Below are positions 1-64,000 of a stretch of DNA of 64,000 nt, piece by piece (positions within the stretch are counted from its first letter, which is position 1; every line of letters starts with the position of its first letter). The notes under the pieces are model-generated. The model was not told the DNA's origin and made no database searches. It saw nothing but the letters and a program-made list of their open reading frames with translations. Origin of the DNA: Gautieria morchelliformis (Eukaryota; Basidiomycota; Agaricomycetes; Gomphales; Gomphaceae); NCBI GenBank assembly GCA_015179125.1, contig WHVA01000098.1, positions 62,001 through 126,000 on the forward strand, given 5' to 3'. Position numbers and translations under genes: made by a program.

Positions 1-60
1 TCATTGCAACCCATGATGGCCTCTTTCCCATTCACTGATACCTCACATCCTCTTCAGTAT
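1..60. repeat. Fragment of S-type LTR
   Basis: The first ~60 bases resemble the S LTR interior around 39870-39920 (same words about 'gatggcctctttccc' and 'attcactgata'). This is a short decayed piece cut by the window edge. No gene is present. Confidence 0.5.
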
Positions 61-455
61 AGGAGGACAATCAAAAAGGTCATGTGATACAGCATATATG
101 AGTATATAATATATATTACAAGAGTATCAATAACAACATATAGGAATATATAGTAGTATTTATAAGGAGAATAATAGATGTTATTAGAAGATTTTGTATA
201 TATTTAAACATCTCGGAGATATATATACATATGAGAGAGTATTAGATTACAAGATAGAGTAATAGATACTTGGACAGATACTTCTAACAGAGATGAGTAG
301 GAGTATTAGTATGAATAGTTATAATGAGAGAGTATTAGACTACAATATGAAGTAATAGTAGTTGGATAAATATTTGTAATATATATGAGAAGGAGTATAG
401 TTTGTTGCTGATAATTATTAGCCCTGGCATATTCCGACTCAAATAAAATTTATTA
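61..455. other. AT-rich stretch without a gene
   Basis: Low-complexity AT-rich DNA with many TATA/ATAT words and no credible coding frame. An 18-base word, tatgaatagttataatga, occurs at 310-327 and again in the same direction at 10614-10631. It therefore flanks the whole Harbinger/gypsy nest and may mark the host DNA or the transposon ends. Confidence 0.5.
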
Positions 456-965
456 ATGGAGCGTGGAAATATTTTCAAGTCAGAATGGGTCCACTCCTGT
501 CTATTCATGTCCACCACTCATGTCCATTGTGTCCTGGCTCCCACCCAAGCTCTAGCACACCTCGAGTTCAATCCCCCTAATGCTCCCTGTCCCTGCATCT
601 TCTTTTTATGGACCCTGGACCGAATCCCTGACACCATTGACTCCGCCAGCCGTGATCGACCCAGTCTTGCTCGCTGGGGACACTCACGTCGCTGCTCTGA
701 TTATCTCTGGACCAGAACACCCTTGGATGGAGCCGGGGCAGGCCAAGGTAATAAAACACGTACGTCACGTGAGGTGTTCACCTCATGCGACCTGGAACAT
801 CTTCTGGGCGCTGTAATCAACATCAACCCATTTATGGCACTGCGTTCCAAAATTGGGGATCGATGGAAGGAAGTGATGAGGATCGTGCAGCCAAAGGGGT
901 TCTGCCAGAACCGGGAGCCTGACACATTGAAGAACAAGGTGTCCTCTCTGTTGGCATGGCTTGAG

Positions 966-1018
966 GTGCATCATCTCCTGTCTCACTCACCACATACCAC
1001 TGCTAATTATATTTATAG
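966..1018 (+). other. Intron 1 of Harbinger Myb-like gene
   Basis: GTGCAT donor and TTTATAG acceptor, 53 nt, phase 0. Splicing joins W-L-E to G-G-K-Q-K-K and avoids stops in the unspliced frame. Confidence 0.55.
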
Positions 1019-1174
1019 GGGGGGAAGCAGAAAAAAGCTCGGTCACCTCTTGGCAGGGAGCTAGACAGCAATCTGGCAGGCTTTGCAGCGCTCTCCAGGA
1101 AGCTGGATGCCATTCAACACCTCAAGCTCCAGGCAAAAGAGACATGTGAGGACCAGAAGGAGCATGTGAAGGAA

Positions 1175-1221
1175 GTGAGTCTCAATGTTTATTAAAATTA
1201 TTAGATACTCAGTGTCTACAG
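1175..1221 (+). other. Intron 2 of Harbinger Myb-like gene
   Basis: GTGAGT donor and TCTACAG acceptor, 47 nt, phase 0, AT-rich interior. It joins H-V-K-E to A-Q-N-W. Confidence 0.65.
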
Positions 1222-1597
1222 GCCCAGAACTGGCTTCGGGCAGCTGGAGAGATCCTGCATGTGTCCATGATGCATGGCCACAAGCACATGACCACGAAGC
1301 GCACGTGGCCCTCCACTCCCTCATCCGATGGTGAGAGCATGAAGGAAAACATGCCTGTGGACAGCCAGGCGGATTCCAGTGGTGAAACGTCCAAGAGGAC
1401 GTGACTCACCAGTGTAAGTCGTGTGGATTCACATTGTGAGTTGTCAAGGGTGGCTCGCCTCATGGAGAAGAATGATGAGCGCAAGGACCGCAAGGAGCAG
1501 AAGATGGAGCAGTTCCATGTGAGCCTTCTTGAGAGGCATAACAGGGCTATTGATATCCAAGAGTGGACGTCAACAGCACTCTTGGAGATCTTGTTTA

Positions 1598-1868
1598 AAG
1601 TGCTTTCACTTTTTATTTTGTTAAACCCAGAATTAAAAATCATTTCAAAGTAATTTCACATTTAATTGTGTTAAACACAGAAGAAAAATTCATTTTAAAG
1701 TGATTTCACTTTTTATTTTGTTAAACCCAGAATTAAAAATCATTTCAAAGTAATTTCACATTTAATTTTGTTAAACACAGAAGAAAAATTCATTTCAAGG
1801 TAATTTCACATTTTATTTGTTTAACACAGAATAAAAAGTCATTTCAAAGGAATTTCATATTTTACTTT
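1598..1868. repeat. ~50-bp AT-rich minisatellite
   Basis: About 5.4 tandem units of ~50 bp. Each carries a TTTCAC..TTTTATT / TTAAACMCAGAA core followed by 'cattttaaa/catttcaaag'. Alternate units resemble each other more than neighbours do (CCCAG versus CACAG), so the higher-order period is ~100 bp. The array sits exactly between the two convergent Harbinger genes and may have served as their shared 3' region. Confidence 0.85.
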
Positions 1869-2294
1869 AGAGGTACAAGCACAGCTACAACATCAAGAGT
1901 GAACATAATTGTCGATGGGGGGGGTGGACATGAATAATGCTGGGAGGTCTGATTCAGCTCTAGACATGCATGGGCATTGGTTAGTAAAACTTCCACCTGA
2001 TACATGAGCCCGCATGCATTCCCCAAGATCTTGTGCTTCCAAAAGCAATGAAGATAGGGCGAGCCTTGTAAGACCAGCCCAAATCCATGCTTGACCGAGA
2101 TATGGACCCCACCCATAGCGGTGTTCCATGCCCGCTGATCAGTGGTTAGGGCATCAGTCCCAGCATAAGGACTTATGATGTACATGCTTACACCGTAAGC
2201 CAAGTCACCATACAGCTAATAAAAGCGGCAAGGGGTTGGGTCTCCTTCATTAGACCCTGGCTGGATTGCATGTGCCTCGATGTGTGAGAGGAGT
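1862..2294 (-). pseudogene. Harbinger DDE transposase, C-terminal half (split)
   Basis: Codes on the minus strand for the second half of a PIF/Harbinger (DDE_Tnp_4-like) transposase. The second catalytic Asp is present in 'LYGDLAYG'. The third acidic residue, expected in a 'RISVEHGFG'-like motif, reads 'HISVKHGFG', so the catalytic Glu is Lys. The tail 'LLTNAHACLELNQTS' is typical of the family. There is a frameshift near 2203 and an indel in the poly-G run near 1917-1923. The gene breaks at 2294 where gypsy A copy 1 is inserted. The first half resumes at 9648. The host bases GGAGT are duplicated at 2290-2294 and 9648-9652. Confidence 0.85.
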
Positions 2295-2766
2295 TGTAAG
2301 GGCAACCCTAGCTGGCTGTGGAGATCACACTGCCACACAACTGACAAGGGGAAATCCAAAGTATGTATAAATGAACAGAGTATACAAGAGAGGGGATTCT
2401 CACCTGACAAGGGGAAATCCAAAGAGAAAAGTCGGAGGACCCCCAATGCCAGCGAGCCCGTATTATACTACGCTGCATAGCCAGGGACAACACTTGGCAC
2501 CTGCCATCTACCCTGCATCCTCCTGACCTCCCTGACCCTTGATCGACCCTTGATGCCACCTATTACGCAAGTTGCTTGATTTCCGACACTGTTCCGAGAG
2601 TGGAAGTCAGAAATTGGAGTGGAACTGGCAAAGCAAACAGAACTGGTGGAAGGTCTCCCAGAAGCGGAATCATTTCTGAAAGCGGAGGCGGAGATGGAAT
2701 CGGAACCGTAAGCGGAGTCGGAAATGGAGTCGGAAATGGAAATGGAAAACAGGGTGTCCCCTGACA
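2295..2766 (-). repeat. 3' LTR of gypsy A copy 1 (one leader unit)
   Basis: Begins TGTAAGGGCAACCC and ends GTCCCCTGACA on the plus strand. Read in sense (minus) it is TGTCAGG...CCCTTACA. It holds one 63-bp leader unit at 2341-2403. It lacks 18 bp in U3 that the partner LTR has. Confidence 0.93.
2341..2403 (-). promoter_or_regulatory. 63-nt GT...AG leader unit, A copy 1 3' LTR
   Basis: In sense the unit starts GTGAGAATCC and ends CCTTGTCAG. It is preceded by a second copy of TTTGGATTTCCCCTTGTCAG. It is intron-like in length and ends, and it is missing as one clean block from the partner LTR at 9266/9267. Confidence 0.6.
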
Positions 2767-5700
2767 TCACCCCCCCTCTAGTGTGCTTGTCCTTGAAGCA
2801 CGGGATATGAGGGATCAAAAGGCCAGTGAGCGGATTCAGCAAGGGGCACAAGGGTGTGTCCTATAGAACTCGCAGAGTTTTTTGGGAGCAGAAACATCTT
2901 GCTCTGGGACCATGAATTCTCCTCATACCCATACCCTTCGCATTTCACGAGGAATTGGAGTCATCCTCGCAAAAACCGGCTGTCCAGGATCCATTCCACC
3001 ACATAGTGCTCTTCCCCATCTACGATTTCCGGTGGAGGTGGCAGACGAGCCTTCTGGCCTGGAATTGGGTCCTCAAGTGCAGGGAGCAACTTCACTACAT
3101 TGAAGACGGGGTGGAGGCAGGACATGGAGTTCGGAAGTCGGAGGCAGTATGCATTCCGTCCAACCCTCCACATCACTGTGAAGGGCCCAAGGTAGCGGTG
3201 GGCAAGCTTCTGTGAAGGGCGTGTGGTGCAGATGTCACTTGCATCTAAATACACCTTGTCTCCAACCTGGTACTCTAGGGCAGGAACCCGGCGTTGGTTG
3301 TAGTACCTTGCCATGTCATCCTTGGCCTTCACAAGGGCAGACTTGGCTTCCAAAAGGGTGGAGTCCATGCGGTCTTGGAACTCATTGACTGTCTCGAGTT
3401 GGGACTCTGCCTGGCATGGCTCAAAGCCCATCTGCGGGTGTCGTCCGGAGTCGATCATGAAGGGAGTCTGCTGTGTGGCGGAATGTACATGGTTGTTGTA
3501 TTGGAATTCCACCAGTGGAAGTAGCTCATCCCAGTCATCCTGCCTCTCATTGACAAAGAGGCGGAGATATTGCTCCAGCTCCTGATTTACCCATTCCGTC
3601 TGTCCGTCCCCCTGCAGATGGTATGCTGTGGTGGCAGCTAGCTTTATTCCGAGCAGGCGGTAGAGCTCCCGTGTCGGTTCCGCAATGAACTGCGGACCTC
3701 GGTCGGAAATGACTTGCTTCAGGAGTCCATGCAATTTCCAGACATGCGCAAGGAACAGGCGGGCCGCTCCAAGGGCCATGATCGTCGTGTGTGTCGGAAT
3801 GAAGTGGGACATCTTGCTTACCGAGTCCTTGACATTCATGATTGCGTCATAGCCATGAGACTCCGGGAGTTCAACGATGAAGTCAACACTGATGGGGTCC
3901 CAGCATGATTCTCGAATTAGGAGTGGAACAAGTTCTCCGATGGGCAGATGTCTCTATGCTTTGGTCCAGAGACAAAGGTCACACGTCTTCACATACTGTC
4001 CAATGTAGCGGGACATCTGAGGCCACCAGTAGTTCCGAGCCACCAACTCCAGCGTCTTCCACCTGCCAGAATGCCCTGCGACCTGGGTGTCATGGTGTTG
4101 GGACACGACGCGGCAGTGGTGGTCTGCCCCATCTGGAACGTAGACCTTGCCCCTGAAGTGGAGCAACCAATCTCGTTCTGACCACTCTGCTGCTCACACT
4201 GACCATGAATGCCCTTTCCGCAGCTCCTCCACCGCCTTCACCACCGATTCCTCCTTCTCTCCATTCCGGTACTGCCTCCGGATGTCCCGGAGCATTTCCG
4301 CTTCCACCCCAACAGCAGTCACTCCTTTGAGGGTGCAGATTGCAAAGAGGCTTGGGTGGAGCAATGTCATGTCAGCATTGTCGCCGCTTCCGCTTCCATG
4401 ATCCGCACGGCGGGATGGGGCATTGGGCTTGCCCATGGTGCGGCCAGGGTGGTGGTGGAGCATGAAGTCAAACCGGGACAGGTGTAGGGACCACCATGCT
4501 TGTTGTCAGTTCAACTTCTTAGACGTGTGGAAGTACTCAAGGTTCTTGTGGTCTGTCCAGATCTCAAAAGGGCACAGAGCACCCTTGAGGAAGTGTCGCC
4601 ACTCCTCCAGCGCTCGGATGATTGCCAGCATTTCCTTGTCATGGATCTCATAGTTCCGCTCAACCGGACTAAGGCTTTTAGAGAAGAAGGCAATTGGATG
4701 CCACCTCCCACCATCTTCCGACGACTGCTGTGACAAGACTGCTCTGGTGGCTGCGTCGGAAGAATCCGCCTCGACTCGATAAGGGAGAGAGTCGTCGGGA
4801 AAGATCAGGACCGGGGCAGAAGTGATCGCCTCCTTGAGTTTGTCAAAGGAGGACTGCTCCGGCTCCCCCCACCGCCATCCAACATCCTTCTTGGTGAGGT
4901 CAAAGAGGGCACAGGCATGGCAGGAGAAGTCCTTGATGAACCGCAGGTAGAAATTGACAAACCCAATGAAGGACTGGACCTCCTTCTTGTTCCGCAGCAC
5001 AGGCCATTCCGACACACTGGAAACTTTGACTGGGTCCATTTCCACGTTTCCTTCCGACACGATCACCCCAAGATACTCTATCCGCGTCCGCTCAAATTCG
5101 CACTTTTCCGGCTTGAGACACAGGTTGTACTCTCGGAGCCGTTCCAGCACTCTCTGCACGACCTCCCGATGTTCCGACATTGTTTTCATAAAGATGAGGA
5201 TGTCATCGAGGTAGACGCAGACAACCCCTTCTTCTATCATGTCACGGACGATGTCATTCGTCATCATCTGGAATGTGGCAGGACTGTTGGTGAGGCCAAA
5301 GAACATGACCTGTGGCTCAAAGAGTCCTTGGTTGGTGCAGAATGCGGCCTTCCACTCGTCTCCCTCCCGGATCCGAACATTATTGAAGCCCCAGCGGACA
5401 TCCAGCATAGTGAAGTACCTTGCCCCGCAGAGTTGTGTGATCAGTTTGGAAATGAGTGGAATGGGGTACCGGCTCGTGATCATGATCACATTCAAGGCCC
5501 GGTAGTCCTGCACAAGCCTGAGTGAGCCGTCCTTTTTGATGAAGAACACCGGAGATGCCATGGGTGACTTGGAGGGGCGGATCCTCCCTGTATGGAGGTT
5601 TTCCGCAAGGAACGCATCGATCTCTACCTGCTCCCTGGGTGACAGCAGGTAGACCTTGCAGTTGGTGGGCTTTGACCCAGGCTCTAACTCAATGGCATGG

Positions 5701-6597
5701 TCCCACAGCTTCCATTGAGGCAGGGCATCAAACGACTCCTTGGCAAAGACATCCTCGAACTCCCGCAGGTACTCCGGAATCTCCATCTCCACTTTATCAT
5801 GCTTCCTGGAGGCTTCTGCGAGGTGTTGTGAAATATTTCCGGTGGCGTGGATGTGTTCCGCTTCTGGTGGAAGGTTCATGTACAGCAAGCGCTCCCCCTC
5901 CGCCAGAGTGTCTTCCAGGCCGAGTCGGACAATGTCGGAATCAGAATCAGAATCAGAATCGGAAGTGGGAGCTGGTTCGAATTCTGCTTCCGAATCCTCT
6001 TCAGCAAGCAGTGGATGGGGGCCAGAACGACATGTCTGTATGAGCCGTTCGGTCTTCCGCTGCTCCTGGCGCTCCTTCCGCACTTCCTACCGGCACATGT
6101 GACACTTGGCTGGGCATCGACTCATCAGCACCTTCTGAGGATCTCCGGGTCGAGTTGATCTCCGGGTTGTGCTCCTGCAGCCAGGTAAACCCGAGGATGA
6201 TGTCTTGCTTCCCCAGGCTGGTGACTGCAAAGGAAGTGCATTCCGTGTGTCCATCGTAGCGGAGAATTGTATCTACTATCTCCGTGATGACCCCGCCTCA
6301 TTGGGGATTCCATCCACATTGAACACGGGGATTGCACGTTGCAACTTCCGTGTGGTCAGTTGGTTCCGTTCCACATAGCCTCGGTCCATAAACTGACCAG
6401 TGGCCCTGCAATCGACAAGGGCAGGTCCAGATTTGACTTCTGCCGTGTCCGTCGTCCGGATTTCCACCTTAATGACCAGTGACTTGGGGCCAGGGGTGGA
6501 GGCAACAACATAGCGCTTCGGGAGGCGTCTCTCCCAAGGGCAGATGTGGGATAGACGGGGTGTCGGATTCGGTTTTTGTGTGACTTTATCTGGTTGG
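2767..6597 (-). pseudogene. Gypsy A copy 1 pol remnant
   Basis: Minus-strand pol in pieces. Protease and linker lie at 6276-6597. Reverse transcriptase and RNase H lie at 4506-6083, with the active-site box 'VYLDDILIF' and 'WTDHKNLEYF' intact. The zinc-binding (HHCC) region of integrase lies at about 3954-4166. The integrase core, GPY/F module and start of the chromodomain lie at 2961-3839. Frames are interrupted near 3000, 3840, 4190, 4505, 5530 and 6120 by indels and stops. The order PR-RT-RH-IN-chromodomain marks a chromovirus. Many Arg codons that are CGN or CGG in copies 2 and 3 read TGN/CAN here, which suggests CpG decay. Confidence 0.9.
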
Positions 6598-7095
6598 TGT
6601 AGTAGACAGGAATTATAGGCAGTAGGTATGGACTTGTTGCTCAAAAGAATAGACTAGAAATTAATTCACTCTCTCAGTGAATTTAGTTGTCACTATAAAT
6701 ATATTATACACTACCTAGAAATTAATTCACTACAGAGGATTTCTAGGTCAATAAATCGAAAGAACACTAGACTAATTTACTTGCCTCTCTCAGTGAATTT
6801 AGTTGTCACTGAGAGAGGGGGAAATCTGTCTCACTGTGCATGTACTACTACCCGGCTCTTTAGCGCCCAAGAGCCCGCGCGTCGAAGTCATTTCAGACTC
6901 CGCTGGGTGCAGCCGCTTTTGAAGATAGAAATAACAAAATAAAATGGAGAGGTAGGGAGTAACTGGAAAATTTCGAAAATAAACAGAGAAATGAATGCAT
7001 GGTACAAGAACAATGTTAGAAGAGATTGAAACACCATACAATAAATCGAATATATTATGCTTGATTTTGGTGCAGGAGCATAAATGCACCCAACA
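6598..7095 (-). mobile_element. T solo LTR inside gypsy A copy 1
   Basis: A 498-bp TG...CA unit (minus: TGTTGGGTGCATTT...CTACA) flanked by GTTGG (6593-6597) and GTGGG (7096-7100), a 5-bp duplication with one mismatch. A sister copy lies at 40176-40657 with perfect duplication ACTGC. It carries no coding frame, so it is read as a solo LTR. It interrupts the gag-pol junction region of copy 1. Confidence 0.85.
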
Positions 7096-7598
7096 GTGGG
7101 TCTGTACGAAGTGAGGGGAGTGGGGGCTTCTCATTCTCTACTTCAAGACAGGCAATCTGGTTATGTACAGGCATCAGGGGCACACATCTCACCCGCTGCG
7201 CGTCACAAAATCCGATGCATATTCCACTTCCGACGTGCCGTGTTCCGCATTTTCGGAAATTTCTTCCACAGTAGGCACTCTGCTTATGTCTGCCAGTGCG
7301 AGGAACTCTGGAAGGAGCTCGAGTTCTCCTCTGTGGTCATAAGCCGGATATCAAAAGCTTGGGGGCACTCGTGGGCATAGTGGCCTGGCTGGCGGCATCA
7401 GAAGCAGGTGATGGTTCCGTTGCCCTTTCCGCGCATGCAGTCAACATCCATTGGGGCAGGGCCACTCTTCAAGGGAGGGGGGATAGGGTTCCTAATAGGA
7501 GCAGGCGGAGCAACCGTCGGAAATATTTTCCATGTCGGAATGAATGCACTTCTGGGTTTGGGAACAGGTGTAGGATGAGCGGAACTGCGTGTCATGTT
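7096..7598 (-). pseudogene. Gypsy A copy 1 gag 3' part
   Basis: Minus-strand remnant of gag's C-terminal half. It has the Pro-rich linker with 'SGPAPMDVD' and then 'GTITCF', which begins the CCHC zinc knuckle seen intact in copies 2 and 3. The frame is broken after the knuckle start, and the segment is cut off from the rest of gag by the G LTR at 7599-8267. Confidence 0.8.
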
Positions 7599-8267
7599 TG
7601 TGAAAAGATTAAGAGTTTGTTGACAATGAGCTTAGGTAGCGATATAATTCAGACTTCGAATAGAAGTTGAATCGAGTAGAAGGTAGATGGATCGAGTATA
7701 CACCGTATGTGTGTGTCTCGAACAGCGGTTACACAATATGTGCAGTAAGATGTTCAATAGCTTCCAAGATAAATGAGTACTGATTGACTGGGGATTCTAC
7801 TTCATACAAGATAGCTATTTAACTACTGTGGGACGAGCTATGATAGAGGAAACCGGTTACCGGCAAAAGTGGATGTGTAAGTGGTATACGGGGGTTATAG
7901 TGCCGGTTACTGCGGTGGGGGTGATCTACCGAGTAGCAGATAGTTTGTATGTATTGGGAATCAGAAAGTAGAAGTAATCATAGAATGTGGACGTGTGGAG
8001 GGAAACGGGGAAAGAAAAGTCTGTACATGATGAAATGATCGGTGTGCCACTCCATGGATCAGAACCCCTTGGGCTCGGGTTTCTGCTTTGGGTCAGGGCT
8101 TGTTCCATGGGTTGTACGTGTGATGATCAGCATAGGGAGGTATGGACTTGTGTAGATAAGTGTGGACGTCAGAATGATCGGTTGTGGTGGGTAGAGTGAG
8201 TGTGTAGGGCATGAGGCGATATAGGTGTTGGAATGTGTTGGGGTCAGGTAGGTATTTTTTTGTAACA
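7599..8267. mobile_element. G solo LTR inside gypsy A gag
   Basis: A 669-bp unit with TG...CA ends (TGTGAAAAGATT ... TTTTTGTAACA) and perfect 5-bp duplication ATGTT at 7594-7598 and 8268-8272. The gag frame of copy 1 continues on both sides exactly as in copies 2 and 3, so this is a clean insertion. It has no coding frame. No other copy was recognised in the window. Confidence 0.87.
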
Positions 8268-9034
8268 ATGTTCCGGTTTGTCTCCACAAAGGCCTCATTT
8301 GTTTCCCTGTTTCGGGACACCCTCTGCACAGCTTGGTACCACCCTTCCGGGTCATTGAAATCCGGAGCTCCATCCCCAAGCAGTGCGACTTGGTCCTGGA
8401 GTGTCAGATTGAGTCCTCGTCGGAATTTGATGACGATCATCTTGTCATCATCATATTGCACAAGGTTGATGAGCTCCTGGAAGTGATCAATGTAGTCATC
8501 GACCAGATCCTTGGCCTGGTACCAGCTGGTCCACTCGAGCTTCGTAAGGGCTGTGAGCTGCTCATTTTTCGGGCAGAACTGGTCGGAAAACACTTTCTCG
8601 AAGGCATCCCAGTCCTGGAAGTAGTTCCTCTTGCCCTTTGCTTCATGTCGGATCACCTTGTTTGCAAAACGGGCTGCGCGGTCTGACTTGAAAAAGGACA
8701 ATGCCCAGTGAATCTGAGCCTGGTCGTTTGGAAAGAGGTCTCCAACAATTGCGAAGTAGATGCTGCATGTGTTGAAGAACGCATGTCCCTTCTCCCGATC
8801 TCCGTCAAAGTCCGCCAGAGTTGCAGGTTTGACCTTTGCCAACTTGGCAGACATCCTCTCTTCCGCTACTTCCGCTTTTCTGAAATACGACTCATCCAGC
8901 ATTGCATTTCCACCACTTCGTGGAATATCTAACTTAGCCAAAATCGTTTGTAAGGCTGTTTCAATCACGTCAGTCTTCATCCGGTTCCACGTCAATTCCT
9001 CCTCCATATTCCAAAGACGATCGTCCAGATCCAT
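8268..9034 (-). pseudogene. Gypsy A copy 1 gag 5' part
   Basis: Minus-strand gag N-terminal and capsid part starting at Met 9034 ('MDLDDRLWNMEEELT'). The retrotransposon capsid core is visible as 'FFNTCSIYFAIVGDLFPND' and 'YIDHFQELINLVQYDDDK'. It reads openly to 8268, where the G LTR interrupts it. The reported frame then runs on into the LTR for ~58 meaningless residues. The sequence is close to the 391-residue Gag of copies 2 and 3. Confidence 0.85.
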
Positions 9035-9208
9035 GTCAGAAGGAGAAATATGGGACAGGATTTCTGGGGTGGGAGCTCGACGTAAGAAGAGGGGCTGTCA
9101 TGTGCCGTGTGCATGGAAGAGGTTGCGATCTCCGAGTCGCTGTCTCCAATTCCAAACGCACCTATGGCGAATGCAATGCGCAGTATGACCACCGGTCCTC
9201 TAAGGAAG

Positions 9209-9218
9209 AGACTTTTCT
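9209..9218 (-). promoter_or_regulatory. Self-priming PBS, gypsy A copy 1
   Basis: Two bases inside the 5' LTR (after GC) the sense strand reads AGAAAAGTCT. This is the exact complement of AGACTTTTCT at the predicted transcript start in the young LTR, as in Tf1-type self-priming. Confidence 0.65.
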
Positions 9219-9220
9219 GC

Positions 9221-9647
9221 TGTAAGGGCAACCCTAGCTGGCTGTGGAGATCACACTACCACACAACTGACAAGGGGAAATCCAAAGAGAAAAGTCTGAG
9301 GACCCCCAATGCCAGCGAGCCCGTATTATACTACACTCCACAGTCAGGGACAACACTTGGCACTTGCCATCAACCCTGCATCCCCCTGACCTCGCTGACC
9401 CTTGATCGACCCTTGATGCCACCTATTACCCGAGTCGCTTGATTTCCGACACTGTTCCGAGAGTGGAAGTCAGAAATTGGAGTGGAACTGGCAAAGCGAA
9501 CAGAACTGGTGGATGTTCTCCCAGAAGCGGAATCATTTCCGAAAGCGGAGTCGGAGATGGAATAGGAACCGGAAGCGGAGTCGGAAATGGAGTCGGAACT
9601 GGGTGTGGTGTTGGAACTGGAAATGGGAGACAGCATGTCCCCTGACA
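9221..9647 (-). repeat. 5' LTR of gypsy A copy 1 (no leader unit)
   Basis: 427 bp. It is aligned with the other A LTRs but lacks precisely the 63-bp GT...AG unit: in sense, ...CCTTGTCAG is followed directly by TTGTGTGG at 9267/9266. It ends at the target duplication GGAGT (9648-9652). Confidence 0.93.
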
Positions 9648-10239
9648 GGAGTCCACTTGCAATCAGGACCCCGCTATTGTTTTGTGGCGCTCTGTATGGG
9701 CCATTGAGGTGAGCAATCAATCCATCTGGGGTCACAACCCCCTGAAATTTCATCCCATGAAACTTCTTGTACCCAGTGTAGGCCAACTCTTGCTGCCTCA
9801 CTGCACGACAGGTCTGGCGTATCGTGCAGTCGATAAACCCAAATATCGACTGCCTGGGAGCCCCCAAATCATGCAGTTTGCATGCATATACCTGGAGCTT
9901 CTTGGGGCTGAGAAGTCCCTCCAATCCCAGCTGAGTAGGTGGCCCCAGTGTGTGTTGACGAAGCTGGCGGTTTCGTTAATCATCTGGGAGATTGCTGACT
10001 GTGTGTGTGCATACTTCATGGCCAGAGACCACTGATCTTCAGGGCTGTGGAGGTGCACACACAGCAGGGTGAGGGACTTGAGAGGTGGGGATCGGTAGCC
10101 ACCCCTTGTAACCAATGGGTCTGGGAGCTCCAAGAGTGAACTGAGGTGCTGCAGTTCCTCTACAGTGAACCTGGAAAGTCAGTGAGTTCCCACAACTGAC
10201 ATACATCAGTAGAAGGCTTACTGAAAATGCCATAGACAC
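9648..10239 (-). pseudogene. Harbinger DDE transposase, N-terminal half (split)
   Basis: Minus-strand first half of the transposase. It has a helical region 'MKYAHTQSAISQMINETASF', then 'FGFIDCTIRQTC' with the first catalytic Asp (the family usually has DGT, here DCT), then 'ELAYTGYKKFHGMKFQGVV' and 'LIAHLNGPYR'. The frame shifts once near 9920. The reading frame crosses the gypsy insertion and resumes at 2289 ('LLSHIEAHA'). Together with the 1862-2294 part this is one gene killed by insertion, frameshifts and the Glu to Lys change. Confidence 0.87.
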
Positions 10240-10820
10240 TCTGCTTCACTCATGCAGCATAGGTATTCACTTGTGAGGCATTCACCCCCTATGCTAGGTT
10301 GTGGCCTCTGTCTCTGTGTGAGCACGGCCTGTGCAGCAAGTCCGTTCATGCTGTAACCAGTGCCTTCCTGAGCAATAGTTGGGAGGTGCGGTGGGGTGTT
10401 GAGGAGGTAAGGTATAAGAGTGGCTGCCAGGACACATTTCTTTGACAGGTCGACCGGCATGACAGGCTGGAGGGTGCATTGCTTAACACACGTTGGTCAC
10501 ATGTTCAGTTTAATTAGCCTGTGAATTATTATCTTCTCAGGTGCTTATATTATAGGTTGCTAATAATTTATTAGTGATTTGATAATTTTTAGCTAACAAA
10601 TACACTCTATTAATATGAATAGTTATAATGATATAGTGTATATTAAAAGTTGGTAGAAAAAATAAGAAGACAGGTAAAAATAAAAAGAGGTGTTCTTGTC
10701 GGTGGAGCTGCTGCTTGGGAGGGACAAAAGTAGATTATTTATATCCCAACAATAAAATTACCAGATACTTCTTTTCTCTAACCTGAGAATAAAACGGGTG
10801 AAGCTACATGTAATAAAAAG
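10240..10820. other. Upstream flank of Harbinger transposase, no gene seen
   Basis: Contains the likely 5' leader/promoter side of the transposase gene, then AT-rich DNA from about 10500. The word tatgaatagttataatga at 10614-10631 repeats the one at 310-327. I could not identify convincing terminal inverted repeats. Confidence 0.45.
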
Positions 10821-11350
10821 TTTCAACCATCCACCATAAGTAGTTTGCCTTCACGTGTATATTCCCTAGTTTATTCTCATATGTCTACCTTGTGCACTAC
10901 CTTGCCACATCGTGATCACCATCCTGGACCCCCTTATAGACTGCTACATTTTAGAAAGGACTGGGACTTCACTCATGAGTCTCCACCTCTTGTTTTCATT
11001 GCTTTGCTCTTCAGAGCTATACTGTGCTGTTGGTGATGGTTTCTGAAGGAGAGCCTTCACCAACGAAAGGAGCATTCAACCCCAAACGACGTTTCCACTG
11101 AGCCTCACACATTGCATTGGTGAGCTACATGAGATATTCACTTTGGCTGTAGATTAGTGTCATTTACTTAGATCACCCTACACCTTGTACATCTTTGCTG
11201 TTTGGCTCCCTTCGCCGAACCAGGTCCTTCACCGCACAAGGGATTTGGGCATTTGGCTATTTGCTGTATTTGTGTATCCATGATTCACTGACACATGAAG
11301 CTAAACACCTAAAACCAATATTACCAGCCAGTCCTCCTTGTGCCCATGGC
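10821..11350. repeat. Diverged S-like LTR remnant
   Basis: Parallels 36590-37020 over most of its length, with shared words such as 'gaaaggactgggacttcactcatgagtc' regions and 'gtagattag'. It is weakly like the S LTR interior. No coding frame. Confidence 0.55.
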
Positions 11351-11355
11351 AGAAT

Positions 11356-12386
11356 TGTCAAGGTTGGTTTTTAGGCATTAATATTGTGTATTAGTGAACA
11401 CAGTGAATGCCCGAATAACTTGTGCTAAGAGATGTGCTGTTTGGTGAATAAGGTGAACCAATAAATGTTCAGAACATCAGAGGGCTGCCCAAACGGAGCT
11501 CGCCCTATCTACAGTCATAGCGAAATAGCCCGTGGCACTTGACAATGTAATGTGCAAGGTGTCATGGAAAGGTTGTTTAAGTAGCAACAATCCTTTCGCC
11601 GGGGAAGGCGCTCCTTCGGAGCCCTCTGCCGACAGCGCAGATAATAATACGAAGACTAAGGTAACAAAGGTGAAGTACGAAAACTCACCAGTGGTGCTTA
11701 AGTCCTCCTCTGGTCGAAGATAGGAATCTACAGGAGAGGGCTCAAGACAATGATCACAGTGAGGTCAAGTTTTGCACAAGATAGACATATGATAATTGAA
11801 CTGGAGAATATACATGCGAATGGGAACTACTTATATCGAATGCTCGTATGATATTAGCGAATAGGAAAGAGGCCGTCAGGAGTCAGGGTTGGATAGGGGT
11901 GCACAGTCATGATACAAAATAGATGAAACACAGATACAATAGAATGAAAGAGGAGTGCGAACATGAAATGACAGGGAGGAAAGGGGATGAAGGTACTTTA
12001 TGTACGAAAAACGCCTTGGGACCTGCATATACACTACCCTGCATGGACTCTTCGTCTGCTGGGTTGATCCCACATGACCTACGGGTAGGACATCCCATGA
12101 ATTCATTCCGGCCATACGAACACCTAAAGGGGTTGGATCGGGAAGATGATGGGGCCAGTGATGAACCATCACGCCGGGTAGAGGGTGTCGATCGTGTTTG
12201 ATGGCGTACCTGCCGGCGAATGATGTGAGCAGTGAATGGTCATTCAGCGAACGAGGCGAAGAGTGAATGGAGCGAACATGGAGGAGGAGCGGTCGAAGGG
12301 TAGAGCGAACTCAGGCAAAGCTGCAGGGGGAGCGCTGAGGGGGAACATAGAGACAGCGAGGTAAGGGAAATAGACGGGTCATGACA
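11356..12386. mobile_element. S solo LTR
   Basis: A 1031-bp unit with TG...CA ends (TGTCAAGGTTGG ... GTCATGACA) and perfect 5-bp duplication AGAAT at 11351-11355 and 12387-12391. Sister copies lie at 39374-40886 (interrupted by T) and 58531-59796. No coding frame, so it is taken as a solo LTR. The owner element's internal region was not recognised. Confidence 0.87.
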
Positions 12387-12391
12387 AGAAT

Positions 12392-12664
12392 CAATAAAAC
12401 CTCAATACAAGTGAAAGTACCTTTTTTCATTTTTGTTTTACTCTTAGAGAAAATATCTCGTTGAAGTCCCAAAGGGGTGGTGCTCGGTGAGTTGTCTATC
12501 CTCAAAGTATCCTGGCACTAATTGCTTGTCACTCAAAAGGGAAATTCTTAGTCAACTGTTGGGATTTAATATTGGTAAGCATAGAACACAGACCTGCATT
12601 GGAAGCAATGGACAGACAGACATAGTAATATGCAATTTGTAGTTTTGGTCATGCATGCCCAAGA
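12392..12664. other. Gene-free spacer
   Basis: No coding frame or known repeat recognised. Confidence 0.4.
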
Positions 12665-12759
12665 GTATATCTATTGGACCAGTCGATAGTTTGTACCTCA
12701 GTGAATGGTCTATTCACTGAGTTTAATAGTGTGCATCAGTGAATAGTAGATATGCAAAC
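12665..12759. repeat. Left arm of inverted duplication
   Basis: Reverse-complement counterpart of about 48040-48138, including the palindromic words CAGTGAATGGTCTATTCACTG. It is host or older repeat DNA carried along in the duplicated block. Confidence 0.7.
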
Positions 12760-13245
12760 TGCCAGGGGACACCCTGTTTTCCAGCTCCGACACCACCCTG
12801 AGTTCCGCTTCCATTTCCGACTCTGCTTCTGGTTCCACTTCCATCTCCAACTCCGCTTTTGGAAATAGTTCCACTTCTGGGAAAGCTCCCACCAGTTCCG
12901 TTCGCTTTGCCAATTCCGCTCCATTCTCTGACTTCCACCTTCGGAACAGTGTTGGGAGTCAAGCAACTCGCGTAGTATGTGACGTCAAGGGTTGGTCAGG
13001 GGTCAGGGTCAGGGCAATGCAGGGTTGATGGCAAGTGCTGGGTGTTGTCCCTGGCTGCGGACTAGCACCGTATAATATGGGCTCGCTGGCATTGGGAGTC
13101 CTTAGACTTTTCTCTTCGGACTTCCCCTTGTCAGGTGAGAATCCCCTCTCTTGTGTATTCTGTTCATTTATATGTATACTTCGGATTTCCCCTTGTCAGT
13201 TGTGTGGTAGTGTGATCTCCACAGCTAACTAGGGTTGCCCTTACA
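12760..13245 (+). mobile_element. Gypsy A-type solo LTR
   Basis: 486 bp from TGCCAGGGGACACC to GCCCTTACA, flanked by CAAAC and CAACC (one mismatch). The counterpart at 47554-48039 is also 486 bp, with perfect GTTTG duplication. A leader unit GTGAGAATCC...CAG is at 13135-13199 (65 bp). Confidence 0.87.
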
Positions 13246-13252
13246 CAACCAC

Positions 13253-13669
13253 TGCAAGGGCAATCCTTGATAGTTGTGGAGATCACACTACCACATGAGC
13301 TGACAGAGGGGAAATCCAAAGTATATACATAAATAAGGAAATATACAATAAGAGGGAATCTCTCTCACCTGACAGAGGGGAAGTCCAAAGAGAAAAGCCC
13401 AAGGGTCTCCACCACCAGGAGGCCCACATTATACTACAATTGACCACAGTCAGGGCCATCACTCAGTACTCACCAGTGACCCTGCCTGAACCCTGGCATC
13501 TCCAACCCCTGACCGACCCTGTATGCCACATACTACATGAGCTTCTTCACTTCCATGTTCCAGGAATGGAAGGGTGAAAGTGGAGGAGTGAGTGCAACTG
13601 GCAGAAATGGAAACCGAGGGAGAGAAACTGGGGTGGTGTCAGAATTGGAAAATGGGGCATCCCCTGACA
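13253..13669 (-). repeat. C-type gypsy LTR
   Basis: Related to A but diverged: plus strand TGCAAGGGCAATCC...GCATCCCCTGACA, 417 bp. It is the 3' LTR of a minus-strand element whose chromodomain end follows at 13670. The leader unit is at 13300-13368 (69 bp, GTGAGAGAG...TCTGTCAG in sense). Confidence 0.83.
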
Positions 13670-13916
13670 TCACACACCCTCTAGCCTGTGGCATATGGGA
13701 CTCAAGGGATTGGAAGGCAACTGAATGGATCTGACATGGCACTCTGGGGTGCCTTCTGGAGAAGTTGCGGAGTTTGTCCAGGGCCAAGACATCTTCCTCT
13801 GGGACCCATGAATTCTCCTTGTACCCATATCCTTCCCATTCCATGAGGAACTGGAGGCGGCCCCACATGAACTGGCTATATTGGATCTGTTCCAACATGC
13901 AATGCTCTTCCCCATC
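13670..13916 (-). pseudogene. Gypsy C pol C-terminus (chromodomain)
   Basis: The minus strand codes for a chromodomain 'WGRLQFLMEWEGYGYKENSWV' region with aromatic and charged positions typical of chromovirus integrase tails, then a short tail to a stop at the LTR. It is cut at 13916/13917 by the D LTR, so the rest of pol is missing here. Confidence 0.8.
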
Positions 13917-14289
13917 TGTCAGGCGAACCCCCTTCCAAAGTTGTTTCTGAGCTCAGCCCCAGTCCAGGTCCGAGTATGTCCTGAGCCCCAGACCTGTCCC
14001 CATGTTCCTCTTGGTCCACTGAGATCCCTGACCCTCAGCCTTGGCTTCAATCCTGGAGTGGTGTTGGCATCATGTGCACGGTCCTATGCATTAGGTGATC
14101 ACCATGGAGGTCAGGCCTGGTGTCGCTTGCAAGGTGAGTGCTCCTGGAGAAGTGAAGAGGTGTGTGACGGTGCAGGTATATAGTCAGTGTGCTGGCAGTG
14201 AGAGTCCCTATGCTTCCTCTTTGGATCTCTCTCTGTCAGGTGAGCCTCGTGTCATATAGATAGTTGTTTATTCCTCTTTGGATCCCTCT
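13917..14289 (+). repeat. D-type LTR, 5' part
   Basis: Begins TGTCAGGCGAACCCCC inside the C chromodomain gene. It has 'tatatag' near 14169, then CTTCCTCTTTGGATC...CAG|GTGAGCC at 14239/14240. It is interrupted at 14290 by S (duplication CCTCT). The matching part of D with its far end is at 39322-39373 and 40887-41195. Confidence 0.75.
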
Positions 14290-14518
14290 TGTCAAGATTG
14301 GCTTTTAGGCATTAATATCGTGTATTAGTGAACACAGTGAGTGCCCGAATAGCTTGTGCAACGAAGTGTGCCGTTCGGCAAATAAGGTGAACCAATAAAT
14401 GTTCAGAAGGTCAGAGGGCTGCCCGAACGGAGCTCACCCTATCTACAGTCATAGCGAAGTAGCCCGTGATACTTGACGATGTAATGTGCAAGGTCTCACG
14501 GAAAGGTTGTCAAGCAGT
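14290..14518. repeat. S LTR fragment in D
   Basis: 5' 229 bp of S (TGTCAAGATTGG...), cut by the T fragment after GCAGT. Target base identity (CCTCT, reverse complement AGAGG) matches the S insertion at 39374-40886, showing common descent. Confidence 0.83.
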
Positions 14519-14585
14519 TGTTGGGTGCATTTATGCTCCTGCATCAAAATCAAGCCAAATACATTCCACCATTCGTATTTCTTTC
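14519..14585. repeat. T LTR fragment in S
   Basis: First ~67 bp of T (TGTTGGGTGCATTT). It sits at the same S position (after GCAGT) as the complete T in 40176-40657. It is truncated where gypsy B begins. Confidence 0.83.
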
Positions 14586-15086
14586 GAAGCAGGACGACAG
14601 AGAACACTGGATGTGTGCGACCAAAGGATGCAGGAAGATTTAGACCATAGGCATTTCATGAGACCACCTTATTAACCGTGTAGGGACCTAGCCACTTGTG
14701 GTCTAGCTTCTTCATTGGGTGAGTGGTTGTGATGTTTTGTGCATTGAGCCAGACCTTGTCACCAAGCTTATAAACTGGGGCTGCTTTATGGTGCACGTCA
14801 TAGAAGCGTGCCATGTCCTCTGCTGCCTTGGACAGGGCTGAACGAGCTTCTCTTGTGGCCGCTTCCATCCGCGTTGTGAACTCATCCAGGGCCTCGAGTC
14901 GAGTTTCCCGGACTGGTTCCAGTCCCAGCCTTGGATGTTGGCCACTGTCCAACATGAAGGGTGTAGTCTGGGTTGAGGCATGGATTCGGTTGTTATAGGC
15001 AAACTCGGCCAAGGATATCCATTCGAACCAATCATCCTGACGCTGGTTGATGAATAGTCAAAGGTATTGCTCAATCTCCTGATTAA
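14586..15086 (-). pseudogene. Gypsy B integrase C-terminal part
   Basis: Minus strand. It continues the B integrase after the A copy 2 insertion, with 'FAYNNRIHASTQTTPFMLDS' and the GPY/F-type module 'HKWLGPYTVNKVVS'. It ends at a stop near 14656, beyond which homology runs on to 14586 in another frame. The third integrase acidic residue lies on the far side of the insertion (see 21286-21944). Confidence 0.87.
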
Positions 15087-15377
15087 CTGTCAGGGGACAC
15101 CCTGTTTTCCATTTCCAGTTCCGACTCCATTTCCGAAGACGTTTCCGATTCCGATTCCATCTCCGCCTCCGCTCTCGGAAATGATTCCGCTTCTGGCAGA
15201 ACTTCCACCAGTTCTGTTCGCCTTCCCAGTTCCACTCCAATTTCCGAGTTCCACCCTCGGAACAGTGTCGGAAATCAAGCGACTCGCGTAATAGGTGACA
15301 TCAAGGGTCGATCAAGGGTCAGGGAGGTGCAGGGTTGATGGCGGGTGCCAAGTGTTGTCCCTGGCTGCGCAGCGTAG

Positions 15378-15384
15378 TATAATA
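15378..15384 (+). promoter_or_regulatory. TATA box of gypsy A LTR
   Basis: TATAATA 33 nt upstream of AGACTTTTCT (15411-15420), which is the complement of the PBS. The spacing predicts that the transcript begins at the self-primer. Confidence 0.7.
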
Positions 15385-15410
15385 CGGGCTCGCTGACATT
15401 GGGGGTCCTT

Positions 15411-15420
15411 AGACTTTTCT
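15411..15420 (+). promoter_or_regulatory. Predicted transcript start / self-primer, gypsy A
   Basis: AGACTTTTCT, 33 nt after the TATA start, is exactly complementary to AGAAAAGTCT at 15553-15562. In Tf1-like elements the first ~11 nt of the RNA fold back and prime minus-strand synthesis. Here the match is 10/10. Confidence 0.65.
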
Positions 15421-15441
15421 CTTTGGATTTCCCCTTGTCAG

Positions 15442-15504
15442 GTGAGAATCCCCTCTCTTGTATGCTCTGTTCATTTATACATACTTTGGATTTCCCCTTG
15501 TCAG
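15442..15504 (+). promoter_or_regulatory. 63-nt GT...AG leader unit, gypsy A copy 2
   Basis: Starts GTGAGAATCC and ends CCCCTTGTCAG. Both the base before it and its end lie in copies of TTTGGATTTCCCCTTGTCAG. It lies 31 nt after the predicted transcript start and before the PBS, so it is in the RNA leader. It is a candidate intron or slippage unit. Confidence 0.6.
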
Positions 15505-15552
15505 TTGTGTGGTAGTGTGATCTCCACAACTAGCCAGGGTTGCCCTTACAGC

Positions 15553-15562
15553 AGAAAAGTCT
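15553..15562 (+). promoter_or_regulatory. Self-priming PBS, gypsy A copy 2
   Basis: AGAAAAGTCT, two bases (GC) after the LTR end CA. No tRNA-type TGG follows the LTR. The two-base gap fits integrase end-trimming. Confidence 0.7.
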
Positions 15563-15737
15563 CTCCCATAGAGGACCGGCGGTCGTACTGCGTGTCGCAG
15601 CCGCCATAGGTGCGTTCGGAATCGGAGATAGCGACTCGGAGATCGCAACCTCTTCCGCACACACAGCGTACGACAGCCCTTCTTCTTACGTCGAGCTCCC
15701 AACCCCGGAAATCCCATCCCACATTTCTCCTTCCGAC

Positions 15738-16913
15738 ATGGATCCGGACGATCGTCTTCGGAATATGGAGGAGGAATTGACGCGGAACCGGATGAAGACC
15801 GACGCGATTGAAACAGCCTTACAAGCGATTTTGGCTAAGTTAGATATTCCACAAGGTGGTGGAAATGAAATGTTGGACGATCCGGATTTCGGAAAAGCGG
15901 AACTAGCGGAGGAGAGAAAGTCCGCGAAGTTAGCAAAGGTCAAACCCGCAACTCCGGCGGACTTTGACGGAGATCGGGAGAAGGGACGCGCATTCTTCAA
16001 CACATGCAGCATCTACTTCGCAATTGTCGGAGACCTCTTTCCGAACGACCAGGCTCGGATTCACTGGGCATTGTCCTTTTTCAAGTCGGACCGCGCATCC
16101 CGTTTTGCAAACAAGGTGATCCGACATGAAGCAAAGGGCAAGGGGAACTACTTCCGAGACTGGGACGCCTTCGAGAAAACATTTTCCGACCAGTTCTGCC
16201 CAAAAAATGAGCAGCTCACAGCCCTTACGAAGCTCGAGGGGACCAGCTGGTACCAGGCCAAGGATCCGGTCGATGACTATATCGATCGCTTCCAGGAGCT
16301 CATCGACCTTGCGGAGTATGATGACGACAAGATGATCGTCATCAAATTCCGACGAGGACTCGATCCGACACTCCAGAACCAAGTTGCGCTGCTTGGGGAT
16401 GGAGCTCCGGACTTTGATGACCCGGAAGGGTGGTACCAAGCTGCACAGAGGGTGTCCCGGAACAGGGAAGCAAATGAGGCCTTCGTGGAGACGAGCCGGA
16501 ATATGACGCGCAGTTCCACTCGTCCTACTCCACCTGTGCCAAAATCCGGAAGCGCATTCATTCCCATGCGGAAAGTATTTCCGACGCTTTCTCCGCCCGC
16601 TCCTATTAGGAACCATAGCCCTCCTCCCTCGAAGAGTGGCCCTGCCCCGATGGATGTTGACCGCATGCGCGGAGAAGGCCGCGGAACTATCACCTGCTTC
16701 CGATGTCAACAACCAGGCCACTATGCCCGCGAGTGCCCCCAAGCATTTGACATCCGACTTATGACCACAGAGGAGAAACTCGAGCTCCTTCCAGAGTTCC
16801 TCGCACTTGCGGACATAAGCAGAGTGCCTACTGCGGAAGGAGTTTCCGAAAATGCGGAACATGGCGCATCGGAAGCGGAAGATGCGTCGGATTTTGTGAC
16901 GCGCAGCGGGTGA
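15738..16913 (+). CDS. gag: Gypsy A copy 2 Gag
   Basis: 391 residues from ATG 15738 (MDPDDRLRNMEEELT), the same length as copy 3 Gag. It has an N-terminal charged helix, then a retrotransposon capsid domain at about residues 75-215 ('FNTCSIYFAIVGDLFPND', 'YIDRFQELIDLAEYDDD'). A Pro-rich linker follows, then a CCHC zinc knuckle 'CFRCQQPGHYARECP' near residue 322 that packages RNA. The frame is open upstream through the PBS into the LTR without an ATG, so ATG 15738 is the safest start. The TGA stop at 16911-16913 overlaps the pol frame (-1). No canonical X XXY YYZ heptamer is seen at the overlap, so how Pol is made is unclear. Confidence 0.92.
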   Translation: MDPDDRLRNMEEELTRNRMKTDAIETALQAILAKLDIPQGGGNEMLDDPDFGKAELAEERKSAKLAKVKPATPADFDGDREKGRAFFNTCSIYFAIVGDLFPNDQARIHWALSFFKSDRASRFANKVIRHEAKGKGNYFRDWDAFEKTFSDQFCPKNEQLTALTKLEGTSWYQAKDPVDDYIDRFQELIDLAEYDDDKMIVIKFRRGLDPTLQNQVALLGDGAPDFDDPEGWYQAAQRVSRNREANEAFVETSRNMTRSSTRPTPPVPKSGSAFIPMRKVFPTLSPPAPIRNHSPPPSKSGPAPMDVDRMRGEGRGTITCFRCQQPGHYARECPQAFDIRLMTTEEKLELLPEFLALADISRVPTAEGVSENAEHGASEAEDASDFVTRSG

Positions 16914-19900
16914 GATGTGTGCCCCTGCTGCCTGTACATAACCGGTTTGCCTGTCTTGAAGTAGAGAATGAAAAGCCCCGACTCCCCTCACTTCATACAG
17001 ACCCACCGGATAAAGTCACACAAAAGCCAAATCCGACACCCCGTCTATCCCGCATCCGCCCTTGGGAGAGACGCCTTCCGAAGCGCTATGTCGTTGCTGC
17101 CACCCCTGGCCCCAAGTCACTAGTCATTAAGGTAGAGATCCAGACGACAGATACGGCGGAAGTCAAATCCGGACCCGCCCTTGTCGATTGCGGGGCCACT
17201 GGTCAGTTTATGGACCGGGACTATGTGGAACGGAACCGACTGACCACGCGGAAGTTGCAACGTGCAATCCCGGTGTTCAATGTGGATGGAAGCCCCAATG
17301 AGGCAGGGTCCATCACGGAGATAGTGGACACAATTCTCCGCTACGATGGACACTCGGAACGCACTTCCTTCGCTGTCACCAGCCTGGGGAAGCAAGACAT
17401 CATCCTTGGGTTTACCTGGCTTCAAGAGCACAACCCGGAGATCAATTGGCAGACTCGGAAGGTACTGATGAGTCGATGTCCAGCCAAGTGTCACATGTGC
17501 CGGTCGGAAGCGCGGAAGGAGCACCAGGAGCAGCGGAAGACCGAACGGCTCATACAGACATGTCGTTCCGGCCCCCATCCACTGCTTGCAGAAGAAGACT
17601 CAGAAGCGGAATTTGACCCGGATCCCCCTTCCAAGTCCGATTCCGACGTCATCCGACTCGGCCTGGAAGACGCTCTGACGGAAGGGGAGCGCTTGCTGTA
17701 CGTAAACCTTCCGCTGGAGGCGGAACACATCCGCGCCACCGGAAATATTTCGCAACGCCTTGCTGAAGCCTCTAAGAGGTATGATAGAGTGGAGGCGGAA
17801 ATTCCGGAGTACCTGCGGGAGTTTGAGGACGTCTTCTCCAAGGAGTCGTTTGATGCCCTGCCTCCGCGGAAACTGTGGGACCATGCCATCGAGTTGGAGC
17901 CTGGGTCGAAGCCCACCAACTGCAAGGTCTACCCGCTGTCACCCAAGGAGCAGGTAGAGCTCGATGCATTCCTTGCGGAACATCTCCGTACAGGGAGGAT
18001 CCGCCCCTCCAAGTCACCCATGGCATCTCCGGTGTTCTTCATCAAGAAGAAGGACGGCTCGCTCAGACTTGTGCAGGATTACCGGGCCTTGAATGCGATC
18101 ACGATCAAGAACCGGTACCCCATTCCGCTCATTTCCGAATTGATCACACAACTCCGCGGGGCGAAGTACTTCACCAAGCTGGATGTCCGCTGGGGCTTCA
18201 ATAATGTCCGGATCCGGGAGGGAGATGAGTGGAAGGCCGCATTCCGCACCAACCGAGGACTCTTTGAGCCACAGGTCATGCATGTTCTTTGGCCTCACCA
18301 ACAGTCCTGCCACGTTCCAGAGAATGATGAATGACATTTTCTGTGACATGATAGCAGAAGGGGTTGTCTGCGTCTACCTCGATGACATCCTCATCTTCAC
18401 AAAAACAATGTCCGAACATCGGGAAGTCGTGCGGAGAGTGCTGGAACAACTCCGGGAGTACAACCTGTGTCTCAAGCCGGAAAAGTGCGAATTTGAGCGG
18501 ACGCGGATAGAGTACCTTGGGGTGATCGTGTCGGAAGGAAAGGTGGAAATGGACCCCGTCAAAGTTTCCGGTGTGTCGGATTGGCCGGTGCCGCGGAACA
18601 AGAAGGAAGTCCAGTCCTTCATTGGGTTTGTCAATTTCTACCGGCGGTTCATCAAGGACTTCTCCTGCCACGCCCGTGCCCTCTTCGACCTCACCAAGAA
18701 GGAGGTTGGATGGCGGTGGGGAGAGCCGGAACGGGCCTCCTTTGACAAACTCAAAGAGCTGATCACTTCCGCCCCGGTCTTGATCTTTCCCGACGACTCT
18801 CGCCCTTACCGAGTGGAGGCGGATTCTTCCGACGCAGCTACCGGAGCGGTCTTGTCGCAACAGTCATCGGAAGAAGGTGGGGGGTGGCATCCGATTGCCT
18901 TCTTCTCTAAGAGTCTCAGTCCGGTCGAGCGGAACTACGAGATCCATGACAAGGAGATGCTGGCAATCATCCGAGCGCTGGAGGAGTGGCGACACTTCCT
19001 TGAGGGTGCTCTATGCCCATTTGAGATCTGGACAGACCACAAGAACCTTGAGTATTTCCGCACGTCTAAGAAGTTGACCCGACGACAAGCACGGTGGTCC
19101 CTACACCTGTCCCGGTTTGACTTCATGCTCCACCACCGCCCCGGCCGCACCATGGGCAAGCCCGATGCCCTATCCCACCGTGCGGATCATGGAAGCGGAA
19201 GCGGAGACAATGCGGATATGACACTGCTCCGCCCAAGTCTCTTTGCAATCCGCGCCCTAGAAGGAGTGACTGCAGTTGGAGCGGAAGCGGAAATGCTCCG
19301 GGACATCCGGAGACAGTATCGGAATGGAGAGAAGGAGGAGTCGGTGGTGAAGGCAGTGGAGGAACTTCGGAAAGGGCACTCACGGTCTGTACGGGCAGCG
19401 GAATGGTCGGAACGGGATGGGCTGCTCCACTTCAGAGGCAAGGTCTACGTTCCAGATGGGGCGGACCTCCGCCGCCGCATCGTGTCCAGCACCATGACAC
19501 ACGGGTCGCTGGGCATGCTGGCAGGTGGAAGACGCTGGAGTTAGTGGCTCACAATTACTGGTGGCCTCAGATCTCCCGCTACATTGGACAGTACGTGAAG
19601 ACATGTGACCTTTGTCTCCGAACCAAAGCGCAACGACATCCACCCGTCGGAGAACTTGTTCCGCTCCCGATTCCCGAATCCCGCTGGGACACCATCAGCG
19701 TCGACTTCATTGTTGAACTCCCAGAGTCTCATGGCTACGACGCGATCATGAACGTCGTGGATTCGGTAAGCAAGGTGTCCCACTTCATTCCGACGCACAT
19801 GACGATCACAGCCCTGGGAGCGGCCCGCCTGTTCCTTGCCCATGTCTGGAAGTTGCATGGGCTCCCGAAGCAAGTGGTTTCCGACCGAGGTCCGCAGTTT

Positions 19901-21073
19901 GTCGCGGAACTGACTCGGGAGCTCTACCGCCTGCTCGGCATAAAGCTAGCTACCACCACGGCGTACCATCCGCAGGGTGACGGACAGACGGAACGGGTCA
20001 ATCAGGAGTTGGAGCAATATCTCCGCCTCTTTGTCAATGAGAGGCAGGACGACTGGGATGAATTACTTCCGCTGGCAGAATTCCAATACAACAACCATGT
20101 CCATTCCGCCACACAACAGACTCCCTTCATGCTCGACTCCGGACGACACCCGCGGATGGGCTTCGAACCACGCCAGACTGAGTCCCGACTCGAGACGGTC
20201 AATGAGTTCCGAGACCGCATGGACTCCACCCTTTCGGAAGCCAAGTCGGCCCTTGCAAAGGCCAAGGATGACATGGCGAGGTACTACAACCAACGCCGGG
20301 TTCCTGCCCCAGAGTACCAAGTTGGAGACAAGGTGTATCTAGATGCAAGTGACATCCGCACCACACGCCCTTCACAGAAGCTTGCCCACCGCTACCTTGG
20401 GCCCTTCACAGTGACGCGGAGGGTTGGACGGAATGCATACCGCCTGCGACTTCCGATGTCCATGTCCCGCCTCCACCCCGTCTTCAACGTGGTGAAGTTA
20501 CTCCCTATGCTTGAGGACCCAATTCCAGGTCGGAAGGCTCATCCCCCACCTCTGCCAGAGATTGTAGATGGGGAAGAGCACTATGTGGTGGAACGGATCC
20601 TGGACAGCCGGTTTGTGCGAGGACGACTCCAATTCCTCGTGAAATGGGAAGGGTATGGGTACGAAGAGAATTCGTGGGTCCCGGAGCAAGATGTTTCCGC
20701 CCCGGACAAGCTCGGGGAGTTCTATAGGACACATCCCGGTGCCCCTCGCCGGATCCGCTCGTTGGCATTTCAATCCCTCGTGTCCCGTGCTTCGAGGACG
20801 CAGCACGCTAGAGAGGGGGTGATGTCAGGGGACACCCTGTTTTCCATTTCCAGTTCCGACTCCATTTCCGAAGACGTTTCCGATTCCGATTCCATCTCCG
20901 CCTCCGCTCTCGGAAATGATTCCGCTTCTGGCAGAACTTCCACCAGTTCTGTTCGCCTTCCCAGTTCCACTCCAATTTCCGAGTTCCACCCTCGGAACAG
21001 TGTCGGAAATCAAGCGACTCGCGTAATAGGTGACATCAAGGGTCGATCAAGGGTCAGGGAGGTGCAGGGTTGA
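16910..21073 (+). pseudogene. pol: Gypsy A copy 2 pol, two frameshifts
   Basis: Encodes protease ('VDCGATGQF', Asp of the D-C/S-G active site), reverse transcriptase (YLDD near 18375), RNase H, integrase (HHCC, D-D-E core), GPY/F and chromodomain. The frame breaks twice. Near 18284 CATG is duplicated (TCATGCATGTTC against TCATGTTC in copy 3). Near 19489 one C is lost (GTGTCCAGC against GTGTCCCAGC). The pieces read 16910-18287, then the frame of 18183-19544, then that of 19403-21073. The last frame runs ~250 nt into the 3' LTR, adding a Ser-rich tail. Since the LTRs are identical the lesions are recent, or they were copied from a defective RNA or arise from assembly error. Confidence 0.9.
20811..20822 (+). 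promoter_or_regulatory. Polypurine tract of gypsy A copy 2
   Basis: GAGAGGGGGTGA directly before the 3' LTR (TGTCAGG). It is the expected primer site for plus-strand DNA. Copy 3 has the equivalent GAGGGGGGTGA next to 41739. Confidence 0.8.
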
Positions 21074-21285
21074 TGGCGGGTGCCAAGTGTTGTCCCTGGC
21101 TGCGCAGCGTAGTATAATACGGGCTCGCTGACATTGGGGGTCCTTAGACTTTTCTCTTTGGATTTCCCCTTGTCAGGTGAGAATCCCCTCTCTTGTATGC
21201 TCTGTTCATTTATACATACTTTGGATTTCCCCTTGTCAGTTGTGTGGTAGTGTGATCTCCACAACTAGCCAGGGTTGCCCTTACC
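20823..21285 (+). repeat. 3' LTR of gypsy A copy 2
   Basis: Identical by eye to 15087-15550 except that the outer end reads TTACC instead of TTACA. The leader unit is at 21177-21239. Duplication TTAAC follows at 21286-21290. Confidence 0.95.
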
Positions 21286-21944
21286 TTAACCCTTTCAGTC
21301 TGTCCATCAGTTTGGGGGTGATAAGCAGTAGAGGCAGCGACTTTGACACCAAGAAGTTTGTTCAGTTCACGCATGAACTGGGAGATGAACTGTGTGCCTC
21401 GATCACTGATGATTTCTTCAGGGAGCCCATGAAGTTTCCAAACATGATCACGGAAGAGTCGGGCAACTCCCACTGAAGTTACATCTGAAGTGGTGGGAAT
21501 GACATGTGCACGCTTTGAGAGGCGATCGACAACAACAAGGAGAGCATCATAGCCATGACTGGTAGGCAGTTCTACAATCAAGTCAACAGACATAACCTGC
21601 CATCTACGGTCTGGGATACGGTTTGGTAGAAGCTTGCCAATGGGAGAAGCAGGGAAGGTTTTTGTCCGGTTGCACAGGTCACAGGCCTTCACATATTTTG
21701 CAATGTAACGTCCCATCCCAGGCCACCAGTAACTCCGAGCAACTAGTTCAGTGGTTCTCCAATGACCAGGGTGACCGGTGAGAGGCATGTCATGGTGCGC
21801 TTTCACTATGTCATGTTGTAGTTTTGCATCAAGCGGCACGTACACTTTGGTGATAGAGGACAAGCCCATCCTGTTCAGACCACTCTTCTCCTCGTAAATT
21901 GCCAGAGGAGCCCAGTTCTTTGAGAGCCTTGACAACCTTTTCAT
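21286..21944 (-). pseudogene. Gypsy B integrase N-terminal part and core
   Basis: Minus-strand integrase of B. The HHCC zinc-binding region reads 'HHDMPLTGHPGHW' ... 'CDLCNRTK'. The core Asp residues are in 'DLIVELPTSHGYDAL' and 'SDRGTQF', then 'AYHPQTDGQTERV' with the third acidic residue. The frame shifts against the upstream pol near 21850. It stops at 21286, where A copy 2 is inserted. The listed extension to 21210 is LTR sequence. Confidence 0.88.
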
Positions 21945-24315
21945 CCCGGTCTACACAGTTCCTTACTCGATTGAGGAAAGCATCACCTTCACCTGGGACT
22001 AACTGCGCACCAGCCTCTGGGGGATTCGCCTTGATGTGGAACAAGTCAGGGGTAAGTAAGACTTGATTTTGGTTGTCTTCCTCCCCCCGCTTATGGTCCA
22101 CGCGTCGTGAGAGTGCATCAGGCTTTGCTGAATGACGACCAGGACGATGGATCAGCTCAAAATCAAAGCGAGAGAGGTAGAGTGACCAGCGTGCTTGGCG
22201 ACGGTTCAGGTTTTGTGCAGTGCGGAAGTAGGTGAGATTCTGATGGTCATTGAGAATCTCAATCTTGTGCTTCGTTCCCTCTAAGATGTGGCGCCATTCC
22301 TCTAATCCCCGAATCACAGAAAGAAGCTCCTTGTCATGGATGGCATAGTTGCGTTCAGCATCATTGAGGCTTTTGGAGACAAACCCCACAGGCCGCCATT
22401 TGCCATCATCACATAGCTGGGACAGTACTGCTCCTGTGGCATAGGCTGAGGCATCTGTTTCAAGACGGAAATGTTTGTCTTGATCAGGGAGGACAAGGAT
22501 CGGTGTTGAGGGGATGAGGAGTTTGAGCTTGTCAAAGGACGCTTGCTCTGGGCCATTTGGATCCCAAGACCATTGGGCATCCTGTTTTGTCAACTGGTTG
22601 AGGGGCTTTGCAATTTGTGAGAAGTCTTCCACAAATCTACGGTAGAAGTTGATGAAACCAAGGAATGATTTGACTTCAGTGACGTTACGTGGTATTGGCC
22701 AGTCCCGCACCCCTGCAATCTTGACTGGGTCCATGGCAACCTGTCCTTGAGAGAGGATGAGGCCGAGATACTCCACCTCTAGTTGCTCAAATAGGCATTT
22801 TTCAGGTTTGAGGTACAGGTTGTTGGCCCGGAGGATTTCAAGGACACGTCGTACAATCCTACGATGTTCTTCAAGCGACTCTGTGAAGATGAGAATGTCG
22901 TCCATGAACACCACCACAACCCCTTCATCGATGAGACTCTTGAAGATGTCATTCATCATCGTCTGGAAGGTTGCTGGGCTGTTCGTGAGTCCAAAGAACA
23001 TGACTAGAGGTTCATACAGGCCCCTATTTGTTTGAAAGGCTGCCTTCCACTCATCTCCCTCTTTTATGCGTACATTATTATATCCCCAGCGAATGTCAAG
23101 CTTTGTGAAGTATTTAGCCCTTCCAGCAGCAATCTTATTCATGATGTCTGGAACAAGGGGCAAAGGATAGGCATTCTTGATTGTTATATCATTGAGCTTC
23201 CGGTAGTCTTGCACAAATCTAAGACTGCTGTCCTTTTTCTTCACAAAGAAGACTGGAGATGCCATAGGTGACTTGGAGGGACGGATACGATGGCTCTTCA
23301 GGTTCTCCTCAAGGAAGTTATCCAGTTCCCTTTGCTCAACCGGTGACATTGGGTAAACCTTTGTGCTGAAGGGTTGTGCACCTGGAGTGAGCTCAATTGC
23401 ATGGTCCCAGGGCTTTCGAGGAGGCAGTTGGTCAAATGACTCCTTAGAAAACACATCCTTGAACTCCTGGTATGGTTTAGGGACAAGGTCCTCGAAGGAT
23501 CTGACTGGTGCAGACTTGCTGGCCCGTTCAGCAAGCTGTTGGGAGACAGTCCGGCCTGCGCCAATCATTTCAGGACTCTCATTCACAAAGATGACAAAGG
23601 TCCTGTCTCCTTCCTCAAGTAGGGAGCGGGTGTGCTGTATGGGAACCTCCTCTTGATTTACACTCTCTTCTGGAACAGTTTCGACTGTGGGCCCTCTGAC
23701 AACAGGTCTGCCCCCACATGACTTGGGACAGCGTGTCATCTTCACATCTCCTGTACGCCAGTCAACTTCTGGGTTGTGTTCAACAAGCCATGTGTGACCA
23801 AGAATGATGGCAAGTCGTCCAAGGCTCGTGACAGAGAATGTGGCATGTTCCGTATGATCCCCAAAGGTGCAAATGAGGTCGACTTCTTCCTTGATTGAGC
23901 CAGCCTCATTTGGGGTACCATCAATATTGTAGACGGGGATGGCACGGGGTAGGGGACGGGTTCGAAGCCTGTGTTCCCTCACAAACTCCACATCGATGAA
24001 CATCCCTGTAGCACCACTGTCAAGGAGGGAGTCAATTGCAAGTGGATGCCCTGTGTCAACGGAGTGGACCTTGAGAGGTACTTTGGTGCATCGGCGGAGG
24101 TCAGCAGTACGGACATATAGAGGGACTGGAAGGTTTGCATTAGCAACTGGAGCGATGGGTTGGGTTTTCGGCATGGCAGGTTTGGTTTCAGTTCGATCAG
24201 GGATAGGAGAAGGATGCATCATATCGCCTGTGATCCCTATTGTACATGTTTCGAGAACTGAAAACCGATTCGTCGAGCGGGGCATGTCTTTCACCGCTGA
24301 CTGGCCTAAAAACCC
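21829..24315 (-). pseudogene. pol: Gypsy B pol (protease, RT, RNase H)
   Basis: Minus strand, 821 residues from the GTG at 24294, but the frame is open back to the -1 slip site at 24309-24315. Protease has 'LDSGATGMF'. Reverse transcriptase has 'VVFMDDILIF' (YxDD-type box with Phe). RNase H has 'TDASAYATGAVLSQ' and 'NDHQNLTYF' (the usual TDH reads NDH). A frameshift near 21850 separates it from the integrase. It is well preserved compared with copies 1 and 4. Expression as a Gag-Pol fusion by -1 frameshifting is the simplest reading. Confidence 0.9.
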
Positions 24316-25412
24316 TTTCCTTCATCTTGGACAGGGGCTTCCACCTTCTGTTTGTGTTCCTCCATCGCCGCTGCTACAGATTTAGAGACAATTGCTGCAA
24401 TGTCTGCCTCTGTGAGGTTTGCGCGGATTCGTGGCTTGCGAGGTTCAGGACAGTCTGGTGAAATGTGACCAGGTCTCTTACAGTTGTAGCAGGTTCGTGT
24501 TTCGGTGCGGCGGCGGGATGAGTGAATGTCCATAGGTGTCGCGTTACTGGGTGATGCTGTGGCAACAGGAGCCATAGCAGGAGTGTGGAGTGGTCGGGCA
24601 GGAGGAGGGCGATTAGGGACATGAGGTGTCTGTGCCTTCCTGACCTCTAACAGACGGCGATGATTGCGGTCAATCTGACAGGCTGCTTCCTTCCAGGCTT
24701 TGAGGTTGGATGGAAGAAAGGGCTGGGTGTGGATCTTGTCAAGGATACCTGCTGGAAGGCCACGAGCATAGGCATCCTCGAGTGCCTCATCATTAAAGCC
24801 TGTCCTGCCTGCCAGGATCTCCAATTGAGCCGTGTATTCATCTGCCGACATTCCTGACGCCATCTTAAGGTCATGCAGCTTAGTGCGAGCCGTTCTGGCA
24901 CGATCTGGGTCACCAAAGGCCTCCTCCACACGTTTAATAAACCCCTCCAGAGTGGATATAGAGGAGGTGCCATCAATGACAGCCTGTGTCTCGTTGTGTG
25001 CCCATATCTCCGCAGAGCCTCCCGCCATGAAGGAAAGAGCGTATAGGATCTTTGTGCGCTCATCTGGGAAGGATGCCGGCTGGACAGCGATGGACAATCT
25101 GATAGACCTGATAAACCCTTCAGTCTCTGCACGGTCTCCATTGAACTTCTCCGGTTCCGCTGCTTTGATAGAGCGAGTAGATGGAGGGACACTGTGAGGT
25201 ACTGAGGGCGCAAGGGCTTGAGCAGCAGCAACAGCAGCGTTGGTGGCAGCATTGGCTAAGTGGTCGTGAACGTTAACAATCTGACTGTGCAGTTCCTGAT
25301 TCTGCAGTTGAAGTTGCTGCAGCTGCTGTGCTTGGCTGGAAAGGAGGCCTCGAAGAAATGGCCCATGGTCACCCAGGGAGTCCCAGTATGCGTCTGGGAG
25401 TTGGTCTGCCAT
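24306..25412 (-). CDS. gag: Gypsy B Gag
   Basis: 368 residues if it starts at ATG 25412 (MADQLPDAYWDSLG). The frame is open further upstream to 25550 but that part lies in the LTR. It has an N-terminal Gln-rich coiled coil ('QQLQQLQLQNQELHSQ'), then a capsid domain at about residues 85-250 ('FNGDRAETEGFIRSIRLS', 'SADEYTAQLEILAGR'). One CCHC knuckle 'CYNCKRPGHISPDCP' follows near residue 318. It ends in GGT TTT TAG. It is distantly related to A Gag and places B in another clade. The frame is intact. Confidence 0.9.
   Translation of the reverse strand: MADQLPDAYWDSLGDHGPFLRGLLSSQAQQLQQLQLQNQELHSQIVNVHDHLANAATNAAVAAAQALAPSVPHSVPPSTRSIKAAEPEKFNGDRAETEGFIRSIRLSIAVQPASFPDERTKILYALSFMAGGSAEIWAHNETQAVIDGTSSISTLEGFIKRVEEAFGDPDRARTARTKLHDLKMASGMSADEYTAQLEILAGRTGFNDEALEDAYARGLPAGILDKIHTQPFLPSNLKAWKEAACQIDRNHRRLLEVRKAQTPHVPNRPPPARPLHTPAMAPVATASPSNATPMDIHSSRRRTETRTCYNCKRPGHISPDCPEPRKPRIRANLTEADIAAIVSKSVAAAMEEHKQKVEAPVQDEGKGF
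24309..24315 (-). promoter_or_regulatory. -1 frameshift heptamer G GGT TTT before gag stop
   Basis: In gag frame the sense strand reads AAG GGT TTT TAG. GGGTTTT fits X XXY YYZ and sits immediately before the TAG (24306-24308). After a -1 slip the frame is open into pol (F-L-G-Q-S-A-V-K-D-M-P-R). It resembles the yeast L-A type GGGUUUA. No stem-loop was tested. Confidence 0.75.
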
Positions 25413-25460
25413 AGGCTGAGATGAAGGCTGGTTAAGAAAAGTGTGTGGGGTCGTCCTATG

Positions 25461-25470
25461 AGCTTGATCT
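25461..25470 (-). promoter_or_regulatory. Self-priming PBS, gypsy B
   Basis: Sense AGATCAAGCT begins two bases (GA) after the LTR end CACA. It is the exact complement of AGCTTGATCT at 25631-25640 in the LTR. Confidence 0.7.
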
Positions 25471-25550
25471 TCTGTGAGGGCAACACTAATGACGAACCCA
25501 CAACCAAAGATACTCAAGGAGATAAGAGCCGATACTAGGACAATGACCAA

Positions 25551-25609
25551 CTGTGTAGTGGGTATCCTCAGTTTATAACTCTACCAACGATAGATACATG
25601 GGGACTTGC
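25551..25609 (-). promoter_or_regulatory. 59-nt GC...AG leader unit, gypsy B
   Basis: In sense it begins GCAAGTCCCC and ends ACTACACAG. The 21-nt sequence before it is repeated at its end (plus copies at 25551-25571 and 25610-25630). CAG|GCAAGT is the usual context of GC-AG introns, and ACTGA 20-24 nt before the end could be a branch point. Confidence 0.6.
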
Positions 25610-25630
25610 CTGTGTAGTGGGTATCCTCAG

Positions 25631-25640
25631 AGATCAAGCT
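25631..25640 (-). promoter_or_regulatory. Predicted transcript start / self-primer, gypsy B
   Basis: Sense AGCTTGATCT starts 34 nt after the first T of TATAAG (25674). It is the exact complement of the PBS at 25461-25470, giving the same layout as family A. Confidence 0.65.
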
Positions 25641-25881
25641 GAGGAAACGCCACCACACGGGCTACAGTCTTATAGCGCTGGCAAGGCTTACATAATAGGG
25701 GAGATGGAAACTTGTAGAAGGTTACGGAAAGTGACGGAAAGTGACATGTGATGGAAGGTGACATGTGACAGAATGTGGCATGTGACAGAAGGTGATGGAA
25801 GGTTATGGAAACTGACGGAAGGTGACGGAAACTCATGGAAGGAAATAGAAACTTGTGGAAGGAAACGCGTGAACCCTGACA

Positions 25882-26380
25882 TCTTCCCTCAACCCTCCTG
25901 CTGTGATTTCCTCTGGCTCTACTGCTGGCCATCTCTGGCTCTGCTGTCTCTGTGTCTGCTGCTGGATCTCTCTATGTCTGCTACTGGCTGTCTCTGTCTC
26001 TGTTGCTGCCTGTCTCTGTCTCTGGCTCTCTGTCTCTACTGCTGGCACTCTGTCTCTGCTGTTAACTTTTATTCTCTACCGGCCCCCTCAGGTAATTACT
26101 GTTATTTCTTCCAAATTTTTCCCCTTTTTTAGACCTCATTTTGACTTTTTTTCAGCCTATGCTCCTCTCATTGCCTCCCACCTTTCCTTGTAATCATTAC
26201 TGCCTCTGGTGTGTTTTTCTTATCATATCGGTCATTTCTTCCAATAATTCTCACTTTTCTATCCTCTTCTTGCCTTCTTTTCAGCTCAGGTTCCTCCTCT
26301 CAGTGTTCCACCTTTCCTGTCTGCCATTGGTGTACTTACCTCTGAGTTGTCATGTTTGCAGACTTTTTCATCCTTGAACT
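25882..26380. other. Pyrimidine-rich low-complexity DNA
   Basis: Plus strand rich in CTCTGTCTCTGCTG-like words, then T-rich with CTTTTC runs. The frames here are artefacts of composition. No gene or clear repeat unit boundary seen. Confidence 0.55.
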
Positions 26381-27180
26381 GGCTGGTTAACATAATCCTG
26401 AGGAATGATATAGTCACTGTCAAGGTCAGGACTATCAACCTGATGTCAGCTGTCCTCAACAAGCTGCTTCAGGCTATTATTACCATTCAGCACTGCCATC
26501 ATAGATGGATTAAGCTCAGGTTTACTGGCAAGTTGTGAAGTTAGACTGTATTGAGTTTGCATATGGCTAGCGGAAGAAGATCTCACCTGAACTGAAATGG
26601 TGTGCATCAATGGAGTATTCCCCAATTGGGTGTCACATCCAAGTTTGATTTTGATGGCTTGATATATCCTATGAATAAGCAGAAGATATACATCAAACAC
26701 ATTGGAAAACTGTTCATGTAGGGATTCACAATAATTGATCTGTGACAACGATTTTATCGAGAAGCCAATGGTTAGTCAGGCACTCACATTGGAAATATCA
26801 CACAGCACTTTCACCCACTTCTGTATTGCAAGCTGAGGACATCAAAGTCTGCTTCAACAATATAGTTCAAGAGTTACAAGTGGTATAGGTAAGGGAGGGT
26901 GCATGGTAACTGTTCCTAGGAGGCCACTCTTGATGAGTGTCTGATTCATATATAGTTGTTGGTGGTGTTTCCTATCACAGATTGCCCTGGAGCTGACATG
27001 CAATCTCACAATCTTAGCCTGCTTTGATATGAGTACACCTCTGGCTAGAATACAACAGTTGATTATGAACTGCATAAAAGACAACATGTTAGTAATTCCT
27101 GTATCTACTGCCATATGACCAGTCAGGTGTGATGCTGGAGGGTGACTGGCAAACGTGTGATCAGGGGGTGGGGGTGGCAC
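26381..27180 (-). pseudogene. KDZ-type transposase fossil
   Basis: Minus strand, several frames. It shows 'LIKSGLLGTVTMHPPLPI', then 'VFDVYLLLIHRIYQAIKIKLG', then 'ELNPSMMAVLNGNNSLKQLVE' and, after a stop, 'DSDYIIPQDYVNQ'. These blocks in this order match the N-terminal part of Kyakuja-Dileera-Zisupton transposases common in mushrooms. The cysteine motif expected before 'ELNPS' is lost. Stops and frameshifts rule out function. The catalytic domain is not seen. Confidence 0.6.
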
Positions 27181-27210
27181 ATGCCATTTGACTAGTCAGT
27201 GGGGTATTTA

Positions 27211-27612
27211 CACTGGAGGCATAAAAAATTTTTCTGGTCTGAAAAACTGTTCAAAAAACTGTAAAGATATTCCAATTTTTTTTAGTGTTTTTAATGTAAA
27301 AAAACTTTAACAAAATTTTTTGTTTTTGTTAGAATTTGTTGAGCAAGAAAATTGTAAAGAAAGTTTAAAGTTTTTTTGCAGGGTTTTTTTATGTCTTTTT
27401 ATAAGTTTCTTTGTGAAAACACAGAGAAACTCATAAAAAATACTGAAAAAAACTTTGAACATTTTTAGAATTTTCTTGCTCAACAAATTCTAATAAAAAC
27501 ACAAAATTTTATTATAGTTTTTTTTACATAAAAAACACTAAAAATATTTGGAAAATTTTTACAGTTTTTTCAACAGTTTTTCAGCCAAGAAAAATTTTAT
27601 ATGCCTGCAGTG
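27211..27612. mobile_element. 402-bp foldback (hairpin) element
   Basis: Ends are CACTGGAGGCATA... and ...TATGCCTGCAGTG, inverted copies of each other. The inverted homology runs nearly to the centre (for example 'gagcaagaaaatt' at ~27341 against 'aattttcttgctc' at ~27470), so the strand folds into one ~190-bp AT-rich stem. No coding capacity. It looks like a foldback MITE. No convincing target duplication found. Confidence 0.85.
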
Positions 27613-27934
27613 GTAGAAACGATTTATTTCTTATAAATATTCATCTGGTTTTATTCAGATTTTCTTAATAATTTAAATTGTGAAAAAAAAAGGAAGGATT
27701 CTTCACCATTTGCCATAGTTTCAAATTATTACCAGATTTGCTCTTTTTTCACTATTTGTTGCCATGGGTTATGGTAAACAAACAGTGACTTGCATCTAGT
27801 TCACTTGGTACTAAATAGAATGCCAACAAGTGTATAAACAGTAAAACAAACATTGTTATATATAGATTCATGTGATGTTACGTATTGTGATTTCTGCAAG
27901 TCAGAACTAGAAAGGACAATGGCTTCAACTTATG
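27613..27934. other. AT-rich spacer
   Basis: No coding frame or repeat recognised. Confidence 0.4.
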
Positions 27935-28509
27935 TGTTGCGCCCCCAATGAACTCTCATCCTAAGTATTTCGGATTGCAAGTTGGAAGTCGGAAAGTATG
28001 GAACTAGACAAAGGTCAGAAGTTGGGTTGGAAGGTGGAAAGCGGAAGGCAGAGAGACAGGGGTCTTGCAAAAGAGCGAAGGAAATCACGTATTGAAGGTG
28101 ATTATCTGATTGCAGAATAACGAGCATACATGAGGGGCTTTTATACAAGGAGCTGAGGCAACAGGTAATGGGGTAGTACTAAGCAAATTCCGGAGGAAGT
28201 GGAAGTCAGATAGACATACAGGGTAAGTAACTATTTGGGAACAAAGGACTACAAGGGGGTGCAGGGTAGGGTAAAGAACAATGGCAAAAGAACAAGGGGT
28301 CAGAAAGTATATCTGACATAACGAAACAACAAGACTCCAAAGGGGGATAGACATATGGTTTTGCTGTGCTGCAAGTCGAGTCCGGTGGGTCCGAGTAATA
28401 GAGTCGAAAGAACAAAGGATATAACAAGGGGCGGGATTGTTGGACTTATCGGAGGGTCGGAATGTAAGTGGAACTGAGTGTCGGAAGTCAGAAATGCATG
28501 GTCGTAACA
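27935..28509. mobile_element. H unit, candidate solo LTR
   Basis: 575 bp with TGTTGCGCCCCC...GTCGTAACA ends, flanked by TATG and CATG (imperfect). Interior has repeated GGAAGTCGGAA-type words. No coding frame. Single copy in the window, so the call rests on the ends only. Confidence 0.45.
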
Positions 28510-28927
28510 CATGATAAGTATCGCATCAGCACAAAAATAAATCTAAAGTATATTATAATATAATTAGAGTCACAAGTGTGCAATGAACTTGGGTAACATG
28601 CTGTCCTGCATGGATTGCTGCTTGGCGGGAGCAGACCTGAACAAGGTGTAGGTATTATCTCATAGACAGTGACCGACTCACTACTTCAAAGGCTGTCATG
28701 CCGATTCAGGTCATCACTCTCCCATTCTGCAGGGATTTGAGTGTGATCCAGTGTACTCCCAGAGCAAGTTGTGATCTGCCTTCACCTATATCAGGTGAGG
28801 AGTGCTCTCATCTCCCTAAGTGTTGGAATTCACAGCTTCCACCAAGTCTCATACACCTGGTATGAAAGTTCTGACCTTGAGGCAGGCAAAGAACTAAGGA
28901 GCTTGTCTAGTGGTCACATGATATCCA
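28510..28927. other. Gene-free spacer
   Basis: No family recognised. Short frames carry stops. Confidence 0.35.
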
Positions 28928-29201
28928 TGTCAGGGGGTGCCCCCTTTTCCATTTCTGAGACCACTCTGAGTTCCACTCACACTGCTTCATTTTTGCTTCT
29001 GCTTCCAGAAGCAATTCCACCAGCTCCACTAACTTCACCAACTCTGCTCCACTTCCACACTTCCACGTTTGGAACAATGTTGCAAGTGAAGCGACTCACA
29101 TAGTACATGCAGTCTGATACTTAGATGTTTCTCTTTGGATTTCCCCTCTATCAGTTTGCATGACTGTGTGATCTCCACAACACATGAGGGTTGCCCTTCC
29201 A
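28928..29201 (+). repeat. Short gypsy LTR remnant, no leader unit
   Basis: Starts TGTCAGGGGGTGCC and ends GGGTTGCCCTTCCA, 274 bp. It has TCTCTTTGGATTTCCCC...ATCAG (to 29154) followed directly by TTTGCATGACTG, so the intron-like unit is absent. No target duplication seen. Confidence 0.7.
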
Positions 29202-29768
29202 GTCTCAGCTCTTTGTATAAAAACCCCTGATGTATGTGCTCACTTCTCCAATTTGTATATTGACTGTGCTATGTCCTACCTTCACTCTTCTTAGTGTAGT
29301 AAGTTCTTACAGGTCTCAGTCGTGACCAGGAGATCGTGGGAGAGATGTGTATCAGAAGTCAGAGTGCAAGGCTGAAGTGATTAACTTCTCATACCACATA
29401 GTTTTGTTTTTAAGTACCTGTTCCATTTCAACACAATTGCTTAGTACAACCATTGCATGAACTTTAAGGGACATATGCTAGAGTAAGCAGAGAAGATTAT
29501 TCGAAAGTAACCGTGGATAATGCAGTCTCATCAGGCGGCACACAAATTTGCAAGCCAGCCATAATTAATGGAAGTAAATAGCTCATCTCGGCCTTTCTCC
29601 TCCATATTCACCACCGCGATATGGGATTGAAAGGCGGCCATGGTCTCGTTAATAGATTCACCCTTGGATATTCGGTTGAACATACATACGCTCCAGCGTT
29701 TGTTCCTTTCGATCGAGGTTCGACTTTCAGTTCTAGACTGTCCATCGTCAGCGAAATGCTGTCCCGAA
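29202..29768. other. Intergenic region 3' of the oxygenase gene
   Basis: TGTATAAAAACCCC near 29213 could be a promoter. No coding frame of known type. The 135-aa minus frame 29531-29938 overlaps the oxygenase in another phase and is taken as a shadow, though it could hold an alternative last exon. Confidence 0.4.
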
Positions 29769-30989
29769 TTAAGGATTCGGTTCAGCTTCCTGGCGGTGGA
29801 TTTCCGAATCCTCATTCGCGACAGGTGGTATATTAGCGTTGCCTTTCTGCAGTCGGACTCTCTGAGCCTCCCGAGTTCTGTGTCCCGTGTTGACGTTCCA
29901 GTGCGACCGTGCGATAGCGGCAAAGAGTTCTCGAGCACGTATGTCTATAAGAGGGAAGTGGAATGTCCCAGTCACCGGTGTTGTCAGCGCCGGAGTAGAG
30001 ATGATGGCGTTTGCGTGTGGGCGAAGTGCGAAAACAAGACTATACCGATACTGGGAGTCGTCATCGGCTGGGGACAGCGACGAAGGGACAAACACACGGT
30101 GTCGACCGGGAGCATATTGGCCATTCGTGAGACGAGTGAGGGTCTCACCAACAAGGAGCGTTGCTGTGAGGCCTGGACCCGCGTATGGGGGTTGCTCAAT
30201 AGGAACCCAATCCCCAACCGCGGAGTCAAATACTTCCAGGCCAGGTGAAGCACCGATGACAAGCGAAAGCAGTCCTAGATCACGGTGTGGCTCGGAGACA
30301 AGGCGTCCTTTACCACTTGCCTCGTCTTCGTGAGGAGCAGCAGCATCATCCGCTTCAGATCGGCGTTCGTAACGGAACATACGAAGGAGAGTCTCCACTC
30401 TATCCCCGCCTTCCCTTGGCATAGTGCATTCTGGGATCACGACATTGTCAAATGCGCACTGGGGCATTCCCAAACTCTGTTCAATCCCTCGCACCATCTG
30501 CTGCATGAGTGCCCCACACTCCTTCCACAACGCCGTTGCCTGACTCTCAACTGCTGGGGGACATGTAGGTCCTCCCTTGCGTAAAGTAAGAAGCTCCTTC
30601 TCTCCGACTACGCGCGACCAACCCTCCTCTGACCCTTGATCGTTGGCAGCGAGAACTTGAAAACCGTTCTTGATGGTCTGTGGCTGGGCGAAGAAAGTAC
30701 GTGACACACGAAACAGAGAGGAAGCAGCGTTGTGTAATGCTGGACGCTGTTCGATAGGAAAGGTGGTGTAACCTTGGGTCCTTAAGGAGTTGATCTGGTG
30801 AGGTGAGAGAAGAGGAAAGTATGCCGGTAAAAAAGGGCGAGGCTGCCACTGTGGTGGAGGTGGACCAGGTGGGGGCGCATACGTCGCTCTATGACTTGGT
30901 GGTGGGCCAGGTGGTGGCGCATAGATAGTTTCTTCAACAGTCATAGCTTGAAACGTGACAGGCCACTGTGGGTCCTTGTAAGTCCACAA
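29769..30989 (-). CDS. 2-oxoglutarate/Fe(II)-dependent dioxygenase
   Basis: 406 residues, single exon, isopenicillin-N-synthase-like fold (2OG-FeII oxygenase family). The iron ligands are the HxD pair His235/Asp237 in 'EPHRDLGLLSLVIG' and His297 in 'APGRHRVFVP'. The 2-oxoglutarate-binding RxS is Arg315/Ser317 in 'YRYSLVFALRP'. The N-terminus has two Pro-Gly repeats ('YAPPPGPPP') unlike the core. Met16 (30944) is an alternative and perhaps better start. Family members oxidise small molecules in secondary metabolism or detoxification; the substrate is unknown. No cluster partner genes are visible. The gene looks functional and is a host gene between transposon blocks. Confidence 0.88.
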   Translation of the reverse strand: MWTYKDPQWPVTFQAMTVEETIYAPPPGPPPSHRATYAPPPGPPPPQWQPRPFLPAYFPLLSPHQINSLRTQGYTTFPIEQRPALHNAASSLFRVSRTFFAQPQTIKNGFQVLAANDQGSEEGWSRVVGEKELLTLRKGGPTCPPAVESQATALWKECGALMQQMVRGIEQSLGMPQCAFDNVVIPECTMPREGGDRVETLLRMFRYERRSEADDAAAPHEDEASGKGRLVSEPHRDLGLLSLVIGASPGLEVFDSAVGDWVPIEQPPYAGPGLTATLLVGETLTRLTNGQYAPGRHRVFVPSSLSPADDDSQYRYSLVFALRPHANAIISTPALTTPVTGTFHFPLIDIRARELFAAIARSHWNVNTGHRTREAQRVRLQKGNANIPPVANEDSEIHRQEAEPNP

Positions 30990-31090
30990 TTCGCCCCCGC
31001 TTGCTTTGCCTACTAAGTATGTGGTGAGTGTAAAATTCGAGGTTTAAGTTAGTAAGGTTGAACTTGATCGTGGCAACTTCACGTAGGATG

Positions 31091-31097
31091 TTATATA
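31091..31097 (-). promoter_or_regulatory. Putative TATA box of the oxygenase gene
   Basis: Minus strand TATATAA ~100-150 nt upstream of the possible starts at 30989/30944. Position is plausible but untested. Confidence 0.35.
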
Positions 31098-31099
31098 AC

Positions 31100-32905
31100 T
31101 TAACAGCAGCGCTCCGATTCGCTGAGGGTTGTTCCGGCTCGTAAACTCGTCAAACAGTAGTGGTCTTAGGTCTAGTAGACTACTAGTAAGTACCAAAAGG
31201 TTGCGCAACTATTAATTTGCTAACTTCACAGCCTGACATGTGCTGCGGCACCACTCAAGAAGGGCGAGCAGTCCAAGGCCCTGCTAGCTACATACTAGGT
31301 GACCAAGTACGATTGTTCTAGAGTGGCCAGCAGATGATTGTTTGAATAAATTGTACAGAGCAGAACTGTCACAGAAGTGCCAATGGATGTGTATGGGGAT
31401 CAAACGCCAGATTAGCGCGTCAGAGTAAAAATTACTAGCTGTGTTGCTGATTGATTTCGCCATAAGTTCGCCCTAAAGCTGCATGACGTTCAGTGGACAT
31501 GCTGTACTTGGAACAGAACCTCATCTCGGACGACCTTTGAAACAGATGCTATCGACGTGGCTGCCTGCAAATAACGCTACTGTAAAAATAATATATTGTC
31601 GAAACTCGACCACATCATCTGATGCACAGCTCAGCTAGAGCTTGGCTTACATAAGATGATTTATGAACGGCGAAGGCTAGCACCACAAAACTAAGCTGTG
31701 CGAGCTAGTAGCAGCACTTAGGCCGCCGCATTTGCTTTATTTGGATTTACTACAGCCGTTAGAATAGACAGAATTCGGAAACCCAGGAATTACCGGTCGG
31801 ATGATTCTTTCTGCCTTGTCGTTTTCACTAGCGCGGACTCCGCGGAGCTCTTCTGAATCCGAGGCCGAGAGCAGTATTGATCTGCAGTCGTGGTTACCGA
31901 TGGATACTACATTTCCCTTACTGTAGTTGAATGACAGTTTCACAGTAATTAAAAATTCCAGGCAGACAAGCTAGGTCCCGGCTTCCCCGGGCCCAAAAAG
32001 CGAAGCCTGCCAGTGCATGATGTTCCCAATATTCGTTTCCAAGGCACGCAAATCATTACTGTGAAACGCATTTATTCTGTGTGTCTAATCAAGTGTGACA
32101 AATCTATATTAGCCCTGAATATCGAATCTGTACATGTTTTTGACCGTCATGACGCGGTCATGTTTTCATTTTGTTACCTCTGTACTGTATTCGCTATTCT
32201 CGGAAACCACGTTCTTAAGCCTTTTTTTTTCAAAAGTGATCCATTTTTTTCCGGATGTCTAGAGACATCCACCAGTCTTGATTATCATCTAGCGTCCTCG
32301 TTGACGGACAACCGGTATTGATAAAACGTCTTACACTGTACACATCATTTACAGTTACTTAGATTGACTGGTTGCCAAGCCCCTCAGATAGAAGGAGAAG
32401 ATACAAGAATGACAGATCCCAGAATGGGCCGCGGTCTCGTCCAGCTACCATCAATGTCTTTACACAACACTGTGCAAGTATTCCATATCTCTCTAGTAAA
32501 ATTCCTGCAACCCAGTTTAAAGGAGCCTTACGTGTTCAGCATTATCTACCAAGTAAGGCACAGATACTAGTACTAATACAAAATCGAAGCATGCTTCCCG
32601 CTATCCTCTCCCCTTCGAAAATCCTGTAGCAGAATATGTAAAATGAGCTGGTTTCAACACCTCAGTGACGCGGGCTTCGATGTTGTTGCCCTGCCCAGCG
32701 CAGTACATATGTAGACATACTGAGATGCAAAGACGTCAATATTAATGAGCATTACTTGTATTGTCTACGAACTACAAATGAGGAATCCAATCAAAAAGGG
32801 ATGGAACGGGAAAGGTCTCTGGTAAACTATGCAATCAAAATAAATATGACACGTTGAATCATTATATGAGTAGTAGATGATGACTGTAACCGTTCTGTTT
32901 AAACT
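31100..32905. other. Intergenic host DNA without a recognised gene
   Basis: Mixed composition, no long frame, no known repeat. Short frames (e.g. near 31737-31943 and 32013-32321) have no recognisable motif. Confidence 0.45.
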
Positions 32906-33478
32906 CTACGACCGCGTAAGAATAGTTCGCATCGCCATTGTGCTTCCTTGTTTAGTAGTCCTCCTGTAAATCGAGTCAGTCAGAATGATGTAACACCAGT
33001 CAGAGTCACCGACATGAGAGTATAGCTCCTGCGCCAGAGCTCGCAAGGCTCTTCTGGCCGCTATATCACGAGCCCCTTGCCGAGTAGACGCGGTTCCTTT
33101 TCCATACTCAATCTCATCCACTGTATGCATATGGAATTCAGTCCCCAACAAAATCAGCGATGAACAGTACATGGAAGTAAAGAAGGATGGACTAAGCTCG
33201 AATAAAAAAAACTCACAAAATACGGTCGATGTCCAGACTGCGTTACTGGTGGGACCCTGAACCTGGTCATCCCAGCTCAAAGAGCGGAGTCTGCCTTGGC
33301 GTTGTAGCTCATTATGCAATTGCATGGCATAGTGCATCCGTTGTTGGCCTGTATGATCATATCGGAGCATTTAGTTGTCGAGAAAAATCCCCATGAATGC
33401 CAGAGTTAAAGCAGAGGTCTGTGTTGAAACATTGTAGTTGCAGTCAGAACCAAACGTACCGTTTGACCTTGGGGACAT
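32906..33478 (-). CDS. Small dsRNA-binding domain protein, three exons
   Basis: Exons 33478-33460, 33348-33217 and 33120-32906 give 121 residues. The introns are clean: 33459-33349 (GTACGT...ATACAG) and 33216-33121 (GTGAGT...ATACAG). Splicing fuses 'MHYAMQLHNELQRQG' (helix 1), 'AVWTSTVFLDEIEYGKG' (strands, joined across intron 2) and 'RQGARDIAARRALRALAQEL' (helix 2 with the basic/Ala-rich RNA-contact end). This is the alpha-beta-beta-beta-alpha dsRBD order; the usual KKxAK motif reads RQGAR. It has no other domain, as in many small basidiomycete dsRBD proteins. The role is unknown. The C-terminal ~22 residues after 'GDSDW' may be an unspliced intron. A TATA box lies 114 nt upstream. Confidence 0.82.
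33121..33216 (-). other. Intron 2 of dsRBD gene
   Basis: 96 nt, GTGAGTTTTT donor and GCATACAG acceptor. It interrupts the codon between V-F and D-E (phase 1) and restores the dsRBD strand. Confidence 0.8.
33349..33459 (-). other. Intron 1 of dsRBD gene
   Basis: 111 nt, GTACGT donor and TCATACAG acceptor. It follows a 19-nt coding exon starting ATGTCCCCAAGG. Confidence 0.72.
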
Positions 33479-33582
33479 GACGGAGTTCAGGGGAATGAAA
33501 AGGCTCGAAAATGAAACGAGTGTGCGGGCAAGCAGGAGTCTAAGGGTGGCAAAGACTGTTCTTGCTGCGTAAGTCCAAGAAA

Positions 33583-33592
33583 GCTCTTTATA
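33583..33592 (-). promoter_or_regulatory. TATA box of dsRBD gene
   Basis: Sense TATAAAGAGC ~105-114 nt before the ATG at 33478. It is the only TATA-like word near the gene. Confidence 0.5.
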
Positions 33593-33599
33593 TCTTTCG

Positions 33600-34960
33600 C
33601 CCCAACATGAGTCACTAAGTGAGTCTGCGACTGCGACAAAGAGGTGCCCATCTAGCTTGGCGAGGCGCGCATGGATAGATGTATACGTGTCGTGCCTTCC
33701 AGTCGGTGGCAGCTGGAAATGTCCGTGCAGGGTAACACTGTTGGCCAGGAGAAGTGAATGTCAGGGGACATTGACTTCTGAATGGTTTATTAATGTCAGA
33801 TGTAGAGTAACACAACAGAGGACGTCACCGAGGTGGTGCCACCAGTCAGTGGAGTCCACGAACCCGGGATGACTCAGCCAAAGTTAATATGACTAGTGTG
33901 TCAATATCACAGGCAAGTCGCCTTGAGAGATGAATCCATAACTCATCAATCCTGTGCCCATGGGACAGACTAAGAGGTGGGTCGGCCGGGAACACATCAC
34001 GATGCTAGGACAGGACAGGAGCGCTCAAGGATCATCGAGGAAATATGATTCATTCAGCATGCAAATGGGATGATCGTCGCAACGCGAGTCAGACTGCGCA
34101 GCTCGTTTAGGGAGGATCATCTGTAACAAAAGTGTGGCGTTTTGTTTTCTCAGAGGCTGTGATAAACATAGCGTAGGAGAATCATCAGGATGCTCTCCTT
34201 ATCTTGGCTTCGTTGCTCATTGGCAAGACGCACAGCTATATGACACGGAGATGAGCTATCAGCGATCAAGCCACCAGTGTGTCTTTCGCCTACACTGATC
34301 ACCTCTTCGTCATTTCCTTCGAAGGTCGACAGTACTGCGGACAGGCCGAGTGTATAAATGGTATACTCTGGAACTATAAGCTAAGTCTCCAGACGAAAAT
34401 GTTAAGTCAAAGTAAGTTGACATCAGGTGGCTGTGTTGAAGCAACCCTTAGATCGCTGCGGGACACACGGCGACTGGGCTTACGTGAGCACCCCCCGGCA
34501 TTAGCGACCTGGGGTCCCTCGCGCCGCTTAAGGCACTCCTTCAGCCTTAAGCTGCGCTAGGGACTCGTTTCACGCACTGGGTCGGTGAGGCCGGGCGCTT
34601 CCCCATAGCCGCCCTGCGTTGCGTTTTTAGCTCCCGCAATGGCCATCAAGGATTCAACGTTTGACGCATTGCGGGACATGCCAGGCACTCACTGTGCGGT
34701 CAGTGGGGCCATGTCCTGCAAAAGACTTAGTCTGGTTGCTCTGCGGGACCTAGCTGAGCTAATACAGACTATTTTATTCTAGGGGTCTCATTCCATCCCC
34801 TTCCCATCGGACTCCCGCCGCACCTTCGCTGCACAGCCGCCTCGCCGCACGGCCAACTCACCACCCCCTCCACCCGTATGTCTACCACCACCATACACCA
34901 TGCCGCCAGAGCCAGCGAAGGTATGAAACCTGTAGAAAATAGAAAGAAGATATTACAAGG
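33600..34960. other. Gene-free region
   Basis: No supported gene. Around 34430-34740 the base composition rises in GC with words such as CTGCGGGACACACGG and GCATTGCGGGACATG, perhaps an old transposon. Short frames carry no known motif. Confidence 0.4.
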
Positions 34961-34961
34961 C

Positions 34962-35017
34962 GTTCCCATAGGTTGTATATCTTCATAAACATATGAAGAT
35001 ATACCATCTATGGGAAC
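34962..35017. repeat. 26-bp inverted repeat with 4-nt loop
   Basis: Arms 34962-34987 and 34992-35017 match at 24 of 26 positions (GTTCCCATAG...CTTCATA), loop AACA. It could be a miRNA-like hairpin, a terminator-like stem or the head of a foldback repeat. It is followed by a GC-rich imperfect repeat at 35040-35200. Confidence 0.8.
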
Positions 35018-35039
35018 TCTTACTAATGGCACTACTGGT

Positions 35040-35200
35040 GAGGCCACCTCCACGCCCACCTCCACGCGCCCTCTGCGTGTGCACGCGACAACGCCGCCGC
35101 CACCACCTCCCTCCATGTGCATGCGACGACCACATCCACCTTCATGCGCCCTCTGCGTGCGCATGCGACGACGAGGCCGCTGCCACCTCCACCTCCACGT
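35040..35200. repeat. GC-rich imperfect tandem repeat
   Basis: Repeats of CCACCTCCACG, CGCCCTCTGCGTG and CATGCGACGAC words, about three diverged units. Frames over it are compositional. Confidence 0.6.
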
Positions 35201-35269
35201 TTGGCATTTTTGTAAATAAAAATAAAAATATTTAATAGTATTAATATAAGTACATATTCATAATTACGC

Positions 35270-35455
35270 CCCATCGTGTGCCAACACCACGACACCCAGG
35301 TGGCAGGACATGCTGGCCGGTGGAAGATGCTGGAGCTGGTGGCTTGGAACTACTGGTGGTTGCAGATGTCCTGCTACATCGGTCAGTATGTGGATACATG
35401 CCACCTCTGCCTCCGACCAAATTGCAGTGGCACCCACCTGTCAGAGAGCTATTTC
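35270..35455 (+). pseudogene. Gypsy A integrase zinc-binding fragment
   Basis: Plus strand 'QHHDTQVAGHAGRWKMLELV' then 'CYIGQYVDTCHLCLR': the HHCC module of family A integrase with substitutions. It is cut on both sides, AT-rich on the left and S-like repeat DNA on the right. Confidence 0.8.
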
Positions 35456-36033
35456 TGCTCTGTTGTGACCTGTTTATTTTGGCATAACCCACTGCTGTTC
35501 AACCCACCAGCCTTTGACATACCTGTTCGCTTCATTTGCTAATTCAGTCAATTCACTGAGCTCATTGTCCATTCACATCATTTGCACCTACTCTAGCCAT
35601 CAGTCATGACCACCCCTTCCTGATCAACATCATGGTGCACCACTATCCCCATCAAACATGTTCACTTGCTTCATCTGCCATTCAATGGGTTTGCCAAGGC
35701 CCTTCACCATTCGCACTTCACTCCCACTATCAGCCATGACCAACCTCACCTGACCAATACTATAATACATCACTATCCCAATCATCAGTCAGTCCTGGGT
35801 CCATAGGCAGTGTTTATATGGTTAAGAAGCATTCACATAGCACCCTGCCTGCCTTTCACACAGGGTCAAGCCCACAGGCTGGGAGTCAGCACAGGATAGG
35901 AGGCATGCAGGCCCCAAGGAGGGTTGTCTTAATGTGCTCTTTGTTAGCTCACCTCTTCTCCATTGTTTCATGTTTGTATCAGTAGTTGTTTCTAGTGTAT
36001 GTATGTCCTGTCTATCCTGTATCTCAGCTCCAC
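35456..36033. repeat. S-like repeat remnants
   Basis: Words typical of S (gctcattgtccattcacatcat, catcaaacatg) occur twice in tandem at about 35540 and 35700. They are diverged LTR debris without a coding frame. Confidence 0.45.
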
Positions 36034-36522
36034 TGTAAGGGCAACCCTAGCTGGCTGTGGAGATCACACTACCACACAACTGACAAGGGGAAATCCGAAG
36101 TATACATAAATGAACAGAGTATACAAGAGAGGGGATTCTCACCTGACAAGGGGAAATCCAAAGAGAAAAGTCTAAGGACCCCCAATGTCAGCGAGCCCGT
36201 ATTATACTATGCTGCATAGCCAGGGACAACACTTGGCACCCGCCATCAACCCTGCTTCCCCCTGACCTCCCTGACCTTGATCGACCCTTGATGCCACCTA
36301 TTACGTGAGTCGCTTGACTTCCGACACTGTTCCGAGAGCAGAAGTCGGAAATTGGAGTGGAATTGGCAAAGCGAACAGAAGTGGTGGAAGTTCTGCCAGA
36401 AGCGGAATCCTTTCCGAAAGCAGAAGCGGAGATGGAATTGGAACCAGAAGCGGAGTTGGAAATGGAGTCGGAACTGGGTGTGGTGTTGGAACTGGAAATG
36501 GAATACAGGGTGTCCCCTGACC
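36034..36522 (-). mobile_element. Gypsy A solo LTR
   Basis: 489 bp, plus TGTAAGGGCAACCC...GTCCCCTGACC, with duplication TCCAC at 36029-36033 and 36523-36527. The outer base is C instead of A. One leader unit is present. Confidence 0.88.
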
Positions 36523-36559
36523 TCCACCTCTTCTGTATCATTGTGACCCATCACAGCCT

Positions 36560-37020
36560 CTCTCCCATTCACTGTTCCCTTTCTTTGGTATAAGTAGCTT
36601 GCATTTGCATGTATATTCCCTAGTTCAATTATAATATATCTACCTTGTGCAATACCTTGCCACATCATGATCATCGTCCTGAATCTCCCCTTCTAGACTG
36701 CTATCTCTTAGAAAGGACTGGGACTTCACTCATGAGTCTTCACCTCTCATATTCACCCCACTGTACTGTTAGTGAAGTCTTCAAAGGAGAGCCTTCACTG
36801 ACAGAATGATCATTCCTCACGAATAGCCTGTCCACGAAGCCTTGGGTGTTACATCTTCAAGCTATGTGAGTTATTCACTTCAATGTAGATTAGGGTCCAT
36901 TACTTAGATCACCCTATACCTTGTACACCTTTACTGGTTTGGCTCCCTCCACTGAACCATGTCCTTTGCCACACAAGGCATTTGGGCATTCGCGGTGTTT
37001 ACATATCCGTGATTCGCTAG
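36560..37020. repeat. Diverged S-like LTR remnant
   Basis: Direct counterpart of 10821-11340 (same order of words from 'ataagtag..ttgcat' to 'gtgattcgctag'). No coding frame. Confidence 0.55.
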
Positions 37021-39157
37021 GAATACCTTGATGTGAGTGACATCCCCACCATGCATCCCTTGCAGAAGCTTGCCCACTGGTACCTTGATCCCTTTGCAGA
37101 GGGTTGGGTGATGTGTACTGTCTGTTCTGAATGGGAAAACCAAATTTCTAGTATTATGGACCTTAATAACAAGCCACAAATGACATGGTAGCTATTTCCA
37201 ACACTATACTCACATCCATAGGCCATCCCAGCGCATTCTGAGGCATATGCATGTGTGTGTGTGCATACACCAATACCTGAGCTGGATCTGCACTCACCTC
37301 GCATGTGTCATCACTTGTGCATGCATCTAGCCAGTTCTTTTGACCCTGAACCAGGTTCCGGGGCCACTTGAGGGACAGATCCAAGATGGAGTGCATTGTC
37401 GTGAGGAAGACTTCAGCGCCACAGACATTGCTAACATTTGAAATGTCTCATGGGGTCCTAACACATGCCTAACGATCAGTAACGTATTACATCACAACTT
37501 CACGATTATATTAACAATCTCCTACTCAATGTTTGGGCCCATATTCAATCCGAGTCGAGATGCACACGTGCACCCATCCAAGTCCATTCCGAGTACCCCA
37601 GAACGCATGCATGCGCCTACACGAGTCACCAAGCCCACTAACGAGTCCAAGCCAAGTCTACATCCAAACCCCACACACATACATATGAGTCGAGTCGAGT
37701 CTAGCCACATCCATCACCCCTATTCAATTTCACCTACCATTTCGCCACATCCCTTGAGCCATCAAACAAGCAACCACCGTTCAACCTTATGTGTGGGTGA
37801 TACCAAGCAGGCGAGTGGCGGCATGGGTATACTATGTTGCTAGTATGTACGCACTGATTGTATACATTCCCAATATCTCCATCGTTCCACCTTCCACGCC
37901 GGAACTCCTATCCGAGTCCACATAAATAGCTCACTATGTACGAGTAAAATGCAATGACAAATCATGAACCTTTTGATGTTTCCTTGACTTCGAGCCACTA
38001 AGTCTATCTTTGAGCTTTTTCCCTCTCTTGTGTTATATATCGAACTCGGCCTCAAGTCAAAGGCCGCATCTACATCCTATTCGAAACTCACAAACTCTGT
38101 CATGCATTCCATGCTCCATCATTTCTGAATGCACTCATTCACTCCACAGTGGTATAGACTTAGCTCCACAGTCAACTGACAAGGTAGATAGTCTACAGTG
38201 TGCGACAGCGCTTTTCGGCAACTCGTGAGTGCTAATCTGAAAAAGCTTTCTTCCTCCAGAAAGCTGCCCTTATTTAAAATATAAATAGTGGAACAGGTAG
38301 CTAATTAGTATTGGTTCATTGTGAACTGAGTAGTTTTTTGATATCTTAAAATTTTCGAAATATTTAACAAACATTTGGCGGGTTATACTAAAAGTGCCCT
38401 AGTGCACCGTAGAAGTGCTAGGAAGCGCCATAATAGCCTCTACATGTTTATGGTCTGCCTCTAAAGCCATCATGACATCCCCAATAGCTCTAATACAATG
38501 GTTTTTATTTTTATTTTTAGATTTTATTTATTTATTTGTACATCTTATGTAACTGTGAAGGTGGCCTAGCGCACATTTAACCCTTTTCTTCTCAGAGTCT
38601 CTGGCCTCCTTGATGAATTGAGAGCCCATGAGTAGTACTGAGTACTGAGTGTGTGTGCACATGTGGCCAACTCCCTTTTGCAAGGCATGGTTGCTTGCTA
38701 CTGTGCTTATAATAATTTTCGAAAATCTCTCAAAATTTGGCGGCAGGCGCTTATTTAAAAAATTTGGTGTGAACGGCGCATTTAGCTACTTTCACACCTA
38801 AAATACAAGCACAGGCGAAATGGCAGAAAATTTGGACCCACTGTGAGTGGATGCAAACCAGTGTCGCACACTGTAGTGGTGCATATATTATGCACTGGTG
38901 GCACTTGTTCACTCCACAAGCCCTTTCATCTCTACCTTAGTCTAGCATCGGGTTCTGATAGTTAAATAGCTAGCTACTGTACAATAACAACCTAGGCAGT
39001 AAGAAACTCCATTGTGCGATTGTAGCTGGCTATTTGAACTCACAGTTCTCGTCGTTTTGCTCCCAGACTCACTTTGGCCCCTCAGAAAGGGCTTGAAGAG
39101 TTTTATTCTAGTCTTATTCTCTATACAAATTTCTATGAAATCTCATGACCATCCGAT
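37021..39157. other. Gene-free stretch
   Basis: No supported gene. Sections near 37440-38230 have LTR-like composition but I found no matched ends. 38230-38900 is AT-rich. Short frames have no known motif. Confidence 0.4.
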
Positions 39158-39321
39158 ATGTATGTAGCTCCCCACCATGATTTCCAACACTGTCCCCACC
39201 TTCCAATGTCCATGTCCCACCTCCACCCCATCTTCAATGTGGTGAAGTTGCTTCAGGCACTGGAAGCCCCAATTCTGGGTCAGAAGGCTTGTCTGCCACC
39301 TTCGCCAGAAATTTTGGATGG
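39158..39321 (+). pseudogene. Gypsy A pol fragment (post-integrase)
   Basis: Plus strand 'MSMSHLHPIFNVVKLLQALE' then 'PPSPEILDG': the segment between GPY/F and chromodomain of family A. It stops where the D LTR begins at 39322. Confidence 0.8.
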
Positions 39322-39373
39322 TGTAAGGGCAACTCTTCTTAGACAGTGGAAATCACATTGTCTGGCAGAGAGG
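39322..39373 (-). repeat. D LTR, 3' end piece
   Basis: TGTAAGGGCAACTCTTC... up to the target duplication AGAGG. In sense this includes the leader-unit acceptor CTCTGCCAG. S (39374-40886) separates it from the rest of D. Confidence 0.8.
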
Positions 39374-40886
39374 TGTCATGACCCATTTATTTCCCTTACC
39401 GAGCTATCCCTACTTTCCCTTTCACCACTGCTCCTGTATGTTCGCTTGAGTTCACCCTTCCCTTCCACCACTCCTCTATGTTCACTCCATTCGCTCTTCG
39501 CTGCATTCGCCAAATGGCCATTCGCTACTCACATCATTTGCCAGTAGGCACACCATCAAACACGATCGACATCCTTTACCCGGCTTGATGGTTCATCACT
39601 GGCCCCATCATCTTCCCGACTCAACCCCCTTTGGGTGTTCCTATGGCCAGAATACATTCATGGGATGTCCTAGCCATAGATCGTGTGGGATCAACCCAGC
39701 AGACCAAGAGTCCGTGCAGGGTAACATGTATGCAGGTCTCAAGGCATGTTTTCTTACATGGGTACCTTTATCCCCTTCCCCTCTGTTGTTTCATGTTAAC
39801 ACTCCTCCCTTCCTCTATTGCATATACGTTTCATCTATTTGTATCTTGACTGTGCACCCCTATCCAACCCTGCCTCATAATGGCCTCTTTCCTATTCACT
39901 GATATCATATGAGCATTCAGTATAAGTAGTTTACATTCACATGTATATTCCTCAGTTCAATTATCATACGTCTATCTTGTGCAAAACTTGACCTCACTGT
40001 GACCATCATCTTGAGCCCTCTTCTATAGACTACCATCTTCGACCAGAGGAGGACTTAAGCACCACTGGTGAGTTTTCATACTTCACCTTCACTACCTTAG
40101 CCTTTGTACTATTATCAGTGCTGTCAGCGAAGGGCTCCGAAGGAGCACCTTCACCGGCGAAAGGATTGTTACTGCTGTAGAGGACAGGAATTATAGGCAG
40201 TAGGGCTGGACTTGGTGTTCAAAAGAATAGACTAGAAATCAATTCACTCTCTCAGTGAATTTAGTTGTCACTGAATATATTATAAACTACCTAGAAATCA
40301 ATTCACTACAGGATTTCTTGGTCAACAAATCGAAGGAAAATAAGACTAATTTACTTGCCCCTCTCAGTGAATTTAGTTGTCACTGAGAGAGGGGGGAAAT
40401 GTGTCTTACTGTGCATATACTACCACCCGGCCATTTAGCGCCCATGGCAGCTGTCAAGATGGTTATGTAAGGGTGCTGGTGGTGACAAGAAGAAAAACAA
40501 ATCGAAATAGACGTACGTATCTTTAATAGAAAATTTCGGAAAGATTCTGAAAATAAAGTGATCATAGAAGAACAATCTGAAAAGAAATTGGAAAGAAATA
40601 CGAATGGTGGAATGTATTTGGCTTGATTTTGGTGCAGGAGCATAAATGCACCCAACAACTGCTTGACAACCTTTCCGTGAGACCTTGCACATTACATCGT
40701 CAAGTATCACGGGCTACTTCACTATGACTGTAGATAGGGTGAGCTCCATTCGGGCAGCCCTCTGACCTTCTGAACATTTATTGGTTCACCTTATTTGCCG
40801 AACGGCACACTTCGTTGCACAAGCTATTCGGGCACTCGCTGTGTTCACTAATACACGATATTAATGCCTAAAAGCCAATCTTGACA
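39374..40886. mobile_element. S solo LTR (reverse) carrying T
   Basis: TGTCATGACCC...CAATCTTGACA with duplication AGAGG at 39369-39373 and 40887-40891. Without the T insertion it is ~1026 bp, like the S at 11356. It is inserted exactly in the leader-unit acceptor of a D LTR. Confidence 0.9.
40176..40657. mobile_element. T solo LTR inside S
   Basis: 482 bp, TGTAGAGGACAGG...CACCCAACA, with perfect duplication ACTGC at 40171-40175 and 40658-40662. It occupies the same site in S as the T fragment at 14519, so the two loci share this event by descent. Confidence 0.92.
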
Positions 40887-41195
40887 AGAGGGATCCAAAG
40901 AGGAATAAACAACTATCTATATGACATGAGGCTCACCTGACAGAGAGAGATCCAAAGAGGAAGGATAGGGACTCTCACTGCCAGCACACTGACTATATAC
41001 CTGCACCGTCACACACCTCTTCACTTCTCCAGGGGCACTCACCTTGCAAGCGACACCAGGCCTGACCTCCATGGTGATCACCTAATGCATAGGACCGTGC
41101 ACATGATGCCAACACCACTCCGGGATTGAAGCCAAGGCTGAGGGTCAGGGATCTCAGTGGACCAAGAGGAACATGGGGACAGGTCTGGGGCTCAG
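40887..41195 (-). repeat. D LTR, main piece
   Basis: Reverse-complement counterpart of 13979-14289. It ends abruptly at CTCAG next to gypsy A copy 3 without a target duplication. Confidence 0.85.
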
Positions 41196-41739
41196 TGTTA
41201 GGGCAACCCTGGCTGGTTGTGGAGATCACACTACCACAGAACTGACAAGGGGAAATCCAAAGTATGTATAAATGAACGGAGTATACAAGAGAGGGGATTC
41301 TCACCTGACAAGGGGAAATCCAAAGTATGTATAAATGAACGGAGTATACAAGAGAGGGGATTCTCACCTGACAAGGGGAAATCCAAAGAGAAAAGTCTAA
41401 GGACCCCCAATGTCAGCGAGCCCGTATTATACTACGCTGCGCAGCCAGGGACAACACTTGGCACCCGCCATCAACCCTGCACCTCCCTGACCCTTGATCA
41501 ACCCTTGATGCCACCTATTACGCGAGTCGCTTGATTTCCGACACTGTTCCGAGAGTGGAAGTCGGAAATTGGGGTGGAACTGGCAAGGCGAGCAGAACTG
41601 GTGGAAGTTCTCCCAGAAGCGGAATCATTTCCGAAAGCGGAGGTGGAGATGGAATCGGAACCGGAAGCAGAGTCGGAAATGGAGTCGGAACTGGGTGTGG
41701 TGTCGGAACTGGAAATGGAAAACAGGGTGTCCCCTGACA
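41196..41739 (-). repeat. 3' LTR of gypsy A copy 3, two leader units
   Basis: 544 bp, exactly 63 bp longer than the partner. Leader units lie at 41242-41304 and 41305-41367 in tandem. Pol reads ~240 nt into it. Confidence 0.95.
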
Positions 41740-44700
41740 TCACCCCCCCTCTAGCGTGCTGCGTCCTCGAAGCACGGGACACGAGGGATTGAAATGCCAG
41801 CGAGCAGATCCAGCGAGGGGCACCAGGATGTGTCCTATAGAACTCCCGGAGTTTGTCTGGAGCGGAAACATCTTGCTCCGGGACCCACGAATTCTCCTCG
41901 TACCCATACCCTTCCCATTTCACGAGGAATTGGAGTCGTCCTCGCACAAACCGGCTGTCCAGGATCCGTTCCACCACATAGTGCTCTTCCCCGTCTACAA
42001 TTTCTGGCGGAGGTGGCGGATGAGCCTTCCGACCTGGAATTGGGTCCTCAAGCATAGGGAGTAACTTCACCACGTTGAAGACGGGGTGGAGGCGGGACAT
42101 GGACATCGGAAGTCGGAGGCGGTATGCATTCCGTCCAACCCTCCGCGTCACTGTGAAGGGTCCGAGGTAGCGATGGGCAAGCTTCTGCGAAGGGCGCGTG
42201 GTGCGGATGTCACTTGCGTCTAGATACACCTTGTCTCCAACTTGGTATTCCGGGGCAGGAACCCGGCGTTGGTTGTAGTACCTTGCCATGTCATCCTTGG
42301 CCTTTGCAAGGGCCGACTTGGCTTCCGAAAGGGTGGAGTCCATGCGGTCTCGGAACTCATTGACCGTCTCGAGTCGGGACTCAGCCTGGCGTGGTTCGAA
42401 GCCCATCCGCGGGTGTCGTCCGGAGTCAAGAATGAAGGGAGTCTGTTGCGTGGCGGAATGGACATGGTTGTTGTATTGGAATTCCGCCAGTGGAAGTAAC
42501 TCATCCCAGTCATCCTGCCTCTCATTGACAAAGAGGCGGAGATATTGCTCCAACTCCTGATTGACCCGTTCCGTCTGTCCGTCACCCTGCGGATGGTACG
42601 CTGTGGTGGTAGCCAGCTTTATGCCGGGCAGGCGGTAGAGTTCCCGCATCAGTTCCGCGACAAACTGCGGACCTCGGTCGGAAACAACTTGCCTCGGGAG
42701 CCCATGCAACTTCCAGACATGTGCAAGGAACAGGCAGGCCGCTCCGAGGGCTGTGATCATCGTGTGCGTCGGAATGAAGTGGGACACCTTGCTTACCGAA
42801 TCCACGACGTTCATGATCGCGTTGTAGCCATGAGACTCGGGGAGTTCAACGATGAAGTCGATACTGATGGTGTCCCAGCGGGATTCGGGAATCGGGAGCG
42901 GAACAAGTTCTCCGACGGGCGGATGTCGTTGCGCTTTGGTTCGGAGACAAAGGTCACATGTCTTCACGTACTGTCCAATGTAGCGGGAGATCTGAGGCCA
43001 CCAGTAATTGTGAGCCACTAACTCCAGCGTCTTCCACCTGCCAGCATGTCCAGCGACCTGTGTGTCATGGTGCTGGGACACGATGCGGCGGCGGAGGTCC
43101 GCCCCACCTGGAACGTAGACCTTGCCTCTGAAGTGGAGCAGCCCATCACGTTCCGACCATTCCGCTGCCCGTACCGACCGTGAGTGCCCTTTCCGAAGTT
43201 CCTCCACTGCCTTCACCACCGACTCCTCCTTCTCTCCTTTCCGGTACTGCCTCCGGATATCCCGGAGCATTTCCGCTTCCGCTCCAACCGCAGTCACTCC
43301 TTCTAGGGCGCGGATTGCAAAGAGACTTGGGCGGAGCAGTGTCATATCCGCGTTGTCTCCACTTCCGCTTCCATGATCCGTGCAGCGGGATGGGGCATCA
43401 GGTTTGCCCATGGTGCGGCCGGGGTGGTGGTGGAGCATGAAGTCAAACCGGGACAGGTGTAGGGACCACCGTGCTTGTCGTCGGTTCAACTTCTTAGACG
43501 TGCAGAAATACTCGAGGTTCTTGTGGTCTGTCCAGATCTCAAATGGGCATAGAGCACCCTCGAGGAAGTGTCGCCACTCCTCCAGCGCTCGGATGATTGC
43601 CAGCATCTCCTTGTCATGGATCTCATAATTCCGCTCGACTGGACTGAGGCTCTTAGAGAAGAAGGCAATCGGATGCCACCCCCCACCATCTTCCGACGAC
43701 TGTTGTGACAAGACCACTCCGGTAGCTGTGTCGGAAGAATCCGCCTCGACCCGATAAGGGCGAGAGTCATCGGGAAAGATCAGGACCGGGGCGGAAGTGA
43801 TCAGCTCCTTGAGTTTGTCGAAGGAGGCCTGTTCCGTCTCTCCCCACCGCCATCCAACCTCCTTCTTGGTGAGGTCAAAGAGGGCACAGGCGTGGCCGGA
43901 GAAGTCCTTGATGAACCGCCGGTAGAAATTGACAAACCCAATGAAGGACTGGACCTCCTTCTTGTTCCGTGGCATGGACCAATCCGATACACCGGAAACT
44001 TTGACGGGGTCCATTTCCACCTTTCCTTCCGACACAATCACCCCAAGATACTCTATCCGCGTCCGCTCAAATTCGCACTTTTCCGGCTTGAGACACAGGT
44101 TGTACTCCCGGAGCCGTTCCAGCACTCTCCGCACGACTTCCCGATGTTCGGACATTGTTTTTGTGAAGATGAGGATGTCATCGAGGTAGACGCAGACAAC
44201 CCCTTCTGCTATCATGTCACGGAAAATGTCATTCATCATTGTCTGGAACGTGGCAGGACTGTTGGTGAGGCCAAAGAACATGACCTGTGGCTCAAAGAGT
44301 CCTCGGTTGGTGCGGAATGCGGCCTTCCACTCGTCTCCCTCCCGGATCCGGACATTATTGAAGCCCCAGCGGACATCCAGCTTAGTGAAGTACCTCGCCC
44401 CGCGGAGTTGTGTGATCAGTTCGGAAATGAGTGGAATGGGGTACCGGTTCTTGATCGTGATCGCATTCAAGGCCCGGTAATCCTGCACAAGTCTGAGCGA
44501 GCCGTCCTTCTTCTTGATGAAGAACACCGGAGATGCCATGGGTGACTTGGAGGGGCGGATCCTCCCTGTACGGAGGTTTTCTGCAAGGAATGCATCGAGC
44601 TCTACCTGCTCCTTGGGTGACAGCGGGTAGACCTTGCAGTTGGTGGGCTTTGACCCAGGCTCCAACTCGATGGCATGGTCCCACAGCTTCCGCAGAGGCA

Positions 44701-45667
44701 GGGCATCAAACGACTCCTTGGAAAAGACATCCTCGAACTCCCGCAGGTACTCTGGAATTTCCGCCTCCACTCTATCATGCCTCTTAGAGGCTTCAGCAAG
44801 GCGTTGCGAAATATTTCCGGTGGCGCGGATGTGTTCCGCTCCCGGTGGAAGGTTTACGTACAGCAAGCGCTCCCCTTCCGCCAGAGTGTCTTCCGGGCCG
44901 AGTCGGATGACGTCGGAATCGGAATCGGAATCGGAATCGGAATCGGAAGTGGGATCCGGGTCAAATTCCGCTTCCGAGTCTTCTTCTGCAAGCAGTGGAT
45001 GGGGGCCGGAACGACATGTCTGTATGAGCCGTTGTGTCTTCCGCTGCTCCTGGCACTCCTTCCGCACTTCCGACCGGCACATGTGACACTTGGCTGGACA
45101 TCGACTCATCAGTACCTTCCGAGTCTGCCAATTGATCTCCGGGTTGCGCTCCTGGAGCCAGGTAAACCCGAGGATGATGTCTTGCTTCCCCAGGCTGGTG
45201 ACAGCGAAGGAAGTGCGTTCCAAGTGTCCATTGTAGCGGAGAATTGTGTCCACTATCTCCGTGATGGACCCTGCCTCATTGGGGCTTCCATCCACATTGA
45301 ACACCGGGATTGCACGTTGCAACTTCCGCGTGGTCAGTGGGTTCCGTTCCACATAGTCCCGGTCTATAAACTGACCAGTGGCCCCGCAATCGACAAGGGC
45401 GGGTCCGGATTTGACTTCCGCCGTATCTGTCGTCTGGATCTCCACCTTGATGACTAGTGACTTGGGGCCAGGGGTGGCAGCAACAACATAGCGCTTCGGA
45501 AGGTGTCTCTCCCAAGGGCGGATGCGGGATAGACGGGGTGTCAGATTTGGCTTTTGTGTGACTTTATCCGGTGGGTCTGTATGAAGTGAGGGGTGTGGGG
45601 GATTTTCATTCTCTACTTCAAGACAAGCAAACCGGTTATGTACAGGCAGCAGGGGCACACATCTCAC
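41498..45667 (-). CDS. pol: Gypsy A copy 3 Pol polyprotein
   Basis: 1389 residues, uninterrupted. Protease active site 'ALVDCGATGQF' (Asp93; Cys replaces the usual Ser). A Ser/Asp hexanucleotide repeat follows at ~241-252. Reverse transcriptase is at ~340-520 with Asp431 in 'FTKLDVRWG' and 'VYLDDILIF' at 494-497. RNase H has 'WTDHKNLEYF'. Integrase has the HHCC zinc module ('QHHDTQVAGHAGRW', 'CDLCLRTK') and a D-D-E core ('VSDRGPQFV', 'DGQTERVNQE'). Then come GPY/F ('YLGPFTVTRRVGRNAY') and a chromodomain ('EEHYVVERILDSRFVRGR') that guides integration to marked chromatin. The last ~80 residues lie inside the 3' LTR and are Ser-rich. It starts 1 nt before the gag stop (-1 phase) at a GTG, so it is probably made as Gag-Pol. 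Confidence 0.95.
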   Translation of the reverse strand: MRCVPLLPVHNRFACLEVENENPPHPSLHTDPPDKVTQKPNLTPRLSRIRPWERHLPKRYVVAATPGPKSLVIKVEIQTTDTAEVKSGPALVDCGATGQFIDRDYVERNPLTTRKLQRAIPVFNVDGSPNEAGSITEIVDTILRYNGHLERTSFAVTSLGKQDIILGFTWLQERNPEINWQTRKVLMSRCPAKCHMCRSEVRKECQEQRKTQRLIQTCRSGPHPLLAEEDSEAEFDPDPTSDSDSDSDSDSDVIRLGPEDTLAEGERLLYVNLPPGAEHIRATGNISQRLAEASKRHDRVEAEIPEYLREFEDVFSKESFDALPLRKLWDHAIELEPGSKPTNCKVYPLSPKEQVELDAFLAENLRTGRIRPSKSPMASPVFFIKKKDGSLRLVQDYRALNAITIKNRYPIPLISELITQLRGARYFTKLDVRWGFNNVRIREGDEWKAAFRTNRGLFEPQVMFFGLTNSPATFQTMMNDIFRDMIAEGVVCVYLDDILIFTKTMSEHREVVRRVLERLREYNLCLKPEKCEFERTRIEYLGVIVSEGKVEMDPVKVSGVSDWSMPRNKKEVQSFIGFVNFYRRFIKDFSGHACALFDLTKKEVGWRWGETEQASFDKLKELITSAPVLIFPDDSRPYRVEADSSDTATGVVLSQQSSEDGGGWHPIAFFSKSLSPVERNYEIHDKEMLAIIRALEEWRHFLEGALCPFEIWTDHKNLEYFCTSKKLNRRQARWSLHLSRFDFMLHHHPGRTMGKPDAPSRCTDHGSGSGDNADMTLLRPSLFAIRALEGVTAVGAEAEMLRDIRRQYRKGEKEESVVKAVEELRKGHSRSVRAAEWSERDGLLHFRGKVYVPGGADLRRRIVSQHHDTQVAGHAGRWKTLELVAHNYWWPQISRYIGQYVKTCDLCLRTKAQRHPPVGELVPLPIPESRWDTISIDFIVELPESHGYNAIMNVVDSVSKVSHFIPTHTMITALGAACLFLAHVWKLHGLPRQVVSDRGPQFVAELMRELYRLPGIKLATTTAYHPQGDGQTERVNQELEQYLRLFVNERQDDWDELLPLAEFQYNNHVHSATQQTPFILDSGRHPRMGFEPRQAESRLETVNEFRDRMDSTLSEAKSALAKAKDDMARYYNQRRVPAPEYQVGDKVYLDASDIRTTRPSQKLAHRYLGPFTVTRRVGRNAYRLRLPMSMSRLHPVFNVVKLLPMLEDPIPGRKAHPPPPPEIVDGEEHYVVERILDSRFVRGRLQFLVKWEGYGYEENSWVPEQDVSAPDKLREFYRTHPGAPRWICSLAFQSLVSRASRTQHARGGVMSGDTLFSISSSDTTPSSDSISDSASGSDSISTSAFGNDSASGRTSTSSARLASSTPISDFHSRNSVGNQATRVIGGIKG
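44911..44950 (-). repeat. Coding hexanucleotide repeat in pol
   Basis: About six TCCGAT units (sense) encode Ser-Asp pairs after the protease. Copy 2 has about two, copy 1 about five, so the tract varies between copies. Confidence 0.85.
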
Positions 45668-46839
45668 CCGCTGCGCGTCACAAAATCCGACGCATCTTCC
45701 ACTTCCGATGTACCATGTTCCGCATCTTTGGAAATTCCTTCCGCAGTGGGCATTCCGCTTATGTCTGCGAGTGCGAGGAACTCTGGAAGGAGCTCGAGTT
45801 TCTCCTCTGTGGTCATAAGCCGGATGTCAAAGGCTTGGGGGCACTCGCGGGTATAGTGGCCTGGTTGTTGACATCGGAAGCAGGTGATAGTTCCGCGGCC
45901 TTTCCCGCGCATGTGGTCAACATCCATCAGGGCAGGGCCACTCTTCGAGGGAGGAGGGCTATGGTTCCTAATAGGAGCAGGCGGAACAAGCGTCGGAAAT
46001 ACTTTCCGCGTGGGAATGAATGCGCTTCCGGGTTTTGGCATAGGTGGAGTAGGACGAGTGGAATTGCGTGTCATGTTCTGGCTCGTCTCCACGAAGGCCT
46101 CATTTGCTTCCCTGTTCCGGGACACCCTCTGTGCAGCTTGGTACCAACATTCCGGGTCAACAAAATCCGGAGCTCCATCCCCAAGCAGCTTGACTTGGTT
46201 CTGGAGTGTCGGATCAAGTCCTCGTCGGAATTTGATGACGATCGTCCTGTCGTCGTCATACTCCGCAAGGTCGATGAGCTCCTGGAAGCGATCGATGTAG
46301 TCATCGACCGGATCCTTGGCCTGGTACCAGCTGGTCCCCTCGAGCTTCATAAGGGCTGTGAGCTGCTCGTTTTTTGGGCAGAACTGGTCGGAAAATGTTT
46401 TCTCGAAGGCGTCCCAGTCTCGGAAGTAGTTCCCTTTGCCCTTTGCTTCATGTCGGATCACCTTGTTTGCAAAATGGGCTGCGCGGTCCGACTTGAAAAA
46501 GGACAATGCCCAGTGAATCCGAGCCTGGTCGTTCGGAAAGAGGTCTCCGACAATGGCGAAGTAGATGCTGCATGTGTTGAAGAATGCACGTCCCTTCTCC
46601 CGATCTCCGTCAAAGTCCGCTGGAGTTGCGGGTTTGACCTTTGCTAACTTCGCGGACATCCTCTCTTCCGCTAGTTCCGCTTTTCCGAAATCCGGATCAT
46701 CCAGCATTTCATTTCCACCACTTTGTGGAACCTCTAACTTAGCCAAAATCGCTTGTAAGGCTGTTTCAATCGCGTCGGCCTTCATCCGGTTCCGCGTCAA
46801 TTCCTCCTCCATATTCCGAAGACGATTGTCCGGCTCCAT
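45664..46839 (-). CDS. gag: Gypsy A copy 3 Gag
   Basis: 391 residues from MEPDNRLRNMEEELT. The capsid core 'FNTCSIYFAIVGDLFPND' and 'YIDRFQELIDLAEYDDD' is intact, as is the CCHC knuckle 'CFRCQQPGHYTRECP'. Length and order are the same as copy 2. The stop TGA overlaps the first pol codon (GTGA). It forms the particle shell and binds the element RNA. Confidence 0.94.
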   Translation of the reverse strand: MEPDNRLRNMEEELTRNRMKADAIETALQAILAKLEVPQSGGNEMLDDPDFGKAELAEERMSAKLAKVKPATPADFDGDREKGRAFFNTCSIYFAIVGDLFPNDQARIHWALSFFKSDRAAHFANKVIRHEAKGKGNYFRDWDAFEKTFSDQFCPKNEQLTALMKLEGTSWYQAKDPVDDYIDRFQELIDLAEYDDDRTIVIKFRRGLDPTLQNQVKLLGDGAPDFVDPECWYQAAQRVSRNREANEAFVETSQNMTRNSTRPTPPMPKPGSAFIPTRKVFPTLVPPAPIRNHSPPPSKSGPALMDVDHMRGKGRGTITCFRCQQPGHYTRECPQAFDIRLMTTEEKLELLPEFLALADISGMPTAEGISKDAEHGTSEVEDASDFVTRSG

Positions 46840-47014
46840 GTCGGAAGGAGGAATGTGGGACGGGATTTCCAGGGTTGGGAGCTCGACGTAAGAAGAAGGG
46901 CTGTCGTACGCTGTGTGTGCGGAAGAGGTTGCGATCTCCGAGTCGCTGTCTCCGATTCCGAACGCACCTATGGCGGCTGCAACGCGCAGTACGACCGCCG
47001 GTCCTCTAGGGAAG

Positions 47015-47024
47015 AGACTTTTCT
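47015..47024 (-). promoter_or_regulatory. Self-priming PBS, gypsy A copy 3
   Basis: Sense AGAAAAGTCT two bases after the LTR, unchanged from copies 1 and 2. Confidence 0.7.
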
Positions 47025-47026
47025 GC

Positions 47027-47507
47027 TGTTAGGGCAACCCTGGCTGGTTGTGGAGATCACACTACCACACAACTGACAAGGGGAAATCCAAAGTATGTAT
47101 AAATGAACGGAGTATACAAGAGAGGGGATTCTCACCTGACAAGGGGAAATCCAAAGAGAAAAGTCTAAGGACCCCCAATGTCAGCGAGCCCGTATTATAC
47201 TACGCTGCGCAGCCAGGGACAACACTTGGCACCCGCCATCAACCCTGCACCTCCCTGACCCTTGATCGACCCTTGATGCCACCTATTACGCGAGTCGCTT
47301 GATTTCCGACACTGTTCCAAGAGTGGAAGTCGGAAATTGGGGTGGAACTGGCAAGGTGAACAGAACTGGTGGAAGTTCTCCCAGAAGCGGAATCATTTCC
47401 GAAAGAGGAGGCGGAGATGGAATCGGAACCGGAAGCGGAGTCGGAAATGGAGTCGGAACTGGGTGTGGTGTCGGAACTGGAAATGGAAAACAGGGTGTCC
47501 CCTGACA
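47027..47507 (-). repeat. 5' LTR of gypsy A copy 3
   Basis: 481 bp, TGTTAGGGCAACCC...GTCCCCTGACA on plus. One leader unit at 47073-47135. Both LTRs of this copy read CCTAACA where others read CCTTACA, which confirms they are a pair. Confidence 0.95.
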
Positions 47508-47553
47508 GTAGTGTGATCTCCACAACTAGCAAGGATTGCCCTTGCAGTGTTTG
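47508..47553. repeat. C LTR stub
   Basis: Reverse-complement counterpart of 13246-13290 (the first bases of LTR C and its flank). The rest of C, its chromodomain and the start of D are missing here and replaced by copy 3. Confidence 0.8.
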
Positions 47554-48039
47554 TGTAAGGGCAACCCTAGTTAGCTGTGGAGATCACACTACCACACAAC
47601 TGACAAGGGGAAATACGAAGTATACATATAAATGAACAGAATACACAAGAGAGGGGATTCTCACCTGACAAGGGGAAGTCCGAAGAGAAAAGTCTAAGGA
47701 CTCCCAATGCCAGCGAGCCCATATTATACGGTGCTAGTCCACAGCCAGGGACAACACCCAGCACTTGCCATCAACCCTGCATTGCCCTGACCCTGACCCC
47801 TGACCAACCCTTGACGTCACATACTACGCGAGTTGCTTGACTCCCAACACTGTTCCGAAGGTGGAAGTCGGAGAATGGAGCGGAATTGGCAAAGCGAACG
47901 GAACTGGTGGGAGTTTTCCCAGAAGTGGAACTATTTCCAAAAGCGGAGTTGGAGATGGAAGTGGAACCAGAAGCAGAGTCGGAAATGGAAGCGGAACTCA
48001 GGGTGGTGTCGGAGCTGGAAAACAGGGTGTCCCCTGGCA
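47554..48039 (-). mobile_element. Gypsy A-type solo LTR
   Basis: 486 bp with perfect duplication GTTTG at 47549-47553 and 48040-48044. It is the inverted twin of 12760-13245 (same length, same flanks). One leader unit is present. Confidence 0.92.
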
Positions 48040-48044
48040 GTTTG

Positions 48045-48228
48045 CATATCTGCTATTCACTGATGCACACTATTAAACTCAGTGAATAGACCATTCACTG
48101 AGGTACAAACTATCTACTGGTCCAATAGATATATTCGGCGAATTCGGCAAAGAACGAACGGAGCAAACATAGAAGTGATGAAAGGGAAAATGGAGTTACT
48201 AGATACAAGAAATAAATGAGTCATGACA
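48045..48228. repeat. Duplicated flank and S LTR end fragment
   Basis: 48045-48138 mirrors 12665-12754. From about 48130 the sequence is the last ~100 bp of S ('ggcgaattcggcaaag' ... GTCATGACA). Confidence 0.7.
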
Positions 48229-48600
48229 CCAAGCAACTCCTGAGTTGGGAGAGGAACCTGCAACTCAAGAGGTGATGGAGGATGTGGAAGAACCAATGTC
48301 AGGTTTTGTAGACCACAGTGGGCAAAAGGTGTGCCCCCATTACCTGTACATAACCTCACCTTTGCAATAGAATTCAGTTGAAGCCACAGAGAAACCCACA
48401 CCCTCCCTCTAGATGTACCTGCCCCGACTTCATGCCTTCGAAAAAAGAATGCCAAGACGGTGCATGATCAGCTCAGTCAGCACCGCCAAGTCCCTGGTGG
48501 TCAGGGTGGAAATTCAGACCACTGACACCGGAGAGGTTAAGGCTGGACCTGCCCTGATTGACAGTGGGGCCACTGTGAAGACATCTTCGAAGCCCTGCAG
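48229..48600 (+). pseudogene. Gypsy protease fragment (plus)
   Basis: Plus strand 'KRMPRRCMISSVSTAKSLVV', 'VEIQTTDTGEVKAGPALIDS' and GAT, the Pol N-terminus and protease DSG site of an A/C-like element. It breaks just after the active site. Confidence 0.75.
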
Positions 48601-48915
48601 TTAATCCAGGATCTGGGTCTCGGCCTTGGCATACTTATGGCAAGCCTCTGCAAGGTGTTGGGATGTTGTGGTCACTGCTCAGATAACCTCAGGTTCGGGC
48701 TTGGGGGGTAAGTCCACATAGAGTAACCGGTTTCCCTCTTGCAGCAGACTCACAAGGTAGGCTTGTTCAGGGTCTGTGGCTTGTGAGGTGTTCAGGTTCC
48801 CATCTACATTGTGTATGTAGATCGGCTTCTGGAGCTTCTGCATACTAAGACAGTTCCTCTCCATGTATGCTAGCAAATTACATAACATTGTTATGTAAAA
48901 TGCCAAACAACCCAC
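48601..48915 (-). pseudogene. Gypsy protease-RT linker fragment (minus)
   Basis: Minus strand 'YMERNCLSMQKLQKPIYIHN' (protease C-terminal part) and 'LLQEGNRLLYVDLPP'. It is the same element type as the neighbour but opposite in direction, so the pair is an inverted junction. Confidence 0.7.
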
Positions 48916-50500
48916 ATCCCCAACTTTCTACTATTGATCTACTATTTTTATAAATTCTATGGTGACCGATTGCACAGTGCTGCAATAGATTAGAATGGTG
49001 AGAACAGGATGGTTAATGCAAGTCACTGCATCTTGATTGCTATGGGGTTTGCATTGGAATCACGGCTATGATGCATTAGCTTGCATGCTATCCTTGAGCC
49101 TCTACCATTCTTCCAGATCCTACCAAGCTATTAATCAGTGCCTGATGGAGACTCAAATCACTCACTGGACACAACAGGCCCTGCCAGTTCTACCTCTCCA
49201 GACTATCCAGTTGCCCTAGGAACGCCTCTAAGTCCCAGCTGACCTAGCCTCTTCTGATTGCTGGCTTTCCTGACCAGCCATATCATTTTGCAAGGTCTCA
49301 GCACTAAAAGCCTGTGGGTGCCCAAATTCAGCCACTATGGCATTGTGAACACTTTGTCTGGCCACTTGGATGGTGGAGAATAAAAGAGTGGGTGATGAGG
49401 GGCTGTTAAGCTGAGAGTTTCTCTCTCTGAGAGCTAGGTGAAAATGACAGATCATAATTGGTGACAAGCTGCACGTGCACTGTTAGTACAATCACAAGCC
49501 TTTCTCACTAAAAATATACCTGTTGTGAAGAGGGATTAAGATGTCATGAAGGCTTGGCTTTATAGAACAAATTCAAGGAGCTGAAATTAGTCATTTTTAT
49601 TATCAAGATCAATGTCTTACATACCCTCAATACCTGAAATGTAAGAGAAGACAGAGTAAGCTCTCAAAGCTCAACAGGTTTATAAGTAACAAGACCTTAG
49701 ATGTGATAGTACTAGCTACAGTAATGGTAAGCACAAATCTGAGTATAAATTAGATACATGAAATATCAAAGGAATAATACTCCATACCCATATCTGACAA
49801 AGCCTTGACTGTAGATTTGTGATATGTCCACACATATAAGCAATATTGTGTATACTCACCTTGGTAAATCAGTAGACTAAGAAGTGAGTTCTGATACCAA
49901 ATTTCAGCTCTCCACCAAATCCTCAGGGTTTGAATTGAGTTCAGAATGGTTACTATCAGAACTCCACTGTCAAAAAGGATTACAGTAACATTATTGGTGA
50001 GGGCCACTGTCAAAGGTATTCAGAGACAAATTCAGCAAGCAGGCCCCTCAGTCTTACACCTGAAGAAACATGAGTATAAATCTATGCAGAAAGTCCTAGT
50101 CAGTACTGACAAATTCAATGTATTTTGTGAACTGGGATTGCAGTTGTCCAAAATAGATATGTACTATATCCAGTGAAGTGAGTTTATACTATTTATACAA
50201 AGTCTGCACAGGGACATACCACATCACTGATAATAGCACCAAGAATAAGCAGCCCAAGAATACCCAAAACTCTTTGATTCTGAAGGGAAATAGCATAAGT
50301 GCGAGCTAGCAGAAGGCCTAGATAATAAAATGTTTTGATTCTTCTGTCCAAGGAATCTATGTGTATAATCACTCACCCTGTACACCAATCCGAGAAGGAA
50401 CTGCTAAAGAACCAGCTAGGTGACTTGTAGTATCACATTTCCTTTAATTATATGAGTCTCTAGGTTGCCTCTTCATAACAAATGCCAGTCGTACTAGATA
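48916..50500. other. Gene-free region
   Basis: No supported gene or named repeat. Short frames (49228-49467, 49750-50013) have no motif I recognise. Confidence 0.4.
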
Positions 50501-50510
50501 CACATTCCAA

Positions 50511-50900
50511 TCAGTATGGGTGTTGCACATGAGAACCATAGACGCAATGCACCTCAGGGGAAATGTTAGATAAGTTAACATACATCTCAGCGAGAAGCCA
50601 AACCAAGGGCACATAACGAGCAAGTAAATAGAGAATGGTGTCGAGCTTGATGGTCTTGCACCAAATGTGGCTGATCTCAGATGGCAGTGTGAGAAGCATG
50701 TCGAAGAAGAGTAGTGCTGTGTAACAAGGTATGGAACTCGTGGAATTAGATGGGACATGTACACATACTGAGCCCTGCGAAGACGGCAGAGTTGATCGCA
50801 AACCTAGCTCAGGTAAGTTGTTTTGCATCGCACTCGATGTAGCAAGTACGGACCTGTCTGATAGTACCTGGATAACAGCCGAGGAGCCCGCCTGAGACAT
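50511..50900 (-). CDS. DUF6533-type membrane protein, 5' part
   Basis: Minus strand. Start ATG at 50900 gives M-S-Q-A-G-S-S-A-V-I-Q. A stop-free 93-nt intron (50867-50775, GTACTATCAG...TTCGCAG) would join it to 'GSVCVHVP'. Then follows the mark of the DUF6533 family of multi-pass proteins in Agaricomycetes: 'LLFFDMLLTLPSEISHIW' and 'TILYLLARYVPLVWLL', two hydrophobic segments. The rest (five more helices expected) is not found downstream, so the gene is either split by unseen introns or truncated. Function of the family is unknown. A TATATATA box lies ~90 nt upstream. Confidence 0.65.
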   Translation of the reverse strand: MSQAGSSAVIQVLSDRSVLATSSAMQNNLPELGLRSTLPSSQGSVCVHVPSNSTSSIPCYTALLFFDMLLTLPSEISHIWCKTIKLDTILYLLARYVPLVWLLAEMYVNLSNISPEVHCVYGSHVQHPY

Positions 50901-50985
50901 GATGTAAGAAAGAAAAAATGGGATGCAGACGAGGGACTAAGTTTTGCGTAGCGATGTGGGATTGGAGTAGCAGATCGCGAAGGGC

Positions 50986-50993
50986 TATATATA
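50986..50993 (-). promoter_or_regulatory. TATA box of DUF6533-type gene
   Basis: TATATATA 86-93 nt before the ATG at 50900. Confidence 0.5.
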
Positions 50994-50999
50994 AGCCAT

Positions 51000-52060
51000 G
51001 GGTGCTGCCAGGTCAACGGATATTCACAACATCCGATATCAGTGGCGAAACACGGCACAATTTGCAAGGTGGGTGGCTAAACGAACCTTCTATGTAAAAG
51101 AACTAACGTCGGCAATACAACGTCGAGGCATCAGGCCGGGCACGGGCGAGTAATTGACGCTTGGGTTCTTGATAGGAATTGGTCATTACATCCGATTTGC
51201 CCGGGCGGAATGGCCCCCAAGGTCCACAAACTTGTCATGTAGGCACACTAGGTATTCATTGACGACTCACAGTGCAATGTCAGCGTAACACCACATGAAA
51301 ACCAACTGCGACACAGCTCACTGATGTGCATCAAGATGTCGCATCTCCACTGTATTACTTATGAACATGAGAACACGAGGAAGCGAGATGATATGAGAGA
51401 TCTAGGCTGTCCAGCTCAATGCCGAGAGTTGGCATGTGGTTGTAATTCTATAGCGATGGTGGATAAGCTCAGCAGAGCTATTAGCTCGTGTTAATGTTGC
51501 TGGATATGGGGACACCAGACGTTTCTCATTTTGGCGGCATGTCCTGTACGACGTGAGAAGAGGTCTGATGAAGAGACTATCGAATTTAAACATTGAGCAC
51601 ACCGACATGGTAACCGCGATATTGTGCATTCGGTGTATCGGATGTGACGGTGATCATGATGTAGCTAAGCTGTGCCCGGTGGCCCAGGAAAGCCGAAGCT
51701 ACTGAGGTGATCTGCGACGTGTTTGCAGTTTTGTTTAGTATGATATTATTAGAATGGCGACAGTGTGACATAGCGAGAATAAACGGTATTGGACGCCTGG
51801 CTGTTTTTGTGGTCATTCGATAATTCAAATTGGAAAAAACTGTAGCTGTCGTGATTGAATCACGTCAGCTCCCTTGGAACACCGGTAACTGGTGAGATCC
51901 GGAGTTAAATATAAACATCATTATCGAGATACAATTCCCATCGAATTTCGCAAACACTTATCGACCGGATACTGATAATTTTGAGCGAAGAGAGATTTCG
52001 TCGTGTGTGGTCACGCACCAAGACAAACATGCTCACCGGCGCCCGACCCGACACAACGAG
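51000..52060. other. Gene-free region
   Basis: No supported coding frame or repeat. It looks like single-copy intergenic DNA. Confidence 0.4.
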
Positions 52061-52062
52061 CA

Positions 52063-52120
52063 TGACACGGACACGGACACGGACACGGACACGGACAGAC
52101 ACGGACACGGACACAGACAA
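52063..52120. repeat. (ACACGG)n microsatellite
   Basis: About nine near-perfect hexamers ACACGG/GACACG. It produces artefact frames of alternating V-R and S-V. Confidence 0.92.
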
Positions 52121-52607
52121 CAAGCCCTGACGCCGTCGTTGCGTGGTACGCACATGTCGTCCCGGCCACGCATTTTACCCGTCCTCCCCTCACATGACAC
52201 TGACAGCCTCCCCTCCTAGGCTTCATATCTCCCTCCCGGCCAGGCACATGAACTTATAATATTTCCGGTGTGTCTGCCGGTGGAGGGGGCGGTGGTGTGT
52301 GTGTGTAAGTGCCGGGTGTAGCTAAGGCCAGCAAGAGGAACGAGCGCAATGTACGGTATTTCCCTTTTCACATAAACAGCCCGCCCATCCTGCATGACTC
52401 ATTTGCTGCCCTCTCCACCACGTCTCGCCATCCATCCATGACCCAGACACAGACACAAGCAAAGACGCTGGAGTCACAACCCCACCCAGCCTCTGGTACG
52501 CCTTTCCCAGTTCCTCGCCTCTCGTACCGAACGCCACTCGCTGCTCCCTAGACTCCACTCTTCCGCCCCTCACGTCCCGCACCGCCCTCCCACACCGCAG
52601 CCGGCCC

Positions 52608-53219
52608 TTGCGGCCCCCGTCCGCCGACCACGAGCTCATGAAGTTCTTCCCAACCTGTCCCCCGCGCGGCGGCTCCTCGATTGACTCTTTTGGACTTCAA
52701 GCCGAGCCCTCCTCCTTGGGATTTTGGACCCTTGGGCCCGGCTCGGGCCACGAACCCGCAGAACACTACACGCCTTCACCCCCAACAGCAACAACGGCAG
52801 CAGCCGCACCTGCAGCGCCACACACTCCCCCCACCTCTAACTCTACACCCGTAAGCCCTCCTTACCCGCGCACACCACCGCCACCGCACCCGCACCCGCA
52901 CACTTGCCCTACCAGCCCCCTCCCAGATCGCCCCAAACCCCCCCGCCGCCGCGCGGGAAAATACACGAAGTGCGTCTTCGTGAACTCGCCCCGCACGCCC
53001 CCCGGGAACGGGAACGGGAACGGACTCACGCCCAACGCGCGCACATGCTCCTCCCGCTCACGCAGCACGCGCACGCGCACGCCTACCCGACCGCGGGGTC
53101 CCCACAGCTCGAGCACGCTCGCCCCCGTCGCTGCGCCTGCGCCACGGGCTGTCACGGTTCCGGGGGTCTATCCCGGCGTCGGGACTCGTGGGGTGGGGTT
53201 GGTGTGGGGGCTGGTGTAG
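52608..53219 (+). CDS. Proline-rich hypothetical protein (doubtful)
   Basis: 203 residues, GC-rich, dominated by Pro, Thr, Ser and Arg ('PRTPPPPHPHPHTCP', 'RSTRTRTPTRPRGP'). No domain recognised. Region 52438-52490 could be a first exon (MTQTQTQAK...) with a donor GGTACG near 52496. Composition differs sharply from the transposons around it, so it may be a real host gene, but the long frame can also come from GC bias. Confidence 0.3.
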   Translation: MRPPSADHELMKFFPTCPPRGGSSIDSFGLQAEPSSLGFWTLGPGSGHEPAEHYTPSPPTATTAAAAPAAPHTPPTSNSTPVSPPYPRTPPPPHPHPHTCPTSPLPDRPKPPRRRAGKYTKCVFVNSPRTPPGNGNGNGLTPNARTCSSRSRSTRTRTPTRPRGPHSSSTLAPVAAPAPRAVTVPGVYPGVGTRGVGLVWGLV

Positions 53220-53605
53220 GGGTGCCGAGTTTAGTACCTGTGGGGCGGCATTAGGCTTTATTAGAGGAAGGCTCGGGATGCATGGGATGCATTGGTATAT
53301 GGGTATAAGGCGGTATGAGGCGCAGAGAAAGAGCCTAGCGGGAGCGTAATCATGATGTGACGCAAGGGTATGTGCGCCGGGCATGTATTCGTTCCAGGCC
53401 TCGAAGGTGACTCAGGGTGGAGCTGGTGGGGTGTAGCAGGGGGGTGGCGGGGGAGAGAAGTGCTGCCGACGCAAACGCGTGCCGTGTGGGGAGTGTGGGT
53501 GTCGGTGTGTGGTGGGGATCGCGTATGAGTCGTGTATCGTATATCCGAGTGTACCATGTACGAAGCGTGTATTGTGTTGTATCCCCGTACTGGTATCTAT
53601 CTCTC
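53220..53605. other. Gene-free spacer
   Basis: G-rich, no supported gene. Confidence 0.4.
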
Positions 53606-53898
53606 TCAGGATGTCAAGCTTCATAGTGCTGCTGCACCATCAAGCAGCCCCAGTTTACAAGCTTGGTGACAAGGTCCGGCTCAATGCACAAAACATCACA
53701 ACCACTCGCCCAATGAAGAAGCTAGACCACAAGTGGCTGGGCCCCTACACTGTTAATAAGGTGGTCTCATGAAATGCCTATGGTCTAAATCTTCCTGCAT
53801 CCTTTGGTCACCCACATCCAATGTTCTCTGTCATCCTACTTTGGCCATATGAAGATGACCCAATACTTGAACATCATGCCCCTCCACCACCTTCCCCT
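53606..53898 (+). pseudogene. Gypsy B-like integrase tail
   Basis: Plus strand 'AAPVYKLGDKVRLNAQNITT' and 'HKWLGPYTVNKVVS', nearly the same as B at 14586-14800, with the same stop after 'NKVVS'. It is followed by a Pro-rich linker and cut by LTR F. Confidence 0.85.
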
Positions 53899-54215
53899 TG
53901 TCAGGGCACAGCCTGTTGGTCTCTTTTATTTCCTTTATGCCTTGTCTTCTTTCCTTTCTTCCTCTGCCTCCTTCCATTTTTCCCCTCCTACTCCTAGGTC
54001 CATATGACATACTCCCCCACTTGTGTCCATGACCGGTAGTTTGGTCTGCTCAGCAGCTATATAGTTAGTTGCTGAGGTAATGGGATCCTCACCTTGTTCT
54101 CTTTGGATCCCTTTACCTCAGGTATGTTGCCGCTGTAGTTACAGACCTAGTACTCATATATGCTCTTTGGGTCCCTTTACCTCAGTCCTGTGTGGGCATG
54201 TAAGGTTGCCCTTAC
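53899..54215 (+). mobile_element. F-type solo LTR
   Basis: 317 bp, TGTCAGGGCACAGCC...GTTGCCCTTACA. It sits between the B-like GPY/F tail and chromodomain, so it is an insertion. Flanks CCCCT and CCTGT match only partly. TATATAG is near 54059, and the leader unit GTATGT...CTCAG is at 54122-54185 (64 nt). Confidence 0.8.
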
Positions 54216-54400
54216 ACCTGTCATATGGGATGGAGTCAAAGAGTATGAAGTTGAAATGATTCTAGACAGCAGGATGTTCCATGGAAGGTTGGAGTATATT
54301 GTGTGCTGGAAGGGCCATGGAGCTGCCAACGATCTCTGGCTACCTGCAAAAGATGTCTCTGGGGCAAGGTGACTCGTCAGGGAATTTCACAGGCAGAATC
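54216..54400 (+). pseudogene. Gypsy B-like chromodomain
   Basis: Plus strand 'EYEVEMILDSRMFHGRLEYI' then 'CWKGHGAANDLWLPAKDV': a complete chromodomain core followed by a frameshift. It is the part missing from the B copy at 14586. Confidence 0.85.
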
Positions 54401-55102
54401 CAGGAGCACCTCAGGGTATCTCAGCAGCCACATACATGTCCCTCCCTTTCCAGAGATTTCAGAACTTCACAGAACCTTCCAGACAACCCTCTTTGACTGG
54501 ACAGCAGCCAGAGCTTCTACTCATAATGTCAAGGGTCCAGAACCCCAGAGATAAGCGATATTGGTGAATACCTAGCCAATTCATTCCAATAAGCTATATA
54601 TTAATCCTCTCCACTTGTGACTGCTCACTTCCACTGCATCAACCCTACCACGTCCATCAACCATGTCCTCACCTGCCATTGAGCTTGTTGCCCTCCCCAA
54701 CTTCACCCAAAACCTCTCTGACCTGCCAAACATGTCACGTGTCAAGCCCACCCTCCTGCTCTCCTCCGGCTTCTCATCATCCAGAGCAGCCAGTGAAGCC
54801 AAGCTACAAAGGATGCTTAACTGCCATGATCTCGACACCACATGGTCTTCAAAGTGGTCCATCAGCTCTGAGAACCTCACGCCAGTGACAGGTCAGGCCC
54901 CCCCTCACCCTGCACTCGCATTCCTCAGGCCCCAACACAGACAAGAGAACACATACTATGTTGGCGACCCTGTCTTCCTCAACGATGGAACCCCCCCTGT
55001 GGAACCCCCCTACACATTCAAAGGCTGGGTGGGGCAGCGTTTCCATAACATGACAGGAGAGCAACTATGTCGAGCAAGGTTCCAATGGCCGCACTTGCCC
55101 AT
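54401..55102 (+). other. Unrecognised frame after chromodomain
   Basis: A plus frame from 54663 (MSSPAIELVALPNFTQ...) is open to ~55100 before running into an A LTR. It has no domain I recognise. It may be the distal part of the B-like element or host sequence. Confidence 0.35.
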
Positions 55103-55536
55103 GGACCCCAGTTGGCTGTGGAGACCATACTACCACACAACTGACAATGGGAAATCCAAAGTATGTATAAATGAACTGAGTATACAAGAGAGGGGATTCT
55201 CACCTGACAAGGGGAAATCCAAAGAGAAAAGTCTAAGGACCCCCAATCTCAGCGAGCCCGTATTATACTATGCTCCACAGCCAGGGACAGCACTCGGCAC
55301 TTGCCATCAACCCTGCATCCCCCTGACCTCCCTGACCCTTGATCAACCCTTCATGCCACCTACTACACGAGTCGCTTGACTTCTGACACTGTTCCGAGAG
55401 CGGAAGTCAGAAGGTGGAGTGGAATTGGCAAGGCAAACAGAACTGTTGGAAGTCCCCCCTGAAGCGGAACCATTTCCAGAAGCAGAGTCAGAACTTGGCA
55501 TGGTGTCGGAACTGGAAAACAGGGTGTCCCCTCACA
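55103..55536 (-). repeat. Gypsy A LTR, left end decayed
   Basis: 434 bp from CCCAGTTGGCTGTGG to GTCCCCTCACA. One leader unit is present. Orientation is opposite to gypsy A copy 4, so it belongs to another insertion. Confidence 0.82.
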
Positions 55537-56348
55537 GAAATAGCCCATGACACTTGACAATGTAACGTGCAAGGTCTCATGGAAAGGTCATCTAGTAGTA
55601 ACAATCCTTTTGCCGGTGAAGGCACTCCTTTGGAGCCCTTCGTCAAGAGCACAGACAAGGGTTTGGAGACGAAGGTGGTGAAGGTGAGATACAGAAACTC
55701 ACCAGTGGTGCTTAAGCTCCACTCTGGTTAAAGGTAGTAGTCTAGAGAAGAGGGCTTAAGACAATGGCCACAGTGTAGTTGGGTTTTGCACAAGATAGAT
55801 GTATGATAATTGAACTGTAGAATATACATGCGAATGTAAACTACTTATACTGAATGCTCATATGCTATCAGCAAATAGGAAAGAGGCCGTTGTGAGTCAG
55901 GGTTGGATCAGGGGTGCACAGTCAGGATACAAATAGATGAAACACATATACAATAGAACTGAGCAGAAGTGCAAACATGAAACAACATAGAGGAAGGCAG
56001 GCAAAGGTACCTAGGTAAGAAAACACACCTTGAGGCCTGCATACACCTTACCCTGCATGGACTCTTGGTCTAACGGGTTGATCCTGCATGATCTATGGGT
56101 AGGACGTCCCACGAATGCATGCCGGCCATAAGAACACCCAAAGGGCCTCAAATCAGGAAGGTGATGGGGCCAGTGATGAACCATCATACCAGTTAGAGGA
56201 TGTCCATCGTCTTTGATGGCATGACTACTGGCAAATGATGTCATTTGGAGAATCCAGCAAGTGGAGAACAGAACAAACATAGAGATGGAGGGATGAAAGG
56301 GAAAACAGGGGGTAACTCAATACAATAATTAATAAATGGGTCATGACA
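55537..56348. repeat. S LTR, 5' truncated
   Basis: Matches S from ~170 bp inward ('aaatagcccatgacacttg') to its end GTCATGACA. It joins gypsy A copy 4 gag at 56349. Confidence 0.82.
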
Positions 56349-57480
56349 GGAATGTGGAAGAGGAGTTAATGTGGAACCGGATGAAGAACGATGTGATTGA
56401 AACAGCCTTACAAACAATTTTTGCCAAGTTAGATATTCCATGAGGCAGTGGAAATGCAATGCAGGATGAGTCGGACTTCAGAAAAGTGGAAGTAGGGGAA
56501 GAGATGATGTCCGTGAAGTTGGTAAAAGTCAAACCTGCAACTCCAGCGCACTTCAAAGGAGATCAGGAGAAGGGACATGCATTCTTCAACACATGCAGCA
56601 TCTACTGTGCGATTGTTGGAGACATCTTTCCAACTGACCAGGCTCAGATTCACTGGGCATTGTCCTTTTTCAAGTCAAACCGTGCAGCCCACTTTGCAAA
56701 CAAGGTGACACAAAGTGAAGGGCAAGGGCAACTACTTCTGGGACTGGGATGCCTTCAAAAAAACCTTTTCCGACCAGTTCTGCCCAAAGAATGAGCAAAT
56801 CACAACCCTCACAAAGCTCAAAGGAACCAGCTTGTACCAGGCCAAGGATCCAATTGATCACTACATTGATCACTTCCAGGAGATCATTGACCTCGCAGAA
56901 TATGATGATGACAAGACAATTGTCATCAAATTCCAATGGGAACTCAATCCAGCGCTCCAGAACCAAGTCGCACTGCTTGGGGATGGAGCTCTGGATTTTG
57001 ATGACCCAGAAGGGTGGTACCAAGCTGCGTGGAAGGTGTCTCAAAACAGGGAAGCAAACAAGGCCTTTTGGGAGATGAACCAGAGCATGACATACTCCAC
57101 CTGCACCAAAACCCAGAGCAGTATTCATTCCAATGTGGAAAGTATTTCCAATGATTGCTCCACCTGCCCCTGCTCAGAACCCTAGCCCCCCCCCCCCTTC
57201 AAAGAGTGGCCCTGCCCCAATGGATGTTGACTGCATGTGTGGAAAAAGCACCCCAACTGTCACCTGCTTCCGATGCCGGCAGGCAGGCCACTATGCCCAC
57301 TGCCCCCAAGTTTTCAACATCCGGCTTATGACCATGGAGGAGAAGCTTGAGCTCCTTCCAGAGTTCCTTGCGCTGGCAGACATAAGCAGAGTGCCCACTG
57401 TGGAAGACAGTTCTGAAAATGCAGAACATGGCATGTTGGAAGCAGAAGATGCATCAGATTTTCTGATGCACAGCGGGTGA
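56349..57480 (+). pseudogene. Gypsy A copy 4 gag remnant
   Basis: Plus strand in three frames. It keeps 'FFNTCSIYCAIVGDIFPTD', 'HYIDHFQEIIDLAEYDDD' and a damaged zinc knuckle 'CFRCRQAGHYAHCP' (one residue lost before the last Cys). It lacks the first ~8 codons, removed by S. Nearly all CGG/CGA words of copies 2 and 3 read TGG, CAG or CAA here. Confidence 0.87.
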
Positions 57481-58530
57481 AGTGTGTGCCCCTGCTGCCT
57501 GTACATAACTGGTTTGCCTGTCTTGAAGTAGAGAATGAGAAACACCCACTCCCCTCACTTCGTACAGACCCACCAGATAAAGTCACACAAAAGCCAATTC
57601 CAACAACCCACTCACTCTGCATCTGCCCTTGGGAGAGACACCTCCCGAAACACTATATTGTTGCTGGACCCCTGGCCCCAAGTCATTGCTCATTAAGGTC
57701 AAGATCCAGACAACAGACACAGCAGAAGTCAAGTCTGGACCCGCACTTGTCAATTGTGAGGCCAGTGGTCAGTTAATGGACGGGGACTATGTCAAGCAGA
57801 ACCGACTGACCACACGGAAGTTGCAACATGGAATCCTGGTGTTCAATGTGGATGGAAGCCCTAATGAGGCGGGGTTCATCATGGAAATTGTAGACACAAT
57901 TCTCCGCTATGATGGACACACTGAACACACTTCCTTCGCAGTCATCAGCCTGGGAAGCAAGACGTCATCCTTGGATTTACCTGGCTGCAGCAGCACAACC
58001 CAGAGATCAACTGGCAGACTTTGAAGGTGCTGATGAGTTGATGCCTGACCAAGTGTCACATGTACAGGTCAGAAATGCAGAAAGAGCATCAAGAGCAGTG
58101 GAAGACTGAATGGCTCATACAGACATGTGGTTTCGGCCCTCATCCACTGCTTTCAGAAGAGTCAGAAGCAGAGTATAAACCAGCTCCCACCCCATATTCC
58201 AACTCCGATTCTGACTCCGACATCATCCGACTTGGCCTGGAAGACACTCTGGCAGAAGGGGAGCGCTTGCTGTATGTAAACCTTCCGCCGGAAGCAGAGC
58301 ACATCCGCACCACCAGAAACATTTCCCAACACCTTGCGGAGGCCTCCAGGAAGCACAATAAACCAGAGGTGGAGATCCTGGACTACTTGCAGGAGTTCAA
58401 GGATGTCTTTGCCAAAGAGTCATTTGATGCTCTACCTCCATGGAAGCTGTGGCACTATGCCATCGAGTTAGAGCCTGGGTCAAAGCCCACCAATTATGAG
58501 GTCTACCCACTGTCACCTAGGGAGCAGGTG
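57477..58530 (+). pseudogene. Gypsy A copy 4 pol 5' remnant
   Basis: Plus strand. The protease site reads 'ALVNCEASGQ': Asp to Asn and Gly to Glu, so it is dead. Continues to 'HYAIELEPGSKPTNYEVYPL' and 'REQV' and stops at the S insertion. At least four frameshifts. Confidence 0.87.
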
Positions 58531-59796
58531 TGTCAAGATTGGTTTTTAGGCGTTAATATCATGCATTAGTGAACACAGCGAATGTCCGAATAACTTGTGC
58601 AAAGAGGTATGCCGTTTGGCAAATAAGGTGAACGAATAAATGTTCAGAAGGTAAGAGGGCTGCCCGAATGGAGCTCGCCCTATCTACAGTCGTAGCGAAA
58701 TAGCCCGTGGCACTCAACAATGTAACGTGCAAGGTGTCACGAAAAGGTTGTCTAAGTAGCAACAATCCTTTCGCCGGTGAAGGCACCCCTTCGGAGCCCC
58801 TCGCCGACAGCACAGAGAATAGTTTGAAGGCTAAGGTAACGAAGGTGAAGTACAAAAACTCACCAGTGGTGCTCAGGTCTTCCTCTGGTTGAAGGTAGGA
58901 ATCTGCAAGAGAGGGCTCAAGACAGTGATCACAGTGAGGTCAAGTTTGCACAAGCTAGACGTATGATAATTGAACTGGGGAATATACATGCGAATGTAAA
59001 CTACTTATATCGAATGCTCATATGGTAACAGCGAATAGGAAAGAGGCCGTCATGAGTCAGGGTTGGATAGGGATGCGCAGTCATGATACAAAATAGATGA
59101 AATAAATATACAATAGAATGAAAGAGGAGAGCGAACATGAAATGATGGAGAGGAAAGAGGGCGAAGGCACCTATGTATGAAAACACACCTTGAGACCTGC
59201 ATATATACCACCCTGCACGGACTCTTCGTCTGCTGGGTTGATCCCACACGACCTACGGGTAGGACGTCCCGTGAATGCATCCCAGCCATATGAACACCTA
59301 AAGGGGTTGCACTGGGAAGATGACGGGGCCAGTGATGGACCATCATGCTGGGTAGAGGATGTCGATCGTGTTTGATGGTGTGCCTGGTGGCAAATGATGC
59401 AAGCAGCGAATGGTTGTTCAGCGAATGTGGCGAAGGGCGAACGGAGAGAACATAGAGGAGGCATGGTCAAAGGGAGGGGCGAAGCCGAGCAAACACAGAG
59501 GAGGAGTGGTGAAAGGGGAAACAGGATAGCTGGGTGCAAGAAATACACGAGTTGTGACAATCCGACCATAGGAACATCAAAAGGGGGTTGAGCAGAGGAG
59601 GTGATAGGGCCAGTGATGAACCACCAAGCCGGTCCAAGGACATCGATCGCACTTTGATGGCGTGGCTATGGTGAACGACGCGAACAGCGAAGATTGATCG
59701 CCAAACTCGGCGAAGGGCGATCGGAGTGAACATAGAGGTGGAGTGAGGAATGGGGGGACAGAGCGACTGGGTATAGGAAATAAACACGTCATGACA
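58531..59796. mobile_element. S LTR with internal duplication, in copy 4 pol
   Basis: 1266 bp, TGTCAAGATTGG...GTCATGACA, duplication AGGTG at 58526-58530 and 59797-59801. It is ~240 bp longer than the other S copies because the last third is present twice (about 59280-59560 and 59570-59796, diverged), the first ending GTTGTGACA. Confidence 0.9.
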
Positions 59797-59816
59797 AGGT
59801 GGAGCTCAATGCATTC
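59797..59816 (+). pseudogene. 20-bp stub of gypsy A copy 4 pol
   Basis: Continues the pol frame after S (aggtggagctcaatgcattc) and is cut by the copia LTR. Confidence 0.75.
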
Positions 59817-60155
59817 TGTAAGAAACACTTATGTGATGTTCTCAGTATTTGCGCACGAGACCATAAGTCAAATGATTGTATATTTACCTTATGCGAGGTT
59901 CTACAGCACACAAGGTAAGCAACCAGATACATAGTATAACTAATTGTGATCTCACCTCAGTGTTTTCATGCCAGAGTGTAAGTCCAACGACTGAGGGAGA
60001 TTGTACATAAATGCAAGCCATTTATATTCTCAATCACAGTAGATGGATTGAAATAGAAAACAAAAAAATGTCTTGCGTCCTATGCAAGACTAATACCTTA
60101 TATGGAGCACCAAAGGGTGATGACATCATGCCCTCACGTGTTTGTTACTCCAACA
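59817..60155 (-). repeat. 3' LTR of copia element
   Basis: 339 bp, plus TGTAAGAAACACTTATG...GTTACTCCAACA (sense TGTTGGAGTAAC...). The 5' LTR is outside the window. Confidence 0.87.
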
Positions 60156-60170
60156 CTCCCCCTCAAACTG
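60156..60170 (-). promoter_or_regulatory. Polypurine tract of copia element
   Basis: Sense CAGTTTGAGGGGGAG directly before TGTTGG, the standard copia arrangement. Confidence 0.85.
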
Positions 60171-62697
60171 TGGATAGCCCAAGCTCAACCGCAAAATGCT
60201 TGACCTTTGTGGAAGGCAATGCCCTGGTAAGCATATCAGCCACCCTATTGTTTGTAGGGAAGTACACCAGGTGCAGGATGCCCTGTTCTATGATCCATCG
60301 AATGAAATGGTAACATATGTCAATATGTTTAGTGCAAGCATGGTACTGATGATCTTTGATGAGCACAATAGCAGATTGATTGTCAGAAAACATGATTGTT
60401 GATGACATATTTATGTTGAAGAGCTGCTGGATTAGGGTGCATAACCACATTGCCTCTTTTTCAGCATGTGCAGCAGTGACATACTCACTCTCAGTCATGG
60501 ATAGGGAAACAATTTGCTGACGTTTTGTGCTCCAGGAAATGGCTCCGCTGTGGATAATGAACACATATCTGGAAATTGCACGCCTATCTTTGGCCATGCC
60601 ACCATCAGCATCAGCATATCCGGTCAGTCCATTCTTCATATGCCTGTAAGTCAACCATAGATTCATAGTGCCCTTCAGGTACTGAAAGATCTGTTTAATG
60701 GCACTCCAGTGACCAGGGCCAAACTTTGTCAAATATCGGGATACGGCTTGAACCGCAAAGGTGATGTCAGGACAGGTTCCAAGAATGGCATACATAAGCA
60801 ATCCAACGGCCTCCCTATAAAGTGTGTCACACCATTCAACCCATTCAACTGTGGTCTTAGGCATCTGCAACGTGGAGAGAAGTAGGCCATGTTCCATTGG
60901 CATGGATACCGGCCTGAGATCTCCAAAATTATACCTGCATATAATTGACTCCACATAAGACCACTGAGAAAGGTTTATGGTGTGTCTCTCCCTGTCACAG
61001 TTGATTTTGATGCCTAACAGCCAGTGCAGCTCACCGAGATCAGTTATTTTGACATGCTTCGAAATACCTGCTTTGAACTGCTTTACCAATCTCAGAGGTC
61101 ACAGCGATGGTGCAATTGTCGACATGTACCAAGACAATCATGAGTGAGTTGTTTGTGCATCAAAAGAATACAGCTTTGTCTACATCACAGCAGGAGAAGA
61201 GCAACTTGGTGAGCATTATGTCGATGAGTTTTTGATACCAATGCTGTCCTGACTTCTTCAGGCTGTATAGTGTCTTCCTTAGGAGGCAGACCTTTTGGGC
61301 CAAGTTCTGTGCATGGTAGCATGGCAGCTGTGACATATATATGGTCTCCTCATCAGTGATTTCTCCATTTAAACATGTGCCTTTAATGTCAATCTGATAA
61401 TTCGATGTCATTTGTGGCTGCCAGGGCAAGCACCATCCTTATCAAAGCTAACTTCACTACAGGGGCAAATGTGTTGACATAATTGACACCTAGTCCCTGT
61501 GAAAAACCTTGGGCTACAAGGCATGCTTTGTACCTTCCTACATTCCCTGCTGCATCTTTTTTTGCTCAAAAGACACATTTATACCCGACAATACTTGCAC
61601 CAGTCAGTGCATCAGTGAGTACCCAAGTTCTGGCATCACGAAGCACTGCTAATTCTTCATGGATGGCTTGCTCCCACAGGTTCCAGTCGGGTCATCATCT
61701 TGCCTCAGCCAGGGATCAGGGTTCAATCACTTTGACCTCACTCGTTTCTGCTACAAGTACGTACCCGTTGACTTTATCAGCTACCATCATCAGGTTGGCA
61801 GTCCCTTCTCCTTCTGGCATCTCTCATACTTTCTCCCTGACAGGCAGCTGAACTCCAGTTGGAATAACAGGGTCTGATGATCAGTGATAGAACACTCCAT
61901 ATCTGTCTAGAATGTCACAAACATGCTGACTGGGCTTGCACATGCATTTTGCAGGTACGTCGGCTTCAGAGTCAGATGGGTTTACCTCATCAATGTTGCG
62001 TGCGGGGGGAGCGGATGGGGTGGTAGATTTGGGTGTATCAGAGGGAATGTTATCATTTATGGGTGTGTTAGCTTTTGTCTTGATAATGTGCCAATTCTCC
62101 CCATCAAGGCTAGAAGCTGACACAATACTGTGGTCAAAGTGGACATTACGTTCCACAGTGACAGTTTTCTTGTCAGGCCAATAGATTCGGGAGCCTTTGC
62201 TCCGTTCATCAATGCCCAACCAGTGCCCTTCAAGTACATGTCCTCCAAGCTTGTCACCTGTTTCGGTATGTATCCATACCTTTTCACCCCATTCATGTAC
62301 ATGCCTCAAGTTAGGTTTACTACCGAAAACCACCTCAAATGGAGTTTTCCCTTACACAGCCTTGGTGGACATACAGTTCATCAGCCAAACTATATGTCCT
62401 GCTGCTTCACACCACAGGAACCTCAGGAGGCCACTGACATACAACAAGGCATGGATTCGCTCAATGATTGTGTGATTGTGGCATGCAGCGACTCCATTAT
62501 GATGAGGGGTGTCATGCACGGTATGTTTCTGTACTGTGCCCTTTGACTTGAGGCAGTGCTCAAAATCCTTTCCCAAGTATTCTCCACCTCAATCAGAATG
62601 TAGGGTTTTGATGTGAGAATTCAGCAGCATGCCGCACCAGATATCATATTCCTTGAATGCAGTGAGAGCTTCATCTTTCGTGTGCAACAGGTACAGG
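60171..62697 (-). pseudogene. Copia pol: integrase C-part, RT, RNase H
   Basis: Minus strand. RNase H and RT end are at 60163-61089 ('GYADADGGMAKDRRAISRYV', 'SLSMTESEYVTAAHAEKEA', 'THIDICYHFIRW'-like end). The RT catalytic box near 61120 reads 'VLVHVDNCTI', so the usual YVDD is HVDN. RT start is at 61160-61490, the linker and integrase C-terminal region at 61881-62333, and the integrase core end at 62352-62640 ('TPHHNGVAACHNHTIIERIH'). Several stops and frameshifts (near 61100, 61160, 61430, 61880, 62340) show that it is dead. Confidence 0.88.
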
Positions 62698-63428
62698 TAG
62701 GGCTGTCCACAATTACAATTATAATTTAATCATACCCTAATTATGATCGGTTATAATGGTTAAAATATGCAAAGATGATAATTGAACTAGTCAATTATTT
62801 TTGGGTATGGTTACATTATATTAAGATTATTATTACAGGTAGGTTATTTAATTGTAATTGAACTCAATTATCTACACAATATAGGATGGCAGCAAGTGCC
62901 TGACATTTGGTAGTATTGTTTAGAGCTCAGCTCAGGTCAATCCATACTAGTGCCCCTTCATTGCCAGTTTATTTCTTTAATATTATGCTATTCAAGCTTC
63001 CTATTTAATGTAATTTTAATCTATTAAGTACTTTAACTAAACTAACTACAGCGGACAACTCCTGCAAGTGCAGGAGTTGTTGGGGAGAATGAGCATGAGC
63101 ATGCAGTGCAGCCTTTTATAGACTGCACTTTTGAGGTCACGTGACCTCATATATGTTTTCATGTGCACAGACCTTTGCAGGTCACATGACCTGCAAAGGT
63201 CAACAAACTGTGGGCCTTTATAAGGCCAGACTGATCACTTGGTCCACCCAATGACTCCTGCCCTTGCAAGAGTTGTTCGCTGTGTTTCCTTTGGCAGTTA
63301 GACAATAAAAATAAAATAAAAACCCACACAAAAGGAGAATTAAATTATGGATTTGGGACCTCCATAACCATTAGAATTTAATTAAAATCTGGCCCAAAAT
63401 TTAATTTAATCATAATTGGACAGCCCTA
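62698..63428. mobile_element. hAT-like MITE in copia integrase
   Basis: 731 bp with terminal inverted repeats TAGGGCTGTCCA / TGGACAGCCCTA and perfect 8-bp duplication GGTACAGG at 62690-62697 and 63429-63436. The 8-bp duplication points to hAT. No coding capacity. AT-rich ends enclose palindromes at 63061-63205. Confidence 0.92.
63061..63205. repeat. Nested palindromes inside the MITE
   Basis: CAACTCCTGCAagtGCAGGAGTTG type hairpin near 63056-63082. AGGTCACGTGACCT (perfect 14-bp palindrome with CACGTG) at 63134-63147. ACCTTTGCAGGTCACATG.. near-perfect 30-bp palindrome at about 63172-63201. Confidence 0.8.
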
Positions 63429-63552
63429 GGTACAGGTGAGTTAACCGAGACAGATCATCAGTGAATGTGACATAATAGTGCTTTCCAGCCTTTGTGGCAA
63501 CTGGGGTGGGTCCCCATAAGTTGCTGTGCACTTCATCTCCAAAAGTGGAGGC
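63429..63552 (-). pseudogene. Copia integrase core, first part
   Basis: Minus strand 'FGDEVHSNLWGPTPVATKAG' then 'YYVTFTDDLSRLT'. The first catalytic Asp of the copia integrase motif (HSD-WGP) is Asn here. Confidence 0.8.
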
Positions 63553-63944
63553 TGTCAGGGGAACACCAATCGCACACTGCATGATCGCAGCGTGTTGTTG
63601 GTGGCCCCTGAGCTTCTCCTAGCCTTTAGCATCCTTCTGTCTTGTGTTCCATTTATTTCCCTTCCTGTTCTGGCCCCTTCCGACATCATTCCTTCCTTAT
63701 CTGTCCAGCCCTGTTATCACTGGCGTGATTGCTTATGTAACTCGGGCATTCGGTGATCAGGCTAGCATGCCCAAGTTTGCTTATAGTCGTAGTTAGGTGG
63801 CAAAGGGGTTCCTTAGAGTTTTCTCTTTGGATCCCCCTTCACCAGGTATGTCTATGTCCTGTATGTAGCTCTCTATCTTACTTTGGATCCCCCTTCGCCA
63901 GTTCGCCGCTTGAGTGTAGAGCGTCTGCCTAGGTTGCCCTTATA
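63553..63944 (+). mobile_element. E-type solo LTR in copia
   Basis: 392 bp, TGTCAGGGGAACACC...GGTTGCCCTTATA, with duplication GAGGC at 63548-63552 and 63945-63949. Leader unit GTATGT...CGCCAG at 63846-63901 (56 nt), with CTTAC ~25 nt before its end. Confidence 0.9.
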
Positions 63945-64000
63945 GAGGCACAACTGCCCTGTCTGACCTTTGGGACAGGTTTGCAGGTCGCCTTTGCATA
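63945..64000 (-). pseudogene. Copia pre-integrase end, cut by window
   Basis: Minus strand 'YAKATCKPVPKVRQGSCA', the usual segment just before the integrase core in fungal copia elements. It continues the frame interrupted by LTR E. Confidence 0.65.

Follow-up and report, generated by a model that had tools for sequence, protein, structure and literature searches.

A candidate intron between repeated words in the LTR leaders of self-priming gypsy elements of Gautieria morchelliformis

Loss of the intron when spliced RNA is reverse transcribed is the classic proof of retrotransposition, and in the 1985 assay with an intron-marked Ty element the intron of the reverse-transcribed RNA was lost from the new copies (PMC12786077, in excerpt). 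The window analysed here, a 64,000-nt stretch of G. morchelliformis DNA, holds several types of LTR whose leaders carry a unit of 56-69 nt that begins with GT or GC, ends in AG and is flanked by two copies of a word of about 21 nt. What is this unit and, if it is an intron, how does it stay in the LTR?

The unit, its framing word and the carrier elements

Re-reading confirmed every unit position that a first-pass annotation had given for the A, B, C, E and F types (Table 1). Its D unit does start with GTGAGC where it was placed; the end is AAG rather than the supposed CAG, and no LTR end follows. The word, described as about 20 nt long and ending in CAG, measures 21-22 nt and ends so in A, A', B, C, E, F and F'. 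Its two copies are identical in A, in B and in the copies of E and F' on a second contig of the same genome (C2), and they differ at one position in F, C, A' and the window's E copy. In A, A', B, C, E, F and F', word 1 is followed by a donor-like hexamer and word 2 by unrelated sequence.

Table 1. Positions in the window of units, words and element parts
Feature	Position	Strand	Details
A 5' LTR	15088..15550	+	3' LTR 20823-21285; 100% identical over 462 nt
A self-primer AGACTTTTCT	15411..15420	+	reverse complement of PBS
A word 1	15421..15441	+	21 nt, spans primer end to donor
A unit	15442..15504	+	GTGAGA...CAG, 63 nt, intron-like
A word 2	15484..15504	+	acceptor end; identical to word 1
A PBS AGAAAAGTCT	15553..15562	+	two bases past LTR
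A gag frame	15738..16910	+	391 codons; gag and zinc knuckle
A' (CTTCGG subfamily) unit	13135..13199	+	GTGAGA...CAG, 65 nt
Tandem two-unit A LTR	41242..41367	-	word 1 at 41388-41368
Zero-unit A LTR, single word	9267..9287	-	primer 9297-9288, exon 2 directly after; PBS 9218-9209
Unit of partner 3' LTR to zero-unit LTR 9297	2341..2403	-	ACTCC flanks both sides
B self-primer AGCTTGATCT	25631..25640	-	reverse complement of PBS
B word 1	25610..25630	-	21 nt
B unit	25551..25609	-	GCAAGT...CAG, 59 nt; word 2 is the last 21 nt (25571-25551)
B PBS AGATCAAGCT	25461..25470	-	10 nt, complementary to B self-primer
C unit	13300..13368	-	GTGAGA...CAG, 69 nt; word 1 at 13390-13369
D unit, degenerate	14240..14296	+	GTGAGC...AAG, 57 nt; word 2 ends CAAG
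E unit	63846..63901	+	GTATGT...CAG, 56 nt; word 1 at 63825-63845
F unit	54122..54185	+	GTATGT...CAG, 64 nt; word 1 at 54101-54121, repeat 2 nt longer leftward

The arrangement is common in the genome. We searched 122 Mb in 1113 contigs, C2 and a third contig, C182, among them, and found 2320 matches to the word followed by CAGGTNNG against 0 for the reversed control pattern, which is more than chance would give. We also ran a script that sought repeats spaced 42-109 nt ahead of an LTR-end motif and required neither GT nor AG. From the window it retrieved A, A', B, E and F, and from 200 kb of C2 A, A', E and F'. Its other output was one unrelated repeat (39476) and a handful of decayed copies. 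Between 12757 and 13500 of the window the tails of an A' LTR (+) and of a C LTR (-) face each other near 13245, and complementary U5 stretches lie between them. Inverted words CTCTCTCAGTGA...TCACTGAGAGAG occur at 6669-6817 and 40247-40391 of the window and at C2 52149-55261, where they sit in 271-nt direct repeats 2.8 kb apart.

Element A spans 15088-21285 and holds, in several frames, protease, reverse transcriptase (RT), RNase H, integrase, SH3_Tf2-1 and Chromo domains; the pieces of B that were tested gave gag, RT and RNase H only. A protein search with A gag found 46 relatives, and the polymerase pieces of A and B had no relative among the viral contigs searched. The ten long open frames scanned on C2 hold retroelement pieces together with GRAM, methyltransferase and DUF726 host domains.

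Self-primer and PBS are complementary over 10 nt in A and B in the window and in E on C2. The E pair, AGAGTTTTCT/AGAAAACTCT, differs from that of A by a compensatory change, and the primer has one mismatch in the 5' LTR of that copy and none in the 3' LTR. The layout proposed in the annotation, in which a start is followed by word and CAG, donor, word and CAG, and PBS, holds in A, B and E (the E PBS being on C2); no PBS of the F family was found with two pattern searches, and D is degenerate. By its sequence the layout of A, B and E is of the self-priming Tf1/sushi type, with putative primer release by RNase H. In the Tf1/sushi chromovirus elements of S. pombe the PBS adjoins the LTR and is complementary to the start of the RNA (PMC10085805, in excerpt). 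Here too the PBS is complementary to the predicted start of the leader, and A has a chromodomain and a Tf2-1-like SH3 domain; unlike the elements as that excerpt of PMC10085805 describes them, those studied here have a GT/GC...AG unit and a word repeat between primer and PBS.

Transcription is predicted to start at the self-primer, from the PBS match and from a TATA-like word that lies, by eye, 33-34 nt upstream in A and B. Minimum-energy folds of one-unit and zero-unit A leaders pair the primer with the PBS (z -0.92 and -0.03); their stability is not unusual, and of the three-duplex 'Pretzel' structure the primer-PBS duplex alone was examined. Directly upstream of the predicted E start, on C2 near 190120 (-), stands TGGCGAAGGGG, reverse-complementary to a section of the E word, with a one-base variant at 63772-63800 of the window.

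The word fits closely into this layout. In A, B and E it starts with the first base past the primer and ends with the last base ahead of the donor. The repeat reaches 2-3 nt further left, into the predicted primer, in F and F', and by eye about 4 nt into it in D. The annotation had named unit edges that vary freely relative to GT and AG as a sign against its reading, and among the families seen they do not vary so. An element at C2 116318-121450 (L044-L046), with 437-nt LTRs that are 99.8% identical and a 1429-codon open frame, served as a single negative control and had neither a self-primer nor a word repeat (best 12/18).

Splice-like signals and conservation

All nine units scored (A, A', B, C, D, two of E, F and F') fit the consensus CAG/GTRAGT at 8 of 9 positions; the script held the exon CAG fixed, and each copy does show CAG. 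The donors are of five kinds, GTGAGA, GTGAGC, GTATGT, GTGTGT and GCAAGT, and the GC donor of B is otherwise perfect. By simple base odds, a fit of at least 5 of the 6 intron-side positions would arise by chance in about 0.8% of cases. The acceptor is AAG in D and CAG in all other scored units.

Fungal introns are mostly short, with weak pyrimidine tracts and strong branch points (PMC3033335, in excerpt). The unit lengths of 56-69 nt agree with short fungal introns. Branch-point-like YTNAY words occur in eight of the nine units and in B not at all, and the stricter CTRAY is found in F' only. These signals, weak in A and absent in B, may speak against the intron reading.

Upstream ATGs provide a further clue. 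With the unit removed, the leader has no ATG in 264 nt of A, 169 nt of B and 192 nt of E (one copy per family), where shuffles lead one to expect 4.81 (joint P 0.0035), and each unit of these copies contains one ATG. Six one-unit A copies with 63-nt units and a PBS gave a more mixed picture: the unit ATG is present in two of the six, and exonic ATGs number 0 in five and 2 in one intact copy (C2 112783). There are also two exonic ATGs in the zero-unit copy at 9297 and three in the A' copy at C2 191088. The pattern lends the intron real but moderate support.

When A, B, E and F are compared with one another, alignment succeeds for the words (z 4.6-6.6) and fails for the interiors of the units (z 0.0-1.9). 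Words from different families among these four disagree at 5-9 of 21 sites, the two words of one element at 0-1. TATA or poly(A) words were considered as candidates for the interior and dropped, as TAYRTA enrichment was not significant in any of five families.

Within families the two words tend to change together. In A', read at 13114 and at C2 145843, the fourth position of each word has changed from T to C. Among the first words read, 56 copies have CTTCGGATTT as word 1, and in the copy at 36163 word 1 reads T where word 2 reads C. A test meant to set splicing against word-to-word deletion by a difference between the words (word 1 CTTCGGACTT, word 2 CTTCGGATTT) came out empty, the difference being private: the exact pattern gave two one-unit copies, both in the window, and no zero-unit copy.

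Among 33 A copies with 63-nt spacing, from 38 found, variable sites number 14 of 36 in the interior, 4 of 21 in word 2 and 2 of 10 in the primer; the figures of 2 of 21 for word 1 and 1 of 6 for the donor are biased, since many of the copies were fetched by a word-plus-donor pattern and the script required the word. For exon 2 the count is 44 of 46, which indels in a small number of copies seem to have inflated, and we conclude nothing from this comparison of sites.

Taken as a claim about structure, the annotation's intron-like module in the LTR leader is well supported by sequence features: donors that fit the consensus at 8 of 9 positions, word edges that are exact in A, B and E, and upstream ATGs that lie mostly within the unit. 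Against it stand the weakness of the branch-point-like words in A and their absence from B, and splicing itself we infer.

A proposed cycle and the number of units

The reading that we favour, at a probability of about 0.45, takes the unit for a short spliceosomal intron that sits in the R/U5 leader of a self-primed LTR element and is restored by way of the two words. The RNA would begin at the self-primer, and splicing would join word 1 to exon 2 in the leader. The first 10 nt of the RNA, which are complementary to the PBS, would pair with it and then, by analogy with Tf1, be cut off as primer, so that the remaining template would be the word and U5. With the primer removed, minus strong-stop cDNA should end exactly in the word. 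In the unspliced 3' LTR the cDNA of spliced RNA would then land on word 2, and its extension would copy the intron, word 1 and U3. The new LTR would have one unit, its word 2 rewritten from word 1. The cDNA of unspliced RNA would land best on word 1, again giving one unit, and wrong landings would yield zero or two units; both forms exist.

The lengths of the matches fit this cycle. In the A LTR, cDNA of spliced RNA would match 67 nt from word 2 against 21 nt from word 1, and cDNA of unspliced RNA 130 nt from word 1 against 21 nt from word 2, where 67 and 130 nt are upper limits that depend on the poly(A) site. Given the longer match at word 2, strand transfer would restore the intron. The annotation had expected reverse transcription of spliced RNA to shorten the LTR; zero-unit LTRs do exist (278 matches in A), and deletion explains them equally well, but the outcome that restores the unit is the better matched. 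A rule of best landing would explain why the word has both of its edges where it does, why its copies evolve in concert, why a single unit dominates and why the two other, rarer forms occur. The stronger statement, that an LTR intron is removed from the genomic RNA and rebuilt in every cycle and that both words are thereby forced to co-evolve, is in our view slightly more doubtful.

It seems rather unlikely that the unit is a leader intron in elements that, like retroviruses, reverse-transcribe only their unspliced RNA, with splicing making the gag mRNA and the words an old duplication kept alike through strand-transfer slips that gain or lose a unit. Donor conservation and the ATG pattern are independent of regeneration, and the two-unit LTRs that such slips require as intermediates exist: A words within tandem units gave 14 matches at 11 loci, and at three of these two inner words 63 nt apart indicate at least three units. 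But two-unit forms are rare, the 11 loci standing against 2261 matches to primer, word and GTGAG with one mismatch allowed, and the word edges at donor and primer end in A, B and E are left unexplained.

Somewhat less likely again is an origin without splicing, in which misplaced first-strand transfer made and maintains the unit as a tandem repeat in R and its GT/GC...CAG edges are inherited or due to chance. Zero- and multi-unit LTRs do behave like changes in repeat copy number, and the weak branch points suit this reading. In A, the pattern for no unit (primer, word and TTGTG) gave 278 matches, with 0 for the reversed controls of both patterns. In B, among 100 matches listed of 746, 87 have the GC donor (85 GCAAGT, 2 GCAATC) and 13 are unit-less; for E, where 26 of 337 matches were readable, 21 have GTATGT and five have no unit. 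Zero-unit copies leave splicing unproven, since word-to-word deletion yields an identical sequence.

Mixed LTR pairs are a further point for a tandem repeat, as they suggest deletion within single LTRs. One A insertion, at 9647-2295 (-) of the window with ACTCC flanks, lacks the unit in its 5' LTR and has one in its 3' LTR, the two being 93.8% identical; a second, at C2 129644-134607 with ACAAC flanks, is mixed with LTRs 95.1% identical, and a pair of E matches on C182, at a spacing of 5540, may be mixed too. Some unit losses thus look like single-LTR events. In both of these A insertions the LTRs differ elsewhere too, in the window pair for example in U3. Among the matches listed, B pairs at 5.9-6.4 kb number 15 with the unit, one without and none mixed, and those at 5.9-7.6 kb 17, two and one. 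Independence would make about 23% of pairs mixed, and 0 of 16 then has odds near 0.017 (the script took 14% and 17 pairs, giving 0.009), so in B the unit state tends to follow the element. What a tandem repeat does not explain is that the interiors of A, B, E and F cannot be aligned and yet their varied donors, a near-perfect GC donor included, keep 8 of 9 positions. Zero-unit matches also outnumber extra-unit loci (278 to 11), though a deletion bias could cause this.

Two other readings are very improbable. The interior could have a control function, as a TATA or poly(A) signal that recurs close to the start, with the word as initiator, and interiors of 61-72% A+T with a TAYRTA word in four of five tested would suit it, but a start at word 2 would be without the self-primer. 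The unit could equally be a dispensable relic, zero-unit elements transposing too and the one-unit form being merely older founder stock. For this speak element-spaced pairs with both LTRs zero-unit, of which the matches listed include three in A (spacings 5648, 5674 and 5686, where 16 one-unit pairs lie at 5668-5781 and 15 of the 16 at 5726-5781) and one in B (5.9-6.4 kb); against it, every count made shows the one-unit form in the majority, and the unit is present in all of the 40 best A copies, whose identity is 99-100% and whose match covers it entirely.

Relation to known systems and meaning

Introns inside LTRs have a precedent in Penelope-like elements, where an LTR intron is retained in genomic copies. 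Those elements have their own RT class and priming rather than gag-pol with integrase, and we know of no word repeat at their primer and splice edges. The units described here share with them the position of an intron-like unit inside the LTR of genomic copies and differ in RT class and priming. An LTR intron of the Penelope type was set aside as an assignment, as A and B have gag and Ty3/gypsy-type RT/RNase H, and A also integrase.

In BLV, HTLV-1 and foamy virus a splice donor lies in R, just 3' of the RNA start, with the acceptor outside the LTR, tRNA priming and unspliced RNA as the genome. The donor here similarly follows shortly after the predicted RNA start; the acceptor is inside the LTR, and priming is by the element itself. 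Like Ogre, EVADE and Cer1, these are LTR elements for which RNA splicing is suggested, here from sequence; the introns of those three yield subgenomic RNAs, whereas the present unit lies within the LTR leader and would have to outlast reverse transcription (PMC12786077, in excerpt). The contrast with the 1985 intron-marked Ty element, in the same excerpt of PMC12786077, is that the repeat here would restore the intron. The open-licence literature searched gave no description of a leader intron in a self-primed LTR element; one candidate, an 'intron-containing LTR', turned out to be the bacterial ltrB gene.

A use for such an intron can be suggested from work on other basidiomycetes. The mRNA build-up of some basidiomycete genes needs introns; in Cryptococcus intron removal lowered mRNA for most genes tested, and in Schizophyllum an added intron helped (PMC3744415, in excerpt). 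Article titles suggest similar intron effects in Armillaria and Ganoderma. It is plausible that the leader intron may serve expression in the same way, and if the proposed cycle is true, the benefit to the element would be intron-dependent expression without loss of the intron in each cycle. A leader that survives its own splicing would then explain how a retroelement can retain an intron, and splice site, primer length and LTR evolution would come under one rule.
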